The notes under the pieces were generated by a model. That model made no database searches. It was not told the origin of the DNA and saw only the letters and a program-made list of their open reading frames with translations. From NCBI RefSeq assembly GCF_000017505.1, contig NC_009675.1:3543001-3607000 (forward strand): DNA of 64,000 bases, written 5' to 3'. Position numbers and translations under genes: made by a program. This DNA comes from Anaeromyxobacter sp. Fw109-5. GTDB lineage: Bacteria; Myxococcota; Myxococcia; Myxococcales; Anaeromyxobacteraceae. This document shows, one piece after another, positions 1 to 64,000 of the stretch (position 1 is its first letter; each line of letters begins with the position of its first letter).

Positions 1-95
1 CACATGACCGCTTCCGTCGCATGGGCGTCGCCGGGGTGACGCCAGATGCCAGCGGGGCGCCACCAGCGCCGCAGCAGGCCCTGTGGGGACCGTGA
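1..95 (+). CDS. HNH endonuclease family protein, C-terminal end (cut by window edge)
   Basis: The frame with codons starting at base 3 reads HDRFRRMGVAG and ends QQALWGP before a TGA at 93-95. This matches the last 30 or so residues of the intact HNH protein at 51200-52375 (HMDRFRRES ... QQGLWAT). The rest of the gene, including the HNH motif, lies left of the window, so activity cannot be judged. The downstream 190 bases also match the 3' flank of that copy, so this is the right part of the same element. Confidence 0.7.
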   Translation, partial: HDRFRRMGVAGVTPDASGAPPAPQQALWGP

Positions 96-286
96 CCCGG
101 GCCTACGGAACGGGAGCAAAGCCGACCGCAGCGTCTTCCGGCGACGCCGATCCGCGGCGACTCCGCCCCGCGGGCCTCCTCGTAGCCCGCCTTTCCCTCG
201 CTCGTACTGCTCCGTCGCGCGTGCCCACCGCGGGCGCGCGGTCGGCACCTCGTCCCGAGTCCAGCGCGAGCCGATGTGACGAATGA
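1..286 (+). mobile_element. Right end of HNH element, copy 1
   Basis: After the HNH stop codon, bases 96-272 match, with substitutions, the 3' flank of the other two HNH copies (for example ACGGAACGGGAGCAAAG and CGTACTGCTCC). The stretch ends in GATGTGACGAATGA at 273-286, the same 14-mer that bounds the intact copy at 51007-52882. Hexamer repeats begin a few bases later. The left end is outside the window. Confidence 0.65.
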
Positions 287-289
287 CAA

Positions 290-588
290 GGTCGGGGTCG
301 AGGTCGAGGTCGAGGTCGGGGTCGGGGTCGGGGTCGGGGTCGAGGTCGGGGTCGAGGTCGCGGGTCGCGGGTCGCGGGTCGCGGTCGAGGTCGAGGTCGA
401 GGTCGAGGTCGGGGTCGAGGTCGCGAGGTCGAGGTCGAGGTCGAGGTCGAGGTCGAGGTCGAGGTCGAGGTCGAGGTCGAGGTCGAGGTCGAGGTCGAGG
501 TCGCGGTCGCGGTCGCGGTCGCGGTCGCGGTCGCGAGGTCGAGGTCGAGGTCGAGGTCGCGGGTCGCGGGTCGCGGGTCGCGGGTCGG
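290..588 (+). repeat. GGTCGN hexamer array 1
   Basis: About 50 tandem copies of GGTCGA, GGTCGG or GGTCGC, passing into a 7-base variant (GCGGGTC) at the right end. None of these units contains a stop codon in any of six frames, so long low-complexity reading frames cross the array and are not genes. The array begins just after the terminal 14-mer of the HNH element and ends 28 bases from the stop codon of the minus-strand gene at 616. Confidence 0.95.
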
Positions 589-615
589 ATCCGATTTCCC
601 GGCAGCCGTGTCGCC

Positions 616-1410
616 TCACCCTCCCCGCTCCGCCCTCCGCTCCCACCACGTCCGCAGCAGGATCGGCGCGAACGCAGCGTCCTCGACGAGGTAGCGGCGC
701 CACAGCCGGCGCGGCTCGCGCGACAGCCGGTGCAGCCACTCGAGGCCCGCGCGCGACATCCAGCGCGGCGCGCGCGGGACGGTCCCCGCGACGAAGGCGA
801 GGCTCGCGCCGACGCCCAGGACCACCGCCGGCCGGAGCAGCTCGAGGTGGCGGTGGATCCAGAGCTCCTGCTTCGGCGCGCCCAGCCCGACGTAGACGAG
901 GTCCGGGCGCGCCGCCCGGACGCGCTCCGCGGCGGCGCGGCAGGCCTCGGCGCCCGCGGGCGAGAGGTCGAGGGCCGGCGCGTCCACGCCGGCGATCCGG
1001 ACGCCGGGATCCCGCGCGAGGACCTCCGCGGCCCGCGCCGCGTCGCCGGGCGCGCCGCCGAGCAGGTACAGCCCCCAGCCGCGCCTCGCCGCGCGCGCCG
1101 CGAGCGGCGCCACCAGATCGGAGCCCGCCACGCGCTCGGGCAGCGGCGCCCCGAGGAGCCGCGAGGCCCAGACGAGCGGCATCCCGTCCGCGAGGGCGAG
1201 GTCGGCGCCCGCGTAGGCGGCGCGGAGCTCCGCGTCGCGCTCCGCCTTCACGACGTGGTCCACGTTCGGCGTGAACACCGCCCCGCCCCGCCCCGCGAGG
1301 ACGAGCGCCTCGATCGCGTCGAGCGCCTCCTCCAGGGCGAGCGGGTCGAGCTCGAGCCGGCCGATCCGCAGGCGGCGCGACGGGGGAGGCGGTGCGGGGG
1401 GGGACGCCAC
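616..1410 (-). CDS. WecG/TagA/CpsF family glycosyltransferase
   Basis: This is a 264-residue enzyme of the WecG/TagA/CpsF family (GT26), which transfers N-acetylmannosaminuronate or a related sugar to a lipid carrier during surface polysaccharide or teichoic-type polymer synthesis. Family landmarks are present in order: FTPNVDHVVK, LADGMPLVWASRLLG, VAGSDL, LYLLGGAPGDA, VYVGLGAPKQELWI, and GVGASLAFVAGTVPRAP followed by GLEWLHRLSREPRRLWRRY. I prefer the GTG at 1410, which has GGGGAGAA just upstream. An ATG at 1515 overlaps the fdhE stop (TGATG) but would add 35 low-complexity residues. It lies downstream of formate dehydrogenase genes with no obvious functional tie. The exact sugar is unknown. 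Confidence 0.88.
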   Translation of the reverse strand: MASPPAPPPPSRRLRIGRLELDPLALEEALDAIEALVLAGRGGAVFTPNVDHVVKAERDAELRAAYAGADLALADGMPLVWASRLLGAPLPERVAGSDLVAPLAARAARRGWGLYLLGGAPGDAARAAEVLARDPGVRIAGVDAPALDLSPAGAEACRAAAERVRAARPDLVYVGLGAPKQELWIHRHLELLRPAVVLGVGASLAFVAGTVPRAPRWMSRAGLEWLHRLSREPRRLWRRYLVEDAAFAPILLRTWWERRAERGG

Positions 1411-1514
1411 GCGCCACTTCTCCCCGCGTGCGGGGCGCCCGTCCACTTTTTCGAGCAGCGCAGGACCGAGCCCGCCCGGCGCGGCGGGCAGGCAGCGTGC
1501 GCCGCGGCCGCGCA

Positions 1515-2375
1515 TCAGGCCTGGTGGTCTCCGCCTTGGCCCTCGAGCTCGTACAGCGACGTCCCGAGCCGCCGGTAGCCGCGATCGCGCGCGAGCACGT
1601 CGAGGTGGAGGGTCGGCCAGTCGGAGAGGACCAGCTCCAGGTCCCGCGTGCCGGTGTACGTCTTCACGTAGCCCTTGCACGCCTCGCACACGTCGAGCCG
1701 CAGGCCGGGCTCCTGCTCGAGCTCGAGCACGCCGAGCCGGTTCGCGTCCTCGTTGTCGCAGAACGGGCAGGCCACGCGCTTGAAGGTCCACCGCGTCCGG
1801 CAGCAGCCGCACGCGAGCTGCCGGCCGCGCCCCTCCGCCACCGAGACGAGGGTGCCCATGGTCGGGGCCGATCCGCACGTCGGGCACTCGCCGCGGCGCC
1901 AGCGCTCCTCGTCGCGCCAGCGGTCGAACTCCGCCACGATCGGCGCGAGGACGCGCTGCAGGGCCGTCCACCCGAGGTACCGCACCAGCCCGCCGCCCTC
2001 CGGCTGGCCCTTCTCCGGCGAGCCGCACACCAGCCACGCGATCGCGGCCTCCGCGGCCCGGGGCGCGCTGAGCGCCTCGTCGAGGGCCTTCGCCGCCGTG
2101 GCGATGGCGGGGGGCAGCGCCGCCCGGGAGACGGCCGCCGTCACCGCGCGGAGGGCCGCCGCCCCCTCGGGCGCCACGTCCAGCCCGGCGCGCGCGCTCC
2201 GCAGGAGCGGTACTCCCGCGGCGAGATCCGCTGCGTACGCGTCCCACGCCGGGCGGCGCGCGATGGGCGCCGCCTGGGCGGCGGCGGCCTCGACCAGCGC
2301 CTGGAAGGCGGCGACGCCCTCCAGGTAGGGGTGGGCCTCGATCCACTTCTTCGTCGAAGCGTCGTTCATGTTCAT
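1515..2375 (-). CDS. fdhE: Formate dehydrogenase accessory protein FdhE
   Basis: This 286-residue cytoplasmic protein resembles FdhE, needed for maturation of respiratory formate dehydrogenase. It carries the paired rubredoxin-like cysteine knuckles of the family: CPTCGSAP, CGCCRTRW, CPFCDNED and CEACKGYVKTY in the C-terminal half, expected to bind iron or zinc. The start is ATG at 2375, with a second ATG two codons on. It follows the fused electron-transfer subunit gene after an 80-base gap that holds a strong hairpin, so its expression may be lower than, or separate from, that of the structural genes. Confidence 0.93.
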   Translation of the reverse strand: MNMNDASTKKWIEAHPYLEGVAAFQALVEAAAAQAAPIARRPAWDAYAADLAAGVPLLRSARAGLDVAPEGAAALRAVTAAVSRAALPPAIATAAKALDEALSAPRAAEAAIAWLVCGSPEKGQPEGGGLVRYLGWTALQRVLAPIVAEFDRWRDEERWRRGECPTCGSAPTMGTLVSVAEGRGRQLACGCCRTRWTFKRVACPFCDNEDANRLGVLELEQEPGLRLDVCEACKGYVKTYTGTRDLELVLSDWPTLHLDVLARDRGYRRLGTSLYELEGQGGDHQA

Positions 2376-2399
2376 CGTCGTCAGATCCTAGCAAGTGAG

Positions 2400-2431
2400 A
2401 AGGCCCCCGGCCGCGAGCGACCGGGGGCCTT
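2400..2431 (-). terminator. Hairpin between the fused FeS/NrfD gene and fdhE
   Basis: A perfect 11-bp inverted repeat, AAGGCCCCCGG and CCGGGGGCCTT, surrounds a 10-base loop. On the minus strand it is followed by TCTCACTTG, not a clean T run. It is likely a partial terminator or a processing/stability hairpin that lowers read-through from the dehydrogenase genes into fdhE. Confidence 0.7.
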
Positions 2432-2455
2432 CCGTCGTTCGATACGGCGGCGCCG

Positions 2456-4690
2456 CTACGCGGCGGCGTCGGCCTGCCGCTCCGGCTCCGCCTCCACCGC
2501 CGCGCCCTGCTTCGGCAGCACCGGCATGTGCCGGACCGCGAGGCCGAACAGGAAGATGGTGGCGGCGATGAGGCCGATGGAGATGCCCCACTCGACCACG
2601 CTCGGGAAGTAGGACTGCGGCGCGATCTGCGGCGCGGCCCCCTTCAGCTCCATCCCGAACACGACCACGTTCACGCGGTTGAGCACGATCCCGCCGGTCG
2701 CGAGGAACGCTCCGAGCGCCAGCGTCCGGGGGTTCTCGCGCAGCTTCGCGACGCCGAGGAGGGCGAGGGGCAGGATGCCGCCCGCCACCAGCTCCACGAG
2801 GATGAGCCCGGCCTTGGGGCCGGTCAGCGCCGCGGCGAGCTGGCCGCGCACCGCGAGGTCGCCCACGCGGAAGGCGAGGTACACCGCGAGCGCCCAGAAC
2901 GCGATCTTACCGAGCGACGCGAGCTGGTCCATGCGCAGCTGCCGCTTGAACCCCTTCGCGATCCACATCTCGATGAGCACCATGAGCGCGGTGCCCGCCG
3001 CGACGGCGGAGAGGAAGAAGTAGACCGGCATGACCGGCGACCACCACGCCTTCGAGAGCTTGTCGGGCATGAGGAGGAACAGCGACCCGAGCGAGCTCTG
3101 GTGCATCGTGGAGAGCGTCACCGCCGCGATGGCGAGCATGATGGGCTCGGCCTTCTTGCCCGGCTGCGCGCGGAAGGCCCAGGCCATGAAGCCGAAGGTC
3201 GCCGCCGCGAGGCCCGTGTACACGAGGTTGCGCGACATCAGGTACACGAAGAGCGAGACCGCCGCGACCACGTAGACGGGCGACCAGCGCTTCCAGGTCT
3301 CCATCGCCGCCTTGAGGCCCCACCGGTCGAACGGCACCGGCAGGAACTCGGCGAGGAGGACGGTCACGTAGAGGCCGACGCACCACGAGACCTCGAACAT
3401 GGCCGAGTGCTCGGGGGCGTTCAGCGCGAGCTGGTAGAAGTGCCACGGCAGGCCGAGGTCGGCGAGGAGCGTCACCGTGACGAACGAGTAGCTGAGGAGC
3501 CCCATCAGCACGGCGGACCGGCCGATGGAGTAGAGGTCCTTGCGCTGGAACACGTAGATGAGGCCCGCCGTCGCGAACGCGCCGGCCGCCACCGCGATCC
3601 AGACGAGGTCGAAGACGATCCAGAGGCCCCAGGCCCAGGTGTCGGAGAGGTTGGTGGAGCCGCCCAGGCCGAGCGCGAAGCGGGCGATGAACGACGCGCC
3701 GCCGAACGCCATGAGCGCCGCGAGGAAGACGTTCGCGGGCGTCCACAGCTTCGACTTCACCGGCGCGAACTCGAGGTGGTGGTCGTGCCCCTCGTCCCTG
3801 TGGGCCTTCCCCGCGCCCTTGGCGTGCTTCATGGGCGTCGGCTCCACCTTCTGGACCTCCTGACGGCGCTTGTGCAGGGCGTAGGCCCCGCCGAGCGCCG
3901 CGCCCACGCCGATCACCGCGGGCGGCACGGCCCCGAGGGCGACGGCGCTGCGCTTCGGGTAGCTCTCGTTCCCGACCTCCGGGAACCCGAGCTCCGAGAA
4001 CGGCACGCTGGCGAGGTACAGCATGTTCGTGCCGCCGGCCTCCTGCTCGCCGTAGATGCGGTCCACGTACTTCCCGGGGCTCGCCGCCATGCGCTCGCGC
4101 GCCTCGCGGAGGAGCTCCTCGCGGTCGCCGAACTTCAGCGCGCCCGCCGGGCACTGCTTCACGCACGCCGGGAGCGCGATCGCCGCGGCGAACCGCTGGT
4201 GATCGTCCGCGCTGAGCGCGTCGCCGTTACGCACCGTCGGCGCGGGCTGCAGCGCCCGGTCGTGGCACATGTCGCACTTCTGGATGGTGGGCGCGAGCGA
4301 GTCCCACTCCGCCATGGGCACGCCCCACGGGCAGGCCCACATGCAGTAGCGGCAGCCGATGCACTTCGACTCGTCGTAGACGACCGGCCCTTCCTTCGTC
4401 TTGTGAATGGCCGTCACCGGGCAGGCCGACGCGCAGGCCGGCTCGTCACAGTGCATGCACTGCCGCTTGGCGAAGGCGTACTGCAGGCCGCCCGGCGCGC
4501 TCGGGGCGTCCACCTCGTGCGTGGTGATGACGCACAGGGTCTTCGCCGAGAGCGTGAGCGGGTTCTGCAGGCCGACGGCCGCGTTCAGCTGCGTCCGCTC
4601 GGCCGGCATGTCGTTCCACTGCTTGCAGGTGACCTGGCACGAGCGGCACCCGATGCACTTCGTCGTGTCGATCAACGTGGCGTTGCTCAT
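2456..4690 (-). CDS. Fused formate dehydrogenase FeS subunit and NrfD/HybB-type membrane subunit
   Basis: This 744-residue protein joins two subunits that are usually separate. Residues 1 to about 230 form a four-cluster ferredoxin like FdnH/HybA, with C12-x2-C15-x2-C18-x3-C22, then CMHCDEPACASACP, CIGCRYCMWACP and CDMCHDRA plus ACVKQCP. A single membrane segment near 250-272 and a His/Lys-rich linker follow. From about 310 onward come eight to ten membrane helices of the NrfD/HybB (polysulfide reductase membrane subunit) type. It should carry electrons from the catalytic subunit to menaquinone in the cytoplasmic membrane. AAAGGA precedes the ATG. It starts 37 bases after the catalytic subunit gene. 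Confidence 0.9.
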   Translation of the reverse strand: MSNATLIDTTKCIGCRSCQVTCKQWNDMPAERTQLNAAVGLQNPLTLSAKTLCVITTHEVDAPSAPGGLQYAFAKRQCMHCDEPACASACPVTAIHKTKEGPVVYDESKCIGCRYCMWACPWGVPMAEWDSLAPTIQKCDMCHDRALQPAPTVRNGDALSADDHQRFAAAIALPACVKQCPAGALKFGDREELLREARERMAASPGKYVDRIYGEQEAGGTNMLYLASVPFSELGFPEVGNESYPKRSAVALGAVPPAVIGVGAALGGAYALHKRRQEVQKVEPTPMKHAKGAGKAHRDEGHDHHLEFAPVKSKLWTPANVFLAALMAFGGASFIARFALGLGGSTNLSDTWAWGLWIVFDLVWIAVAAGAFATAGLIYVFQRKDLYSIGRSAVLMGLLSYSFVTVTLLADLGLPWHFYQLALNAPEHSAMFEVSWCVGLYVTVLLAEFLPVPFDRWGLKAAMETWKRWSPVYVVAAVSLFVYLMSRNLVYTGLAAATFGFMAWAFRAQPGKKAEPIMLAIAAVTLSTMHQSSLGSLFLLMPDKLSKAWWSPVMPVYFFLSAVAAGTALMVLIEMWIAKGFKRQLRMDQLASLGKIAFWALAVYLAFRVGDLAVRGQLAAALTGPKAGLILVELVAGGILPLALLGVAKLRENPRTLALGAFLATGGIVLNRVNVVVFGMELKGAAPQIAPQSYFPSVVEWGISIGLIAATIFLFGLAVRHMPVLPKQGAAVEAEPERQADAAA

Positions 4691-4727
4691 GGTCTTTCCT
4701 TTCGGAGGCGTCGCGGCCGTGAGGCCG

Positions 4728-7700
4728 CTACGCCACCGCCTCCGCCACGCGCACCACGTTGACGAGGCAGGCCTTCGTCTCCTGCGTGCCCGCGCCGGGG
4801 TCCACCGCGTCGATGGTCAGCACGTTCGTCGACGGACCGGTCGAGAGCCCCTTGAAACCCCAGTTGTAGGGCATCCACACCACCGGCACGTCCTGCCCGG
4901 CGATCTTCATGACCTGCATGCGCTTCGTGACGACGGCCTTCACGACCATCTCACCGCGCGCCGACGAGACCTTCACCCGGTCGCCGCCCTTCACGTGCAG
5001 CTGCTCGGCGAGCTGCGTGGGCAGCTCCACGACGCACTCCGGCTGCAGCTCGTTGAGCCAGGGCACGTTGCGGGTGGTGGACCCGGCGCACCAGTGCTCC
5101 GCGATGGAGGACGTCATGAGGACGTACGGGAAGTCCTTCGCCGTCCCGACGGGCTGCTTGCCCGGGACGCGCGGGTACTTCACGCACGGGTTGTGCTGGA
5201 CGGTCGGGTGCAGCACGTTCGCGACCGGGCTCTCGATCGGCTCGTAGAACTCGGGGAACGGGCCGTCCTTGGGCGTGTACGAGCCGTCGCGCGGCAGCCC
5301 CTTCTCCTTCGCGTCCGGGTCCTTGTAGACGGCGGCCATGAGCCGGCCGACGCCCTCGCCCGTCATGCGGAAGGCGCGCTGCCCCTCCGGCGTGTCCGGG
5401 CCCTTCGTGGGGTCCGGCACGTCCGGCGTGTCCACGCCCTTCCACTTGTTCTCCGTCGCGTCCCACCAGATGACGGGGGTCGTGCCGGCCCAGGGCTTCC
5501 CGCTCGCGTCGCAGGAGGCGCGGTTGTAGAGGATCTTCATGTTGCCGGGCCAGGACCACGCGAAGCCGGGGAACATGCCGAGCCCGGAGGGATCGGTCTT
5601 CGCGTCACGGCGCTTCGAGAGGTTCTTCCCTCCCCCGAACACGCCCGCGTAGATCCAGACGCCCGACGAGGTCGAGCCGTCCGCCTGGAGCTGCCCGATC
5701 CCGGCCACCAAGGTGCCCGGCTTCAGGACCTTGCCGTCCGGCAGGGTGACCTCCTTCACGACGCGGCCGCTGATCTCCTGGAGCACCGCCTCCGCCTTGT
5801 TCTCCGCGGGGTAGTTCCAGACCGCCTTCTGGAGCGGCTCGTCCTTCGGGTCGGTGGACCCAGCGTAGAGGTCGCGCACCTTGCGGAAGACCGTGTCGAT
5901 GATGTCGAGGTCGGCCTTGGCCTGGCCGGGCGGCTTCACCGCCTCGTAGCGCCACTGCACGAGGCGGCCCGAGCCGGTGATCGTGCCCTCCTTCTCCATG
6001 AAGTAGGCGGCGGGGAGGAGGAGCACCTCGGTCTGGATGGCCTTCGGGTCCGCGCCCGGCCGCTGCCAGAAGCTGGCCGTCTCCGTGTCCCACAGCTCCT
6101 GCACCACGAGCATGTCGAGCTTCGACAGCGCCTCGTGCACGTAGTTCAGGTTCGGGTTCGTGACCATCGGGTTCTGTCCGACGGCCCACAGGAGCTTCAG
6201 CTTCCCGGCGTACGCGTCGTCGATCATCCCGTAGACGGTGTAGTCCTTCGCGCCGTTCTTCTTCGGGAGCCAGCGCCAGCCGAAGTCGTTCTCGGCCGTG
6301 GCGTTGTCGCCGAACCACGCCTTGAGGCCGTTGACGGTGAACTTCCGCCGGAACGTCCCGTTCGACTTCGTCCACGCCTCGAGCGTCGGGTGGTCGTGGT
6401 TGGGGGCGTTGATGTAGCCGAACATGTAGCCGTTCAGGACGGACATGTCGCAGGCGCCCTGGACGTTCGGCTCGCCGCGCAGGGCGTTCACGCCGCCGCC
6501 GACCTTGCCGATGTTGCCGAGGAGCAGCTGGAGGATGCCGTAGCAGCGGATGTTCTGGATGCCGACGGTGTGCTGCGTCATCCCGAGCGCGTAGAGGATC
6601 GTGCCCGGGCGGTTGTTCGCGAAGGTCTCGGCGATGAGCTTGATCTGGTCCGCCGGGACGCCCGAGATCTCCTCGCCCACCTCGAGGGTGTAGCGCGCGA
6701 AGTGCTGCTTCAGCTTCGCGAACACGCTCCGCGGGTCGTCGAGGCTGGCCGCCTTCTTGGGCTTCTGCGTCGCCGCGTCGAGGTCGTACGCCCACGAGGC
6801 GGTGTCGTACTTGTGCGCGTCCCCGTGGTAGCCGGTGAACACGCCCTCGTCGAAGCCGAACTCGTCCTTCGCGAGGAGCAGCGCGTTCGTGTGCAGCTTG
6901 ACGTACTCCTCGTCGTAGAGCTTGTTCGCGAGGACGTGGTTGATCATCGCGCCGAGGAACGCGATGTCAGCGCCCGGACGGATGCGGGCGAAGATGTCCG
7001 CGATCGACGAGGTGCGGTTGAAGCGCGGGTCGACGTGGATGATCTTCGCGCCCTTCGCCTGCGCCTTCCGGATCCACTTCATCGACATCACGTGGTTCTC
7101 GGCGGCGTTGCTGCCCTCGATGAGGAACACCTTGGCGTTCTGCAGATCCGCCCAGTGGTTCGTCATCGCGCCACGGCCGAACGAGGCCCCCAGACTGGGG
7201 ACCGTGGGGCTGTGTCAAAGCCTGGCCTGGTGCTCGATGAAGCTCGCTCCGAAGAGCCGCCCCATCTTGTTCCAGAGGTAGCACTCCTCGTTGGTGTTCT
7301 GCGCGCCGCCCAGGAAGCCGATCGCGTCGGTGCGGTTCACCGGGTACTCGACGTCGCCGGCCTTCTCGGTGGCGATCCAGGTCGAGTCGCGGACCTCCTT
7401 CACCTTGCGGGCGAGCTTCTCGAACGCCTCGTCCCAGCTGATCTCCTGCCAGCGGTCCGAGCCCGGCGCCCGGTACATCGGCGTCTTCACGCGCCGATCG
7501 GACTCATGGGTCGCCTGCATGGCCGCGCCCTTCGAGCAGAGCGCGCCCTGATTGATGACGTGATCGGGATCGCCCTCGAGGTTGACGAGCTTGCCGTCCA
7601 CCACGTTGCAGACCATCCCGCAGCCGCAGGAGCAGAAGTTACAGGCGGTCGTGTACTGCTTCGCGCCCGTGAGCTTCAGGTGCCCCGTCGCCGCCTGGAC

Positions 7701-7790
7701 CTTCGACGCGCTGAAGCCGAGCTCGGCGAGCGCGAGGCCGGCGCCACCGCCGGCCGTCCACTTCAACCAGTCTCTTCTGCTGATGCTCAT
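4728..7790 (-). CDS. fdnG: Formate dehydrogenase catalytic subunit, selenocysteine-containing, Tat-exported
   Basis: This is a 1020-residue molybdenum/tungsten bis-MGD enzyme that oxidises formate on the periplasmic side. The N-terminus SRRDWLKW with a following hydrophobic run is a twin-arginine signal. C50, C53, C57 and C85 match the [4Fe-4S] ligand pattern. An in-frame TGA at 7217-7215 falls at residue 192, exactly where FdnG has catalytic selenocysteine. The sequence before it is EHQARL and after it HSPTVPSLGASFGRGAMTNHW, as in FdnG, and the frame is unbroken on both sides. A SECIS-like hairpin follows the TGA. The C-terminal MGD-binding domain (SSIAEHWCAG, then VVELPTQLAEQLHV) is complete. 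The ATG at 7790 has GGAAAGGGA upstream. Standard gene finders would split it in two at 7215. Confidence 0.95.
7185..7203 (-). promoter_or_regulatory. Bacterial SECIS-like hairpin for the Sec codon of fdnG
   Basis: On the minus strand GGTCCCC pairs with GGGGGCC (one G-U) around the loop AGTCT. The apical loop starts 18 bases after the TGA and has G as its second base. Both fit the known bacterial SECIS consensus, which needs a small apical loop at a defined distance with a G among the first two loop bases. It would recruit SelB during decoding of UGA. selA, selB, selC and selD are not in this window. Confidence 0.8.
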
Positions 7791-7907
7791 CGCTTCCCTT
7801 TCCGGTTCCCCTGCTGGCCGCTGCTGGACTGCGAAGCCTTCGCCGGATGCCGCATGTACTTGACCGCTCAGGTCTTTTTTGGCGTCCGTGCGCCGGTGCG
7901 GCCGCAG

Positions 7908-7923
7908 AGCAAGAGATCTGCCA
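7908..7923 (-). promoter_or_regulatory. Sigma-54 (-24/-12) promoter of the formate dehydrogenase operon
   Basis: The minus strand reads TGGCAGATCTCTTGCT, that is TGGCAG, five bases, TTGCT. It matches the sigma-54 consensus TGGCAC-N5-TTGCW with one mismatch and correct spacing. It lies about 110 bases upstream of the fdnG ATG, and the activator gene ends just upstream. Confidence 0.78.
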
Positions 7924-8018
7924 GCGGGGCGGCGCGAAACGGATGCGCGGCGCGGCCCCGCAGGACGGGCGCGCGACAGCGTTTGCGCGCGGCGGAGCGA
8001 CGAGGAGCCGGCGCCGGC

Positions 8019-8077
8019 GTCACAGGTGTCACGGTGCGCCTGTGACATGTCACGCCGATTGGCGTGACACCGTCACG
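8019..8077. promoter_or_regulatory. Cluster of GTGAC palindromes, probable activator-binding enhancer
   Basis: The stretch holds GTCACAGG (8019-8026) facing CCTGTGAC (8039-8046), the perfect palindrome GTGACATGTCAC (8042-8053), and CGTGAC-acc-GTCACG (8063-8077). They sit about 100-165 bases upstream of the sigma-54 promoter, the usual place for upstream activating sequences. The likely binder is the Fis-type HTH of the regulator encoded at 8130-10115. Binding is inferred. Confidence 0.65.
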
Positions 8078-8129
8078 CGTCGCGCAGCGACCCGCCGTGA
8101 GGTGCGATGCGCGCCGCGCGGTGGTCGCG

Positions 8130-10115
8130 CTAGCGGGTGATGCCGAACTTCCGCAGGCGCCGGTAGAGGGTCATGCGCGAGACGCCGAGCGACGCCGCCG
8201 TCCGCGCGATGTTCCAGCCGGACGCGTCGAGCGCCGCGACGAGCTCCTCCCGCTCCGGTCCCTCCCCCTCGGCGGCCGCGAGCGGCTGCGGGGGGCGCTC
8301 GACCGCGGGAGAGGGCGCCGCGGGGCGCGCCGGCGCGGCTGCCGGACGCGCAGGGCCGAGCCGCAGATCGGCGGGCTCGATCCGCGCGCCCGACGCCACG
8401 GCGGCGGCGCGCATGATGACGTTCCTGAGCTCGCGGACGTTCCCCGGCCACGGGTGGGCGAGGAGCAGCGCCTTCGACTCCTCCGACAGCTCCAGCCCGG
8501 CGCGGCCCATGCGCTCCTCGGCTTCGCGCAGGAACGCGCGCGCGAGGAGCGGCACGTCCTCGCTGCGGTCGCGCAGCGGCGGGATGTCCACGTGGAGCAC
8601 GTTCAGGCGGAAGTAGAGGTCCTGGCGGAACCGGCCGGTCTCGACCTGATCGTACAGCCGCCGGTTCGTGGCGGCCACGATGCGCACGTCCACGGGCCGG
8701 GGCGCGCTCCCGCCCAGGCGGACCACCTCCGACTCCTGGAGCACGCGCAGGAGCGCCGTCTGCGCCTGCGGCGGGAGCTCGCTGATCTCGTCGAGGAAGA
8801 GGGTCCCGCCGTCGGCCTCCTCGAACCTCCCGGCCTTGCCCTCCCGCTGCGCGCCGGTGAAGGTCCCGGGCTCGTAGCCGAACAGCTCCGCCTCGACGAG
8901 CGCGGCCGGGATGGCGCCGCAGTTCAGGGCCACGAACGGCTCGTCGGCGCGCGCGCCGCCGGCGTGGATGCCGTGCGCGAACAGCTCCTTGCCCGTGCCG
9001 GACTCGCCGTGGAGCACCACCGGCAGGTCGTTCCGCGCCGCGACCTCGGCGAGATCGAGCGCGGTCCGCAGCCGCGCGGAGCCTCCCAGGATCGCCTCGA
9101 ACCCGTAGCGCGCCGCGAGCCGCTGCCTGGCCGCGCCGCGCGACGCGCGCCCGGCCGGGGCCGCCGCGAAGAGGAGCGCGCCGACCGGACGCCGCTCGTG
9201 CGCGACCACGGAGCAGACCACCCGCCGCCGCTCGTCCCCCGCGCCCGGCCACTCGACCGTGAGCTCGTCCTCGCGGGTCGCCTCGGAGCCGTGCAGCGCG
9301 GCGACGATCCGCTCCCGCGTGCTCCGCGGCAGCTCGCCTCCCTCGAAGGCGAGCCGCCGCCGGGCGGCGTCGTTCGCGGCGAGCACGCGGCCGCGCGCGT
9401 CCACCGCGACCACCCCGTCGCCGGAGCTCCGCGCGGCCCGCAACGCGTGGCGGACGAGCTCGTCGCGCAGCTCCGCGCGGGCGCGGAGCCGCTCCTCCAC
9501 CGCCGCCGCGATCGCGACCGCGGCCACGACCCCCTGCGGCTCCCGGGTGTCCCACGGCCCGGTGACCTGGACGAGCCCCACGAGCTCACCGCCGGGCGCG
9601 ACGATGGGGGCCGCCGCGCTCGCCCACGGGTGCCACGCCTCGACGAAGTGCTCGGACGCGAAGACCTCCACCGGGCGGCGCTCGGCGAGCGCCGTCCCCG
9701 CGCCGTTCGTCCCCGCGACCTCCTCGCGCCAGCTCGCCCCGGGGGTGAGGTTGAGCTCGGCGAGGCGCGCGACGACGTGGGGGTCGCCGCCGATCGACAG
9801 CACGCGCCCCTCCGCGTCGAGGAGGGCGAGGGCGTGCCCCGTCTCCCCGAGCCTCGCCGAGAGCTGGGCGAGCACGGGGCGCGCGAGCTCGAACGTCTCG
9901 TCCTCGCCGCGGCGGCGCAGCACCTCGCCGCCGGCGTCGAGCGGGGCGCGGCGGAGCGCCGGATCCACCCGGTAGAGGTCGCGGACGCGCGTCCAGGAGC
10001 GCGCGATCTCCGGCCGGACGCCCTCCAGCTCGCCGTCGCGCAAGAAGCGCTCCCACGCGCGGTCGAGGCGGCGCCGGAGTGACGAGCGGTCTGTTGCATC
10101 CGGGAGTACGTGCAT
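8130..10115 (-). CDS. Sigma-54-dependent activator (GAF, AAA+, Fis HTH), AcoR-like
   Basis: This 661-residue transcription factor has an N-terminal GAF-type sensor region (about 75-205, with GTNGAGTALAERRPV as in AcoR), a PAS-like stretch (225-315), an AAA+ sigma-54 activation domain and a C-terminal Fis-type HTH (NIARTAASLGVSRMTLYRRL). Walker A is GESGTGKE at 370-377 and Walker B is GGTLFLDEI. The sigma-54 contact loop reads GTFTGA at 417-422, not the usual GAFTGA. It lies directly upstream of, and parallel to, the formate dehydrogenase operon, whose promoter is of sigma-54 type, so it is probably that operon's activator. The effector is unknown. No clear ribosome-binding site precedes the ATG. 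Confidence 0.92.
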   Translation of the reverse strand: MHVLPDATDRSSLRRRLDRAWERFLRDGELEGVRPEIARSWTRVRDLYRVDPALRRAPLDAGGEVLRRRGEDETFELARPVLAQLSARLGETGHALALLDAEGRVLSIGGDPHVVARLAELNLTPGASWREEVAGTNGAGTALAERRPVEVFASEHFVEAWHPWASAAAPIVAPGGELVGLVQVTGPWDTREPQGVVAAVAIAAAVEERLRARAELRDELVRHALRAARSSGDGVVAVDARGRVLAANDAARRRLAFEGGELPRSTRERIVAALHGSEATREDELTVEWPGAGDERRRVVCSVVAHERRPVGALLFAAAPAGRASRGAARQRLAARYGFEAILGGSARLRTALDLAEVAARNDLPVVLHGESGTGKELFAHGIHAGGARADEPFVALNCGAIPAALVEAELFGYEPGTFTGAQREGKAGRFEEADGGTLFLDEISELPPQAQTALLRVLQESEVVRLGGSAPRPVDVRIVAATNRRLYDQVETGRFRQDLYFRLNVLHVDIPPLRDRSEDVPLLARAFLREAEERMGRAGLELSEESKALLLAHPWPGNVRELRNVIMRAAAVASGARIEPADLRLGPARPAAAPARPAAPSPAVERPPQPLAAAEGEGPEREELVAALDASGWNIARTAASLGVSRMTLYRRLRKFGITR

Positions 10116-10291
10116 CGAGGCGCACCGACGGCCGCGCGCCTCGCAGGATGGCGCGCTTCGCGGTATATCCCCCTTTACTTACAGGTTCTGCGGACGCGCG
10201 GCTCACGAAAGTGCGACCGGCCGCCAGCCCGGGCGGCCGCCGCCGCGCGGCGCGATTCTCGCAGGCGACGCGAGCCTCTCGGGAGGAAGAC

Positions 10292-12274
10292 GTGCCTCAC
10301 ATGCGAACGCCCGGACTCGATCTTCGCCGCAAGATCCTGCTCGTCGCCCTGCTCCCCACCGCGCTGCTCGTGGCCGCCTTCCTCGTCGTGTTCGCCGTGC
10401 AGCGCAGCCGCATCGCCGGCCGCGTCGAGGCGAGCATGGGGCGCCTCGCCGAGGAGGGGCTCTCGCGGGCGGCCCACGACCTGCAGACCCTCTGCGAGTC
10501 CGCTCACCGCGAGCTCTGGCTCCAGGTGCCGCGCAGCCTGCGCGTCGCGCGCGACCAGATGGAGCGGCTCGGGCCGCTCTCCTTCTCCTCGGAGACGGTG
10601 CGCTGGTCCGCGGTGAACCAGCTGGACCGCAGCGCGGCGGAGGTGGTCCTCCCGAAGCTGCTCCTCGGCGGCGAATGGGCGGGCCAGAACGCCGATCCGG
10701 CCCGGCCGAGCTTGCTCGTGGATCGCGTGCGCGAGCTGGTCGGCGCCGAGGCCACGCTGTTCCAGCGCATGAACGAGCGCGGCGACATGCTCCGCGTGGC
10801 GACCACGGTGCCCGACGAGAAGGGCGCCCGCGCGATCGGGACCTACATCCCGGCGGTCGATCCCGACGGCGGGGCGAACCCGGTCGTCTCGACCGTGCTG
10901 CGCGGCGAGACCTACCGCGGGCGCGCGCGGGTGATCGACCGCTGGTACCTCTCCGGCTACGAGCCGATCCGCGACGCGAGCGGACGCATCGCCGGGATGC
11001 TGTTCATCGGGCTGCGGCAGGACTCGCTCGAGGGCATCCGCGCCGGTGTGGCCGCCTCCCGCATCGGGCAGACCGGCGCCATCCACGTGCTCGGGGCGAG
11101 CGGCAACCAGCGCGGCAAGTACCTCATCCCGCCGCCCGGCCACGCGGACGGAGAGGACGCGTGGGAGGCGCGCGACGCCCGCGGCGAGGAGTACGTCCAG
11201 CGCGTGCTGCGCGCGGCGAAGGAGGCGGAGGGCGGGACGGTCCGCCTGTCCTACGCGCTGCGGGACGGCGCGGGGGCGCCCCGCGAGCGCGTGGCCGCGG
11301 TCACCTACTTCGCGCCGTGGGACTGGGTGATCGTCGCGGAGATGGACCGCAGCGAGGCGGTCGCCGCGCTGCGCGAGGTGCAGTCCTCCCTCGCCGCGTC
11401 CGCCGTGACGGTGGTGGGCGTCGGCCTGCTGCTCCTCCTCGCGAGCATCTGGGCCGCCCGCAAGGCGGCGAGCCGGCTCGCCGCGCCGCTCGAGGCGATG
11501 GCGCTCGCCGCCGAGCGCATCGCCGAGGGAGACGTGCAGCAGGAGGTGACCTACCGCTCGGGCGACGAGGTCGGCCGGCTGGCGGAGGCCTTCCGCGGCA
11601 CCATCCGTTACATCCAGGAGGTCGCCCGCGGCGCGGCAGCCGTCGCGCGCGGAGACCTCTCCACCCCGCTCGTGCTCCGCTCCGACCGCGACGAGCTGAC
11701 GCGGAGCTTCCAGTCGGCGCAGTCCGAGCTGCGGCGGCTGGTCGAGGACGCGGGCGCGCTCTCCCAGGCGGCGGTCGAGGGCCGCCTGACGGTGCGGGCG
11801 GATCCCTCGCGGCACCAGGGCGACTTCCGCAAGGTGGTGGAGGGCGTGAACGCGACCCTCTCGTCGCTCGTCGGCCACCTCGACGCCATGCCGGCGCCGG
11901 CCATGATCGTCGGGACCGAGTTCGACATCCGCTACATGAACCAGACGGGCGCGAGCCTCCTCGGGCGCACGCAGCAGGAGCTCATCGGCACCAAGTGCTA
12001 CGACAGCTTCCGCACCGGCGACTGCAGAACCGGGCGCTGCGCCGGCGGCCGCGCGATGGCGGAGGGCCGCGAGGTGAGCAGCGAGACCGAGGCCCACCCC
12101 GAAGGGCTCGATCTGGAGATCTTCTACTCGGCGGTGCCGCTCCGCGACGGCGACGGGCGCGTGGTGGGCGCGCTCGAGGTGGTGACGGATCAGACCGCCC
12201 TCCGGCGGGGCGCCGCGGAGGATGGCGGAGGCCGCAGCGAGGGTCCGGAGTGCCGGCCGTGCCTCGTCCGGTGA
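10292..12274 (+). CDS. Membrane sensor with Cache, HAMP and PAS domains, no output domain
   Basis: This protein of about 660 residues has a short cytoplasmic start, one membrane helix (LLVALLPTALLVAAFLVVF), a large periplasmic double-Cache region, a second helix (VTVVGVGLLLLLASIWA), HAMP, coiled-coil sequence and a C-terminal PAS domain holding CYDSF, GDCRT and GRCAGG cysteines. It then ends without kinase, methyl-accepting or cyclase domain. GTG at 10292 lies 5 bases from GGAGGA; ATG at 10301 is possible but farther away. It is divergent from the activator gene, and its stop overlaps the start region of fdhD, which links it to formate metabolism. Its partner is unknown. Confidence 0.85.
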   Translation: MPHMRTPGLDLRRKILLVALLPTALLVAAFLVVFAVQRSRIAGRVEASMGRLAEEGLSRAAHDLQTLCESAHRELWLQVPRSLRVARDQMERLGPLSFSSETVRWSAVNQLDRSAAEVVLPKLLLGGEWAGQNADPARPSLLVDRVRELVGAEATLFQRMNERGDMLRVATTVPDEKGARAIGTYIPAVDPDGGANPVVSTVLRGETYRGRARVIDRWYLSGYEPIRDASGRIAGMLFIGLRQDSLEGIRAGVAASRIGQTGAIHVLGASGNQRGKYLIPPPGHADGEDAWEARDARGEEYVQRVLRAAKEAEGGTVRLSYALRDGAGAPRERVAAVTYFAPWDWVIVAEMDRSEAVAALREVQSSLAASAVTVVGVGLLLLLASIWAARKAASRLAAPLEAMALAAERIAEGDVQQEVTYRSGDEVGRLAEAFRGTIRYIQEVARGAAAVARGDLSTPLVLRSDRDELTRSFQSAQSELRRLVEDAGALSQAAVEGRLTVRADPSRHQGDFRKVVEGVNATLSSLVGHLDAMPAPAMIVGTEFDIRYMNQTGASLLGRTQQELIGTKCYDSFRTGDCRTGRCAGGRAMAEGREVSSETEAHPEGLDLEIFYSAVPLRDGDGRVVGALEVVTDQTALRRGAAEDGGGRSEGPECRPCLVR

Positions 12275-13143
12275 CCGCCCCCGATCCGGCCCGCGCGCGC
12301 GCCGCGCAGCTCGCGGGGCGCGCCGCGGCCACCGCGCTCCGGCGCCCCGGCGGCGACGCGGTGTCGGACCTCGTGGCCCTCGAGGAGCCGCTCGAGATCC
12401 GCATCGCGGGCGAGACGGTCGGCGTGCTGATGCGGACGCCAGGTGACGACCACCGGCTCGCCCTCGGCTACCTCTTCTCGGAGGGCATCGTCTCCTCCGC
12501 CTCCGAGTTCAGCGCCGTCTACCACTGCGGCCGCCCGGGCGAGGAGGCGTACGGCAGCGCGATCGAGCTCGCCCCGGCCTCGGGCGCGCGCATCGACTGG
12601 GAGCGGATCGAGGGCACCCGGCGCGCGTCCGCCTCCAGCTCCGCCTGCGGCGTGTGCGGGCGGCGTGCCGTCGAGGACCTCGTGGCCGGCCTCGTGCCCC
12701 CCGAGCCGATCGCGCCCGTCCCGGCCGCCCTCCTCGCCGAGAAGGTGGAGGCGCTCCGCGATCACCAGCCCGTGTTCGCGGCGACCGGCGGCGCGCACGT
12801 CGCGGCGCTGTGGGCGCAGGACGGGTCGCTCGTCGCCGCGCACGAGGACGTCGGGCGCCACAACGCGGTCGACAAGGTCGTCGGCGCGCTCCTGCTCGCG
12901 CGGGCGGAGGCCGCCGCCGGCGCACCCGAGCTCCGGCCGGCGCTGCTGACGGTGAGCAGCCGGGCGGGGTTCGAGATCGTCCAGAAGGCCGCCCGCGCGC
13001 GCGTCCCGATCGTCGCCACCGTCTCGGCGCCCACCTCGCTCGCGGTGGAGCTCGCGCGGGCCGCCGGCCTCACCCTCGCGGGGTTCGTGCGCCCCGGGCG
13101 AATGAACGTCTACGCGGGCGCCGAGCGCCTGATCGGCCTCTGA
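12250..13143 (+). CDS. fdhD: Formate dehydrogenase accessory sulfurtransferase FdhD
   Basis: FdhD carries sulfur from a cysteine desulfurase to the Mo-bisMGD cofactor of formate dehydrogenase, which is needed for activity. The 297-residue product has LEEPLEIRIAGE, the landmark RLALGYLFSEGI, the catalytic cysteine loop SSSACGVCGRR, and EDVGRHNAVDKV, followed by LLTVSSRAGFEIVQKAA. The GTG at 12250 has GAGGG six bases upstream; GTGs at 12259 and 12271 (the latter GTGA with the previous stop) are alternatives. Overlap with the upstream sensor gene suggests translational coupling. It completes the fdh set, although it lies on the other strand from the structural genes. Confidence 0.94.
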   Translation: MPAVPRPVTAPDPARARAAQLAGRAAATALRRPGGDAVSDLVALEEPLEIRIAGETVGVLMRTPGDDHRLALGYLFSEGIVSSASEFSAVYHCGRPGEEAYGSAIELAPASGARIDWERIEGTRRASASSSACGVCGRRAVEDLVAGLVPPEPIAPVPAALLAEKVEALRDHQPVFAATGGAHVAALWAQDGSLVAAHEDVGRHNAVDKVVGALLLARAEAAAGAPELRPALLTVSSRAGFEIVQKAARARVPIVATVSAPTSLAVELARAAGLTLAGFVRPGRMNVYAGAERLIGL

Positions 13144-13265
13144 GACCGGACGCCGCCTCGACGCCGCCACCTCCCAATGGCGTCGACGCCGCGGGCTGGG
13201 TCCGTGACAATGGAGGCGCGGCCCGGGCGGGCCCCGGCCGCGACCGCGCGGGGGGCGCCATCGCC

Positions 13266-14135
13266 ATGAAGTGGATCATCGGACTCGACCTGCGGCCGCG
13301 CTGCAGCGGCGCCTTGCACTTCGCGACCTGGCTCACCAAGACGGTGCCGAAGGCCGAGGAGCGGTTCATCGCGGTCCACGTGCTGGAGCCGGATCACCTG
13401 CGCGCCGCGCTCAAGTTCCAGCACATGGACGAGGTGCTCGCGGCGGCCCGCGACGCCGGCCACAAGATGCTCGAGCGGGAGGCGCCGGGCGATCGCGTGC
13501 AGGAGCTCGAGATCGTCCAGGCGAGCAGCGCGGACGAGGGGCTCGCCGCGGCGCTGGCCCGGCACGACGCCGACGCGCTCATCGTGGGGCGCATCGCGGG
13601 GCGTTCGGAGTCGGCCCTCGTCCGCCTCGGCCGCGTGGCTCGCCGGCTACTGCGGAGGCTCCCCGCGCCCGTCGTGGTGGTGCCGCCCGACGTCGAGACC
13701 GCCGGGCTGGGCAGCGGTCCCGTCATCGCGCTGACGAGCCTCGACGAGTCCGCGACCGAGGCGTGCCGGTTCGCGGCGCGCCTGGCGGAGCAGACGGGCC
13801 GCCGGCTCGTGGTGCTCCACGTGGCGCCCTACCTCGAGCTGCCCTTCCTGAAGGGTGCGACCGTGGAGGAGATCGCCCGGGAGCAGCGGCGCGCGGCGGA
13901 GGTCGCGCTCGGGGTATGGCTCGAGCGCGAGGGGCTCCGCGCCGACGAGCGGCTCGTCGAGCAGGGCGACGTGCTCGACCGGGCCGATGCCGTCGCCGTG
14001 GAGCGCGACGCGCCCCTCCTCGTCATCGGCGCCTCGCGCCGGGTCGCGCTCGATCGCCTCGCCACGCCGAGCATGGGGCGGGAGCTCGCCGCGACGGCGG
14101 CGGTCCCCGTCGCGGTCGTGCCGCCGCGCGCGTGA
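13266..14135 (+). CDS. Universal stress protein, tandem UspA domains
   Basis: The 289-residue product has two UspA-type domains. The first starts MKWIIGLDLRPR and ends VVVVPPD; the second starts PVIALTSLDESATEACRFAARLA and ends with LLVIGASRR, then ELAATAAVPVAVVPP. The second keeps an ATP-binding-like GAS...G pattern and the first reads VGRIAGRSESALVRLGRVARRLL. Proteins of this family bind ATP or other ligands and help survival under energy or redox stress. It is preceded by fdhD but separated by 122 bases, so it may have its own promoter. It converges on the giant CxxCH lipoprotein gene. Confidence 0.9.
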   Translation: MKWIIGLDLRPRCSGALHFATWLTKTVPKAEERFIAVHVLEPDHLRAALKFQHMDEVLAAARDAGHKMLEREAPGDRVQELEIVQASSADEGLAAALARHDADALIVGRIAGRSESALVRLGRVARRLLRRLPAPVVVVPPDVETAGLGSGPVIALTSLDESATEACRFAARLAEQTGRRLVVLHVAPYLELPFLKGATVEEIAREQRRAAEVALGVWLEREGLRADERLVEQGDVLDRADAVAVERDAPLLVIGASRRVALDRLATPSMGRELAATAAVPVAVVPPRA

Positions 14136-14144
14136 CAGCGCGGG

Positions 14145-14177
14145 GTCCCGCCGCGCCGGCGCCGGCGCGGCGGGGAC
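14145..14177. terminator. Bidirectional terminator between convergent genes
   Basis: A near-perfect palindrome centred at 14160/14161 has arms of 16 and 17 bases (GTCCC-GCCGCGCCGGC against its complement), differing by one C. It lies in the 54-base gap between the ends of the plus-strand stress-protein gene and the minus-strand cytochrome gene, so it can serve both. Confidence 0.75.
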
Positions 14178-14189
14178 ACCTCACCTCTC

Positions 14190-17100
14190 TCACGGTGCGC
14201 AGCGGCTCGAGTGGCAGCGGCAGCAGCTCTCGGTGCCGGTGGTGTTCCCGGGGTTCAGGTAGGGCCGCCCCCAGACCGGCGCGTCACCGAGGTGGCAGGC
14301 CACGCCCGAGCACCGCTTCGTCGCCGGATCGTACGCCGCGCCGGACAGCTCTATGGAGAGCGTCGTGCCGTCGATGACGGCGCCGGCCGGGACCGCCTCG
14401 CAGAACTTCGCCGGCGCCACCCAGTACGGCCGCGTGGGCGTGTCCGGCGCGGGCGGCAGGCCCGAGCTCGGCGGGAGCGTCGTGCGCGGATCGAACGCGA
14501 CGTCGCGCCGGCCGTTGACGTGCGTGAGGGGCAGGACCCTCCCCGCACCCACCGGCGCCGCGCCCGCGGCGTGACACGTCCCGCACTGCGTCGCCTTCCA
14601 GAGCGGATCGGAGAGCCGCGCGGGATCGCCGCCGGGGAGCTGGTAGCTCCCCGTCGTGTCGAGCCAGTAGACGCCGGAGGGCCCGACCGCCGTGGGATCG
14701 GTCGTCGCGTAGTGGCAGGCCTGGCAGGTGATCGCCGCCGCCCCCACGCCCGGCTGCGCGCTGCCGTGCTTGCTCGCGTGCGCCGGCCCACCCAGGCCCG
14801 CGTAGTGGCCGAACTCGCGGCCGCGGTCGGTGAGCCCGAGGTGACCGTTCGCGTTCACCGCGCCCTCGCCGCCGGACGGGTACCGCGGCGGGTTCCCGTG
14901 GCAGCCGTCGCAGGCGAGGTCCGCCCCCGAGGTCCAGGCGGGCGCGAGCGCGTACGCGGGGATCGCCTGGCCCGAGGAGTGGCAGTACACGCCGCTGCAG
15001 CGGCCGGTCGACTCGTCGTAGGCGGCGTCCGGAGCGTTCCGCGCGCGCAGGGACCCCGTCCCCGCGCCGGCGGGGCTCAGCTCCACCTCGAGCTCGAAGT
15101 CCATGTGCTTCGCGGCGTCGAGCGGGTGACAGTGGCCGCAGCCGAACCGGTAGGCCGGGCCGCCCTCCGGCGCGTACGCCTCGAGGATCCGGAGGTCGCC
15201 GTACTGCGGCACGTCCGGCGTCGGGAAAGCCGCGTGCGCGAGGTGCGCGCCGTTCGTGGGCGGCACGCCGTGGCACGCGCCACACGTGCCGCTGGCGTCG
15301 AGCTTGCCGTCGATGTGGCGGCCTCCGGCGACGTCGATCGTGCCGTCGGGCTTCACCGTGTCGGGGTGGCAGCCGGCGCAGCTGGCCGCGACCGGATGGG
15401 GCGGCGGGGGCGGTGCGCCGTGGCAGGAGCCGCACGAGGTCTGGCCCGGCGAGACGTCCGTCCACGTGGGCGTGGTGAGGGCGCCGCCGGCCGCGAGCTG
15501 CGCGCCGTGACAGTAGGTGCTTGCGCAGGTCGCCTGCGAGGGGTCCCACGACGGCGCGGCGCCGAGCGCCGTCGCGAGCGGGCCCCACGCGAGGTCCACG
15601 GTCTCGTTCCCGTGCAGGAGCTCCGTCGGGACGACGTGGCACTCCTCGCATGGCACGGCGGCGCGGATCGGGCCGTCCTGGACGTGCTTCTGGTGCGCGC
15701 CGACGGCGAGCTCGGTGGTCTCGCTCTCGCCGCGCGTGCCCACGGGCGGCGCGGGATTCGCGGACGAGCCGTGGCAGGAGCGGCAGGTGAGCCCGGCCAC
15801 GTCGACGATCCCGTCGACGTGGCGTCCACCCGCGACGTCGATCTTGCCGTCGATCCGAACGGTGAGCGGATGGCAGGAGTTGCAGAGCGGGTTCTGCGGA
15901 TGCGGCGTCGGCGGCGGGAACCCGTGGCAGCTCGTGCAGGAGGTGTCGCCGGCCGAGACCTGCGTCCACACCGGCGCGTGGGTCGAGCCGCCCGCGCCCA
16001 GCGTCGCGCCGTGGCAGTAGGTGGAGCTGCACGTGGCGGTCGCGCGCGTCCAGGTGGGGGTCGCCGGCGAGGTGGCGGCGAGCCCTTCGAACGGCAGCGA
16101 GATCGTGCCGTTCACGTGGGTGAGGTCCGTCACCGGCGCGTGGCAGTCGCTGCACGTGAAGGCCTTGCGGATGTTCCCATCCACGACGTGCTTCTGGTGC
16201 GCGCCGACCGCGAGCTGCGTGGTCAGCGTCTCGCCGTTCGTGCCGAGCGGGGGCGCGGGGTTCAGGCCGTCCGTGCCGTGGCAGGCGGTGCACCCGCCTC
16301 CGTCCACCTGGACGGTCCCGTCGATGTGCTGCCCGCGGGCCAGGTCGATCACGCCCGTGGCGAGCACCGTGCCCGGGTGGCAGCGGTTGCAGTCGGTGTT
16401 CTGCGGGTGCGGCAGAGGCGGCGGGCTTCCATGGCAGGAACCGCAGCCGGTCGGGCCCGTGGAGACCACGGTCCACGTCGGCGCCTCGTTGGCGCCGCCC
16501 GCGGCGAGCGTCGCGCCGTGGCAGTAGGTGGACGCGCACGTCGCCCCGTTCCACACCGGGGTCGTCCCGCTCGAGGCGAGCCCGGTGAACGGCAGCGAGA
16601 TCGTGCCGTTCACGTGGGTGAGGTCCGTCACCGGCGCGTGGCAGTCGCTGCACGCGAAGGCTGCGCGGATGGTGCCCGTCACCAGGTGCTTCTGGTGTGC
16701 GCCGACGGCGCGCTGGGTGGTCAGGGTTTCCCCGTTCGTGCCGAGCGGCGGGGCGGGGTTCACGCCCTCGGTGCCGTGACAGGCCGTGCACCCGCCCCCG
16801 TCCACCTGAACGGTCCCGTCGATGTGCTGCCCCCGGGCCAGGTCGATCGCGCCGCTGGCGAGCACGGTGCCGGAGTGGCAGCGGCTGCAGTCCGTGGTCT
16901 GCGGATGCGGCAACGGCGGCGGCGCTCCGTGGCAGGAACCGCAGCCGGTCGGACCGCTGGACACGACGGTCCACGTCGGCGCCTCGTTGGCGCCGCCCGC
17001 GGCGAGCGTCGCGCCGTGGCAGTAGGTGGACGCGCACGTCGCCCCGTTCCACAGCGGGGTCGTCCCGCTCGAGGCAAGCCCGGTGAACGGCAGCGAGATC

Positions 17101-20100
17101 GCGCCGTTCACGTGGGTGAGGTCCGTCACCGGCGCGTGGCAGTCGCTGCACGCGAAGGCTGCGCGGATGGTGCCCGTCACCAGGTGCTTCTGGTGTGCGC
17201 CGACGGCGCGCTGGGTGGTCAGGGTTTCCCCGTTCGTGCCGAGCGGCGGGGCGGGGTTCACGCCCTCGGTGCCGTGACAGGCCGTGCACCCGCCCCCGTC
17301 CACCTGAACGGTCCCGTCGATGTGCTGCCCCCGGGCCAGGTCGATCGCGCCGCTGGCGAGCACGGTGCCGGAGTGGCAGCGGCTGCAGTCCGTGGTCTGC
17401 GGATGCGGCAACGGCGGCGGCGCTCCGTGGCAGGAACCGCAGCCGGTCGGACCGCTGGACACGACGGTCCACGTCGGCGCCTCGTTGGCGCCGCCCGCGG
17501 CGAGCGTCGCGCCGTGGCAGTAGGTGGACGCGCACGTCGCCCCGTTCCACAGCGGGGTCGTCCCGCTCGAGGCAAGCCCGGTGAACGGCAGCGAGATCGC
17601 GCCGTTCACGTGGGTGAGGTCCGTCACCGGCGCGTGGCAGTCGCTGCACGCGAAGGCCTTGCGGATGTTCCCATCCACGACGTGCTTCTGGTGCGCACCC
17701 ACCGCGCGCTGGGTGGTCAGGGTCTCGCCGTTCGTGCCGAGCGGCGGCGCCGGGTTCACGCCCTCGGTGCCGTGGCAGGCCGTGCACCCGCCCCCGTCCA
17801 CCTGGACCGTGCCGTCGATGTGCTGGCCGCGGGCCAGGTCGATCGCGCCGCTGGCGAGCACCGTGCCGGAGTGGCAGCGGCTGCAGTCCGTGCTCTGCGG
17901 GTGCGGCAACGGCGGCGGCGCTCCGTGGCAGGAGCCGCAGCCGGTCGGACCGCTGGACACGACGGTCCACGTCGGCGCCTGGTTGGCGCCGCCCGCGGCG
18001 AGCGTCGCGCCGTGGCAGTAGGTGGACGCGCACGTCGCGCCATTCCACACCGGCGCGGTGCCCAGCGAGGCGAGGCCGTCGAAGGGCATCGTGATCGTGC
18101 CGTTCACGTGGGTGAGGTCCGTCACCGGCGCGTGGCAGTCGCTGCACGCGAAGGCCTTGCGGATGTTCCCATCCACGACGTGCTTCTGGTGCGCACCCAC
18201 CGCGCGCTGGGTGGTCAGGGTCTCGCCGTTCGTGCCGAGCGGCGGCGCCGGGTTCACGCCCTCGGTGCCGTGGCAGGCCGTGCACCCGCCCCCGTCCACC
18301 TGGACCGTGCCGTCGATGTGCTGGCCGCGGGCCAGGTCGATCGCGCCGCTGGCGAGCACCGTGCCGGAGTGGCAGCGGCTGCAGTCCGTGCTCTGCGGGT
18401 GCGGCAACGGCGGCGGCGCTCCGTGGCAGGAGCCGCAGCCGGCCGGACCGCTGGACACGACGGTCCACGTCGGCGCCTGGTTGGCGCCGCCCGCCGCGAG
18501 CGTCGCGCCGTGGCAGTAGGTCGACGCGCAGGTCGTCCCGTTCCACAGCGGGGTCGTCCCGCTCGAGGCGAGCCCGGTGAACGGCAGCGAGATCGCGCCG
18601 TTCGCGTGGGCGCCGAGGTCGGTCACCCGCGCGTGGCAGTCGCTGCACGCGAACGCGGCGCGAATGCTGCCCGTCACCACGTGCTTCTGGTGCGCGCCGA
18701 CCGCCCGCTGGCTCGTCAGCGTCTCGCCGCGCGTGCCGAACGGCGGCGCCGGGTTGACGCCCGGAGTACCGTGGCACGCGGTACAGGTGCCCTTCCCTTC
18801 CGCCTGGACCGTCCCGTCGATGTGAAGGCCACCGGCGACGTGGATCCCACCGTCGGCGAGCACCGTGCCGGAGTGGCAGCGGCTGCAGTCCGCGCTCTGC
18901 GGATGCGGCAGCGGCGGCGGCGCCCCGTGGCAGGCGTCGCACGCGGTCGGGCCCTCGGACACGGAGGTCCACACCGGAGTCGTCGCCGTCCCGCCTCCGA
19001 GGGCGAGCGTCGCGCCGTGGCAGTAGGTCGACGCGCAGGTCGCGCTCGCACGCGCCCACGCGGGCGTGGTGCCCCTCGCGGCGAGGGGTCCCCAGTCGAC
19101 GTCCACCTCGCCGTTCGCGTGCAGGTACTCCGTCGGCGCGGGCGTCACGTGACACTCGACGCACTCGATGGCGCTGCGAATCGGGCCGGTGCGCACGTGC
19201 TTCTGGTGCGCGCCGACCGCGATCGCGGACGTGTCGCTCTCCCCCAGCGTGCTCAGCGGCGGCGCGGCGTTCGTCTCGGAGCCGTGGCACATCGAGCAGG
19301 TGAGCGGCGCGAGATCCAGCGTGCCGTCGACGTGCTGGCCACCGGCGACGTCGATGCCCGTCCCGTCCGGCTTCAGCGTGCCGGGGTGACACGGCCGGCA
19401 GTCGGCTCGCTGCGGGTGCGGCAACCCCGGCGGCGCCAGGTGGCAGGCGCCGCACGAAGCCTGCGTGCCGTCCACCGTCGTCCAGACCGGCGCCGTGAGC
19501 AGCCCGCCGCCGCCCGCGAGGGTGGCGCCGTGGCAGTAGGTGGAGCTGCACGTCGCGCTGCCGGCGTCGAACGAAGGCGTCGCGCCGTCCGCCGTGGCGA
19601 GCGCGCCCCAGTCGAGATCGACCGTGCCGTCCGCGTGGAGCGTCTCCGTCGGGAGGGCGTGACAGTCCTCGCACCTCAGCCGCGCCCGGATGGCCCCGTC
19701 CCGCAGGTGCTCCTGGTGCGCGCCGACCGCGACCGTCGTGTTCGCGGTGTCTCCGGCCGTGCCGATCGGGGGCGCGGCGCTCGTCGCGGAGCCGTGGCAG
19801 CCGTTGCACCCGAGCGGCTTCACGTCGACCTTGCCGTCCACGTGGGTGGCCGCGACGACCGCTCCGGCGGAGTAGCCGACGTGGCACCGCCCGCAGTCGG
19901 GGTTCTGCACGTGCGGGGGCGGCGGAGGGAGGCCGTGACACGCACCGCACGCGGCCTGGGACGCGCCTCCGGTCCACACCGGCGCGGTCAGGGCGCCCCC
20001 GTGGAGGGTCGCGCCGTGGCAATAGGTGGCGCTGCAGCTCGCCGTGGCGCGGAACCACTCGGGCGACGCGCCGCCGGCGCGCGCCAGCGCCCCGAAGCTG

Positions 20101-20435
20101 ATCCTGGCCTCGCCGTCGATGTGGCTCGCCACGCCCGCGCCCTGGGGGACCACGTGGCAGTCGGAGCAGGCGAGCGGAGCGCGCAGGGCGCTGCCCCGCA
20201 CGTGGACCTGGTGGGCGCCGACGGCTGGGTCGCGCCCGTCGCGAGCACCCTTCACGGAGAGCGGGGGCGCCGAGTTCTCGGCGCTGCCGTGGCACCGCGA
20301 GCAGGTGGCGGCGTCCGCCTCGCCCTGGATGGTTCGCTCATTCCCGCACCCGAGCGGACCCGCGGCCAGCGCCGCGGCGCACAGCAGCAGCGCAGGTAGG
20401 CGCCGCCGTGCGCACGACCAGAGTCCGACCTGCAT
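14190..20435 (-). CDS. Giant CxxxxCH/CxxCH multihaem-type lipoprotein with tandem 166-residue repeats
   Basis: This 2081-residue exported protein opens with a signal peptide and probable lipobox (GPLGC), so it is likely anchored to an outer or inner membrane lipid. I count about 46 CxxCH motifs and 12 CxxxxCH motifs, almost all followed by HG, HA, HS or HP. The repeating unit, with CASTYCHGATL, CGSCHGAPPPLPHPQ, DCSRCHSGTV, CTACHGT, AVGAHQKH and CSDCHAPVTDL, matches the Geobacter/Anaeromyxobacter CxxxxCH...CxxCH domain family of extracellular electron-transfer proteins. If every site binds c-type haem it would carry nearly 60. GGGAGGG precedes the ATG. Haem loading and role are inferred. Confidence 0.9.
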   Translation of the reverse strand: MQVGLWSCARRRLPALLLCAAALAAGPLGCGNERTIQGEADAATCSRCHGSAENSAPPLSVKGARDGRDPAVGAHQVHVRGSALRAPLACSDCHVVPQGAGVASHIDGEARISFGALARAGGASPEWFRATASCSATYCHGATLHGGALTAPVWTGGASQAACGACHGLPPPPPHVQNPDCGRCHVGYSAGAVVAATHVDGKVDVKPLGCNGCHGSATSAAPPIGTAGDTANTTVAVGAHQEHLRDGAIRARLRCEDCHALPTETLHADGTVDLDWGALATADGATPSFDAGSATCSSTYCHGATLAGGGGLLTAPVWTTVDGTQASCGACHLAPPGLPHPQRADCRPCHPGTLKPDGTGIDVAGGQHVDGTLDLAPLTCSMCHGSETNAAPPLSTLGESDTSAIAVGAHQKHVRTGPIRSAIECVECHVTPAPTEYLHANGEVDVDWGPLAARGTTPAWARASATCASTYCHGATLALGGGTATTPVWTSVSEGPTACDACHGAPPPLPHPQSADCSRCHSGTVLADGGIHVAGGLHIDGTVQAEGKGTCTACHGTPGVNPAPPFGTRGETLTSQRAVGAHQKHVVTGSIRAAFACSDCHARVTDLGAHANGAISLPFTGLASSGTTPLWNGTTCASTYCHGATLAAGGANQAPTWTVVSSGPAGCGSCHGAPPPLPHPQSTDCSRCHSGTVLASGAIDLARGQHIDGTVQVDGGGCTACHGTEGVNPAPPLGTNGETLTTQRAVGAHQKHVVDGNIRKAFACSDCHAPVTDLTHVNGTITMPFDGLASLGTAPVWNGATCASTYCHGATLAAGGANQAPTWTVVSSGPTGCGSCHGAPPPLPHPQSTDCSRCHSGTVLASGAIDLARGQHIDGTVQVDGGGCTACHGTEGVNPAPPLGTNGETLTTQRAVGAHQKHVVDGNIRKAFACSDCHAPVTDLTHVNGAISLPFTGLASSGTTPLWNGATCASTYCHGATLAAGGANEAPTWTVVSSGPTGCGSCHGAPPPLPHPQTTDCSRCHSGTVLASGAIDLARGQHIDGTVQVDGGGCTACHGTEGVNPAPPLGTNGETLTTQRAVGAHQKHLVTGTIRAAFACSDCHAPVTDLTHVNGAISLPFTGLASSGTTPLWNGATCASTYCHGATLAAGGANEAPTWTVVSSGPTGCGSCHGAPPPLPHPQTTDCSRCHSGTVLASGAIDLARGQHIDGTVQVDGGGCTACHGTEGVNPAPPLGTNGETLTTQRAVGAHQKHLVTGTIRAAFACSDCHAPVTDLTHVNGTISLPFTGLASSGTTPVWNGATCASTYCHGATLAAGGANEAPTWTVVSTGPTGCGSCHGSPPPLPHPQNTDCNRCHPGTVLATGVIDLARGQHIDGTVQVDGGGCTACHGTDGLNPAPPLGTNGETLTTQLAVGAHQKHVVDGNIRKAFTCSDCHAPVTDLTHVNGTISLPFEGLAATSPATPTWTRATATCSSTYCHGATLGAGGSTHAPVWTQVSAGDTSCTSCHGFPPPTPHPQNPLCNSCHPLTVRIDGKIDVAGGRHVDGIVDVAGLTCRSCHGSSANPAPPVGTRGESETTELAVGAHQKHVQDGPIRAAVPCEECHVVPTELLHGNETVDLAWGPLATALGAAPSWDPSQATCASTYCHGAQLAAGGALTTPTWTDVSPGQTSCGSCHGAPPPPPHPVAASCAGCHPDTVKPDGTIDVAGGRHIDGKLDASGTCGACHGVPPTNGAHLAHAAFPTPDVPQYGDLRILEAYAPEGGPAYRFGCGHCHPLDAAKHMDFELEVELSPAGAGTGSLRARNAPDAAYDESTGRCSGVYCHSSGQAIPAYALAPAWTSGADLACDGCHGNPPRYPSGGEGAVNANGHLGLTDRGREFGHYAGLGGPAHASKHGSAQPGVGAAAITCQACHYATTDPTAVGPSGVYWLDTTGSYQLPGGDPARLSDPLWKATQCGTCHAAGAAPVGAGRVLPLTHVNGRRDVAFDPRTTLPPSSGLPPAPDTPTRPYWVAPAKFCEAVPAGAVIDGTTLSIELSGAAYDPATKRCSGVACHLGDAPVWGRPYLNPGNTTGTESCCRCHSSRCAP
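16528..18519 (-). repeat. Four 498-bp tandem units inside the cytochrome gene
   Basis: Units starting at 16528, 17026, 17524 and 18022 are the same length (498 bp, 166 codons) and very similar at DNA level. The units at 16528 and 17026 differ by only a handful of bases. Older, more divergent units flank them on both sides (about 507-510 bp). Conservation at silent positions implies recent duplication or gene conversion, not selection on protein alone. Confidence 0.9.
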
Positions 20436-20721
20436 GGCGAAACCCTCCCCGCTCGTAGGATTCGGAAGTTAGGTCGTGTTGCACGATCGCAGGTGACAGC
20501 GATCAAGCGACGCCCGGGCGGATGGGGTCGTCCCCCTCCGGCATCGCGTTTCACGCAGCGCACAGTGGCATAGGCGCGCGCACTCGGCACGTCCCACACT
20601 GTCGCTTGCTACCGATCAACGCCGGCAACGCTGCGCAGGTGCGCACGCGCCCACGTGCCAGCGCCCGCTCAGCGCCGATCGGGGCGTCGGCACCGGTTCA
20701 CCGAACGTGATTGCTCTCGAT
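20436..20721. other. Upstream region of the cytochrome gene, no gene seen
   Basis: This 286-base stretch separates the start of the giant lipoprotein gene from hexamer array 2. It must hold the promoter of the lipoprotein gene, but I could not recognise a convincing sigma-70 or sigma-54 promoter. No plausible coding frame is present. Confidence 0.5.
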
Positions 20722-21026
20722 GGGGTCGAGGTCGCGGTCGCGGTCGGCGTTCGACGATCGACGTTCGACGGTCGGTCGCGGTCGAGGGCGAGGTCGAGGT
20801 CGAGGTGGGGGTCGAGGTCGGGGTCGAGGTCGGGGTCGAGGTCGGGGTCGAGGTCGGGGTCGAGGTCGGGGTCGAGGTCGAGGTCGAGGTCGAGGTCGGG
20901 GTCGGGGTCGGGGTCGAGGTCGAGGTCGAGGTCGAGGTCGGGGTCGGGGTCGAGGTCGAGGTCGCGAGGTCGCGGTCGCGAGGTCGAGGTCGCGAGGTCG
21001 AGGTCGCGAGGTCGAGGTCGCGGTCG
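20722..21026 (+). repeat. GGTCGN hexamer array 2
   Basis: Tandem GGTCGA/GGTCGG/GGTCGC units fill this stretch, irregular at the left end (GTTCGACGATCGACGTTCGACG) and regular from about 20776. Units such as GAGGTCGCGAGGTCG near the right end break the 6-base phase. The array ends directly against the stop codon of the aldo/keto reductase gene. Reading frames through it are artefacts. Confidence 0.95.
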
Positions 21027-21986
21027 CTACGGGTGCTCGAGCAGGAATCGCTCGATCTCGCCGACGTCCTCGTTCGTGAGCGCCAGCTCCGCGGCCTCCA
21101 CGAAGCCGTCCACCTGCTCCGCGCTGCGGGCGCCGACGATCGCGCCGGTGACGGCGGGGTGGAGGAGCGTCCACGCGACCGACACGGCCGCCGCGGTCGT
21201 CCCGTGGCGGGCGCCGACGTGGCCGAGCAGGTCCTGCAGGGCGAGGTTCCGTGCGAGGCGCGGCTCCTGGAAGTCCGGGTTCCGGCGGCGCCAGTCGTCG
21301 GGCGGGAACGCCTCGACGCGGGCGCGCGTCATCTTGCCGGTGAGCAGGCCCGCGCCCATCGGGGAGTAGGCGATGACGCCGATCCCGTTCTCGAGGCAGT
21401 ACGGCAGCACGTCCTGCTCGACCTCCCGGTGCAGCAGCGAGTAGCGCGGCTGGAGCGAGGTGACGGGCGCGAGGTCGCCGGCGCTGCGGAGCTGCTCGAC
21501 GTCGTAGTTCGACACGCCGATCCAGCGGACCTTCCCCTCGCGCTTGAGCGCGGCGAGCGTCGACCAGCCGTCGTCCATCTCCGCGGGGTCCTGCACCGGC
21601 CAGTGGATCTGGTAGAGGTCGATCGCGTCCACGCGCAGCCGGCGCAGGCTCGCCTCGCACTCGCGGCGGACGGAGTCACCGCGCAGCGAGCGGCCGATCC
21701 TCCCCTTCTCGTCCCAGACCATCGAGCACTTCGTGAAGACGTAGGGGCGCGAGGCGACGCCGTCGAGCGCGCGCGCCACGATCTCCTCGGAGTGGCCGAG
21801 CCCGTACACCGCCGCGGTGTCGATCCAGTTCACGCCGCGCTCGAGGGCGCGGCGGATCGCGGCGACCGAGGCCGCGTCGTCCTGCGGCCCCCACGCGAAC
21901 TCCCACTGGCCGCCTCCCGCCGCCCAGCTCCCGAAGCCGAGGACGGTGACGTCCATGTCCGAGTCGCCGAGTCGCCGGGTCTTCAT
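21027..21986 (-). CDS. Aldo/keto reductase
   Basis: The 319-residue product is a (beta/alpha)8 aldo/keto reductase that probably reduces aldehydes or ketones with NADPH. Visible landmarks are the N-terminal MKTRRLG and LGFGSWAAGGG, the catalytic WIDTAAVYGLGHSEEI (Asp, Tyr), FTKCS (Lys), the histidine in IDLYQIHWP, and WIGVSNY and YSPMGAGLLTGK, with the cofactor-side GAIVGARSAEQV. The ATG at 21986 has GGGAG upstream. The substrate cannot be told. Its stop codon touches hexamer array 2. Confidence 0.93.
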   Translation of the reverse strand: MKTRRLGDSDMDVTVLGFGSWAAGGGQWEFAWGPQDDAASVAAIRRALERGVNWIDTAAVYGLGHSEEIVARALDGVASRPYVFTKCSMVWDEKGRIGRSLRGDSVRRECEASLRRLRVDAIDLYQIHWPVQDPAEMDDGWSTLAALKREGKVRWIGVSNYDVEQLRSAGDLAPVTSLQPRYSLLHREVEQDVLPYCLENGIGVIAYSPMGAGLLTGKMTRARVEAFPPDDWRRRNPDFQEPRLARNLALQDLLGHVGARHGTTAAAVSVAWTLLHPAVTGAIVGARSAEQVDGFVEAAELALTNEDVGEIERFLLEHP

Positions 21987-22149
21987 GCGCGCTCCCGTGG
22001 AAGGGTCCGCGCATAGAGATGTCCGACCCGGAGCGGCTGTCACGCGCCCGGGTGGAGCGCGAGCGGCGCGAGCGAGCGGCGTGGGGGGAGCGGGCGGGCC
22101 GGCGGGCGCGGGCTGAAGGGCTCCGGCCCGCGTCGCCGGTCGCCTCAGC

Positions 22150-23772
22150 TCAGCAGCCGAGCTTCTTGAAGAAGTCGTTCCCCTTGTCGTCCACGAGGAT
22201 GAAGGCGGGGAAGTTCTCGACCTCGATCTTCCAGACCGCCTCCATGCCCAGCTCGGGGAAGTCGATGCACTCGACCTTCTTGATGTTCTCCTCGGCGAGC
22301 ACCGCGGCGGGGCCGCCGATCGACCCCAGGTAGAAGCCGCCGTGCTTCTTGCACGCGTCGGTCACCTGCTGGCTGCGGTTGCCCTTGGCGATCATCACCA
22401 TCGACGCGCCGTGCGACTGGAGCAGGTCGACGTAGGAGTCCATGCGCCCCGCCGTCGTCGGGCCGAACGAGCCGGACGGCTTGCCCTTCGGCGTCTTCGC
22501 CGGGCCGGCGTAGTAGACCGGGTGATTCTTCAGGTAGTCCGGCACTCCCTTGCCCTGGTCGATGAGCTCCTTGAACTTCGCGTGCGCGATGTCGCGCGCG
22601 ACGACCAGCGTCCCGTTGAGGAGGAGGGGCGTCGACACCGGGTACTTCGTGAGCTCGGCCAGGACCTCCCTCATCGGCCGGTTCAGGTCGACCTTCACGC
22701 CGTGCTCGTGCTTGCCCTTCTTGTACTCGAGCGGGATCAGCCGCTCGGGGGCGTGATCCAGCTCCTCGATCCAGATGCCTTCCTTGTTGATCTTGGCCTT
22801 CACGTTGCGGTCGGCGGAGCAGGAGACCGCCATCGCGACCGGGCAGGACGCGCCGTGGCGCGGCAGCCGGACCACGCGCACGTCGTGGGCGAAGTACTTG
22901 CCGCCGAACTGGGCGCCGATGCCGAGCTTGTTGGCCGCGTCGAGCAGCTTGCCCTCGAGCTCCGTGTCGCGGAACGCCACGCCGTGCTCGTTGCCCTTCG
23001 TCGGCAGCCCGTCGTAGTAGCGCGTCGAGGCGAGCTTCACCGTCTTCACGCACTGGTCGGCGGAGGTGCCGCCGACGACCACCGCGATGTGGTACGGCGG
23101 GCAGGCGGCCGTGCCGAGGTGGCGCATCTTGTCGACGAGGAACTTCTCCAGCTTCTCGGGCGTGAGGAGCGCCTTCGTCTCCTGCCAGAGCTGGGTCTTG
23201 TTGGCGGAGCCGCCGCCCTTGGTGATGAAGAGGAACTTGTACTCGGCGCCCTCGGTCGCGAAGAGGTCGATCTGGGCGGGCAGGTTCGTGCCCGTGTTGA
23301 CCTCCTGGTACATGTCGAGCGCGGCGGTCTGCGAGTAGCGGAGGTTCTCGCCGACGTACGTCGCGTAGACGCCCTTCGAGAGCCACTCCTCGTCCTTCGC
23401 GCCCGTCCAGACCTGCTGCCCCTTCTTCGCGATGATCGTCGCGGTGCCGGTGTCCTGGCAGATGGGCAGCTCGCCGCGCGCGGCGATCTCGGCGTTGCGC
23501 AGGAACGCGAGCGCGACGCCCTTGTCGTTCTGCGACGCCTCGGGGTCGCCGAGGATCTTCGCGACCTGCTCGTTGTGCGAGGGGCGCAGGAAGAACGAGA
23601 CCTCGCGGATCGCCTCGCGCGCGAGCCGCTCGAGCGCGGACGGCTCGACCTTGAGGACCTCCTTGCCGTCGAACGTCGTCACCGACACGCCGTCGCGCGT
23701 CAGCAGCCGGTACTTCGTGTCGTCCTTCGCGAGGGGAAACGGATCCTGGTACTGGAACGCGGGGGTCGCCAT
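22150..23772 (-). CDS. Fumarate hydratase, class I (iron-sulfur)
   Basis: This 540-residue enzyme interconverts fumarate and malate in the TCA cycle using an oxygen-sensitive [4Fe-4S] cluster. The N-terminal half has PICQDTGTA (cluster cysteine), [18 protein letters not shown] and [17 protein letters not shown]. The C-terminal half has [33 protein letters not shown] and [28 protein letters not shown]. It is a full-length single-chain form (FumA/B type). The ATG at 23772 opens [14 protein letters not shown], a normal start for the family. An oxygen-labile class I enzyme suits an organism able to live anaerobically. Confidence 0.96.
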
Positions 23773-23926
23773 CGCCGTTTGTCTCCGGGGGCTGCGGCGT
23801 AAGTGCCTGGGGGCAAAAGAGAACCACAGTCCCAGGGGCGTGTCGACGCCGGTGGGGCCGGGCGCAGGGCGCGCAAGCGGACGGCTCGGGTCCAGAACTC
23901 GCGCGGCGAGCGGCCGGCGCGGCGAG

Positions 23927-24355
23927 TCAGCGCGGGGTTCGGCGGGCCGCCACGAAGCCGGCCGTCACGACGTCCATCGAGGTCGTGTGCGCCACGAACC
24001 AGCGGGGCACCGAGTCGATCAGGTACCGGCGCAGCCGCTTCGTGTCCCCCCGCTCCCGGAACGCCTTCGCCTCGGCGTCCATCTCGGCGAGGACGCGGTC
24101 GTGCTCCATCTTGTGCGGCAGGTAGGCGGGGAAGGCGGCCTCGCGCATCACCGACTCCTCGTGCAGGAAGTGCTCGCGCGTCTTGACCGCGAGCACCGCG
24201 AGGCGCTGCAGGATCTCGTCGGTCGTCCCGCTCCCCTGCCCGTGCGCCTCGAGCGCCTGCCCGAGCTCCTCGAGGAGGCGGAACTCCTCGGCGTGGTCGC
24301 GGTTCATGAAGGCGAGCGGCAGGTCCGGGAGCTGGCTCGAATCGACGTAGGGCAT
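23927..24355 (-). CDS. Bacteriohemerythrin
   Basis: The 142-residue single-domain hemerythrin should bind O2 at a di-iron site. The seven expected ligands are present: H21 (MNRDHAEEF), H62 and E66 (HFLHEE), H81 and H85 (HKMEH), and H123 and D128 (HTTSMD). It may store, deliver or scavenge oxygen, protecting enzymes such as the class I fumarase encoded 154 bases downstream. That link is inferred from proximity only. The two genes lie in the same direction. Confidence 0.92.
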
Positions 24356-24459
24356 CGAGGATGAGTCCCTTGCGGGGGAGCGGGCCGCCCGGGTCTATAA
24401 CCCCGGTCCCGGAAGTCCGCCGTCACCGGGCGGGGAGAGACCGGCCCCCCGGCCGGGCG

Positions 24460-24499
24460 GGCGTCGCCCCGGCACCGTCCTGGGCGCCGGGGCGACGCC
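24460..24499 (-). terminator. Terminator of the YqjD/YqjE-like operon
   Basis: A perfect 14-bp inverted repeat (GGCGTCGCCCCGGC and its complement) with a 12-base loop starts 16 bases after the stop codon of the minus-strand gene at 24515. There is no T run, as is common at this base composition. Confidence 0.75.
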
Positions 24500-24514
24500 G
24501 TCTCGCCGAGGCCG

Positions 24515-25393
24515 TCAGTGGAGATCCGGCGGCGGCGACAGCGTCGTCGGGGGGACGATCGGCTCGCGGCCCTGGCGCCCCGCGTCGCTCCTCCGCTCGG
24601 CCTCGTCGACGGCGCTCTCCGCCTTCGAGAGGACGGTATCCACCGCCTGCTCTCCGGCCTCGCGGACCCGCTCGCGCGCGGGCTCCAGCGCGCGGCGCTC
24701 GCGCTCCGACACCGGCACCGCGAATCCGAACAGCGCGCCGAGCGCCATCGCCCCCAGCGCCCAGAGCCCGGGCTGCTCCCGCGCGCGTGCGCCGATCGTC
24801 TCCGAGTCCGGGGTGCGCTCGCGCAGCGCGTGCGCGCCCTCCCTCACGCGCTCGCGGTACTCCCCCGCCTTCTCCGCGACGCGCTCCCGCACGTCGCTCA
24901 CCGCATCGGACGCGCGCTCCGTGAGATCGGCGGCCCCGTGCGCGGCGGGCTCGCCCCGCGACGCACCTTCCGAGCCGAGGCCCGGCGTGGCGCCCGTCCC
25001 GGTCACCCGGCCCGCCAGCGTGTCCTCCCGCCACGACTCGCCGTACGTCCCGTACCCGAGATCCTCCCGGAAGCCGAGGCCACCCGGGGCCCCGTAGTAC
25101 GGCCGGCGCCCGTAGTCGCGGCCGAGCCGGTCCCACTCGCGCTCGCGCGCGCCCTGCGACCGCGACACGAGCGCCCGCCCGACGAGCGCCCCGATCCCCG
25201 CGCCGATGAGCGGCACGAGCCATGGGTTGTCCACGGCGCGGTCCCTGGCCTGCATCGCCCTGTCTCGTGCCATCTCCGTCACCCTCTCCTTCGCGTAGTC
25301 CTTCGACATCCGCCGCGACACCTCGTGCGCGACGGCCGTCATGCGTGCGCGTGTCTGCTCGACCTGATGTCGCGCATCGTCTCTTTCGCCCAT
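24515..25393 (-). CDS. Membrane-anchored coiled-coil stress protein (DUF3618/YqjD-like)
   Basis: The 292-residue protein begins with a charged amphipathic stretch (QVEQTRARMTAVAHEVSRRM), typical of DUF3618/YqjD-like proteins. It has a first hydrophobic segment with glycine zipper (LVPLIGAGIGALVGRAL), a Gly/Tyr/Arg-rich middle, an ERVREG-type amphipathic helix region and a second hydrophobic segment (LWALGAMALGALFGFAVPV). AGGAGG stands upstream of the ATG at 25393. Its start overlaps the end of the holin-like gene by 55 bases, so the two are co-translated. The function is probably envelope or ribosome anchoring under stress; this is family inference. Confidence 0.8.
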   Translation of the reverse strand: MGERDDARHQVEQTRARMTAVAHEVSRRMSKDYAKERVTEMARDRAMQARDRAVDNPWLVPLIGAGIGALVGRALVSRSQGAREREWDRLGRDYGRRPYYGAPGGLGFREDLGYGTYGESWREDTLAGRVTGTGATPGLGSEGASRGEPAAHGAADLTERASDAVSDVRERVAEKAGEYRERVREGAHALRERTPDSETIGARAREQPGLWALGAMALGALFGFAVPVSERERRALEPARERVREAGEQAVDTVLSKAESAVDEAERRSDAGRQGREPIVPPTTLSPPPDLH

Positions 25394-25776
25394 CTCTTGT
25401 CCTCCTGGAGGTTCTCGATGGCCTTCGCCGGCCGCGCCTCCGCGAGCTGCCGCTTGCCGGAATACAGCGCGGCCGCGCCCGCCCCGGCGTAGAGCGCCGT
25501 CACGATGAGAGCGGCCAGCCACGCCGGCATGAAGGTCGCGCCGAGGAGCACGAGCGTCGCAGCGAAGCACAGCAGCGCCGCGAACAGCACCGCCGCTCCG
25601 CCGCCGAGCGCTGCGCCGCCCCGCGCCGCCTTGCGCCCCTCCTCGCGGAGCTCCGCCTTCGCGAGCCGGACCTCCTCACGCAGCAGGGTCTGCCCGTCCT
25701 CGACGAGCTCCCGCAGCAGCTCCCGCAGCGGCAAGTCCTGCAGCCGTTCCCGATGCAGCTCTCCCTCTGCCCGCAC
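25339..25776 (-). CDS. Phage-holin-family (DUF1469/YqjE-like) membrane protein
   Basis: This 145-residue protein starts with the amphipathic PLRELLRELVEDGQTLLREEVRLAKAE-type helix characteristic of the family, then two adjacent membrane helices (AAVLFAALLCFAATLVLLGA and WLAALIVTALYAGAGAAALY), and a basic tail. Despite the holin name, chromosomal members are membrane stress proteins (YqjE type) and there is no phage context here. It begins at a GTG ten bases after the preceding gene's stop, with GGGGG five bases upstream. Confidence 0.85.
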   Translation of the reverse strand: MRAEGELHRERLQDLPLRELLRELVEDGQTLLREEVRLAKAELREEGRKAARGGAALGGGAAVLFAALLCFAATLVLLGATFMPAWLAALIVTALYAGAGAAALYSGKRQLAEARPAKAIENLQEDKRWAKETMRDIRSSRHAHA

Positions 25777-25785
25777 GGCGGCCCC

Positions 25786-26154
25786 CTACCGGCGTGCCAG
25801 CCGCGCGAGCGCGAAGCCCGCGAGGAAAGAGAGGGAGAGGAACGCCGCGGGCCGGCCGGTGAGCTCCGTCCGCGCCGACGAGAGGAGCTCGTCCGCGGAG
25901 CGGCCACGCAGCAGCTCCGCCCCGCGCCGCGCGAAGTCGGCGGCATAGGCGCCCATGCGGTCCTGCTCCATCGTGTCCGCGAGCCGGTCCAGCAGCCCGG
26001 ACAGCTCGCCCTTCTGCACGTCGATGCGATCCATCGCGCGGCCGCGCGCCTTGCGCGTCACCTCCGACGCGCGCTGCTTCACCTCCTCGCCGCGTAGGCC
26101 GTGACCCGTTCCCTCCGGACGCCCGAAGGCGCCCGTACCCATCGTCGATTCCAT
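25786..26154 (-). CDS. Small tail-anchored hypothetical protein, first gene of YqjD/YqjE-like operon
   Basis: The 122-residue product is mostly charged helix (EEVKQRASEVTRKARGRA, LSGLLDRLADTMEQDRMGAYAADF) with one C-terminal hydrophobic segment (AAFLSLSFLAGFALARLA), so it is probably tail-anchored in the membrane. I do not recognise a named family, but gene order (tail-anchored protein, holin-like protein, DUF3618-like protein) resembles yqjD-yqjE modules. ATG at 26154; a G-rich run lies 7-12 bases upstream. Confidence 0.78.
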   Translation of the reverse strand: MESTMGTGAFGRPEGTGHGLRGEEVKQRASEVTRKARGRAMDRIDVQKGELSGLLDRLADTMEQDRMGAYAADFARRGAELLRGRSADELLSSARTELTGRPAAFLSLSFLAGFALARLARR

Positions 26155-26343
26155 GTCGGTTCCCCCCGTACGGGATCAAGCTGTACATCCCGTGAGATCG
26201 CGGAAGGGGCGGGCGTCGCCGAACGAGCCCACGCGCTCGCTCGCGCCGCGCCCGCCCTCACGAGGCCCCGGCGTGAGTGGACCCGGGCCACGCCCCCACG
26301 GCGCGGCGGGCGAGCGCGCGGGGCGCTCCCGCTCGGCGCGCGC

Positions 26344-27834
26344 TCAGCGACCCGCCGCCCGCGCGCGGCGCAGGCCGCGCGGGACCAGCCAGCGCTCGGC
26401 GAGGTCGAACAGGCCCTGCGCCGCGAGGGCGAGCAGCGCCGCGGGGAGCGCGCCCTCGAGGATGAGCGGGACGGAGGCGAGCCGCACGCCGGTCAGGATG
26501 GGCTGCCCGTAACCGCCCGCGCCGACGAGGGCGCCGAGGGTGGCGGTCCCCACGGTGATGACCGCCGAGGTCTTCACGCCGGCGAGGATCGCGGGCGTGG
26601 CGAGCGGCAGCTCGACGAGGCGGAGCCGGGCCCCCGGCGAGAGCCCGAGCGCGGCCGCGGACTCGCGCAGCTCCAGCGCGATGCCGGTCAGGCCCGCGTG
26701 CGTGTTCCGCACGATCGGCAGCAGCCCGTACAGGAAGAGCGCCGCGACCGCCGGCCGCGCCCCGATGCCGAGCAGCGGGATCAGCATCACGAGCAGCGCG
26801 AGCGAGGGCACCGTCTGCACCACGCCGGCCGCGCCGAGCACCACGCGGCCGAGGCCGGGGCGGCGAGCGGCCACCACGCCGAGCGGGACGGCGAGCGCGA
26901 GGGCGGCCACGAGCGCCACCGCGACGAGGGCGACGTGCTCGCGCGTGCGGCGGAGGACGCGCGCCGCCCTCCCCTCTTCCTCGGGCGCGGCGGCGGTCAC
27001 CCCGAGCGCGTCGCGCAGGAACTCGCTCGCCACGCGCGAGGGCGCGACGCCGTCGAGCTCCGCGCGCGAGTTCATCGCGATCATCGCGCCGGCGTCGATC
27101 CGTCCCTCGAGCCGGCGGATCGACGCCAGCGCCTGCGGGGCGCGCCGCGCGAGCTCGAGCCGGTGGAGGAAGACCGCCTCGTACGGCGGGAACGCGCGGC
27201 GATCGTCCTCCAGCACGATGAGGTCGTGGCGGCGGATCTCCGGATCGGTGGAGTACAGGTCGGTCACGTCGAGCTCGCCCGCCGCGAGGGCCGCGTAGGC
27301 CACCTCGTGCTCGAGCCCGCGCACGTCCCGCTGCGGCAGGCGATAGCGCGCGCGCAGCGCGGGCCAGCCGTCGCCCCGGTCCATGAACTCGTTCGTGAAC
27401 CCGAGCCGCAGCTGCGGGTGGCTCAGGAGATCCGAGACCCGCGAGACGCCCAGCTCCGCGGCCCGCGAGCGGAGCATCCCGAGCGCGTAGGTGTCCTCGA
27501 ACCCGAGCCCTCCCGTCATGCCGACCCCTCGGGCGGCGAGCGCGGCCTGGAGCGCCGGCACGTCGTCCGCGGCGACCGCGCCGCCGAGGAGCTCGCGGGC
27601 GATGGTCCCGGTGTACTCCGGGTAGAGGTCCACCTCGCCGCGGACGAGCGCCTCCCACACGACGCGGGTCCCGCCGAGCGCCGCCCGGTGGCGCGACTCG
27701 ACCCCCGCCTCCCGCGCCAGCTGCGCGGCGAGCTCCCCGAGCACGAGCGACTCGCCGAACTGCTTCGACCCGACGGTCACCCCCGCAGAGGACGCGGCGA
27801 GCGACGCGGCCGCGAGGATCGCCGCGGCGCTCAC
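26344..27834 (-). CDS. Osmolyte (choline/betaine-type) ABC transporter, substrate-binding domain fused to permease
   Basis: The 496-residue protein starts with a signal-like hydrophobic segment and an OpuBC/OsmX-type binding domain (TVGSKQFGESLVLGELAAQL, RGEVDLYPEYTGT, FTNEFMDRGDG, then FPPYEAVFLHR). From about residue 285 a permease with five to six helices follows (VVQTVPSLALLVMLIPLLG, then the EAA-like ALELRESAAALGLSPGARL). It imports quaternary amines or similar osmolytes. Known fusions of this family often carry the binding domain after the permease; here it comes first. The GTG start overlaps the stop of the ATPase gene (GTGA). Confidence 0.9.
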   Translation of the reverse strand: MSAAAILAAASLAASSAGVTVGSKQFGESLVLGELAAQLAREAGVESRHRAALGGTRVVWEALVRGEVDLYPEYTGTIARELLGGAVAADDVPALQAALAARGVGMTGGLGFEDTYALGMLRSRAAELGVSRVSDLLSHPQLRLGFTNEFMDRGDGWPALRARYRLPQRDVRGLEHEVAYAALAAGELDVTDLYSTDPEIRRHDLIVLEDDRRAFPPYEAVFLHRLELARRAPQALASIRRLEGRIDAGAMIAMNSRAELDGVAPSRVASEFLRDALGVTAAAPEEEGRAARVLRRTREHVALVAVALVAALALAVPLGVVAARRPGLGRVVLGAAGVVQTVPSLALLVMLIPLLGIGARPAVAALFLYGLLPIVRNTHAGLTGIALELRESAAALGLSPGARLRLVELPLATPAILAGVKTSAVITVGTATLGALVGAGGYGQPILTGVRLASVPLILEGALPAALLALAAQGLFDLAERWLVPRGLRRARAAGR

Positions 27835-28607
27835 GGCGCCCCCCTGGGGAGCCCGAGCGCCCGCTGCGCGCCCACGAAGCGCGCGACGAACGGGTCCGCG
27901 GGCGCTTGCACGAGGTCGTCGAGCGTGCCGCGCTGCACGACGGCGCCGTCCCGGAGCAGCACCAGCTCGTCGGCGAAGAACGCCGCCTCGGCGAGGTCGT
28001 GGGTCACGAGGAGCACCGTCTCGCCGAGCGTCGCGAAGACGGCGCGCAGGTCCGCCCCGAGCTCCGCGCGCGTCACGGGATCCAGCGCGCCGAGCGGCTC
28101 GTCGAGGAGGAGGGCCTCCGGCTCGAGGAAGAGCGCGCGCATGAGGCTCACGCGCTGGGCCTGGCCGCCGGACAGCTCGTGCGGGTAGCGCGCCAGCGCT
28201 GCCTCCGGCAGGCGCGTGAGGGCGGCGAGCTCCGCGAGACGCGCGGCGATCCGGGAGGACGGCCAGCGGAGGTGGCGCGCGACGAGGGCGGCGTTTCCCT
28301 CCGCGGTGAGGTGGGGGAAGAGCCCGCCGCCCTGCACGACGTAGCCGAAGCGGCGGCGCGCCGCGTGATCGGCGGGGCGGAGCGGCGCGCCGGCGATCCT
28401 CACCTCGCCGCGCTCCGGCGCGACGAGGCCGAGCACGAGGCGCAGGAGCGTGGACTTGCCGGCGCCGCTCGGACCGATGAGCGCCACCGTGCGCCCCGCC
28501 GCCACCCTCAGGGAGACGGGTCCCAGCCCCTCCCTCCCGCCGAACCGCTTCACCACGTCGCGGAGCTCGATGGCCGGTGCACCGCCGGTCGAAGCCTCCG
28601 CGCGCAT
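27831..28607 (-). CDS. Osmolyte ABC transporter ATP-binding protein
   Basis: This 258-residue ATPase powers the fused permease/binding protein encoded next. It shows Walker A GPSGAGKST (45-53), the Q-loop VVQGGGLFPHLT, the signature LSGGQAQRV, Walker B ALLLDEPLGALDP and the H-loop VTHD. It lacks the C-terminal CBS domains found in OpuA-type ATPases. ATG at 28607 follows GGGACGG. Its last four bases are shared with the start of the next gene, which marks a two-gene operon. Confidence 0.93.
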   Translation of the reverse strand: MRAEASTGGAPAIELRDVVKRFGGREGLGPVSLRVAAGRTVALIGPSGAGKSTLLRLVLGLVAPERGEVRIAGAPLRPADHAARRRFGYVVQGGGLFPHLTAEGNAALVARHLRWPSSRIAARLAELAALTRLPEAALARYPHELSGGQAQRVSLMRALFLEPEALLLDEPLGALDPVTRAELGADLRAVFATLGETVLLVTHDLAEAAFFADELVLLRDGAVVQRGTLDDLVQAPADPFVARFVGAQRALGLPRGAP

Positions 28608-28700
28608 GCTGCCGTCCCGGTAACCCGGGCTGCGTGCCCGTGTCCAAAGCTCTGCCGGGGCGTCGGAGGGTACGCATCCTTGTGGCAGGGGGACACGACC

Positions 28701-29159
28701 ATGCCGTCGAAGACCACGGTCCGGCGCGCGAAGGAGGACCTGCGCGCGGGGAAGAAGCCCTCCACCGCCGCGGGGGAGTTCGTCCGCGAGGAGATGGAGC
28801 ACGTCCGCGAGGGCAAGCACGGGGCCCGCTCGTCGAAGCAGGCGATCGCCATCGGCCTGTCCAAGGCCCGGAGGGCGGGCGTGCCGCTTCCGCCGCCGGA
28901 GAAGGGCGCGACGAGCGAGCGCACGCGCCGCTCGGCGGCGCGCGACGCCGAGGTGGGCAAGGGAGCCCGCAAGCGGGGGGCGCCCTCGCGGCGCCGCAGC
29001 GTGGCGTCGAAGCGGGCCCTGAAGCGCGAGGGGCGCGGAGCGGCGTCCAGGCGGGCGCTGTCCGCGCAGGCGAAGAGCGCGGCGCGGCGGCGCGGGCGCG
29101 CCGCGTCGCGCCGGAAGACGTCCCGCCGCCGCTCGAGCGCCGGGCGCCGCAGCCGCTAG
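28701..29159 (+). CDS. DUF6496 family basic protein
   Basis: The 152-residue product has the conserved DUF6496 core: AKEDLRAGKKPSTAAGEFV, EEMEHVREGKHGARSSKQAI and IGLSKARRAGVPLPPP. The Lys/Arg-rich tail (repeated RRGRAASRRK-like blocks) looks like a histone H1-type or nucleic-acid-binding tail. ATG at 28701 has AGGGGG upstream. It is divergent from the transporter genes and ends 144 bases before a decayed HNH element. Function is unknown; DNA binding is suggested only by composition. Confidence 0.85.
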   Translation: MPSKTTVRRAKEDLRAGKKPSTAAGEFVREEMEHVREGKHGARSSKQAIAIGLSKARRAGVPLPPPEKGATSERTRRSAARDAEVGKGARKRGAPSRRRSVASKRALKREGRGAASRRALSAQAKSAARRRGRAASRRKTSRRRSSAGRRSR

Positions 29160-29302
29160 AGCGAGTCGGCGATCGGCTGGCCCGAGTCGCGTCGCGAGCG
29201 CAGGTTGCCCTCCCATCCGGTCCACGAGCGCCAGGCTGGCGAGGGCTCGAGCATCTCGACGCGGCACCGCTCGAATGGCGTCGCTGGGGTGGGGACCCGA
29301 GG

Positions 29303-31115
29303 ACCGACGCAGCACGCGCGCGCGCTCGAATGGTTCGCCGTCCGTCGTACGCAGACGGGGCTCGGGCATCGAGGGTGGTCGCTCGGGTTCCCGGCGCGCC
29401 TCTGCGCATCGCATGGAGGCCTTTGCCGCCGTCGGCGCGAGGACTGGACGACCGGGGCAGAGCAGGTCCGAGGAAGGTCGCCCGAGCGTCCCGTCCCGCG
29501 GCGTTATTCACTAATAGTCGCTGCTATCTCCAGCGATAGCTCTTGCGAGCCACGCGAATCCCAGTTGCGGTGGGTGAACGTTGCCCTCTTGACGTGGTTC
29601 GACGCGAAGCGCGCTCCGAGGTCTTCGGCGCGTCGAGAGCACACTCCTCGCGAGCGCAGGCAGGCCACGCCGTGCGCGTCCGGCGCGCCGCGTGGCCGGC
29701 GAAGGGGCGGGCCCGGAAAACGGCGCAGGCGCGATCCTGGTGCGTTTCCGAAGGTGCGAAAAACGCGTGTTACGAAGGGTGCACAGGAGGTGCACCATGC
29801 CCGCGATCGCCCCTTCCGCCCTCGACTCGACCCTGCTCGCCCAGCGCCTGCGCGAGCTCGCCGGCGAGGAGCGCGACATCCAGGTCGAGTTCCTCCTCCA
29901 TCTCGAGGAGTTCGATCGCCGCCGCGCCTACGTGGAGGCCGGCCACCCTTCGCTGTGGGCATATTGCCTGGAGGTGCTCCACCTGCGGGAGGGCGCTGCC
30001 GGGCGGCGCATCCAGGCGATGCGGGTGCTGCGTCGGTTCCCCAGCCTCGAAGGCGCCCTTCGCGACGGGCGCCTTTGCCTCTCCACCGTCCAGCTGCTCG
30101 GCCAGGTGCTGACCGAGGAGAACCTGCCCGACCTCGTCGCCCGAGCCGCCCACCGCACCAAGGCCGAGGTGGATCACCTCGTCGCCTCGCTCCAGGCGCG
30201 CACCGCTCCGCGGACGGGCGTGCGCAAGATGCCCGGCCGCGCTCCAGCCGCGAGCGCCCCGGCGCTGCCGCTGGCGACAGTCCATGCCGGACCTGCCGAG
30301 CCGCAGGAGGCGATCCCCGTGCCGCCGGCGGCTGCTGGTGGGTCGCCTGCCACGGTCTCCGCCCCACCCGACCCGCCTCGCCCGAAGACGCGGGCGGAGA
30401 CCCGCGGTGAGCGAGAGCGGCTGGTCGCTGCGAGTCACCATCGACCGGGCCTGCAAGGAGGACCTCGAGACGCTCACCGCGCTGCTCTCGCACAAGATTC
30501 CGGACGGCGATCTCGCGGCGGTGCTCCGCGAGGCCATCCGCTGCGCCATCGAGACGCACGGCAAACGCAAGGGCGCGGTCGCGCCGCAGCGGCAGCGGCA
30601 GCGCAATTCGGACCGGGAGCCACGGCCTTCCGCCGCGCCCACGAGCACGATCCCGGCGACAGTGCGGCGCGAGGTCTGGAAGCGCGACCGGCGGACGCTG
30701 CGCCTGGGTCGCTCCGGACGGGCGGCGCTGCGACAGCCGCTGGAAGCTGGAGCTCGACCACATCCAGCCGCTAGCCCGGGGGGGCCTCTCGACGCTCGAC
30801 AATCTCCGGGTCGCCTGCAAGCCCCACAACATGCTGCACGCCGAGCAGACCTATGGGCGCGAGCACATGGACCGCTTCCGGCGCGAGAGCGTCTCCGACC
30901 GGACGGGGCATGCCGTCACCGCGCCAGGTGCTGCCATTCAGCAGGGCCTGTGGGCAACGTGACCGCGGACGGCGGAACGGGAGCGAAGTCCACCGAAGCG
31001 CCTTCAGGCGAAGCGGCGAAGGCGCGGCGGCGCCACCCCTCCAGCCCCTCGTAGTCCGCCTTTCGCTCTCGCGTACTGCTCCCTCGCGCGTGCCACCCGC
31101 GATCGCGCGTTCACC
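29303..31115 (+). mobile_element. Decayed HNH element, copy 3
   Basis: The region matches the intact element at 51007-52882 along its length, in the opposite orientation. It shares the 5' flank (CAGCACGCGCGCGCG, CGGCGCGAGGACTGGACGA, and AGTTGCGGTGGGTGAACG at 29566), the HNH gene, and the 3' flank to about 31110. The terminal 14-mer cannot be found at either end and no hexamer array adjoins. With the frameshifts in its gene this indicates an old, inactive copy. Outer limits are approximate. Confidence 0.7.
29797..30961 (+). pseudogene. HNH endonuclease family gene, frameshifted
   Basis: It starts with ATG at 29797 behind ACAGGAGG and follows the intact homologue (MPAIAPSALDSTLLAQRL...) until about 30410. 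There two bases are missing relative to the intact copy and the frame shifts. A further one-base gain near 30690 shifts it again, so the HNH part (LELDHIQPLARGG, ACKPHNMLHAEQTYG) is in a third frame, ending QQGLWAT at the TGA of 30959-30961. The protein cannot be made whole without two frameshifts. Confidence 0.85.
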
Positions 31116-31430
31116 GGGCCGCGAGTTCCTGTGCCCGGCGCAAGTACGCCAAGAAGCGTGTCCCCTTCCACGCGACCCAAACGCCTCGACGCGTCGCGAG
31201 CGCGGAACTCAGCCGAGCATGACACTCGGCCCAGCCATGCAAAGTCCGACGTGCATCGCGCCTTCGCCGAATGCGGCATCGTCGCGAGTCACCCCGAGAC
31301 CGGATGGCCGCCGACGTGTCGGACGCCATGATACGGTGAGTGCTTCGGAGGGGGCTTCGGATCTTCCGACGGACGGCACGTGTTCCGCTCGGCCGCGGAG
31401 CGCGTTCGTTCCCCTCCCAGGGGGAAGAAC

Positions 31431-31913
31431 ATGGTCGCAGCGGTGTTGCCGTCGCTCGCGCGGACGAGCCCTCGACTGAAGGCGCTCGGTCTTGCTGTGG
31501 TCGCGCTGAGCACCCTCGGCTCCTGTGACGCAGGGTACGAAGTGCACGGAGTAGTTCGCGGCGCAGACTGCGGCGCCGCTGCGGCCACCGCTGCCCCGCT
31601 GGACCAGGTCGAGGTGACGGTCGTCGACGGAGGTATCGCTCGCAGTCCCGTCCACACGGGGCCGGACGGAAGGTACGAAAAGTTCTGGGCCGGATCCCCC
31701 TGCGGTGCCGGAGACGTCCGCGTGAGATTCGCGAAGCCGGGTTACCGACCCGTCGAGGTTCGCCTCGACCGCGATCCGCGTGCCCGACGTCACGGCGACC
31801 GCTCGGGTCCCCGCTGGGAACTCGACGTGGTGCTCGAATGCGAGTCCGCCCGAGGCGTGTCACGAGCGCCTATGCCGCGAGCGCTCCTTGATGATCGGCC
31901 GCCGTCAACGTAG
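31431..31913 (+). CDS. Lipoprotein with carboxypeptidase-regulatory-like domain
   Basis: The 160-residue product has a signal peptide ending in a lipobox (STLGSC), then a domain beginning YEVHGVVRG with DQVEVTVVDGG and TGPDGRYEKFW, resembling carboxypeptidase regulatory-like (transthyretin-fold) domains on bacterial surface proteins. ATG at 31431 has GGGGAAG four bases upstream. Base composition is slightly less GC-rich than its neighbours. The 315 bases before it (31116-31430) hold nothing I can recognise. Function unknown. Confidence 0.65.
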   Translation: MVAAVLPSLARTSPRLKALGLAVVALSTLGSCDAGYEVHGVVRGADCGAAAATAAPLDQVEVTVVDGGIARSPVHTGPDGRYEKFWAGSPCGAGDVRVRFAKPGYRPVEVRLDRDPRARRHGDRSGPRWELDVVLECESARGVSRAPMPRALLDDRPPST

Positions 31914-32000
31914 AGGGGGCCGTTCACGGCAGCGTCCTTCACGGCGGCACGGACCGCCGATGCGGCACCTCGTCGCGGTGGTCGGGTCGCGCTCGCCTCC

Positions 32001-32459
32001 TCAGCGCTCGTCCGGCAGCTCGAACCGCAGCGTCGCCACCGCGATGAGGATCTCGCGCAGGAACAGCACGAGCGCGGCGACGAAGGCGCCCATCGCGGCG
32101 ATGAAGGTGACCGCGAGGAAGATGGAGAAGTCGACGCCGATGAGGTAGCCGACGAACGCGCTCGCGATGAGGACGCAGACGAGGAGCGCGGCGCTCGTGC
32201 CGGAGGTGATCGCGAGGTTCACGAGCTGGCGGCGGCGCAGCAGGGACTCGACCTCGCGCTCGATCCAGCCGCGCTCCTCGCGGGGGAGCTTCGAGGCGCG
32301 GTCGATGAGCACGCGGACGCGGTCCACGATGCGGGCGAGCCGGCCGGAGAGGACCGACAGGATGGTCCCGATGGCGGTGAGGAGGAAGACGGGAGCGACC
32401 GCGAGCTGGATCACGCGGGCGATGTCGGTGATGTGGCTGTCGCCGGGCACGGCGCTCAT
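32001..32459 (-). CDS. DUF2721 family membrane protein
   Basis: The 152-residue protein has an N-terminal membrane helix (AVAPVFLLTAIGTILSVLSGRLARI), a charged helix with ERGWIEREVESLLRRR, and two further helices (ALLVCVLIASAFVGYLIGV and FLAVTFIAAMGAFVAALVLFL), which is the DUF2721 layout. Function is not established for the family. Its ATG overlaps the stop of the YwaF-like gene (ATGA), so the two are translationally coupled. Confidence 0.88.
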   Translation of the reverse strand: MSAVPGDSHITDIARVIQLAVAPVFLLTAIGTILSVLSGRLARIVDRVRVLIDRASKLPREERGWIEREVESLLRRRQLVNLAITSGTSAALLVCVLIASAFVGYLIGVDFSIFLAVTFIAAMGAFVAALVLFLREILIAVATLRFELPDER

Positions 32460-33163
32460 GGTAGCCGAAGGCCGTCCGCCGCGCGGCGCGCCCGGACGCC
32501 GCGGAAGGGGAGCGACAGCAGGAAGAGCAGCGCGAGGGCGACCACGTCCGCGGCGAGGACGTAGACGGGCCAGGGCCCGAGCCAGTCGAGCAGCGTCCCC
32601 GAGCGCGGCTTCTCGCACAGGTACATGTAGTTCGTCCCGAGCACCGCGTTGAAGAGCGCGACCGCGGCGGCGAAGGCGTTCACGCCGAGGAAGGCGCGCC
32701 ACCACGCTCCGGGCCGCGGCCTCAGGATCCCGGCGAAGGCGAGGAACAGCACCGACCCGACGACGCCGCCGTGCGCCAGGAAGAACTGGACGGCGGCGTA
32801 GGACGGGAACGGGACGTCCGCCAGGTCCGGCGTGAGGAGCGCCATCCCGCTGCCGGCGAGGCCCAGGAAGTAGACCGCCTCCAGCGCCCAGGGGGCGAGG
32901 GTGGCGAGGGCGTAGACCGTCAGCCACAGCGTGACGTCGCAGAGATCGAGCGGGAGGCCGTGCGGAGGGTGGACCCACCCCAGGGCGAGCGCGTGGCGGT
33001 ACCAGGCGAGCTCGTTCAGCGCGATGGCCGCCGCGAGCGCGCGGCACACCGGCCGCGCGAGGCCGGGCCGCGCGCGCACCGCGGCGGCGAGGGCGGCGGC
33101 CCCCAGCGGGACGGCGGCGAGGATCGCGAGGTGCGTCCACGAGAACGATCGGAGCGTGCCCAC
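32456..33163 (-). CDS. TIGR02206/YwaF-type multi-pass membrane protein
   Basis: The 235-residue product has six or seven membrane helices and family features: LPLDLCDVTLWLTVYAL, FFLAHGGVVGSVLFLAF and NAVLGTNYMYLCEKP (compare NYMFL-KP in YwaF/TIGR02206 proteins). The start is a GTG at 33163. It forms a two-gene operon with the DUF2721 gene. The role is unknown. Confidence 0.82.
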   Translation of the reverse strand: MGTLRSFSWTHLAILAAVPLGAAALAAAVRARPGLARPVCRALAAAIALNELAWYRHALALGWVHPPHGLPLDLCDVTLWLTVYALATLAPWALEAVYFLGLAGSGMALLTPDLADVPFPSYAAVQFFLAHGGVVGSVLFLAFAGILRPRPGAWWRAFLGVNAFAAAVALFNAVLGTNYMYLCEKPRSGTLLDWLGPWPVYVLAADVVALALLFLLSLPFRGVRARRAADGLRLP

Positions 33164-33330
33164 CCCGGTGGCGATAGCGCCGCCGAATCACGCTGCCCCG
33201 GCCCTCTCGTTCGATGCTGCCGCAGCCCGCTCCGTGAGGCCGGGCCAGGGACCCGATCGGCCCAGGCGCGATGACGCACCGGTGACGAGCGAACCACAGT
33301 TCAGGAGAGGCGGCACCGCGGGAGGCGGGC

Positions 33331-33981
33331 ATGGAGGACGGGTTGCTGGAACGGGCGAAGCCGCGGCTGCGGGGGGTGTCGCACGAGATCGCTGCCTACG
33401 TGGCGGCCCCGAGCTGCGCGCTGCTGGTCGGGGCGGCGGAGACGAGGCTGGCCCGGACAGGGGCCCTCGTGTACGGCGCGAGCCTGGTCGCGCTCTTCCT
33501 CGCGAGCGCGGTCTATCACCGCCCCACCTGGTCACCCCGGGCGCGCCGCATCCTCTGGCGGGTCGATCACTCCGCCATCTTCGTGCTCATCGCCGGCACC
33601 TATACGCCGATGTGCCTGCTGCTCGGCGAGGCGGGCCGGACGATGCTCACCGCGGTGTGGCTCGGCGCGGCGGCCGGCATCGGCCTGTCCATCGCGTGGG
33701 TCACCGCGCCGAAGCCGCTCATGGCCGGGCTGTACGTGCTCCTCGGCTGGTTCGTCGTCCCGCTGGTCCCCGCGCTCCGGGAGGCGATGGGCCCGGGCGC
33801 GCTCGCGCTGCTCCTCGGCGGGGGGCTGCTGTACAGCGCCGGCGCGGTGATCTACGCGCTCCGGCGGCCGGATCCCTACCCCGCGGTCTTCGGCTTCCAC
33901 GAGATCTTCCACCTGCTCGTGATCGCCGCCGCGGCGTGTCACTTCGCGGTCGTCGCGGGCGTGCTCCGCGCGCTGCGCTGA
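33331..33981 (+). CDS. Hemolysin III / PAQR-family membrane protein
   Basis: This 216-residue protein has seven membrane helices and the family's metal-site motifs: RGVSHEIAAY, ALFLASAVYHRP, RVDHSAIFVLIAGTYTP and a C-terminal HEIFHLLVI. The His, Asp and Ser residues of these motifs bind zinc in PAQR receptors. Bacterial HlyIII members are probably lipid-modifying hydrolases; haemolysis is not implied. The ATG opens MEDGLLERAKPRLRGVSHE. It is divergent from the YwaF-like gene. Confidence 0.92.
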   Translation: MEDGLLERAKPRLRGVSHEIAAYVAAPSCALLVGAAETRLARTGALVYGASLVALFLASAVYHRPTWSPRARRILWRVDHSAIFVLIAGTYTPMCLLLGEAGRTMLTAVWLGAAAGIGLSIAWVTAPKPLMAGLYVLLGWFVVPLVPALREAMGPGALALLLGGGLLYSAGAVIYALRRPDPYPAVFGFHEIFHLLVIAAAACHFAVVAGVLRALR

Positions 33982-33999
33982 TTCGCGGCCTCGGGGGCC

Positions 34000-34518
34000 T
34001 CACCCTCGCGCGCGCAGCAGGGCGCGGCGGAGCTCCTGGAACGCCGCCTCTCCCAGTGCATCCTTCACGCGGGCGGCGATGCCCTCCGCGATGCCCGGCC
34101 AGGCGGGATCGAACCACGCGCTCGAGGTCCGTCCGCCCTCGTCGTGGACGCGGTCCAGGGTGGCGCGGAGCTCGGCGACCGCCGCGTCCTCCAGCCGGTC
34201 GGCTTCCGCCACCCCGAGCGCCACCTCCGGGATCACCCGGTCGCAGACCCGGGCGGCGAGGACGCGCGCCTCGAGGTAGGAGAGCGCGCGGACGTCCTCC
34301 GCCGAGAACCACAGCTCGCCGCGCGTCAGGGCCTCGAGCTGCGACGCGACGGTCAGGGGACGCGCGCCCGTCCCCAGCACGGTGCGCGCGGCCTCGAGCG
34401 CAGCCGCGGCGTCGACGCCCGGGGCGGCCTCCAGCAGGAAGAGCCGCCCGGCGCAGTCCACGCGGACGCGCGAGAGCTCGGACAGCAGGGAGAGTCGCGC
34501 CAGCACGGGCGCGAGCAC
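34000..34518 (-). CDS. Hypothetical protein, 172 residues
   Basis: I do not recognise this protein. It begins at a GTG with TGAGG five bases upstream, has no signal or membrane helix, and is rich in Ala, Leu, Arg and Glu. It is predicted all-helical with phrases such as LWFSAEDVRALSYLEARVLA and SSAWFDPAWPGIAEGIAARV. It ends 19 bases from the convergent HlyIII gene. The frame is normal in codon bias (G/C at third positions), which supports a real gene. Confidence 0.65.
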   Translation of the reverse strand: MLAPVLARLSLLSELSRVRVDCAGRLFLLEAAPGVDAAAALEAARTVLGTGARPLTVASQLEALTRGELWFSAEDVRALSYLEARVLAARVCDRVIPEVALGVAEADRLEDAAVAELRATLDRVHDEGGRTSSAWFDPAWPGIAEGIAARVKDALGEAAFQELRRALLRARG

Positions 34519-34833
34519 GGTGCCTCAGCCGAGGCCCGCGACGGGACCTCAGGAGAACCCGCTCGCTCGAAGGAGGAGCGCTCGATGGGGAAGCACGCGC
34601 GGACTCTAACCCGGGCCCCTCGCCCAGCCCAGGAGCGGCTGCGGCGCCCTCCCCGTGAGCGGCTCTCGCCGTGTCCGTCGCAGGGGCGACGAGGGGCCGG
34701 CGGCCGGGGTGCCCACGCACGTGGGCGCGAGCGCCCGGCGGCCCGGCTCCACGCCGCGGGGGACGCCCGGGAGAGGCGCCGCGCGGGAGGCCTGGAGGCC
34801 GGACAATGCGCATGTACGGCCTGGAGGAGCCCC
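34519..34833. other. Intergenic region, no convincing gene
   Basis: These 315 bases lie between divergent genes and must hold their promoters. An ATG at 34585 with GGAGGAG upstream is in frame with the YbaK-like gene, but the added 83 residues are Arg/Pro-rich and unlike protein. I see no RNA structure or repeat. Confidence 0.45.
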
Positions 34834-35319
34834 ATGATCCCGTCGCAGATCGAGAACCACCTCCGCGAGAGCCATCGCGGATTCGAGCATCACACCCACC
34901 GCACGGCGATGTCCGCGCAGGAGCTCGCGGCCGCCGAGCACGTGAGCGGGCACCGCGTCGCGAAGGCGGTCGTCGTGAGCCTCGACGGCCTGCTCGCCTT
35001 CGCCGTCGTGGCGGCGACGGAGCGCGTGAGCCTCGCCGCGCTGGAGGAGGCGACCGGCCGCCCCGCGGAGCTCGTCCCGGAGTCCGACTTCTCACCCCGC
35101 TTCCAGCCGTGCGAGGCCGGCGCGGAGCCGCCCCTCGCCATGTTCGGCGTGCCGATCTTCGTGGACGAGGCGCTCCTGCAGGAGCGGAAGCTCGTGATGC
35201 CGGCCGGCACGCACGAGGACGCGATCGTGCTCGACACCTCCGAGTGGATGCGCTGCGAGGGCGTCACGCCGATCGCCGCGCTGGGAGTGCCGGCGACGCG
35301 CTCCGAGTTCGGCGGCTGA
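34834..35319 (+). CDS. YbaK/EbsC-family aminoacyl-tRNA deacylase
   Basis: The 161-residue cytoplasmic protein has the YbaK/ProX fold hallmarks: an early YEH-like region (HHTHRTAMSAQELAAAEH), HRVAKAVVV (the conserved lysine of the editing site) and, near the end, MPAGTHEDAIVLDTSEW. Enzymes of this family clear mischarged tRNA such as Cys- or Ala-tRNA(Pro). GGAGGAG stands upstream of the ATG. Which tRNA it edits cannot be told. It converges on the alcohol dehydrogenase gene 14 bases away. Confidence 0.88.
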   Translation: MIPSQIENHLRESHRGFEHHTHRTAMSAQELAAAEHVSGHRVAKAVVVSLDGLLAFAVVAATERVSLAALEEATGRPAELVPESDFSPRFQPCEAGAEPPLAMFGVPIFVDEALLQERKLVMPAGTHEDAIVLDTSEWMRCEGVTPIAALGVPATRSEFGG

Positions 35320-35333
35320 CCGGCGGCGCGGTC

Positions 35334-36350
35334 TCAGGGCGCGAGCACGGCGCGGCCGACGAGGCGGCCCGCGGCGAGCGCGTCGATGCCCTCCTGGAAG
35401 CGTTCGAGCGGCAGGACGCGGTCGACCACCGTCTTCACGCGCCCGGCGGCGACGAGCTCCACCGCCGCCTGGAGCTCGGCGAGCGTGTTCCCCACCGAGG
35501 CGGTGACGACCTGCTCGCCGACCACCAGCTGGATGGGGTGGATCTCGAACGTGTCCTCCGAGTAGCCGACGAAGACGAGCCTCCCGCGCTTGGCGAGGGC
35601 GCGGGAGCTCGCGGCCATCGTCTCGCGCGTCGCGACGAGCTCGAACACCACGTCGGCGCCGCGCCCGCCGGTGAGCTCCCGGAGCCGCGCGGCGACGTCC
35701 TCCACGCCGGCGCGCACCGTCGCTTCCGCTCCCAGCGCGCGCGCCCGCTCGAGCTTCTCCGGCGTGCGGCCGACCGCGATCACGCGCGCGCCGCGGAGCC
35801 GCGCGACCTGCACGAGCCCGTACCCCACCGCCCCGACGCCGAACACCACCACCCAGTCGCCCAGCCCGACGCCGGCGAGGTTCGCGGCGTGCACCGCGGT
35901 GGTGACCCCGCACCCGATGGGCGCCGCCTCCGCGTCGCCGATCGCGTCGGGCAGGGGCACCGCGTTCCGCGCCGGGACCCGCACGTACTCGGCGAAGCCG
36001 CCGTCGGTCACGAACCCGTGCTCCGCCCGCAGGGCGTCGCACAGGTTCTCGTCGCCCCGCAGGCAGTGCGGGCAGCGGCCGCAGCCCGCGTAGTAGTACA
36101 GGATGACCCGCTCTCCGACGCGCTCGCGTGGGACGCCCTCGCCGACCGCCTCGACGCGCCCGACGATCTCGTGCCCGAGCGTGAGCGGCGCGACGCCCAG
36201 GTCGAGGAGCCCGGAGAGGAAGTGGAGCTCGGTGTGGCACACGCCCGCCGCGGACACCCGGACGAGCACGTCGCCCGGGCCGGGCGCCGGGGTGGCGATC
36301 TGCTCGAGCTGCAGCGGCTTCCTCGGGCCGTGATAGCGGATGGCGCGCAT
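35334..36350 (-). CDS. Zinc-dependent alcohol dehydrogenase (MDR superfamily)
   Basis: The 338-residue enzyme has the catalytic-zinc start AAGVCHTELHFLSG and GHEIVGRVEAVG, the structural-zinc loop with GCGRCPHCLRGDENLC, the substrate/cofactor segment IGCGVTTAVHAANLAGV, and an NAD(P)-binding VFGVGAVGYGLVQVARLRG. It should oxidise an alcohol, or reduce an aldehyde, with a nicotinamide cofactor. The substrate is unknown. ATG at 36350. Confidence 0.93.
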   Translation of the reverse strand: MRAIRYHGPRKPLQLEQIATPAPGPGDVLVRVSAAGVCHTELHFLSGLLDLGVAPLTLGHEIVGRVEAVGEGVPRERVGERVILYYYAGCGRCPHCLRGDENLCDALRAEHGFVTDGGFAEYVRVPARNAVPLPDAIGDAEAAPIGCGVTTAVHAANLAGVGLGDWVVVFGVGAVGYGLVQVARLRGARVIAVGRTPEKLERARALGAEATVRAGVEDVAARLRELTGGRGADVVFELVATRETMAASSRALAKRGRLVFVGYSEDTFEIHPIQLVVGEQVVTASVGNTLAELQAAVELVAAGRVKTVVDRVLPLERFQEGIDALAAGRLVGRAVLAP

Positions 36351-36410
36351 GCCGCCCTCGCCTAACGGAGCGAGCGACGCCCGGCTACTCTTCCTCGTCC
36401 GCCGCGCCGG

Positions 36411-36608
36411 TCACTCCCCGCGCATCGGGCAGCCGTGGGCGACCACCTCCACCGCTGCCTCCGGGTGGCGCTCGCGCAGCAGCCGGGCGTATTCCTCGGC
36501 GCGCTCCCGGTTACGCGTCCCGCAGACGGGCGGCTCGAGCCGCTCGTCCGCGCCCACGACGGTCGACGTGCAGGCGGGCGTCCCGTCGACGGTGACGTGC
36601 CAGACCAT
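36411..36608 (-). CDS. Small hypothetical protein, 65 residues
   Basis: A short frame starting at ATG 36608 encodes MVWHVTVDGTPACTS, then a charged helix (RNRERAEEYARLLRERHPE) and a final VVAHGCPMRG. It has three cysteines and no known domain. No clear ribosome-binding site precedes it. It is divergent from the DksA-like gene. The orderly beta-then-helix pattern and coding-like base use make it plausible. Confidence 0.5.
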   Translation of the reverse strand: MVWHVTVDGTPACTSTVVGADERLEPPVCGTRNRERAEEYARLLRERHPEAAVEVVAHGCPMRGE

Positions 36609-36673
36609 GGCGGCATGATACCCCGCGACGTCCGGCTGGCGCGCCGCAGAAGGTTCCGGTAGTCGTGAGGCGA

Positions 36674-37066
36674 ATGACCCCGAAGCAGCGCGCGACCCTG
36701 AAGAACACGCTCGAGCGGCTCCGCGCCGAGCTCGTCCGGGCGGGCCCCGCGAAGATCCAGCCGAACCGCACCGACGCCGCCACCACGGGCGTCGCGGACG
36801 AGGACGCGCAGGCGCTCTCCGAGATGCTCCAGGTGCTCGCCTCGCAGCGCAACAAGGGCCAGGCGGAGCTCGTCGCGCGCATCGATCGCGCCCTCGCGAA
36901 GCTGGCGTCGGCGCCCGAGGACTTCGGGCTCTGCGAGGACTGCGAGGAGGAGATCGCGCCGGGGCGGCTGGCCGTGATGCCCTACGCCACCCGCTGCCCG
37001 GCGTGCCAGGCGAAGACCGAGCCGAGGCTCGGGGCCGGGCGGCGCAAGCTCACGGACTACCGCTGA
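36674..37066 (+). CDS. TraR/DksA-type zinc-finger protein
   Basis: The product of about 130 residues has a helical coiled-coil N-terminus (KNTLERLRAELVRAG, with TDAATTGVADEDAQA and further helix) and a C-terminal C4 zinc finger, LCEDCEEEIAPGRLAVMPYATRCPACQ. Such proteins enter the secondary channel of RNA polymerase and modulate transcription with ppGpp. I chose ATG 36674; an in-frame GTG at 36665 would add three residues. It ends four bases from the convergent beta-propeller gene. Confidence 0.9.
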   Translation: MTPKQRATLKNTLERLRAELVRAGPAKIQPNRTDAATTGVADEDAQALSEMLQVLASQRNKGQAELVARIDRALAKLASAPEDFGLCEDCEEEIAPGRLAVMPYATRCPACQAKTEPRLGAGRRKLTDYR

Positions 37067-37069
37067 GCG

Positions 37070-39166
37070 TCACGGCGCCGTGAAGTCGACCCGCGCCACG
37101 TCCGTCCCCAGCGCGCGCGTGTCCTGCACGCGCAGCTCGCGCTCGGTGAACGAGAGCACCCAGTCCTCGAGGAAGATGCTCCGCTTCACCGGCGTGCTCG
37201 CGTCCGTCCACCACGTCCAGCAGCCGTCGCCGTAGGTCCCGGGCGGCTCCGGCTCGGCGTGCGCGACGCCGCCGAGGTACGTGAAGCCCTCGTCCGGACG
37301 CACGCGGTAGATCATGAGGCCGCTGAAGGTCATGGTCGCGCCGTAGCCGCCGCTCGCGTCGCCGCCCTCGCAGATCACCATCGGCAGGGCGAGGAGCGAC
37401 CTCGGCGCGAAGTAGTTGAAGGCGAGGTGATCGGTCGCCGCCTCGGAGGTGGACCCGCGCGTGCCGATCAGCTCCCGGTACGCGAGGGCGGGCGCGGCGG
37501 GGTCCGCGACGTCGAAGAGCTGGAGCTGGAAGCCGGTGAACCAGGCGAAGTCGCCCTGGTCGGCGGCGTCGAAGCCGAGGGTGAGGAGGTGGCCCGGATC
37601 GACGAGGTGGAGGTACGTCGAGAACCCCGGCACCTTCAGCTCGCCGGCGACGGCGGGCGCCGCCGGCTCGGCGAGGTCGAGCACGAACAGCGGGTCGGTC
37701 TTCTTGAAGGTGACGACGAAGGCGCGGGCGCCGTCGAAGCGCACCGCGCGGATGTCCTCGCCCGGCGCGATCCCGTCCAGGCGGCCCACCTCCTCGAGCC
37801 TTCCGCCCGTCTCGCGCAGCACGGTCACCGCGCTGCGGGTGGCCGGATCCGGCAGGTGACCGGTGGTGGTCGCGATCCGCAGCGCGCCCCCGTGCTCGTC
37901 CAGCGAGAACGAGCTCAGCACGCGCCCCCCGACGAGCCCGCTGGCGGCGTACTCGGACCGCGGCGAGGGCGCGTCCGCCAGCCGGAAGGCGTGCACCGTG
38001 GTGGCCTCCGGGCTCGTCTCGGGCTCCGCCCAGAACCAGCTCCCGCCGCGCCACGCGTGCGGCGAGGCGAGGTACAGCGCGTCCGGCCCCGCGTAGACGA
38101 AGCCGGGCCGCCCGAGCACGGACGTCACGGAGAGCGGACCGTCCCCCGCGGACGAGAGCGACGCGATCGACACGAACCCCGCCCCCTCGCCCTCGGCCGA
38201 CGCGTAGAACCCCGGACATCCGCCGAGCACGTCGGCGTCCTCGACGTCGCCGTCCGCGCGGTGGCGGACGTCGCGCGCCGAGGGCACCCAGCCGCCGAGG
38301 TCCGCCTCCTCGATGCGGGCGCGGTTCTCGCGGCGGAGCCGCTCGAACGCCGCGCGGGTCCCGTCCTCACCCGTACCGTCGCAGTAGCCCGAGCTCGGCC
38401 AGAGCTCCAGGCCGGGCACGCTCCGCTCCGGGAGCGCGACGACGGCGTGGACCGAGGCGCCGATCCTGCGCGCGGCGAGGTAGGAGCCGTTGAACGTCAC
38501 CTCGCGCACCACGCGCGGATGGGCCGGCTCCGAGACCTCGAGCAGCGTGAGCTTCGACGCGTTGCCGTCCCCCGACGGCACGCAGTCGTAGCCGTACGTG
38601 CAGTCGCCGCCTGCCGGCCACGTCGGCGCCCCCGGCGCGCCCGGCGCGGGCCCCTCGGCAGGCCGCGGCACGGACGAGAACACGAGCAGGTGCCCCTCGT
38701 GCAGCAAGAGGCCCTTCGGCGTCCCCTCGACCTGCACCACCGCGATCCGGCGCGTCTCGGCCGCCGGCCAGGCGTCGAGGATCTGCACGCGACCGTCGCC
38801 CACGGCGTAGACCACGTTCCCGTCCGTCTTCACGAGGTCGGGCTCGTCCACGCCGGCGACCTGCACGTTGGTGTCGGACCGGTCCATCGCCCCCCCGCCG
38901 GCGTCGCCCTCGGGCGTCGCGGGCCCGGGGACGAGCGGGGGCTGCCCGTACGCATGGTCCCAGCAGCGCCCCTCGAGCGCGGCGGCGAGGTTGGCGTCGA
39001 GGTCCCGCTCCATGTCGGCGATGGCGCGGTCGCGGAGCGCGCGGGCCAGGTCCTCGCAGCCGGCGATGGGATCGAGCCCGACGCGGGCGACCGCGACCGC
39101 CGGCCGATCGCGATCGGCGCGGCAGGCCAGGACGAGGAGCGCGAAGACGAGCGTCGACGCACGCAC
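37070..39166 (-). CDS. Secreted beta-propeller-domain lipoprotein (PF09826 type)
   Basis: The 698-residue product begins with a signal peptide and lipobox (LLVLAC) and matches the secreted beta-propeller family, whose signature TNVQVAGVDEPDLVKTDGN is present near residue 100. Blade-like stretches follow: VVYAVGDGRVQILDAW, LTLLEVSEPAHPRVV, GEDIRAVRFDGARAFVVTFK, DPLFVLDLAEPAAPAVAGEL. Acidic loops suggest calcium or a protein ligand. The ATG at 39166 opens MRASTLVFALL. Function unknown. Confidence 0.88.
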   Translation of the reverse strand: MRASTLVFALLVLACRADRDRPAVAVARVGLDPIAGCEDLARALRDRAIADMERDLDANLAAALEGRCWDHAYGQPPLVPGPATPEGDAGGGAMDRSDTNVQVAGVDEPDLVKTDGNVVYAVGDGRVQILDAWPAAETRRIAVVQVEGTPKGLLLHEGHLLVFSSVPRPAEGPAPGAPGAPTWPAGGDCTYGYDCVPSGDGNASKLTLLEVSEPAHPRVVREVTFNGSYLAARRIGASVHAVVALPERSVPGLELWPSSGYCDGTGEDGTRAAFERLRRENRARIEEADLGGWVPSARDVRHRADGDVEDADVLGGCPGFYASAEGEGAGFVSIASLSSAGDGPLSVTSVLGRPGFVYAGPDALYLASPHAWRGGSWFWAEPETSPEATTVHAFRLADAPSPRSEYAASGLVGGRVLSSFSLDEHGGALRIATTTGHLPDPATRSAVTVLRETGGRLEEVGRLDGIAPGEDIRAVRFDGARAFVVTFKKTDPLFVLDLAEPAAPAVAGELKVPGFSTYLHLVDPGHLLTLGFDAADQGDFAWFTGFQLQLFDVADPAAPALAYRELIGTRGSTSEAATDHLAFNYFAPRSLLALPMVICEGGDASGGYGATMTFSGLMIYRVRPDEGFTYLGGVAHAEPEPPGTYGDGCWTWWTDASTPVKRSIFLEDWVLSFTERELRVQDTRALGTDVARVDFTAP

Positions 39167-39313
39167 GAGGCACCTCCGGGCGCGGCGAGCGCCGCGTCCA
39201 AGGAGGATAGACCGGCGCGACGCGTCCGGCGGGGCCGGGCAGGGGCGGCTCTTCCAGGGACGGCTCCGGCGGGAGCGCGGCGCGCCGTCCGGGGCGTGCG
39301 TTCCCGGGGTGAG

Positions 39314-40771
39314 CTAGCCCGTGGGGCGATGCGCGTCGAGGCCGAGTGGGGGGCCGAGCCTCACCGCATGCACCGGGAGCCAGACCACGAAGCGCGCTCC
39401 TCCGGTATGGACGCCGTCGAGGAACATCGTGCCGCCGTGGCGCTCGACGATCTGGTAGCTCGTCGCGAGCCCCAGGCCGGTGCCCTTGCCCACGCCCTTG
39501 GTCGTGAAGAAGGGCTCGAACAGGCGCGCCTGATGCTCGGCGGCCACGCCCGGCCCGCTGTCCGTCACGGTCACCTCGATCCGATCGCCCGCCGTTCGCG
39601 CCGCCACCGCGACCGTCCCGTCGGCGCCGACGGCGTCCAGGGCGTTCTGGATGAGGTTGTGCCAGACCTGGTTGAGCTGTCCCGGCTGGTAGGTGATGCG
39701 CGGGAGCGGACCGACCTCGACCGTGACGTGCACGCCCTCGGGCAGCCGGCGCGAGAGGAGCGTGGCGGTCGCGCGGAGCCCCTGGCTCGGATCGTCGAGC
39801 ACCATGTCCGGAGCGTCGCCGCGGATGAAGGAGCGCAGGTCCGCGTGCACCTGCCGGACCCGCTCCATCGCCGCGCGCATCATGTCCGTCGCGTCGCGGA
39901 CGTCGGCGGCGGTGGTCGCGACGTCCAGCTCCGCGCACCGCCGTCGCAGCGCGTCCACGTCCGCGGGGGTCGCCTCCTCCGCGGCCCGCGCCACTCCGAG
40001 GAGGCCGTCCATCGAGGCGCGCAGCGGCTCGAGGTTGTTGTGCAGGACGTTGAGCGGGTTGTTGATCTCGTGCGACAGGCCGGCGAGGAGCCGCCCCAGC
40101 GCGGACAGCTTCTCCGAGGCGACCAGCCGTGACTGCGCGTCGCGGAGCTGCTCCAGCGTGCGCTCCACGTCGGCGTTGCGCTTGGCCAGCGCGTGCGACG
40201 CGTCGAAGGCGTCGCGCACGAGCCGGCCGCGCACCCAGACCATGATGGTCGCGATCATCCCCGCGCTGCCGATGTAGAACCCCACCGCCACGTAGTCGGC
40301 GGCCTCGCGCATCCCGGGCCAGAGCGCGAACCCCGCGCACATGACGGCGACGAGCCACGAGAAGAGCCCCGCCGCCCACCGCGTCGGCCAGGAGAACAGC
40401 GCCCCGACGCCCCAGAAGTAGAGCGAGAACCCGAACACGTAGGCCGGGAAGTGCCGGACGTGCGGGAGCATGAGCGCGATGGTCGCGCCGCTGTACGCCA
40501 GCTCGGCCGCGACCCACGTCCGCAGCGCGCGGGTGGTCCCGACCCGGCGGACGACGAGCACCACGGCCCACGCCACGGCCGCCGCGGCGAGCCGCATGGC
40601 CGTGAAGGGGTTCAGGAGCGCCGGCTCGAGGTACGCGTCGAACGCGATCCAGAGCGGGACCAGCACGCCGGTGAGCACGACGGCGGTGGTCCCCTCCCAG
40701 CGCTCCCGCTGGAGGGACGCCGCCTCCCAAGCTGCCGCGACGTCGAGGCTCGCCGGCTGGGACGCGGACAC
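39314..40771 (-). CDS. Membrane-bound sensor histidine kinase
   Basis: The 485-residue kinase has about six membrane helices (residues 30-182), a coiled-coil linker with DVERTLEQLRDAQSRLVASEKL, the phospho-acceptor motif LSHEINNPL (His234), and a catalytic domain with N-box HNLIQNALDAVG, G1 DSGPGV, F-box LFEPFFTTK and G2 GTGLGLATSYQI. It lacks a periplasmic sensor domain, so the signal is probably sensed in the membrane. A GTG start follows GGAG. It lies 13 bases after the receiver gene, forming a two-component pair. Confidence 0.93.
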   Translation of the reverse strand: MSASQPASLDVAAAWEAASLQRERWEGTTAVVLTGVLVPLWIAFDAYLEPALLNPFTAMRLAAAAVAWAVVLVVRRVGTTRALRTWVAAELAYSGATIALMLPHVRHFPAYVFGFSLYFWGVGALFSWPTRWAAGLFSWLVAVMCAGFALWPGMREAADYVAVGFYIGSAGMIATIMVWVRGRLVRDAFDASHALAKRNADVERTLEQLRDAQSRLVASEKLSALGRLLAGLSHEINNPLNVLHNNLEPLRASMDGLLGVARAAEEATPADVDALRRRCAELDVATTAADVRDATDMMRAAMERVRQVHADLRSFIRGDAPDMVLDDPSQGLRATATLLSRRLPEGVHVTVEVGPLPRITYQPGQLNQVWHNLIQNALDAVGADGTVAVAARTAGDRIEVTVTDSGPGVAAEHQARLFEPFFTTKGVGKGTGLGLATSYQIVERHGGTMFLDGVHTGGARFVVWLPVHAVRLGPPLGLDAHRPTG

Positions 40772-40784
40772 CGGAGCTCCGAGG

Positions 40785-41207
40785 CTACGCAGCGTCGATC
40801 CCGCCGCGCTCGAGGCGACGGTCGCGGGCGGCGCGGATCTGCTCGTCGATGATCCGCTCGAGCGCCTCGCGATCCCACGGCTTCATCACGACCGCGGAGG
40901 CGAGCCCCGAGCGCGCCGCCGCCGCGAGCTCCGGCAGGTCCGGGTACCCGGTCACGAGGATTCTTCCGACGGTGGGGTGGTCGCGCTGGAGGTGCGCGAG
41001 CAGCTGCAGCCCGTTCATGCCGGGCATGGCGTAGTCGACGAGGGCGACGTCGAACGGGCCGGCGGCGAGCGCCGCCAGCGCCTCGTCGCCGGACAGCGCG
41101 AGCTCGGCGTCGTACTCCGCGCGGAACACGATGCGGAACGTGCGGAGGTTCGCGTGGTCGTCGTCGACCACGAGGATCCTGGGCTTCGCGGCGGCCGCGG
41201 GAGTCAC
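40785..41207 (-). CDS. Single-domain response regulator
   Basis: The 140-residue protein is a lone receiver domain: acidic pocket VVDDDHA at residues 13-19, the phosphorylation site in ALVDYAMPGMNG (Asp58), LVTGY (Thr86) and the switch lysine in VVMKPWD. It has no DNA-binding or enzymatic domain, so it acts by protein contact or as a phosphate relay. A GTG start at 41207 is the best fit, with weak ribosome-binding signal. It lies just before the histidine kinase gene. Confidence 0.88.
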   Translation of the reverse strand: MTPAAAAKPRILVVDDDHANLRTFRIVFRAEYDAELALSGDEALAALAAGPFDVALVDYAMPGMNGLQLLAHLQRDHPTVGRILVTGYPDLPELAAAARSGLASAVVMKPWDREALERIIDEQIRAARDRRLERGGIDAA

Positions 41208-41311
41208 CCGCGCAGGATAGCGGAACCTGCCGGCTGCGCCGAGGGGCCCGACGTCCCAGGCAACAGGGACGTCCCAGGCGGCCGATCGCCGGCTCGCCCT
41301 TCCCCGGCGGA

Positions 41312-44300
41312 TCAGCGCTCGCCCGCCGGCTCGTGGCGGAAGAACAGCGCGCCCAGGGGCGGCAGCGTGAGGGACAGCGAATGGAGCCGCCCGTGCGCGC
41401 CCACCGGCGCGGCCTCCTGCCCGCCCAGGTTCCCCCACCCGCTCCCGCCGTAGCGCTGCGCGTCGCTGTTCAGGACCTCGCGCCAGAAACCGCCGCGCGG
41501 CACGCCCACCCGGTAGTTCGGGCGGGCGACGGGGGTGAAGTTGAGGACCACGAGGATCTCCGGGTCGCCCTCCCGCCCCTTCCTCAGGAACGAGAGCACG
41601 CTCGCCTCGGCGTCGTTGGCGTCGATCCACTCGAAGCCCGCCGGCTCGAAGTCGCGGACGTGCAGCGCCGGGTTCTCGCGCATGAGCCGGTTCAGATCCT
41701 CGACCCAGGTCCTCACCCCCGCGTGCCCCTCGATCCCGAGGAGGTGCCAGTCGAGGCTCCGCTCGTGGCTCCACTCCTGCCCCTGCGCGAGCTCACCGCC
41801 CATGAAGAGCAGCTTCTTCCCGGACTGCGCCCATTGGTACGCGTAGAGCAGGCGCAGGTTCGCGAGCTTCTGCCAGGCGTCCCCCGGCATCCGGCCGAGC
41901 AGGGAGCGCTTTCCGTGAACCACCTCGTCGTGCGAGAGGGCGAGCACGAAGTTCTCCGAGAAGGCGTACATCATCCGGAAGGTCACCTCGTTGTGATGGA
42001 ACTTCCGGAACACCGGATCGTGGCCCATGTACGCGAGCGTGTCGTGCATCCAGCCCATGTCCCACTTCATCCCGAAGCCCAGGCCGCCGACGTAGAGCGG
42101 GCGGGACACCATGGGCCAGGAGGTCGACTCCTCCGCGATCGTCTGGACGTCCGGGTACTCCGCGTACACCACCTCGTTGAAGCGGCGCAGGAAGTCGATC
42201 GCCTCGAGGTTCTCGCGGCCGCCGTACTTGTTCGGGATCCACTCACCGTGCTTGCGCGAGTAGTCCAGGTAGAGCATCGACGCGACCGCGTCCACGCGGA
42301 GCCCGTCCGCGTGGTACGCGTCGAGCCAGAAGAGCGCCGAGGAGAGCAGGAAGCTCCGCACCTCGTTCCGCCCGTAGTTGAAGATGAAGCTGTCCCAGTC
42401 CGGGTGGTGTCCCTGGCGCCGATCGGCGTGCTCGAAGAGGTGCGTGCCGTCGAAGTAGGCGAGGCCGTGCTCGTCGGTCGGGAAGTGCGACGGCACCCAG
42501 TCCAGGATGACGCCGATCCCGCGCTGGTGGAGCGTGTCCACGAGGAACATGAAGTCCTGCGGCGTCCCGTAGCGGCTCGTGGGCGCGAAGTAGCCCGTCG
42601 TCTGGTAGCCCCATGAGCCGTAGAACGGGTGCTCGGTGACGGGGAGCAGCTCGACGTGGGTGAAGCCCAGGGCCGCGACGTGATCGGCGAGGAGCGGCGC
42701 CAGCTCGCGGTAGGTGAGCGGCCGGTTCCCCTCCTCGGGCACGCGGCGCCACGAGCCCAGGTGCACCTCGTAGACGCTCATCGGGCTCGCGAGCCCGTTC
42801 CGCTCGCGGCGCGCGCGCATCCACGCGTCGTCGCCCCACGCGTAGGCGAGGTCCCAGACGATCGACTGCGTCCCCGGGGCCGTCTCGTGCATGAAGCCGA
42901 ACGGGTCCGCCTTGTCCACCGCGTAGCCGCGCTCCCGCGAGCGCAGGTGGTACTTGTAGACGGCCCCCTTCCCCACGCCGGGCAGGAAGCCCTGCCACAG
43001 GCCCGAGTCGTCGATCCGCCGGAGCGGGTGCCGCTCCTTGTCCCAGCCGTTGAAGTCCCCGATGACGCTCACCCGCTCGGCGTTCGGGGCCCACACGGTG
43101 AACGACGTCCCCGCCGCGCCGTCGATCGTCTGCGGATGCGCACCCAGGGTGCGGTAGGCGCGGTGGTTCGTCCCCTCGTTCCAGAGGTGCCGGTCGAGCT
43201 CGCCGGGTCCGCCGCGCGCGAGCACCGCCCCCGGCGCCCCGCCTTCCCGCGCCTCTCGCGCCGCCGCTCGCGGCGCCTCCCTCGTTCCCTTGGTCGGCAA
43301 CGCGTCCTCCCGCTCCCGGGCTCCGGCCTCCGCCGCGCCGAGCAGCTCGGCGATCCCTTCCAGCGGCAGCCGGACCCAGTCCGGCCGGTTGTTGAGCTCG
43401 TAGGCGAGCTCGTACAGCGCCTTCTCCGTGAGGTACAGCGCGAGGAGCTCCCGCAGCTCCCCTCCCGCGGGCAGGAACCGGGCGCCTCGGGCGGCGTCCA
43501 GGTACGCGCGCAGGAAGCTCGCGGCCACCCACGCGTACCACACCCGGGCCCACGCCTGCGCGTGCGCCGCCTCGCCCGGCGCGGCGTCCGGCCGCTCCGC
43601 GCGGCGCGCCGGGCCCGCGTGCGCCGCGTAGTGGAGCGAGCGCACCATCCCCGCGACGTCCCGCAGCGGAGACGCCTTGGCGCGCCGCTCCGCCATCGGT
43701 CTCGCGGGCTCCCCCTCGAAGTCGATCACCACGTAGTCGCCCCCCGTCCTGAGCACCTGGCCGAGGTGGAAGTCACCGTGCGTCCGCGTCCGCAGGGCGG
43801 TCAGCGGCCGGTCGAGCACCCAGCGGAGGCCAAGCTCGAGCTCGTCCTCGCGCGCGAGGACGGCCTCGGCGCGCGCGCGCACCTCGGGCGGGAGCACGTC
43901 GCGGCGTCGCCGCAGCAGCGCGAGCGCGGCGCGGACCTGCGCGCGGGCGCCGTCGTGGAGCCGGCGACGGTCCTCGCGCGAGAACGGCTCGGGGCGGAAC
44001 GCCTCCTCGTCCACGCCGCGCGCGAGCGCGAGGTGCAGCTCCGCCGTCCGGCGGCCGAGCAGCGCGGCGGCGTCGAGCGACGGCGCGGCGAGCGCGCGGA
44101 GCTCGGGAGGCGGCGCGACGCCCGCGAGCTCCACGAGCGCGGCGGCGGGGGCCGCGGGGGGCGCGCGGCCGGCGGCGCGATCGAGGAACGCGCTCAGCTC
44201 GGCGAGCGTGAACTCCCACGCGTCCCCCCGGTTCGGGACGAACGCCTGGAGGAGCGCGAGGACGTGGGGCTCGCCGCCGCGCGGCCGGTACTCCACCGCG

Positions 44301-44965
44301 CCGAGCACCGCCGGTACGTTCGGGAACGCGGCGCGCTCGGTGAGGTAGGCGCCGACCTCCAGCTCCGGGTTCGGGCCGGCCTCCGTCCGCCGGAAGAGCT
44401 TCAGGATCATCCGATCCCCGAAGCGGATCGAGGTGTTGCTCTGCTCGCCGCCCAGGGGCGTCGGGACGAGCTCCTCCACCCCCTCCGAGCGCCGCGCGAA
44501 CGCGCGCGTGGACCAGGCGACGATCTCGCCCCCCCGGCCCTTCAGCGTGCGCCCGTGGGCGATGGCGTCGAGGAGCGCCCGCGAGAACGCCGGATCGCGA
44601 TCCGTGGCGTACAGGACGCCCTGCTCACCTCCGGCCTCGAGCAGCGCCACCTCCGAGCCAGGCCAGGCGCCGTGGACCCTGTCGGCCCACGGGCCGGGCG
44701 CGAACGCGAGCGGGAGCGAGTACACCTCCGGCGCCGAGTCCCCGTAGCTCACGCGCAGGAAGACCAGGCGCGACGCCCCTGGCCCCGGCCCCACCGGCGC
44801 CGCGTCGAGGAGCTCGACCCGCTGGATTCGCCGGGCCTTTCCGCCGAACCAGCGGCGGCCGACGAGGTAAGGCGGCAACGCCGCCTCCAGGCCCGCCCGC
44901 CCCGGGCCGTGCAGGAGCTCGTCCCACGGTCCCGTCGTCGTGAGCCTCGAGAGCGAAGCGTCCAT
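41312..44965 (-). CDS. glgB: Maltokinase fused to 1,4-alpha-glucan branching enzyme (GlgB)
   Basis: This 1217-residue protein joins two enzymes. Residues 1 to about 560 match maltokinase (Pep2), which phosphorylates maltose to maltose-1-phosphate: [34 protein letters not shown], and the kinase-like [26 protein letters not shown]. After a linker with DALPTKG, residues about 590-1217 form a GH13 branching enzyme with its CBM48 (TFTVWAP-like, [12 protein letters not shown]), [15 protein letters not shown] (nucleophile Asp near 892), [10 protein letters not shown] (acid Glu near 944) and [11 protein letters not shown]. It starts 16 bases after glgE, with GAGGAGAGG before the ATG. Kinase product passes to GlgE, and the glucan then returns to this branching domain. 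Confidence 0.93.
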
Positions 44966-44981
44966 CCTCTCCTCGCGCCGT

Positions 44982-47006
<2,025 letters not shown>

Positions 47007-47159
47007 GTCCACCTCGCGGTGCGGTGTCCGACGGCAATGTGTGGGCGCTACGGCGCGGCGCGCACGGCGCACGGCGGTGGAGCGGGCGAGCCTCGTCCCG
47101 GTCCCGCGCCGGGCGAGGCCCGGGGCGCACGCGAGCGGACTGCCGTCCCCTCGGCCCGA

Positions 47160-49052
47160 TCAGCGGCGGGCCGCCGCGTCGAGCGCGGCGAGGAGGTCGC
47201 GGTGCGACGCCGCGAACGCCGCGCCGCGCGAGCGGAGCGCCCGCGCGAGAGCCCCCGGCACGTCCAGCGCGCGGGCTCCCCGGACCCGATCCGCGTGCTC
47301 GCGCCGCACGCCGTGCGGGATGCGCAGCGACCAGTTCTGGTCCGACACCGTGCCCGGGACGTTGTAGGGCGCGCGGGACCCGAGCAGGTCGGTGAAGTAG
47401 ACCATCACGTTGCGCGCCGGGCCGACGAACAGCTCCGCGAAGCGCGCCTGCGCGAGCGCGGCGGGATCGGCGGCGACCGAGCGGATCCACGCGGCGCGGT
47501 CCTCGCCCTCCGCGAGGAGGCGCGAGGCGAGGTACGCCGCCTGCTCCCCCGAGCCGCCCGACCCGACCCACCGGTCCGCCACGCTCCAGATCGTCGGGGT
47601 GTCGTGACTCCCGAGCATGATCCAGTCCTCGGGCGCGGCGTTCTCGCCGCGGTAGACGTCGGCCGCGTCGTCGAGGCGCGCCTTCTGCGTGACGCGGAAC
47701 CGGCCGAGCCCGTGGCGCGCCGCCACCCTCGAGAGCGGGTACGGCAGCGTGCTCAGGATCTCGCAGGCGACGTCGCGCCGGTCGGGCGCGGCCTCCACCA
47801 CGAGGTCGAGGAGCGCGGCGTGGCGCGCGACCTGCTCCTCTTCGAGCGCGACCACCCACCCGTCCGCGTGGCGCTGCAGCTTCCGGTCCAGCTGCTCGGC
47901 GCGCGCGATGGCGAACCCGGCGAGGTCGGGCACGTCGGGGGAGCAGAAGAGCCGCGCGCCCGCCCGCACCGCCGCGGCGGGGTCCCCGCCCGCGCGGTAC
48001 ACCCACGGCGCGACGAGGCCGTGCGGGTGATCCACCCGCAGGCCGTCGTGCTCGCTCATCACCTTCCGGACGCGCGCCCGCAGGAACCGCGCGGCGGGGC
48101 CCTCCTCGCGCACGCCGGACGCGTCCACCTCTGCGTACGCGCGGGGGTCGAGGACCGCGAACCCCCAGGCCTGTCCGCCCGGATCCGTGCGGCTCGGCGG
48201 CGCGCCCATGAGCCACCCGTCGAGGAGGAAGCGCTGCGCGGCCCAGGCGTCCCGCTCCGACATGCCCACCTGGAAGTCGGCGAAGAGCGCGAGCCCGAGC
48301 GACCGCGCCCGCGCCCGGAACGCGGCGTGCTGCTCGTGCGCGAGGAGCTGGACGAGCGCGTACGCCTCCACCTCGTCCCGGTGCCGGCCGAGCAGCTCCT
48401 CTCGCCGCGCCGCCGCAGCCGCTTCCGCGCCCGGCGCGGGTGCGAGCAGGGACCGATCCGCCGCGCTCGGCCACGCGCGCCAGGTGGCGCCCCCGTGCGA
48501 CGCCTGGAGGATCTCGTAGAGCGCGTCGCGGACGAGCCAGTCGGCGTGCTCGGCCCGGAAAGCGTCGAGCCGGCGCGCCAGGTCCGCGGCCGAGCCGCGG
48601 GCGCCCGCGGCGCGCTGCGCCCGGAACCGCCCCGCCGCCTCGGCGAGAGCGCGCCGCGCGGCCTCGAAGGCGTACCCGTAAGCGACGCGATCGCCGCGCG
48701 GCCGCCCCTCCACGAGCGCCGCCAGGGTCTCGGCGCGGAGCAGCTCCGCGCCTTCGGGGCGGGTGAGCGGGAGGAGCGCGATGGACAGCGGGCTCCGCGA
48801 GAAGAGCGTCCCGTCGTACGGCGAGGGGTTGCAGGCCGAGGTGGCGCCCGACGGCCCGAGCTGAAGCCCGTCGAAGCCGAGCTCGGAGGCGAGCTCGAGC
48901 AGCTCGACAGCGCCCTCCGCGCACGGAGTACCGCGCCCGATGTCCTCCGAGGGGTGCGCTGGGAAGGCGGCGTCGTGGACGCCGAGGAGGAGGCGGCGAA
49001 CCCCGAGCGCGTCGAGCGCCTCGCGGACGAGCCGGCGGGCGGGTGAGGACAA
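47160..49052 (-). CDS. malQ: 4-alpha-glucanotransferase (GH77, MalQ-like), divergent
   Basis: The 630-residue protein fits amylomaltase: ELGFDGLQLGPSGATSACNPSPYDGTLFSRSPL at the N-terminal end of the barrel, FADFQVGMSERDAWAAQ, the nucleophile region DGLRVDHPHGLVAPW, IMLGSHDTPTIWSV and the terminal DQNWSLRIP. The usual AEDLG acid/base segment reads VACEILS here, so activity should be checked. The frame forces a TTG start at 49052, since a stop lies five codons upstream and no ATG/GTG follows nearby. It moves alpha-1,4-glucan segments and releases maltose, feeding the maltokinase. Confidence 0.85.
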   Translation of the reverse strand: MSSPARRLVREALDALGVRRLLLGVHDAAFPAHPSEDIGRGTPCAEGAVELLELASELGFDGLQLGPSGATSACNPSPYDGTLFSRSPLSIALLPLTRPEGAELLRAETLAALVEGRPRGDRVAYGYAFEAARRALAEAAGRFRAQRAAGARGSAADLARRLDAFRAEHADWLVRDALYEILQASHGGATWRAWPSAADRSLLAPAPGAEAAAAARREELLGRHRDEVEAYALVQLLAHEQHAAFRARARSLGLALFADFQVGMSERDAWAAQRFLLDGWLMGAPPSRTDPGGQAWGFAVLDPRAYAEVDASGVREEGPAARFLRARVRKVMSEHDGLRVDHPHGLVAPWVYRAGGDPAAAVRAGARLFCSPDVPDLAGFAIARAEQLDRKLQRHADGWVVALEEEQVARHAALLDLVVEAAPDRRDVACEILSTLPYPLSRVAARHGLGRFRVTQKARLDDAADVYRGENAAPEDWIMLGSHDTPTIWSVADRWVGSGGSGEQAAYLASRLLAEGEDRAAWIRSVAADPAALAQARFAELFVGPARNVMVYFTDLLGSRAPYNVPGTVSDQNWSLRIPHGVRREHADRVRGARALDVPGALARALRSRGAAFAASHRDLLAALDAAARR

Positions 49053-49165
49053 GGCGCCGGAAGGCTAGCACGGGGGACGTGAAGGGCCCTCGCACGGCGA
49101 CTGGGCGTGGGAGCCGGCGGGCGGACGCTTCGGCGCCGCAAACCGACTACGGTCACCGCCGGCGA

Positions 49166-49473
<308 letters not shown>

Positions 49474-49490
49474 TTAGAAATTTCCGCTCG

Positions 49491-49545
49491 TCCCGAGCGT
49501 AGCGCCGTCCTGAGCCTGGCGAAGGACGGCGCGGAGTCGAGGGGC
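49491..49545. repeat. REP-like palindromic intergenic repeat
   Basis: CGTCCCGAGCGTAGCGCC is followed by GTCCTGAGCCTGGCGAAGGAC and GGCGCGGAGTCGA. The two CCGTCCT/AGGACGG and GGCGC/GCGCC pairs can fold into a hairpin. The TGAGCC-GCGAAGGA and CGGAGTCGA phrases recall widespread intergenic REP-like sequences. Related phrases recur at 53221 and 55523, each next to hexamers. Confidence 0.5.
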
Positions 49546-49658
49546 GACCCCGACCGCGAGGACGTGAACCGCTCAATCAGCCGCCGCGCCGGGCTTTGCC
49601 CGTCACGGCGGCTGCAGCGCGTGGTCCTCGTGAATGGAGGACGGGTTCGAGCTTGGGC

Positions 49659-49707
49659 GTTTGGCATCGCGCCTCCTGTCCGGGGTGAAGGAGGCGCGAT
49701 GCCAAAC
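49659..49707 (+). promoter_or_regulatory. Palindrome enclosing SD and ATG of four-helix-bundle gene 1
   Basis: GTTTGGCATCGCGCCTCCT at 49659-49677 and its exact complement at 49689-49707 (19 of 19 pairs) enclose an 11-base loop. The right arm holds AGGAGG and the ATG at 49699, so the folded mRNA would bury both. The left arm offers a mirror-image AGGAGG and ATG reading leftward on the other strand. It could be a translational switch, a protein-binding site or the end of an element. Confidence 0.8.
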
Positions 49708-50199
49708 ACCGTTCTCGTCCCGCTGAAGCCCGATTCCGGTCACTCTTCCCCCACCCTCACTCCCTCCCCCTCCCCCTCTCCCTCTCCCTCTCCTTCTCCC
49801 TCCCCCTCTTCCTCTCCCTCTTCCTCTCCCTCTCCCTCTTCCTCTCCCTCTCCGTCACCCTTCCCCTTCCAGACCCTCGACGTCTACCGCTGCGCCCGAG
49901 AGCTCGCGGTGCGCGTTCACCGCGCCCACCTCTCCGACGCGGAGCTCCGCGATCAGGCCACCCGCGCGTCCAAGAGCGCGTTCCTGAACCTCAGCGAGGG
50001 ACTCCCCGACGATCGCGTCGCCATGCGGCGCAAGTACTTCCTCGCCTCCGACGGCTCGCTCCACGAGGTCGTCGCGGCGGTGGATCTCGCAGCCGCCATC
50101 GGGGCGGTCCAGGAGACCGACGCAGCCGAGATCCTCGCCCTCGCCGACCGGCTCCGGGCCATGCTGCGCGGGCTGCTCCGCAGGGCCGCCACGCGTTGA
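49699..50199 (+). CDS. Four-helix-bundle protein (23S rRNA intervening-sequence protein family) with Ser-Pro repeat
   Basis: The 166-residue product has a C-terminal four-helix-bundle domain of the IVP/TIGR02436 family: FPFQTLDVYRCARELAVRVH, LRDQATRASKSAFLNLSEGL, KYFLASDGSLHEVVAAVDLA and ALADRLRAMLRGLLRR. Relatives are encoded inside 23S rRNA insertions or free in genomes, and Avd of diversity-generating retroelements shares the fold. Before the domain, residues 22 to about 53 are a Ser-Pro run encoded by a CTCCCT-type microsatellite (49748-49856), probably length-variable. AGGAGG lies 4 bases before the ATG, inside a palindrome. It converges on a second family member. Confidence 0.85.
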   Translation: MPNTVLVPLKPDSGHSSPTLTPSPSPSPSPSPSPSPSSSPSSSPSPSSSPSPSPFPFQTLDVYRCARELAVRVHRAHLSDAELRDQATRASKSAFLNLSEGLPDDRVAMRRKYFLASDGSLHEVVAAVDLAAAIGAVQETDAAEILALADRLRAMLRGLLRRAATR

Positions 50200-50210
50200 A
50201 CGCAGCACGA

Positions 50211-50241
50211 GGCGCGGTGACCCGAGCGAGGTCACCGCGCC
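50211..50241. terminator. Bidirectional terminator between the two four-helix-bundle genes
   Basis: GGCGCGGTGACC and GGTCACCGCGCC form a perfect 12-bp stem around a 7-base loop. It fills the 50-base gap between the convergent stop codons, so it can end transcription from both sides. Confidence 0.75.
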
Positions 50242-50249
50242 GCTCCGGT

Positions 50250-50660
50250 CTAGCGCACCAGCCCCGTCAGCATCGCCACGAGGCGGTCCGCGATCCGGGC
50301 GACCTCCTCCGCGTGGGCGGCGGAGGTGTCCCCGCACAGCGCCGCGATCTCGACCGCCGCCGCGGCCTCGACGGTCTCGGCGCGGGCGATGGCGAACGCG
50401 CGGGCTTTGTCGCCCCTCGTCACTCGCCCGGCGCCCTCCGCCGTGTTGAGGCAGGCGGACTTGGCCGAGCGGACGGCCTCGTCACGGAGCTTCGCGTCGC
50501 GGATGGGCGAACCGAGGACGGCGAGGAGCAGGTCACGCGCGACGGCGAACGCGTGAAGCTTGTGGTGAGGGAGGACGCGGACGGGGGAAGAATTGCGGGA
50601 GCGGGAGGAGGGGACGGTGGAGCGGGCTGCGTCTGCAAGGGAAGCGAGGTTGTTGGCCAT
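50250..50660 (-). CDS. Four-helix-bundle protein (23S rRNA intervening-sequence protein family), second copy
   Basis: The 136-residue product belongs to the same family: HHKLHAFAVARDLLLAVL, LRDEAVRSAKSACLNTAEGA (the conserved R-A/S-x-S-A-x-L-N-x-x-E-G phrase), KARAFAIARAETVEAAAAVE and ARIADRLVAMLTGLV. An N-terminal 30 residues rich in Ser, Ala and Arg precede the domain, without the Ser-Pro run. The ATG at 50660 follows AAGGAG and lies within a 22-bp palindrome. It is convergent with gene 1, and the two proteins are clearly diverged, so this is not a recent duplication. Confidence 0.85.
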   Translation of the reverse strand: MANNLASLADAARSTVPSSRSRNSSPVRVLPHHKLHAFAVARDLLLAVLGSPIRDAKLRDEAVRSAKSACLNTAEGAGRVTRGDKARAFAIARAETVEAAAAVEIAALCGDTSAAHAEEVARIADRLVAMLTGLVR

Positions 50661-50708
50661 GGGGCGGCTCCTTTCACCCCCGGGAGAAGGAGCCGCCCCA
50701 TGACCAAC
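50652..50708 (-). promoter_or_regulatory. Palindrome enclosing SD and ATG of four-helix-bundle gene 2
   Basis: Arms of 22 bases at 50652-50673 and 50687-50708 are complementary at 21 positions around a 13-base loop. The arm used by the minus-strand gene contains AAGGAG-CCGCCCC-ATG; the other arm gives a mirror-image AAGGAG and ATG reading rightward from 50700. The sequence is unlike that of the palindrome at 49659, yet the layout is the same. Confidence 0.8.
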
Positions 50709-50775
50709 GACTGTGAGCCCCCGGACGAAGACCGTCCGCCCGAACGGCGCGTGGACCCGAGAGCCGCAGGCGCAG

Positions 50776-50795
50776 TGCCACCCACCGGTGGCACG
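50776..50795. terminator. Small hairpin before hexamer array 4
   Basis: GTGCCACC and GGTGGCAC form a perfect 8-bp stem with a CACC tetraloop. It lies between the palindrome of four-helix-bundle gene 2 and array 4. It may end outward transcription; there is no T run. Confidence 0.4.
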
Positions 50796-50832
50796 AGCCT
50801 GCCCGGGATGAGAGCGCCGTTCACGACCAGTG

Positions 50833-51004
<172 letters not shown>

Positions 51005-51199
51005 TGTCATTCGTCACATCGGTTCGCGCTGGACTCGGGACGAGGTGCCGACCGCGCGCCCGCGGTGGGCACGCGCGAGGGAGCAGTACGAGCCAGGGAA
51101 AGGGGCCTACGAGGGGGCCGGAGGGCCGGCGTCGCCGCGCGTCCGCCGCGTCGCCGGAAGACGCTGCGGTCGGCTTTGCTCCCGTTCCGCCGACCGCGG

Positions 51200-52375
51200 T
51201 CACGTTGCCCACAAGCCCTGCTGAATGGCAGCTGGCGCGGCGCCGGCGTACCCCGTCCGCTCGGAGGCGCTCTCACGCCGGAAACGATCCATGTGCTCGC
51301 GCCCGTAGGTCTGTTCGGCGTGCAACAGGTTGTGCGACCTGCAGGCGACCCGGAGATTCTCGAGCGTCGAGAGACCGCCCAGGGCCTGCGGGTGGATGTG
51401 GTCGAGCTCCAGCTGCCAGCGGCTGTTGCAGCGCCGCCCGTCCGGAGCGACCCAGGCGCAGCGTCCCCCGTCGCGCTTCCAGACCTCGCGCCGCACTATC
51501 GCCGGGATCGTGCTCGTGGGCGCGGCGGGCTCGGCAGAGGGCCGTGGGTCCCGGTCCGCCTTCCGCTGACGCTGCAGCTGCGGCGCGACCGCGCCCTTGC
51601 GCTTGCCGTGCTTCTCGATGGCGCAGCGGATGGCCTCGCGGAGCACCGCCGCGAGGTCGCCGTCCGGGATCTTGTGCGAGAGCAGCGCGGCGAGCGTCTC
51701 GAGGTCCTCCTTGCAGGACGCGTCGATGGTGACCCGCAGCGACCAGCCGCTCTCGCTCACGGCGCGGGTCTCCGCCCGCGTCTTCGGGCGGGGAACGTCG
51801 GGCAGCGCGGAGACCGTGGGCGGCAGCGACCCACCAGCAGCCGCTGGCGGCGCGGGGATCGCCTCCTGCGGCTCGGCAGGTCCGGCATGGACTGTCGCCA
51901 GCGGCAGCGCCGGGGCGCTCGCGGCTGGAGCGCGGTCGGGCAGCTTGCGCAGGCCCGCCCGCGGAGCGGTGCGCGCCTGGAGCGAGGCGACGAGGTGATC
52001 CACCTCGGCCTTGGTGCGGTAGGCGGCACGGCCGACGAGGTCGGGCAGGTTCTCCTCGGTCAGCACCTGGCCGAGCAGCTGGACGGTGGAGATGCAAAGG
52101 CGGCCATCCCGAAGCGCGCCCTCGAGACTGGGGAACCGGCGCAGCACCCGCATCGCCTGGATGCGTCGCCCCGCAGCGCCCTCGCGCAGGTGGAGCACCT
52201 CCAGGCAATACGCCCAGAGCGAGGGGTACCCGGCCTCCACGTACGCGCGGCGGCGATCGAACACCTCGAGGTGGAGGAGGAACTCGACCTGGACGTCGCG
52301 CTCCTGGCCGGCGAGCTCGCGCAGGCGCTGGGCGAGCAGGGTCGAGTCGAGGGCGGAAGGGGCGACAGCGGGCAT
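51200..52375 (-). CDS. HNH endonuclease domain protein, intact copy
   Basis: The 391-residue product begins with a helical region (LRELAGQERDVQVEFLLHLE, YVEAGYPSLWAYCLEVLHLR, AGRRIQAMRVLRRFP), a Pro/Ala-rich linker, and a second conserved part (GWSLRVTIDASCKEDLETL, LLSHKIPDGDLAAVLREAI). It ends in an HNH nuclease: VRREVWKRDGGRCAW, LELDHIHPQALGG, and NLRVACRSHNLLHAEQTYG, with the His-Asn-His residues and a cysteine pair. It should cut DNA in a metal-dependent way. AAGGAGG lies before the ATG at 52375. Upstream sequence is open in frame into array 5, but only because of base composition. Confidence 0.88.
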   Translation of the reverse strand: MPAVAPSALDSTLLAQRLRELAGQERDVQVEFLLHLEVFDRRRAYVEAGYPSLWAYCLEVLHLREGAAGRRIQAMRVLRRFPSLEGALRDGRLCISTVQLLGQVLTEENLPDLVGRAAYRTKAEVDHLVASLQARTAPRAGLRKLPDRAPAASAPALPLATVHAGPAEPQEAIPAPPAAAGGSLPPTVSALPDVPRPKTRAETRAVSESGWSLRVTIDASCKEDLETLAALLSHKIPDGDLAAVLREAIRCAIEKHGKRKGAVAPQLQRQRKADRDPRPSAEPAAPTSTIPAIVRREVWKRDGGRCAWVAPDGRRCNSRWQLELDHIHPQALGGLSTLENLRVACRSHNLLHAEQTYGREHMDRFRRESASERTGYAGAAPAAIQQGLWAT

Positions 52376-52395
52376 GGTGCACCTCCTTGTGCACC
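52376..52395 (-). promoter_or_regulatory. Hairpin presenting the SD of the HNH gene in its loop
   Basis: On the minus strand GGTGCAC and GTGCACC form a perfect 7-bp stem around the loop AAGGAG, with the ATG directly after. The decayed copy keeps the same stem with loop AGGAG (29778-29796). The ribosome-binding site would thus be shown in the loop, not hidden. Confidence 0.6.
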
Positions 52396-52885
52396 GTTCG
52401 TAACACGCGATTTGCGGCTCTCCTGGAACGCACCAGGCTCGCGCCTGCGCTGCGTTCCGGGCCCGCCCCTTCGCCATCCACGCGGTGCGCCGGACGCGCA
52501 CGGCGCGGCCTGCCTGCGCTCGCGAGGAGCGTGCTCTCGACGTGCCGCGGACGTCGAAGCACGTTTCGCCTCGAACCTCGTCAAGAGGGCAACGTTCACC
52601 CACCGCAACTGGGACTCGCGTGGCTCGGCAAGAGCTGTCGCTGGAGATAGCAGGGACTCGTAGTGAATGCCGCCGTCGGCCGAGCGGCGCGCAACTTCCT
52701 CGGACCTGCTCTGCCCGCTCGTCCAGTCCTCGCGCCGACGGCGACGAAGACCCGCCGCGTGCCATGCCCGAGGCGCGCCGGGAACCGGGCGTTTCTCCCC
52801 TCGACGCCCGAGCCCTCTGCGTCGAGCGGCGGCACACAACCCCGCGCGCGCGCGTGCTGTCGCCGTGGGATGTGACGAATGAAGA

Positions 52886-53218
52886 GACCCCGACCCCGAC
52901 CCCGACCGCGACCGCGACCCCGACCGCGACCCCGACCGCGACCCCGACCGCGACCCCGACCGCGACCCCGACCGCGACCCCGACCGCGACCCCGACCGCG
53001 ACCCCGACCGCGACCCCGACCCCGACCCCGACCGCGACCCCGACCGCGACCGCGACCCCGACCGCGACCCCGACCGCGACCCCGACCCCGACCCCGACCC
53101 CGACCGCGACCCCGACCCCGACCGCGACCCCGCGACCTCGACCGCGACGACCCCGACCGCGACCCCGACCGCGACCCCGACCGCGACCACGACCGCGACG
53201 ACCCCGACCGACCGACCC
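52886..53218 (-). repeat. GACCNC hexamer array 5
   Basis: About 55 units of GACCCC and GACCGC, mostly alternating, with phase breaks near 53130-53215 (GCGACCTCGACCGCGACGACC). It begins 3 bases after the right terminal repeat of the HNH element and ends about 44 bases before the stop of the GMC oxidoreductase gene. Confidence 0.95.
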
Positions 53219-53237
53219 GAGGCCGGTCATCCCGAGC
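53219..53237 (+). repeat. 19-bp direct repeat, left copy
   Basis: GAGGCCGGTCATCCCGAGC here recurs with one change at 55521-55539. The two copies enclose the GMC oxidoreductase gene and a small lipoprotein gene (2.3 kb), and each adjoins hexamers. Confidence 0.7.
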
Positions 53238-53261
53238 CCTTCGACTCCGCGGTCTCCGCCC

Positions 53262-54884
53262 TCACCCGCCCGACGGCGGTCGCGGCGCCGGCTTCGGCGT
53301 GCCCTCGGGGTTCGCCGGGATCCCGCTCATCACGTGCTCGGCGAGGGCGGTGATGGTGAGCGACGGGTTCACGCCCAGGTTCGCCGGGACGAGGCTGCCG
53401 TCCGCGACGTAGAGGTGCTCGTAGCCGAAGACCCGCCCCCCGCTGTCGCAGACGCCCTCCGCCGGCGAGGCGCCCATGGTCGCGCCGCCCAGGATGTGGG
53501 CGGTGCTGGAGGCGCCGAGGAGCACCTCGTGCAACCCGCTCTGCGGCACGCCGTCCATCTTGCGCGCCAGCCGCCGGGCGAGCGCGTTCGCGAGGGGCAT
53601 GTACGTCGGCGGCCGCTGCCCGTCCGAGAGCGCCGTGGTGAGCGCCCTCCCCCACGGACGCCGCGCGAGCCGCAGGCGCATGTGGCTCGAGAGCGGCTGC
53701 ATGACGAGCAGCACGGCGGTGCGACGCGCCCAGCCGAACGGCCAGTGCGCGCGCAGGAAGTCGAGCGGGTGGCGGAACGCGTTGCCGATCCAGCGCAGCC
53801 AGCGCGGCCAGGGCGGGCCGTGGCCGGTGAGGTGCGTCGAGAGCAGGGCCATGGCGTCGTGGCCGGCGCCGTAGCGGACGATCTCGACGTGGGTGTCGTC
53901 GTCCGCGTCCACGCCGGAGGTGATGGCGATCCCGCGGCTGTAGTCGACGTCGCCGCGCCGCGCGGTGACGGCGAGCAGCGCCTCGCTGTTCGTGCGCACG
54001 TAGTCGCCGAGCCGGTCGCTCAGGCGCGCGAGGCTGCCGCGCTCCTTGCATCCCAGGAGCAGGCTCACGGTCCCGAGCGCGCCGGCGGAGAGCACGACCC
54101 CGCGCGCTCGGAGCACGCGCGAGCCCACGGAGAGCGGGCGCGTGGAGCGGACGGTGCGCACCTCGTAGCCGCCCTCCGGCATCGGCCGGACGTCGGTGAC
54201 CTTGGTCTCGGCGTGGATGACGCACCCGCGCCGCTCGGCGAGGAAGAGGTAGTTCCGGTCGAGTGTGTTCTTCGCGCCGTGCCTGCACCCCGTCATGCAG
54301 CCGCCGCACAGGGTGCAGCCAGTGCGCGCGGGGCCCTCGCCGCCGAAGTACGGATCGGGATCGGTGCGCCCCGCCTCGCCGCCGTAGTACACGCCGACCG
54401 TGTGGCGCGCGAACGTGCTCCCGCGTCCGGTCTCCTCCTCCACGGCCTCGCGGAGCAGCTCGTCCGCGGGGAAGGTCTCCCGCGCGGGCCTCGCGCCCAG
54501 CATGAACCGGGCGGTCGCGTAGTGCGGGGCGAGCTTCTCGCTCCAGTCCTCGCTCCCGGGCCAGCGCGGATCCCGGAACGCGCGCGCCGCCGGGACGAGG
54601 AGCGTGTTCGCGTAGACGAGGCTGCCGCCGCCGACGCCCGCGCCGTGCAGGACGAGCACGTGCTTCAGGACGGAGATCTGCTGGATCCCGTAGCAGAGCA
54701 GCCTCGGCATCCACAGCGACTTGCGCAGGTTCCAGTTCGTCGCGGCGAAGTCGTCTTGCCCCCAGCGCTTCCCCATCTCCAGCACCGCGACGCGATAGCC
54801 CTTCTCGGAGAGCCGCAGGGCGGAGACCGCCCCGCCGAAGCCGGAGCCGATGACGATGAAGTCGTAGTCGAGCGCGCTGGGCAC
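53262..54884 (-). CDS. GMC-family FAD oxidoreductase (cholesterol-oxidase-like) with cysteine cluster
   Basis: The 540-residue enzyme has an N-terminal FAD-binding DFIVIGSGFGGAVSALRLSEKG with VLEMG, the GMC phrase HGAGVGGGSLVYANTL, and a C-terminal ILGGATMG followed by YVADGSLVPANLGVNPSLTI. Within it, CTLCGGCMTGCRHGAKNTLD has four cysteines in a ferredoxin-like C-x2-C-x2-C-x3-C spacing, known in a subgroup of these oxidoreductases and probably binding an iron-sulfur cluster. It oxidises an alcohol, perhaps a sterol or polyprenoid. The best start is GTG 54884. No signal peptide is apparent. Confidence 0.88.
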   Translation of the reverse strand: MPSALDYDFIVIGSGFGGAVSALRLSEKGYRVAVLEMGKRWGQDDFAATNWNLRKSLWMPRLLCYGIQQISVLKHVLVLHGAGVGGGSLVYANTLLVPAARAFRDPRWPGSEDWSEKLAPHYATARFMLGARPARETFPADELLREAVEEETGRGSTFARHTVGVYYGGEAGRTDPDPYFGGEGPARTGCTLCGGCMTGCRHGAKNTLDRNYLFLAERRGCVIHAETKVTDVRPMPEGGYEVRTVRSTRPLSVGSRVLRARGVVLSAGALGTVSLLLGCKERGSLARLSDRLGDYVRTNSEALLAVTARRGDVDYSRGIAITSGVDADDDTHVEIVRYGAGHDAMALLSTHLTGHGPPWPRWLRWIGNAFRHPLDFLRAHWPFGWARRTAVLLVMQPLSSHMRLRLARRPWGRALTTALSDGQRPPTYMPLANALARRLARKMDGVPQSGLHEVLLGASSTAHILGGATMGASPAEGVCDSGGRVFGYEHLYVADGSLVPANLGVNPSLTITALAEHVMSGIPANPEGTPKPAPRPPSGG

Positions 54885-55035
54885 GCGCGAAGTCTGCCTC
54901 AGCGTGGCCCGGAGCGCGAGCGGGTGCCCTCCCGCCCGTCCGGCGTCCCGGCCTCGAGCCGGGTGGGCCGCGCGACGGTCCCTCGCTCGCACGCGACGTC
55001 GCGCCACCGGGTCGCGGCGTGGCCAGACTGGAGGG

Positions 55036-55488
55036 ATGAGGAACCGACGAACGACGGCGACGATCCTCTCCGCGGCCCTGCTCGCGGGGGTGGGGTGCAG
55101 CCGGGGGGGCGACGGGGAACGCGGCCAGGAGCGGAGCGCGCCCGCCGCGCACATCGACACGGCGGACCAGCCGCGGCAGGAGCGCATCGCCGAGCTCGAG
55201 GCGCAGCAGCGCCGGGTCCAGCCGCAGCCGGAGGGCGCGCTGACGAAGGCGGTGAGCGGGACCATCGTGACCACCAGCGACCACGAGATCGTGGTGCGCC
55301 GGGATGACGGCGAGGAGCCCGACCTGCGGCTCCGCCTCGCACCTCGGACGCCCATCACCGTCGCCGGCCGCGACGGCGGGCGGGACGACTTGAAGGAAGG
55401 AGCGCACGTTCGCGCGTCCTTCGAGCGGGTCAAGAACGACGAGGTCGCGACGCGGATCGAGGTGACCGCGGAGGGCGGTGGGAAGTAG
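55036..55488 (+). CDS. Small lipoprotein, hypothetical
   Basis: The 150-residue product has a basic start, a hydrophobic segment and a lipobox (LLAGVGC), then a charged linker and a C-terminal beta-rich region (GTIVTTSDHEIVVRRDDG, DLRLRLAPRTPITVAG, LKEGAHVRASFERVKNDE) that resembles an OB-like or DUF5666-like fold. GGAGG lies very close to the ATG, an unusual spacing. It is divergent from the GMC gene. Function unknown. Confidence 0.65.
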   Translation: MRNRRTTATILSAALLAGVGCSRGGDGERGQERSAPAAHIDTADQPRQERIAELEAQQRRVQPQPEGALTKAVSGTIVTTSDHEIVVRRDDGEEPDLRLRLAPRTPITVAGRDGGRDDLKEGAHVRASFERVKNDEVATRIEVTAEGGGK

Positions 55489-55520
55489 GGCTCGCGACCA
55501 CGACGTCGACCGGATCTCTC

Positions 55521-55539
55521 GAGGCCGGTCATCCCAAGC
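55521..55539 (+). repeat. 19-bp direct repeat, right copy
   Basis: GAGGCCGGTCATCCCAAGC matches 53219-53237 at 18 of 19 bases. It leads into CGACGGAGCGGAGTCGA and then into the hexamers at 55573. Confidence 0.7.
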
Positions 55540-55572
55540 GTCGCTCCGTCGCATCGACGGAGCGGAGTCGAC

Positions 55573-55594
55573 CCCCGACCGCGACCCCGACCTT
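55573..55594 (-). repeat. Hexamer remnant left of the IS
   Basis: CCCCCGACCGCGACCCCGACC directly precedes the left end of the IS4-type element. With similar units after its right end this looks like one short array split by the insertion. Confidence 0.75.
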
Positions 55595-55601
55595 TCGATC
55601 C

Positions 55602-57095
55602 TACACATCTTGCCGGGGCGGTCGGCCCCGTGATCTACGGGTGGGGTGACTCGCCACGACATTGGACGGGCTGATTTTCTGCGCGACGAGCTCCGCGCCG
55701 CGGACTTCAATGACGAACGGCTGACGAGGCGCCTTTCGGCGATTGCGACCTCGCTGGCGGCGGACCCATCGAGCAGCTTTCCCGAGGCGGCGGCGGACGA
55801 CGCGGCGCTCGAGGGCACCTACCGCTTCTTCAACAATCCGAAGGTCACGCCCGAGCGGTGCCTCGGGCCGCACGTCCGCCGCACCATCGAACGCGCTGCC
55901 GTTCTCCGGCGGGTTTTCGTCGTCCACGACACGAGCCAGTTCAACTTCGGCCTGTTCCCCCGGAAGGGCCTCGGCCGCGTGGGCCGTGGCCGGAGCTACG
56001 GATTCTTCGGCCACTTCGCGCTGGCCGTCGCCGCCGACGGCAGTCGCCTGCCGCTCGGCGTCCTCGGTCTCCACACCCTCTCGCGCACCGAGAAGGCGAA
56101 GCGGCTCAAGCACGGGAAGAACCAGGAAAATCCGGACAACTCGTCCCTTCGATGGAGGGCGCTGTTCGACGAGACGAATGCCGCGCTCGCAGGAAAGGCG
56201 TCCGCGGTGCATGTCATGGATCGCGAGGGCGACAACTACGCCCTGTTCTCGCACATGGTTGCCGCCGAGGCGCGCTTCGTGGTTCGGCTGGCGACGGATC
56301 GACGGCTTCCACGTCCGCCGAATCAAGACACCGACGGTGAACACACCACCGTGACGTCCGCGATGCGAGACGCCCCGGTTCTTGCGGAGAGAGAGGTGCC
56401 ACTCGCGACCCGTCGGCGGCAGCAGATGCCGTCAACCCGCAAGCGCCATCCGGCTCGTATCAGCCGCGTCGCGAAGCTCCAGGTCAGCGCCGGGCAGGTC
56501 ACCATCCCGCGCCCCGTCACGTCCAACCGCAGTCCCCATGCGCAGCTCACCTTGAATCTCGTTCACGTGGCGGAGGTGGACACTCCGCCGAACAGTGAAC
56601 CCGTCGAGTGGTGGCTCTGGACGAACGAGAGTGTAGCGACAACCGACGACGTGCTGGCAGTGGTCGACACGTACCGTGCTCGTTGGGTGATCGAGGAGTT
56701 CTTCAAGTCGCTCAAGACCGGTTGCAGCATCGAGAAGCGTCAACTCGAGTCCGGCGCTGCGCTCCTGAATGCGCTGGCAGTCCTCGCCTCGGTTGCCTGG
56801 CGACTGCTGGCGTTGCGAACGCTGGCGCGAGATGCAAGCGACGCCCCTGCCGCGACGGCGCTCACTTCCGTCCAAGTGAAATGCCTGCGGTTCGCCTACA
56901 AGAAGCGACGGAAACGGGAGCTCCCCGAGTCGCTCACCGTGCGAGAGGCGATGCTCGCCGTCGCCGCCTTGGGCGGACACCTCGTCTCGAACGGCGACCC
57001 GGGCTGGCAGGTGCTCGGGCGAGGTTTCGAGAAGCTGCTCAGCATCGAGGAGGGCTACTTCCTCGCCCTCGAAACGGCGCGCGGCGAGATGTGAT
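55602..57095 (+). mobile_element. IS4-family (Tn5/IS50-like) insertion sequence
   Basis: The element of about 1.5 kb carries a complete transposase gene and imperfect terminal inverted repeats: left CACATCTTGCCGGGGCG, right (complement) CACATCTCGCCGCGCGC. The transposase stop codon lies within the right repeat. GACC-type hexamers flank both sides, so it inserted in a hexamer array. Exact ends and any target duplication are not certain. Confidence 0.82.
55646..57094 (+). CDS. IS4-family DDE transposase, intact
   Basis: The 482-residue enzyme matches Tn5-type transposases. The N-terminal DNA-binding part has FNDERLTRRLSAIA and AALEGTYRFFNN. The DDE triad lies in VVHDTSQFNFG (first Asp), VHVMDREGDNYALF (second Asp) and the YREK signature YRARWVIEEFFKSLKTGC, in which Y-x2-R-x3-E-x6-K is exact. 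No frameshift or stop interrupts it, so it may be active. The start is a GTG at 55646. It could act on other elements with similar ends. Confidence 0.93.
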   Translation: MTRHDIGRADFLRDELRAADFNDERLTRRLSAIATSLAADPSSSFPEAAADDAALEGTYRFFNNPKVTPERCLGPHVRRTIERAAVLRRVFVVHDTSQFNFGLFPRKGLGRVGRGRSYGFFGHFALAVAADGSRLPLGVLGLHTLSRTEKAKRLKHGKNQENPDNSSLRWRALFDETNAALAGKASAVHVMDREGDNYALFSHMVAAEARFVVRLATDRRLPRPPNQDTDGEHTTVTSAMRDAPVLAEREVPLATRRRQQMPSTRKRHPARISRVAKLQVSAGQVTIPRPVTSNRSPHAQLTLNLVHVAEVDTPPNSEPVEWWLWTNESVATTDDVLAVVDTYRARWVIEEFFKSLKTGCSIEKRQLESGAALLNALAVLASVAWRLLALRTLARDASDAPAATALTSVQVKCLRFAYKKRRKRELPESLTVREAMLAVAALGGHLVSNGDPGWQVLGRGFEKLLSIEEGYFLALETARGEM

Positions 57096-57104
57096 CAATA
57101 GTCA

Positions 57105-57137
57105 GACCCCGACCGCGACCCCGACCCCGACGACGCC
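57105..57137 (-). repeat. Hexamer remnant right of the IS
   Basis: GACCCCGACCGCGACC and following GACCCCGACG units continue the array interrupted by the IS. The next phrase, CGACCGCGAGGAC, also occurs at 49549-49561 after array 3. Confidence 0.75.
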
Positions 57138-57172
57138 GACCGCGAGGACATGCGGCCAGGACCGCGAACGCG

Positions 57173-58699
57173 TCAGCTCCGTCCGGCAGCCCGCGCGAGG
57201 CTCGCCCCGCGGAACACCACCCCTCCGTCGAGGACGAGCGAGTCGAACCGCCCACCGACCGCCCGGGCCCGGCCGGCGGCGAGCTGGATCCCGAGCCGTG
57301 GCGTGAGCTCGAGGAGCCACGACACGCTGGCGTGCAGGAGCGCGCCCCCCTCCGTGGAGATGCCACCGCCGCCGCCCGCCCCGGCGAGCAGCTCGATCCC
57401 GAGCCGCTGGCGGCGCCAGCTGGGCGACTCGATCCCGGCGCCGAGCAGGCCGGTGGCCCACGCCCCCGCGCCTCCGGCGAAGGCCCAGCCGCTCTGGGCG
57501 GTGAGGTAGATCGTCCGCGACAGGAGCAGGTCGGCCTTGAACGCGAGCTGATCGACGGGCGGCGCCCGCTCCGCGTCGCTCCTGCGCTGGCTCGTGGCGT
57601 AGCGCTGGACGCTCGGCCGGAGCCGCCAGCTCACCGCGATGGCCTCGCCACGGCCGAGGGCCGCGCCGTCCCCGCCCACGTCTGCGGGGGGCCCGGCGAG
57701 CTCGAGCTCCCACCCGACCTTCACGGCCAGCGTCACGGCGCGGAAGGAGGTGGAGGGCGCCGCGACGGCCCCCGCCTCGATCCCTGCCCGCAGCGAGGCG
57801 GCGGGGCGCACCTCGAAGCCCGCCGCCCCCTTCACGAGGAGGCCGTCTCCCGTGGGAACCCCACCTCCGCCGCCGCTCCCCGCCGTGAAGGCCAAGACCG
57901 CCGCTCCCGCCGAGCCGAGCCCGAGCCGCAGCGCCGGTCCGGCGAGCACCTCCATGTAGCCGCCGCTGCCGCCGCCGTACGCGGCCGTGCTCTCGACGCG
58001 GAGGCTCAGGGGCCCGGCGACATCGAACCCGGCGGCCGCGCCGACGAGGTCGAGCTCGGGGAGCGTGCGCGCCCCGGCGAGCCGCCCGAGCGCCGCGGGG
58101 TGGCCGTAGCGCGCGAGGCGCAGCTCGAGCGAGGTGCGCGAGAAGCGGAGCGGCCCCGCCTCCTGCGACGTCCACGGGTCGAGCGGCGCGCGCGCGTAGG
58201 CCGCTTCGAAGCGTCGCTCCCAGGCGAGGAACGGCTGCGTGCTCCGGAGGTCGCCCGTCGGGAAGACGGCGTGCGCGATCCCGACGCTCAGGCGATCGCG
58301 GCGCCCGCTCCAGGTGAGGGCGAGCCGTGGCCTGAGCATCAGCCCGCCCCCGACCGGCGCCGAGCCGCCGCCCCCGCCACCGGCGAGGAGGCCCGCGTCG
58401 AGACCGACGCCAGCCGCGATCCCCAGGCGCAGCCCGGCCTCCACGCCGGCGACGAAGAACCCACCCCGCTCGCCGCCCACGGCGCCGAGCAACGCGGGTC
58501 CGGCGTACAGCCCCGCGGGCAGCTCCGCGAGCCAGGCGACCTCCGCCAGCGCGAGGGGCCGCTCGCCGCCGGGCATGTGCAGCCGCTCGTACCCGAGCCG
58601 TACGGCGGCGGGGTGGGCGCCGAGCGGGATCGTGGCACGGCCGGCCGCGGGAGCGCACGCCGCGGCGAGGGCGGCGAGGAGCACGGAGGAGCGCGGCAT
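57173..58699 (-). CDS. Exported protein, probable outer-membrane beta-barrel
   Basis: The 508-residue product has a signal peptide (LLAALAAACAPAAGRA) and then alternating short beta-like stretches with glycine-rich turns (GLYAGPALLGAVGGE, GLRLGIAAGVGLDAGLLAGG, LRPRLALTWSGRRDRLSVG), ending in an aromatic/hydrophobic strand (LVLDGGVVFRG). The pattern suits an outer-membrane barrel. I do not recognise a named family. It lies just after the IS and hexamers and is minus-strand. Confidence 0.7.
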   Translation of the reverse strand: MPRSSVLLAALAAACAPAAGRATIPLGAHPAAVRLGYERLHMPGGERPLALAEVAWLAELPAGLYAGPALLGAVGGERGGFFVAGVEAGLRLGIAAGVGLDAGLLAGGGGGGSAPVGGGLMLRPRLALTWSGRRDRLSVGIAHAVFPTGDLRSTQPFLAWERRFEAAYARAPLDPWTSQEAGPLRFSRTSLELRLARYGHPAALGRLAGARTLPELDLVGAAAGFDVAGPLSLRVESTAAYGGGSGGYMEVLAGPALRLGLGSAGAAVLAFTAGSGGGGGVPTGDGLLVKGAAGFEVRPAASLRAGIEAGAVAAPSTSFRAVTLAVKVGWELELAGPPADVGGDGAALGRGEAIAVSWRLRPSVQRYATSQRRSDAERAPPVDQLAFKADLLLSRTIYLTAQSGWAFAGGAGAWATGLLGAGIESPSWRRQRLGIELLAGAGGGGGISTEGGALLHASVSWLLELTPRLGIQLAAGRARAVGGRFDSLVLDGGVVFRGASLARAAGRS

Positions 58700-58934
58700 C
58701 GGAGGCCGCGATTGTACGCGACGCGCGGCCGGGCTTCGCCGTCCATGGAACGGGCGGGCGGTCGCGCCCGGCGTCCGAGGCGCCCGGCGCGCGGAGCCTC
58801 GCCGCTGCTGCCACTGCGGCACTGCGCCGAGGGCGTTTGATGCCGGTGCGAGCGTCACCACCGTCCCACTGGAACCCCGTCACGTGTGCCGGACGCGTTT
58901 CCATTCCGGACGCGCGTGCCGGCGAGGAGAGGTC

Positions 58935-59627
58935 ATGGCGAGCGAGAACCGACCGGGTGCAGAGGGGACCGAGAAGCAGCAGAAGAAGGGGGAGGCGCAG
59001 CAGGGGGCGGAGAAGCGGGCGGGCCAGCCCAGCGGCGCCATGGCGGAGCGGAAGGGCGCCGGGGCCACGGAGGAGCGACGGGGAGGAGGCGGCCTCACCC
59101 GCCGCGAACGGCACCTGCCCATGCTGCGGAGCGGGGACGTCTGGGCCATGAGCCCCTTCTCACTCATGCGCCGGATGATGAGCGACTTCGATCGCATGTC
59201 CGAGGAGATGGGCTTCGGGGGCCTCACGCGCGGCGGAGAGGAGCTGCCCGGCGAGGCGCTCGCGCGCGGCGGGCCGTGGTCGCCGCAGGTGGACGTGTTC
59301 GAGCGCGAGGGCAACCTCGTCGTGCGGGCCGACCTGCCCGGCCTGAAGAAGGAGGACCTCCGGGTGGAGATGAGCGAGGACGCGCTCGTCATCGAGGGCG
59401 AGCGCCGGCGCGAGCAGACGGAAGAGGGGGCGGGCTTCTACCGCGCGGAGCGGAGCTACGGCTCGTTCCGCCGCGCCATCCCGCTGCCCGAGGGCGTGAG
59501 CGCGGAGCAGGTCGACGCCCGCTTCGAGAACGGCGTGCTCGAGATCTCGATGCCGCTGCCCAAGGAGCGCGCCCACGGCAAGCGGATCGAGATCCGCGAA
59601 GGGGGCGAGACGAAGAGCGTCCACTGA
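58935..59627 (+). CDS. Hsp20/alpha-crystallin small heat-shock protein with long N-terminal extension
   Basis: The 230-residue chaperone has an alpha-crystallin domain from about residue 115: WSPQVDVFEREGNLVVRADLPGLKKEDL, EDALVIEGERRRE, SYGSFRRAIPLPEGV, and the closing FENGVLEISMPLPK. It binds unfolding proteins to stop aggregation. The first 60 residues are a Gln/Lys/Glu/Gly-rich disordered extension (EKQQKKGEAQQGAEKRAGQ), longer than usual. GAGGAGAGG precedes the ATG. Confidence 0.94.
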   Translation: MASENRPGAEGTEKQQKKGEAQQGAEKRAGQPSGAMAERKGAGATEERRGGGGLTRRERHLPMLRSGDVWAMSPFSLMRRMMSDFDRMSEEMGFGGLTRGGEELPGEALARGGPWSPQVDVFEREGNLVVRADLPGLKKEDLRVEMSEDALVIEGERRREQTEEGAGFYRAERSYGSFRRAIPLPEGVSAEQVDARFENGVLEISMPLPKERAHGKRIEIREGGETKSVH

Positions 59628-59659
59628 GGTGACGAGGGGACGGGCGCTCGCGCGCCGCG

Positions 59660-61234
59660 TCAACGCGCTCGGGCGCGGAGCGCGTAGTAGGCGCGGACCT
59701 CCGTGCCCGTCTCCGACCGGGCCGGCGCGCCGTCCCCTGCCTCGCCGGAGTGGTGGGAGAGGACGCCCTCGACGCCGAGGGCGTGCGGGCCCGCGATGCG
59801 GACCTGGAGCCCGCCGCGCAGGCTCGAGACCCGCTCCAGCCCGTGCAGCGAACCGGCGCCGACCACGAGGTAGTGCCGCGCCGTGAGGCGGGCGGCGAGC
59901 CGCTCGAGCGCGTGCACCTCCAGGTCGAGGTGCGCCTGGCCGCCCGGGCCCATCCGATAGCTGCGCAGCTCCTCGCCCGGAGCCTCGCTCGCGCGCGGGA
60001 CGAGGTAGCCCGCCGCGCCGAGCAGCACCGCCGAGGCGGTCGCGGCGCCCTCGACCGCCACGCGCGGCGACACCTCCCACCGGCCCTCGGCGCCGAGACC
60101 GACGGCGCTCGTCGAGACGCTGTAGCGGCGCACCGCGGAGAAGTCGAACTCCAGCGATAGACCCGCGAGCCCCCGCACCCGCTCTCCCTCGAGCGTCGTG
60201 CCCGCCACCACCCCGCGCGCGAACAAGGTCGCGAGCGGGTTCTTCTCCATCGAGAAGGTCGACTCGAGCTCGAAGCGATCGAACGGCCGCTCGAAGCGGA
60301 AGCCTGGATCGCCCGGCAGGCCGTAGCTGAGCCGAACGCCGATCTCCGGGACGATCCCCTCCGTGCCGGGCGCTCCGCGCTTCGGGTCGAACACGAGGGC
60401 GCCCGCGCGAAACTCGACGCGGGAGGGAGGGGACGGCGCGTGCGGCTCGGTCCCGACGAGCTCGCGGTTGATCGCCTCCATCGGCGCGACGATCATCGCG
60501 GCCGCCTGGCGCCAGGGGCTGCGCGGGCCGGCGAGGATCATCCCGGTGGCGCGGTGGAGCGCCTCGCCGAGGACGACGCCGGCGACCGAGGTCGTGATCT
60601 GATCGTTCACCGAAGGCGGCGTCGTCTCGCCGACGAGCTCCCACACCGCGCTCGTGACGAACGGATAGGGCGTGGAAGCCCAGAACCCCACCCCGGCGGA
60701 GCGCGCCGCGCCGTACGGGAAGATGCCCTGATACGGGTGGCCGACCTGGTTGATCCAGAAAGCGTCGTCGTCGAGCACCCACGCGCTCTGGAGATTCCGC
60801 CCGATCGTGTCGGCGTTGATGCGGGCCCATTCCGCTTCACCGATCGTCGCGTTCCAGCCCAGCATCACGAGCGTGACCACGCTCGACTCGATGATGGGAA
60901 CGAGGTGGCCCTCCGGCAGCGGGCCCCGGCGCGCCGGGCGTCCCTCGACGCCGGGGACGCCGGACGCCCGGCTCACGGGGACACCCGGCAGGCAGGGGGG
61001 ATCCACGTCGCTCTCCTCCCCCCGCGCGTCCTCCCCGCAACCGATGAGCGCCGGAGGGCCCCCGGCCGGATCCGCCCGGGCCGCCACGAGCGCGGCGCTC
61101 TCGGGCGCGACGACGCACGCGCACTTCACCGGTGGGGCCGCGCGTGCCCGCGCTGGCGCCAGCGCGACGAGCGCGAAGAGCGCGACCGCGACACGGGATG
61201 ACTGGGCGAGCTGCGCGATCGAGAGGGTCGGCAT
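59660..61234 (-). CDS. DUF3943 family exported protein
   Basis: The 524-residue product has a signal peptide (VAVALFALVALAPARARA) and the DUF3943 core: WARINADTIGRNLQSAWVLD, DDAFWINQVGHPYQGIFPYG, ARSAGVGFWASTPYPFVTSA, and GEALHRATGMILAG. Beta-rich stretches follow and suggest an envelope protein. The function of the family is unknown. GGGGAGA lies before the ATG at 61234. It converges on the Hsp20 gene. Confidence 0.82.
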   Translation of the reverse strand: MPTLSIAQLAQSSRVAVALFALVALAPARARAAPPVKCACVVAPESAALVAARADPAGGPPALIGCGEDARGEESDVDPPCLPGVPVSRASGVPGVEGRPARRGPLPEGHLVPIIESSVVTLVMLGWNATIGEAEWARINADTIGRNLQSAWVLDDDAFWINQVGHPYQGIFPYGAARSAGVGFWASTPYPFVTSAVWELVGETTPPSVNDQITTSVAGVVLGEALHRATGMILAGPRSPWRQAAAMIVAPMEAINRELVGTEPHAPSPPSRVEFRAGALVFDPKRGAPGTEGIVPEIGVRLSYGLPGDPGFRFERPFDRFELESTFSMEKNPLATLFARGVVAGTTLEGERVRGLAGLSLEFDFSAVRRYSVSTSAVGLGAEGRWEVSPRVAVEGAATASAVLLGAAGYLVPRASEAPGEELRSYRMGPGGQAHLDLEVHALERLAARLTARHYLVVGAGSLHGLERVSSLRGGLQVRIAGPHALGVEGVLSHHSGEAGDGAPARSETGTEVRAYYALRARAR

Positions 61235-61514
61235 CGAGTCTCCCCGCCGGCGCGTCGGTCGCCGCCAGGGCTCACGTGATGGGACGAGCGTCGCGGCGTG
61301 CACGGCACCCGTCCAGTACCCCGGCGGGCCCCGGTCCGGCGCCCGCGCGGCCGAAGGACGCCCGTGCCGTCGCGCGCCGCCAGCGCCGTCTCCCGCACGA
61401 GTCACGTACAACGACCCCACCATCTGGTGGACGCGACGATTCGACGCGGGGTCCGTGAAACGGCGCGAGCGGGCTGCGTCCCGGCCTGGAGGTGCGGGCG
61501 CCATGCGCGGTGTC

Positions 61515-62348
61515 TCACAGCTTCACCAGCGCTGCGCCTGCCGCGACCAGCGCGGCGGCGGCGAGGGTCCGCGCCGTGGGCCGCTCCCGGAGAGTGCAGG
61601 CGCCGATCAGCCACGCGAAGACGATGGCGGTCTCGCGCATCGCCGCCACGGCTGCGACGGGCGCGCGCGTCATCGCCCACAGCACCAGCGCGTACGCGCC
61701 CGTGGTGAGCGCGCCGGTCGCCAGCGCGCGGCCGGCGTCGGCGAGCCCTCCGAGCAGGGCGGAGGCCCCGCGCGCCCCGAGCGCCCACGCGACGAGCGGG
61801 ACCGCGTCGAGGGCGAAGATCCAGAGCGTGTAGCTCGCGGGGTGGGCGGCGCGGCGCACGCCCGTGCCGTCCACGAGCGTGTAGGCCGCGATGACGCACG
61901 CGTTGGCCAGCGCCACCAGGAACGCCCGCCCGGGCACGCCCCCGTGCACCAGCGGAGCGCCCAGGCCGGCGACGCCGACGCACACGAGCGCGATCCCGGC
62001 CCAGGAGGAACCGGACAGCGCGTCCACGCCCAGCGTCGACGTGGCGAGCGCGACGAGCACCGGCGCGGCGCCCCGCATCACCGTGTACGCCGGCGCGAAC
62101 GCGCCGCGATAGGCGGCGGCGAGCAGCGCGAAGTAGGCGGTGTGGATCAGCGCCGACGCCGCGATGAAGGGCCAGCTCGCCGGAGCGGGCGCGGGCAGCG
62201 CCAGGAGTCCGGCGGCGGAGACGATCCCGGCGCCGGCGGCCACGCGGACCGTCTCGAGCGCCCGATCCCGCGACCGCCGGAGCACGGCGTTCCAGGCCGC
62301 GTGCAGCAGCGCCGCCACCAGCACGACCGCAGCGACGCGCCAGGGCAC
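61515..62348 (-). CDS. EamA/DMT-family transporter
   Basis: The 277-residue protein has ten membrane helices in two EamA repeats: VVLVAALLHAAWNAVLRRS at the start, MRGAAPVLVALATSTLG and WAGIALVCVGVAGLG closing the first half, and MTRAPVAAVAAMRETAIVFAW and ALVAAGAALVKL closing the second. Members export or import metabolites or drugs; the substrate is unknown. The start is a GTG with GGAGGG upstream. The 280 bases between it and the DUF3943 gene hold nothing recognised. Confidence 0.9.
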   Translation of the reverse strand: MPWRVAAVVLVAALLHAAWNAVLRRSRDRALETVRVAAGAGIVSAAGLLALPAPAPASWPFIAASALIHTAYFALLAAAYRGAFAPAYTVMRGAAPVLVALATSTLGVDALSGSSWAGIALVCVGVAGLGAPLVHGGVPGRAFLVALANACVIAAYTLVDGTGVRRAAHPASYTLWIFALDAVPLVAWALGARGASALLGGLADAGRALATGALTTGAYALVLWAMTRAPVAAVAAMRETAIVFAWLIGACTLRERPTARTLAAAALVAAGAALVKL

Positions 62349-62372
62349 CCCGCACCCTCCGTTCCGAGCCGC

Positions 62373-62987
62373 TCAGCGCCGTCCCGCGCCGGCGCCCGCC
62401 GCGCCGCGCAGGAAGTCCGCGATCGCCTGGAGCGCCCGCCGCTCCACGTCGTCCTGGGTCTCGCCCCGCGCGCGGAGCTCGCGCGAGCCGACCTCGAGCG
62501 AGTGGTTGCCTCCGGGCACCACGTGGAGCGCGGAGGGCGCGGTCATTCGAGCGCGAACGTCCTCGATCGCGTCGAGCGGGCAGAGCGGATCGCGCGCGCC
62601 CTGTACGAACAGGATCGGGGTCCGCAGCGCGAGCAGCACCTCGCTCCGCAGCGCGCCGCGCTGACCCCGGAGCGGGTACCCGAGGCACACGAGCGCGTCC
62701 ACGCGCTCCTCGAGCGCGACGTGGCAGCCCACGCGCGAGCCCATGGACTTGCCTGCGAGCACCACCGGGACGCCGCCTCGACGCGCGCGGGCCTCGGCGA
62801 GCGCGGCCCGGTGCGCCGCGACCAGCACGGGCAGGCGATCCGGGGTACGCCGTCCGGCCTTCGCGTAAGGGTAGTCGAGCCGCTCCACGTGGCCGAGCTC
62901 GCCCAGCCGCGCCGCCCAGCGCTCCATCCACGGAGAGGTAGAGGGCCCCCCGGCGCCCGGAGCGAGCAGGATCAGCGGACGGGTCAC
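62373..62987 (-). CDS. Alpha/beta hydrolase (KANL3/Tex30-like)
   Basis: The 204-residue hydrolase has an oxyanion region (LLAPGAGGPSTSPWM), the nucleophile elbow AGKSMGSRVG, an acid in GARDPLCPL and the histidine in VVPGGNHSLEV, the order seen in the Tex30/KANL3-type dienelactone-hydrolase-like family. Substrate unknown. It begins at a GTG close behind AAGGGGAGG and is followed 24 bases later by the EamA gene in the same direction, so they may be co-transcribed. Confidence 0.88.
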   Translation of the reverse strand: MTRPLILLAPGAGGPSTSPWMERWAARLGELGHVERLDYPYAKAGRRTPDRLPVLVAAHRAALAEARARRGGVPVVLAGKSMGSRVGCHVALEERVDALVCLGYPLRGQRGALRSEVLLALRTPILFVQGARDPLCPLDAIEDVRARMTAPSALHVVPGGNHSLEVGSRELRARGETQDDVERRALQAIADFLRGAAGAGAGRR

Positions 62988-63011
62988 CCTCCCCTTATAC
63001 CCGGCGCGAGC

Positions 63012-64000
63012 CTACGCGGCGCTCCTCGCCGGCGGCGCCGCCGCCGCGGCTCGGCGGCGCAGGCGTGGGACCAGGATGAGCGCCGCTCCGTAGCAGGCGA
63101 ACGCGACGAGCAGCGTCGCGGGCCGGCCGCGGGGCAGATCCTCGAGCAGCAGCTTGAGCCCGATCGCCGCGAGCGCCGGATACGCGAGGGTCGCCGCCTC
63201 GGACCACGCCGGACGCCGGCCGAGCGCGGCGAGGGCGAGCGCCGTTCCGACGAGCAGCGCGCTCCGGCTGGCGGCGAGCTTGCCCGCGTCGGCGCCGGCC
63301 CCCGGCACCCCCGCTGCGACCGGCGCGACCCAGCCGATCGCCACGCCAGCGGCCGCGGCCGCGAGGAGCGCGAGGAGGGCGGCTCGAGCCGCGCGCTCCG
63401 GGCGCCCGCGCGTCCGTCCGTCGGCGCCGAGCCAGGCGACGACGCAGAGCGCGGCGAGCGCAGCGAGCGCCGCCGGCGCCACGGGGCTCCATGGCCTCCG
63501 CGCGGAAGCGAGGGAAGCCTCGAAGGCGTGCGCGACGAGCCCGCTCGCGATGGCCGCGGCCACCGCGTACGCCATGGCGTGGGCCATGAGGGTGAGCCGC
63601 CCGAGGCGGCGCCCGAGCGTCCCGGCCGCGAGGGCGAGCCCCGTCCAGGCGAGCGACAGGGCCGCTCCCGGGAGGAGCAGGCCCGTCCCGGCGAGGACGA
63701 GCAGGCCCGCGACGGTCGCGTAGAAGCGGAAGTTCCTGCGGCGCTGCGCCGGGCGCTCGAGGAACGCGAACGCCACCGCGTACGCGGCCAGCCCGAGCGC
63801 CGTCGCCGCGGCGCCGACTCCCGTCGCGCTCCCGCCCGTGCGCGCCGCGACGAAGGCGGCGCCGCCGAGGCCGACCGCGATCGCCGCCGCCCCCTGCGCG
63901 ACCTCGAAGGCCAGCACGTCGCGGCGCAGCAGGAGCGTGCGGGTCGCCACCGTGCCGAGGTAGAGCGCCATGAGCAGGGTGAGCACGGCGAACGCGGCGA
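63012..64000 (-). CDS. Multi-pass membrane protein, C-terminal part (DUF2339-like), cut by window edge
   Basis: At least 324 residues with about ten hydrophobic helices are visible, including LLLPGAALSLAWTGLALAAG and LTLMAHAMAYAVAAAIASGLV. The end, AIGLKLLLEDLPRGR followed by LLVAFACYGAALILV, resembles the C-terminus of DUF2339 proteins. The frame stays open with hydrophobic codons to base 64000, so the N-terminus probably lies outside the window; a GTG at 63986 is an unlikely start. Function unknown. Confidence 0.75.
   Translation of the reverse strand, partial: AAFAVLTLLMALYLGTVATRTLLLRRDVLAFEVAQGAAAIAVGLGGAAFVAARTGGSATGVGAAATALGLAAYAVAFAFLERPAQRRRNFRFYATVAGLLVLAGTGLLLPGAALSLAWTGLALAAGTLGRRLGRLTLMAHAMAYAVAAAIASGLVAHAFEASLASARRPWSPVAPAALAALAALCVVAWLGADGRTRGRPERAARAALLALLAAAAAGVAIGWVAPVAAGVPGAGADAGKLAASRSALLVGTALALAALGRRPAWSEAATLAYPALAAIGLKLLLEDLPRGRPATLLVAFACYGAALILVPRLRRRAAAAAPPARSAA

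Follow-up and report, generated by a model that had tools for sequence, protein, structure and literature searches.

A repeated element in Anaeromyxobacter sp. Fw109-5 carrying two convergent S23/IVP genes, each with its start inside a palindrome that may mask translation

The locus described here represents one of several copies of a small element, in which two convergent genes for S23/IVP proteins are bounded by inverted copies of a conserved hairpin (hairpin A) and lie within arrays of hexamer repeats. It is situated in a window of 64,000 nucleotides, the whole stretch of DNA that was analysed. Each of the two genes begins inside a palindrome, hairpin B (B1 at gene 1, B2 at gene 2), and a comparison of leader sequences indicates that hairpin B probably works in cis to mask the S23 mRNA from translation. 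All results are computational. The features of the locus, in window coordinates, are as follows.

49168..49472, no strand: hexamer array GACCCC/GACCGC, left flank of the element
49577..49615, + strand: hairpin A at the left element end, pointing inward (covariance model R1, 40.8 bits, E 1.2e-6)
49659..49707, + strand: start hairpin B1, with the SD AGGAGG and the ATG of gene 1 within the 3' arm (49689-49707)
49699..50199, + strand: gene 1, S23/IVP type 1, 166 aa (PF05635 E 9.6e-14, TIGR02436 E 5.1e-11)
49760-49865: in-frame CTCCCT hexamer array in the N-terminal linker of gene 1
50211..50241, no strand: 12-bp inverted repeat between the convergent genes (arms 50211-50222/50230-50241), without a T-tract
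50250..50660, - strand: gene 2, S23/IVP type 2, 136 aa (PF05635 E 8.1e-10, TIGR02436 E 1.4e-10)
50652..50708, - strand: start hairpin B2, with the SD AAGGAG and the ATG of gene 2 within the 3' arm; one T.G mismatch
50766..50802, - strand: hairpin A at the right element end, pointing inward (covariance model R1, 46 bits, E 8.1e-8)
50832..51003: hexamer array, right flank of the element, in the same strand orientation as the left array

The element and its two proteins

S23/IVP proteins are annotated in many genomes and their structures have been solved; to our knowledge, they have no known function. The preliminary description of this locus had placed both genes in the TIGR02436/IVP family with a four-helix-bundle fold, and this placement held, since both proteins score above the curated cut-offs of PF05635 and TIGR02436 and the AF2 model of the gene 1 product (pLDDT 85) consists of four long, confident helices. 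With this model as query, the top solved fold in Foldseek was 2gsc from Xanthomonas (E 3.2e-5), followed by 2rld, then by Avd (4dwl) and by the Avd subunits of the ribonucleoprotein of a diversity-generating retroelement (DGR; 8ub7). As modelled, the gene 1 product is a four-helix bundle like 2gsc and 2rld.

The two proteins are distinguished by their sequence patterns, FQTLDVY...SEGLP...RRKYF in type 1 (gene 1) and LPHHKL...AEGAGR...DKARAFAIARAE in type 2 (gene 2), and the two types are also found paired and convergent in other genomes, including in another family. They are the only recognised genes of the element, which has no recognised transposase. The CTCCCT array of gene 1, situated just past the start hairpin, encodes a Pro/Ser linker whose length differs between copies. 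Between the convergent genes, the inverted repeat that had been proposed as a shared 12-bp terminator does exist, but it has no T-tract and was not called as a terminator.

In the host genome (5.28 Mb, one contig), eight TIGR02436 matches form four convergent pairs at unrelated places, and these belong to four complete copies of the element with about 93-97% identity over the genes. At 4.414 Mb lies a fifth, degenerate copy in which the gene 2 hairpin is still present. The copy at 4.838 Mb (L011) has its two convergent genes separated by an insertion of about 200 nt, located where gene 2 has its stop codon.

Start hairpins at the two genes

As reported in the preliminary description, gene 1 starts in a 19/19 inverted repeat with a loop of 11 nt (arms 49659-49677/49689-49707) and gene 2 in a 21/22 inverted repeat with a loop of 13 nt (arms 50652-50673/50687-50708). 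These are the top two inverted repeats of the 64 kb window, with a score of 19 each against 14 for the next, and the best score in five Markov resamplings of the window was 16. The computed RNA folds of the B1 and B2 regions reach -55.6 kcal/mol (z -7.7) and -57.0 kcal/mol (z -6.8), respectively, and in these computed folds the SD of both S23 genes is buried by mRNA structure. The two palindromes had been called unrelated, which is correct for the stems, different from each other within one element, but not for the loops, which are alike (GTCCGGGGTGA vs CTCCCGGGGGTGA). Likewise, the mirror-image SD and ATG noted in the other arm are present, but they are an automatic result of complementarity.

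From this arrangement we infer that the hairpin forms in the mRNA and silences translation, and why such silencing might be selected. In the mRNA, B would bury the SD and the start codon in about 20 base pairs, and transcripts that contain both arms, above all those produced by read-through from a neighbouring gene, would be translationally silent. An SD hairpin of this strength is expected to be closed at equilibrium, so translation would depend on an opener, on cleavage of the hairpin or on transcription that begins within the palindrome, and S23 protein would be scarce as long as none of these applies. For a mobile element, the simplest benefit would be protection from expression through read-through from its neighbours.

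Several other candidates were considered for this region. A scan for sigma-70-like promoters in the loop and leader, which is weak for a GC-rich genome, found none. Translational coupling to an upstream ORF, with a TGA in the loop as its stop, was rejected because about one third of the loops lack this TGA, its frame is not constant and no upstream ORF is always present. A known Rfam RNA was also rejected, as a search of 49000-51300 returned only sub-threshold matches to microRNA/sRNA hairpins. A repeated CCGGGGCTGCAAGGAG pattern, tried as a further start hairpin, proved to belong to a multicopy HNH-endonuclease-like gene.

Start hairpins in related genomes

The survey covered 149 distinct S23 domains obtained from whole-genome searches. 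Among them, 38 different start palindromes were found in four families (f1, f5, f7, f9) with the start codon in the 3' arm, in the same order as in the window; their arms measure 15-27 nt and their loops 10-22 nt, and 767 of 791 pairs are Watson-Crick. When the stem positions of these palindromes were aligned on the ATG and compared pairwise, 5,247 comparisons differed on both sides with pairing intact and 411 on one side, counts that are partly circular because the palindromes were found by complementarity. An SD-burying helix (score at least 11) was present at 62 of 141 S23 genes and at 2 of 99 other ORFs from the same sequences and the window; paralogues are counted separately in the former figure and are not independent, yet the stem sequences differ much across lineages. 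About half of the surveyed S23 genes fall below this helix score. Many Myxococcota S23 genes keep a hairpin that buries the SD, and often the ATG, while its sequence turns over by paired changes. This agrees with the earlier claim of a structure conserved without its sequence, as the start hairpin is kept in homologues and its sequence has changed on both arms.

The design of the hairpin varies. In the genus g6, the SD lies inside the arm and the ATG just outside, and in leaders of the g6 type the arms are 81-95 nt apart. SD-burying hairpins of different design are also present in other families of the phylum (G189, G190, G182, G050), including a stem as strong as -97 kcal/mol in G189, and hairpins in G050 in which several stem pairs covary and one-sided U-G changes occur too. 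In a Bacteriovoracia MAG, one palindrome (25/13/25) serves two divergent S23 genes, with both ATGs in use, which indicates that the palindrome tracks the gene start and not the element end. The preliminary description had counted a lack of start palindromes in most homologues against its proposal; such a lack is seen in two Bacteroidota genomes, where the S23 leaders have no such hairpin and no unusual fold, but not inside the clade.

Since palindromes near gene starts are often operators, it was considered whether B is bound as double-stranded DNA by a dimeric regulator, possibly S23 itself, that represses transcription. The small, self-contained genes would suit such an arrangement. However, the arm spacing ranges from 10 to 22 nt, besides the far wider leaders of the g6 type, the palindrome sequence is free to change and S23 has no known DNA-binding motif, which together make a DNA operator very improbable. 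The variable loop length and the tolerance of a large insertion suit a hairpin better than a dimeric operator on double-stranded DNA. A translational mask accounts better than an operator or a transposon end for a structure that tracks the gene start whichever way the gene points, contains the SD and is tolerant of variation in sequence and loop.

The few mismatches in the Myxococcota B stems include three T.G and four C.A, with no excess of G.U over A.C, so RNA-level selection is not established there. In the Bacteriovoracia S23 pairs L235, L244 and L245, the flanking genes have a constant orientation, but the 13-nt loop of one copy can be the reverse complement of that in another. This loop inversion shows that recombination between the arms can occur, and single template-switch events may therefore account for part of the covariation. 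Taken further, the palindromes might have no function of their own: template switching would copy one arm from the other and so maintain their likeness. This seems most unlikely, as it would leave unexplained why the arm includes the SD in all lineages, why the rate at other ORFs is 2%, and why the stems of other classes, though of different design, still bury the SD.

Hairpin A and the element ends

Comparison of the leaders revealed a second hairpin upstream of the start hairpin. Hairpin A, of about 37-45 nt, combines a conserved core, CGCGCCA...TGTCAC, with an outer stem that covaries: 9 of 14 pairs have changed on both sides, 93.4% of cells are paired (77.1% in shuffles), and a covariation score of 0.377 compares with one of 0.097. 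Both its sequence and its structure are preserved in front of many S23 genes. In the host genome, the covariance model matched A nine times (E 0.01 or better), all at these elements, with the copies at the two element ends in inverted orientation; the left A of the 4.838 Mb copy, which carries an extra base, is missing among the matches at this threshold. The complementary element ends, with inverted hairpin A at both, would be able to form a stem.

Inverted pairs of A also occur in the genome G039 around elements with one remaining gene and around an internally deleted copy. Because A is inverted at both ends even around such copies, the element ends are marked by A and not by the start palindrome. 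The preliminary description had proposed an element bounded by the start palindromes: the element exists, but its ends carry inverted hairpin A instead, and in Bacteriovoracia the start palindrome is central in the repeated unit, which does not support a role as boundary. The internally deleted element (L265, G039:C39:15500-16550) has both A ends and a start palindrome intact, as for a non-autonomous derivative. In four other copies of this genome (L076, L223, L224 and L228), the start palindrome has been lost along with the start codon.

Hairpin A also bears on autoregulation by S23, which would be the main rival to a translational mask: an S23 pentamer would bind its own leader, with hairpin A or the combined fold of A and B as candidate site, and so control the translation of its own mRNA. 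Hairpin A would be the natural candidate ligand, and since the sequence of the start hairpin varies freely, it would also be the better candidate site if S23 binds in a sequence-specific manner. The conservation of A upstream of many S23 genes is consistent with such a role, as is the fold that S23 shares with Avd, a part of the DGR reverse-transcriptase ribonucleoprotein (4dwl, 8ub7), and A can nest within B, being found in the loop of B in G021 and in one G014 copy. However, B has no conserved sequence, the B stems of the two genes in an element differ, and a stem so stable should close without any protein. Autoregulation is regarded as unlikely.

Mobility and insertion sites

The element is apparently mobile. 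Two sister genomes give a clean pair of sites: between yajQ and rimO, G003 carries the element and G006 does not. This intergenic region is also empty in G000, G001, G002 and G005. The empty site in G006 reads GAGACC|TACCCC and the occupied site in G003 reads GAGACC-array-element-array-TACCCC; since GAGACC is joined directly to TACCCC in G006, the hexamer arrays are also absent from the empty site. Likewise, the copy that adjoins yebC has no counterpart at the equivalent position in G006.

The searches revealed no mobility enzyme shared by all carrier genomes. A reverse transcriptase acting in trans was rejected because none (PF00078) was above cut-off in seven of the nine carrier genomes (G000, G003, G004, G009, G011, G039 and G062). 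Y1 (RAYT) transposases are not common to all carriers: a match is above cut-off in G003, G004, G039 and G062, matches are below cut-off in G000, G009 and G011, and there is none at E 0.001 in G027 and G029. A search for plasmids found nothing.

Given this mobility, the palindromes could act as DNA, in the form of a cruciform or a single-strand hairpin, in the movement of the element, with the overlap of the start codon being secondary. The near-perfect Watson-Crick arms without G.U excess, the loop inversion between Bacteriovoracia copies and the insertion polymorphism of the elements all point in this direction. Against it, B tracks the gene start, lying near the ends where the genes converge and in the centre where they diverge; the ends carry hairpin A, which is kept even after loss of the partner gene; and in g6 only the SD remains in the arm. 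A role of B as DNA in movement is thus held to be improbable, and a translational mask remains the preferred reading of hairpin B.

Comparison with known systems

Among the closest known systems are the 23S rRNA intervening sequences (IVS) with an S23 ORF, known from Leptospira and Coxiella, with which the element shares an S23/IVP protein, a small size and selfish appearance, complementary ends and structured RNA (PMC4990558). It differs in that it lies between protein genes, has two S23 paralogues instead of one, occurs in several copies per genome and has each gene start probably masked by its own hairpin. Accordingly, the Rfam search of 49000-51300 gave no rRNA match, and the relatives sit between protein genes such as yajQ/rimO.

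Hidden transposase starts or ribosome-binding sites occur in the insertion sequences IS10 and IS200. In ISPpu9, a structure in the 5'-UTR blocks the ribosome-binding site (PMC8450116). The present element resembles these three in the mRNA structure at the SD region and in the poor translation, predicted here, of a mobile-element gene. Unlike them, it lacks a recognised transposase, its hairpin includes the start and the first codons, and each of its two genes has one.

Another example is provided by the diversity-generating retroelements, whose Avd has a four-helix-bundle fold and is found with RNA in the solved ribonucleoprotein; in contrast, seven of the nine carrier genomes have no reverse transcriptase above cut-off. 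REPIN/RAYT units share the inverted imperfect hairpins at both ends and the internally deleted copies (PMC3116915), while the present element is longer, has its own genes and has no Y1 transposase common to its carriers.

Each component has precedents on its own, whether S23 protein, intervening sequence or masked start, but we know of no earlier case of their combination outside rRNA: no description of S23 elements with masked starts was found in the literature searched, which comprised open-licence papers. It may even be, though this is put forward only tentatively, that these elements form a class of mobile elements whose sole proteins are a pair of S23 paralogues acting on structured ends (hairpin A), both start-masked, with the rRNA intervening sequences as one specialised branch. 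The element places S23/IVP proteins in a genetic setting other than rRNA, a movable unit whose ends are defined, in which hairpin A is a conserved RNA motif and candidate ligand and start masking is a strong prediction about expression. Moreover, the dozens of naturally replicated SD-masking hairpin sequences would be useful for gauging how complete the shut-off is and what opens them.

Hexamer arrays and other features of the window

Further hexamer arrays occur in the window at 289-559, 20724-21026 and 52886-53199, which indicates that the arrays are not specific to the element; five long arrays of the GACCCC type lie within the 64 kb. In other genomes, the arrays beside hairpin A use other hexamers (GGGAAA, GAGAAC, GACCTC), and the period is still 6.

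The HNH-endonuclease-like gene mentioned above (51200-52400, - strand; L047-L056) has at least nine near-copies in the genome and is flanked here by hexamer arrays. Its start, ggtgcac-AAGGAG-gtgcaccATG, forms a small hairpin whose loop contains the SD. Finally, a unit of 498 bp is repeated about six times at 16077-19043 of the window.
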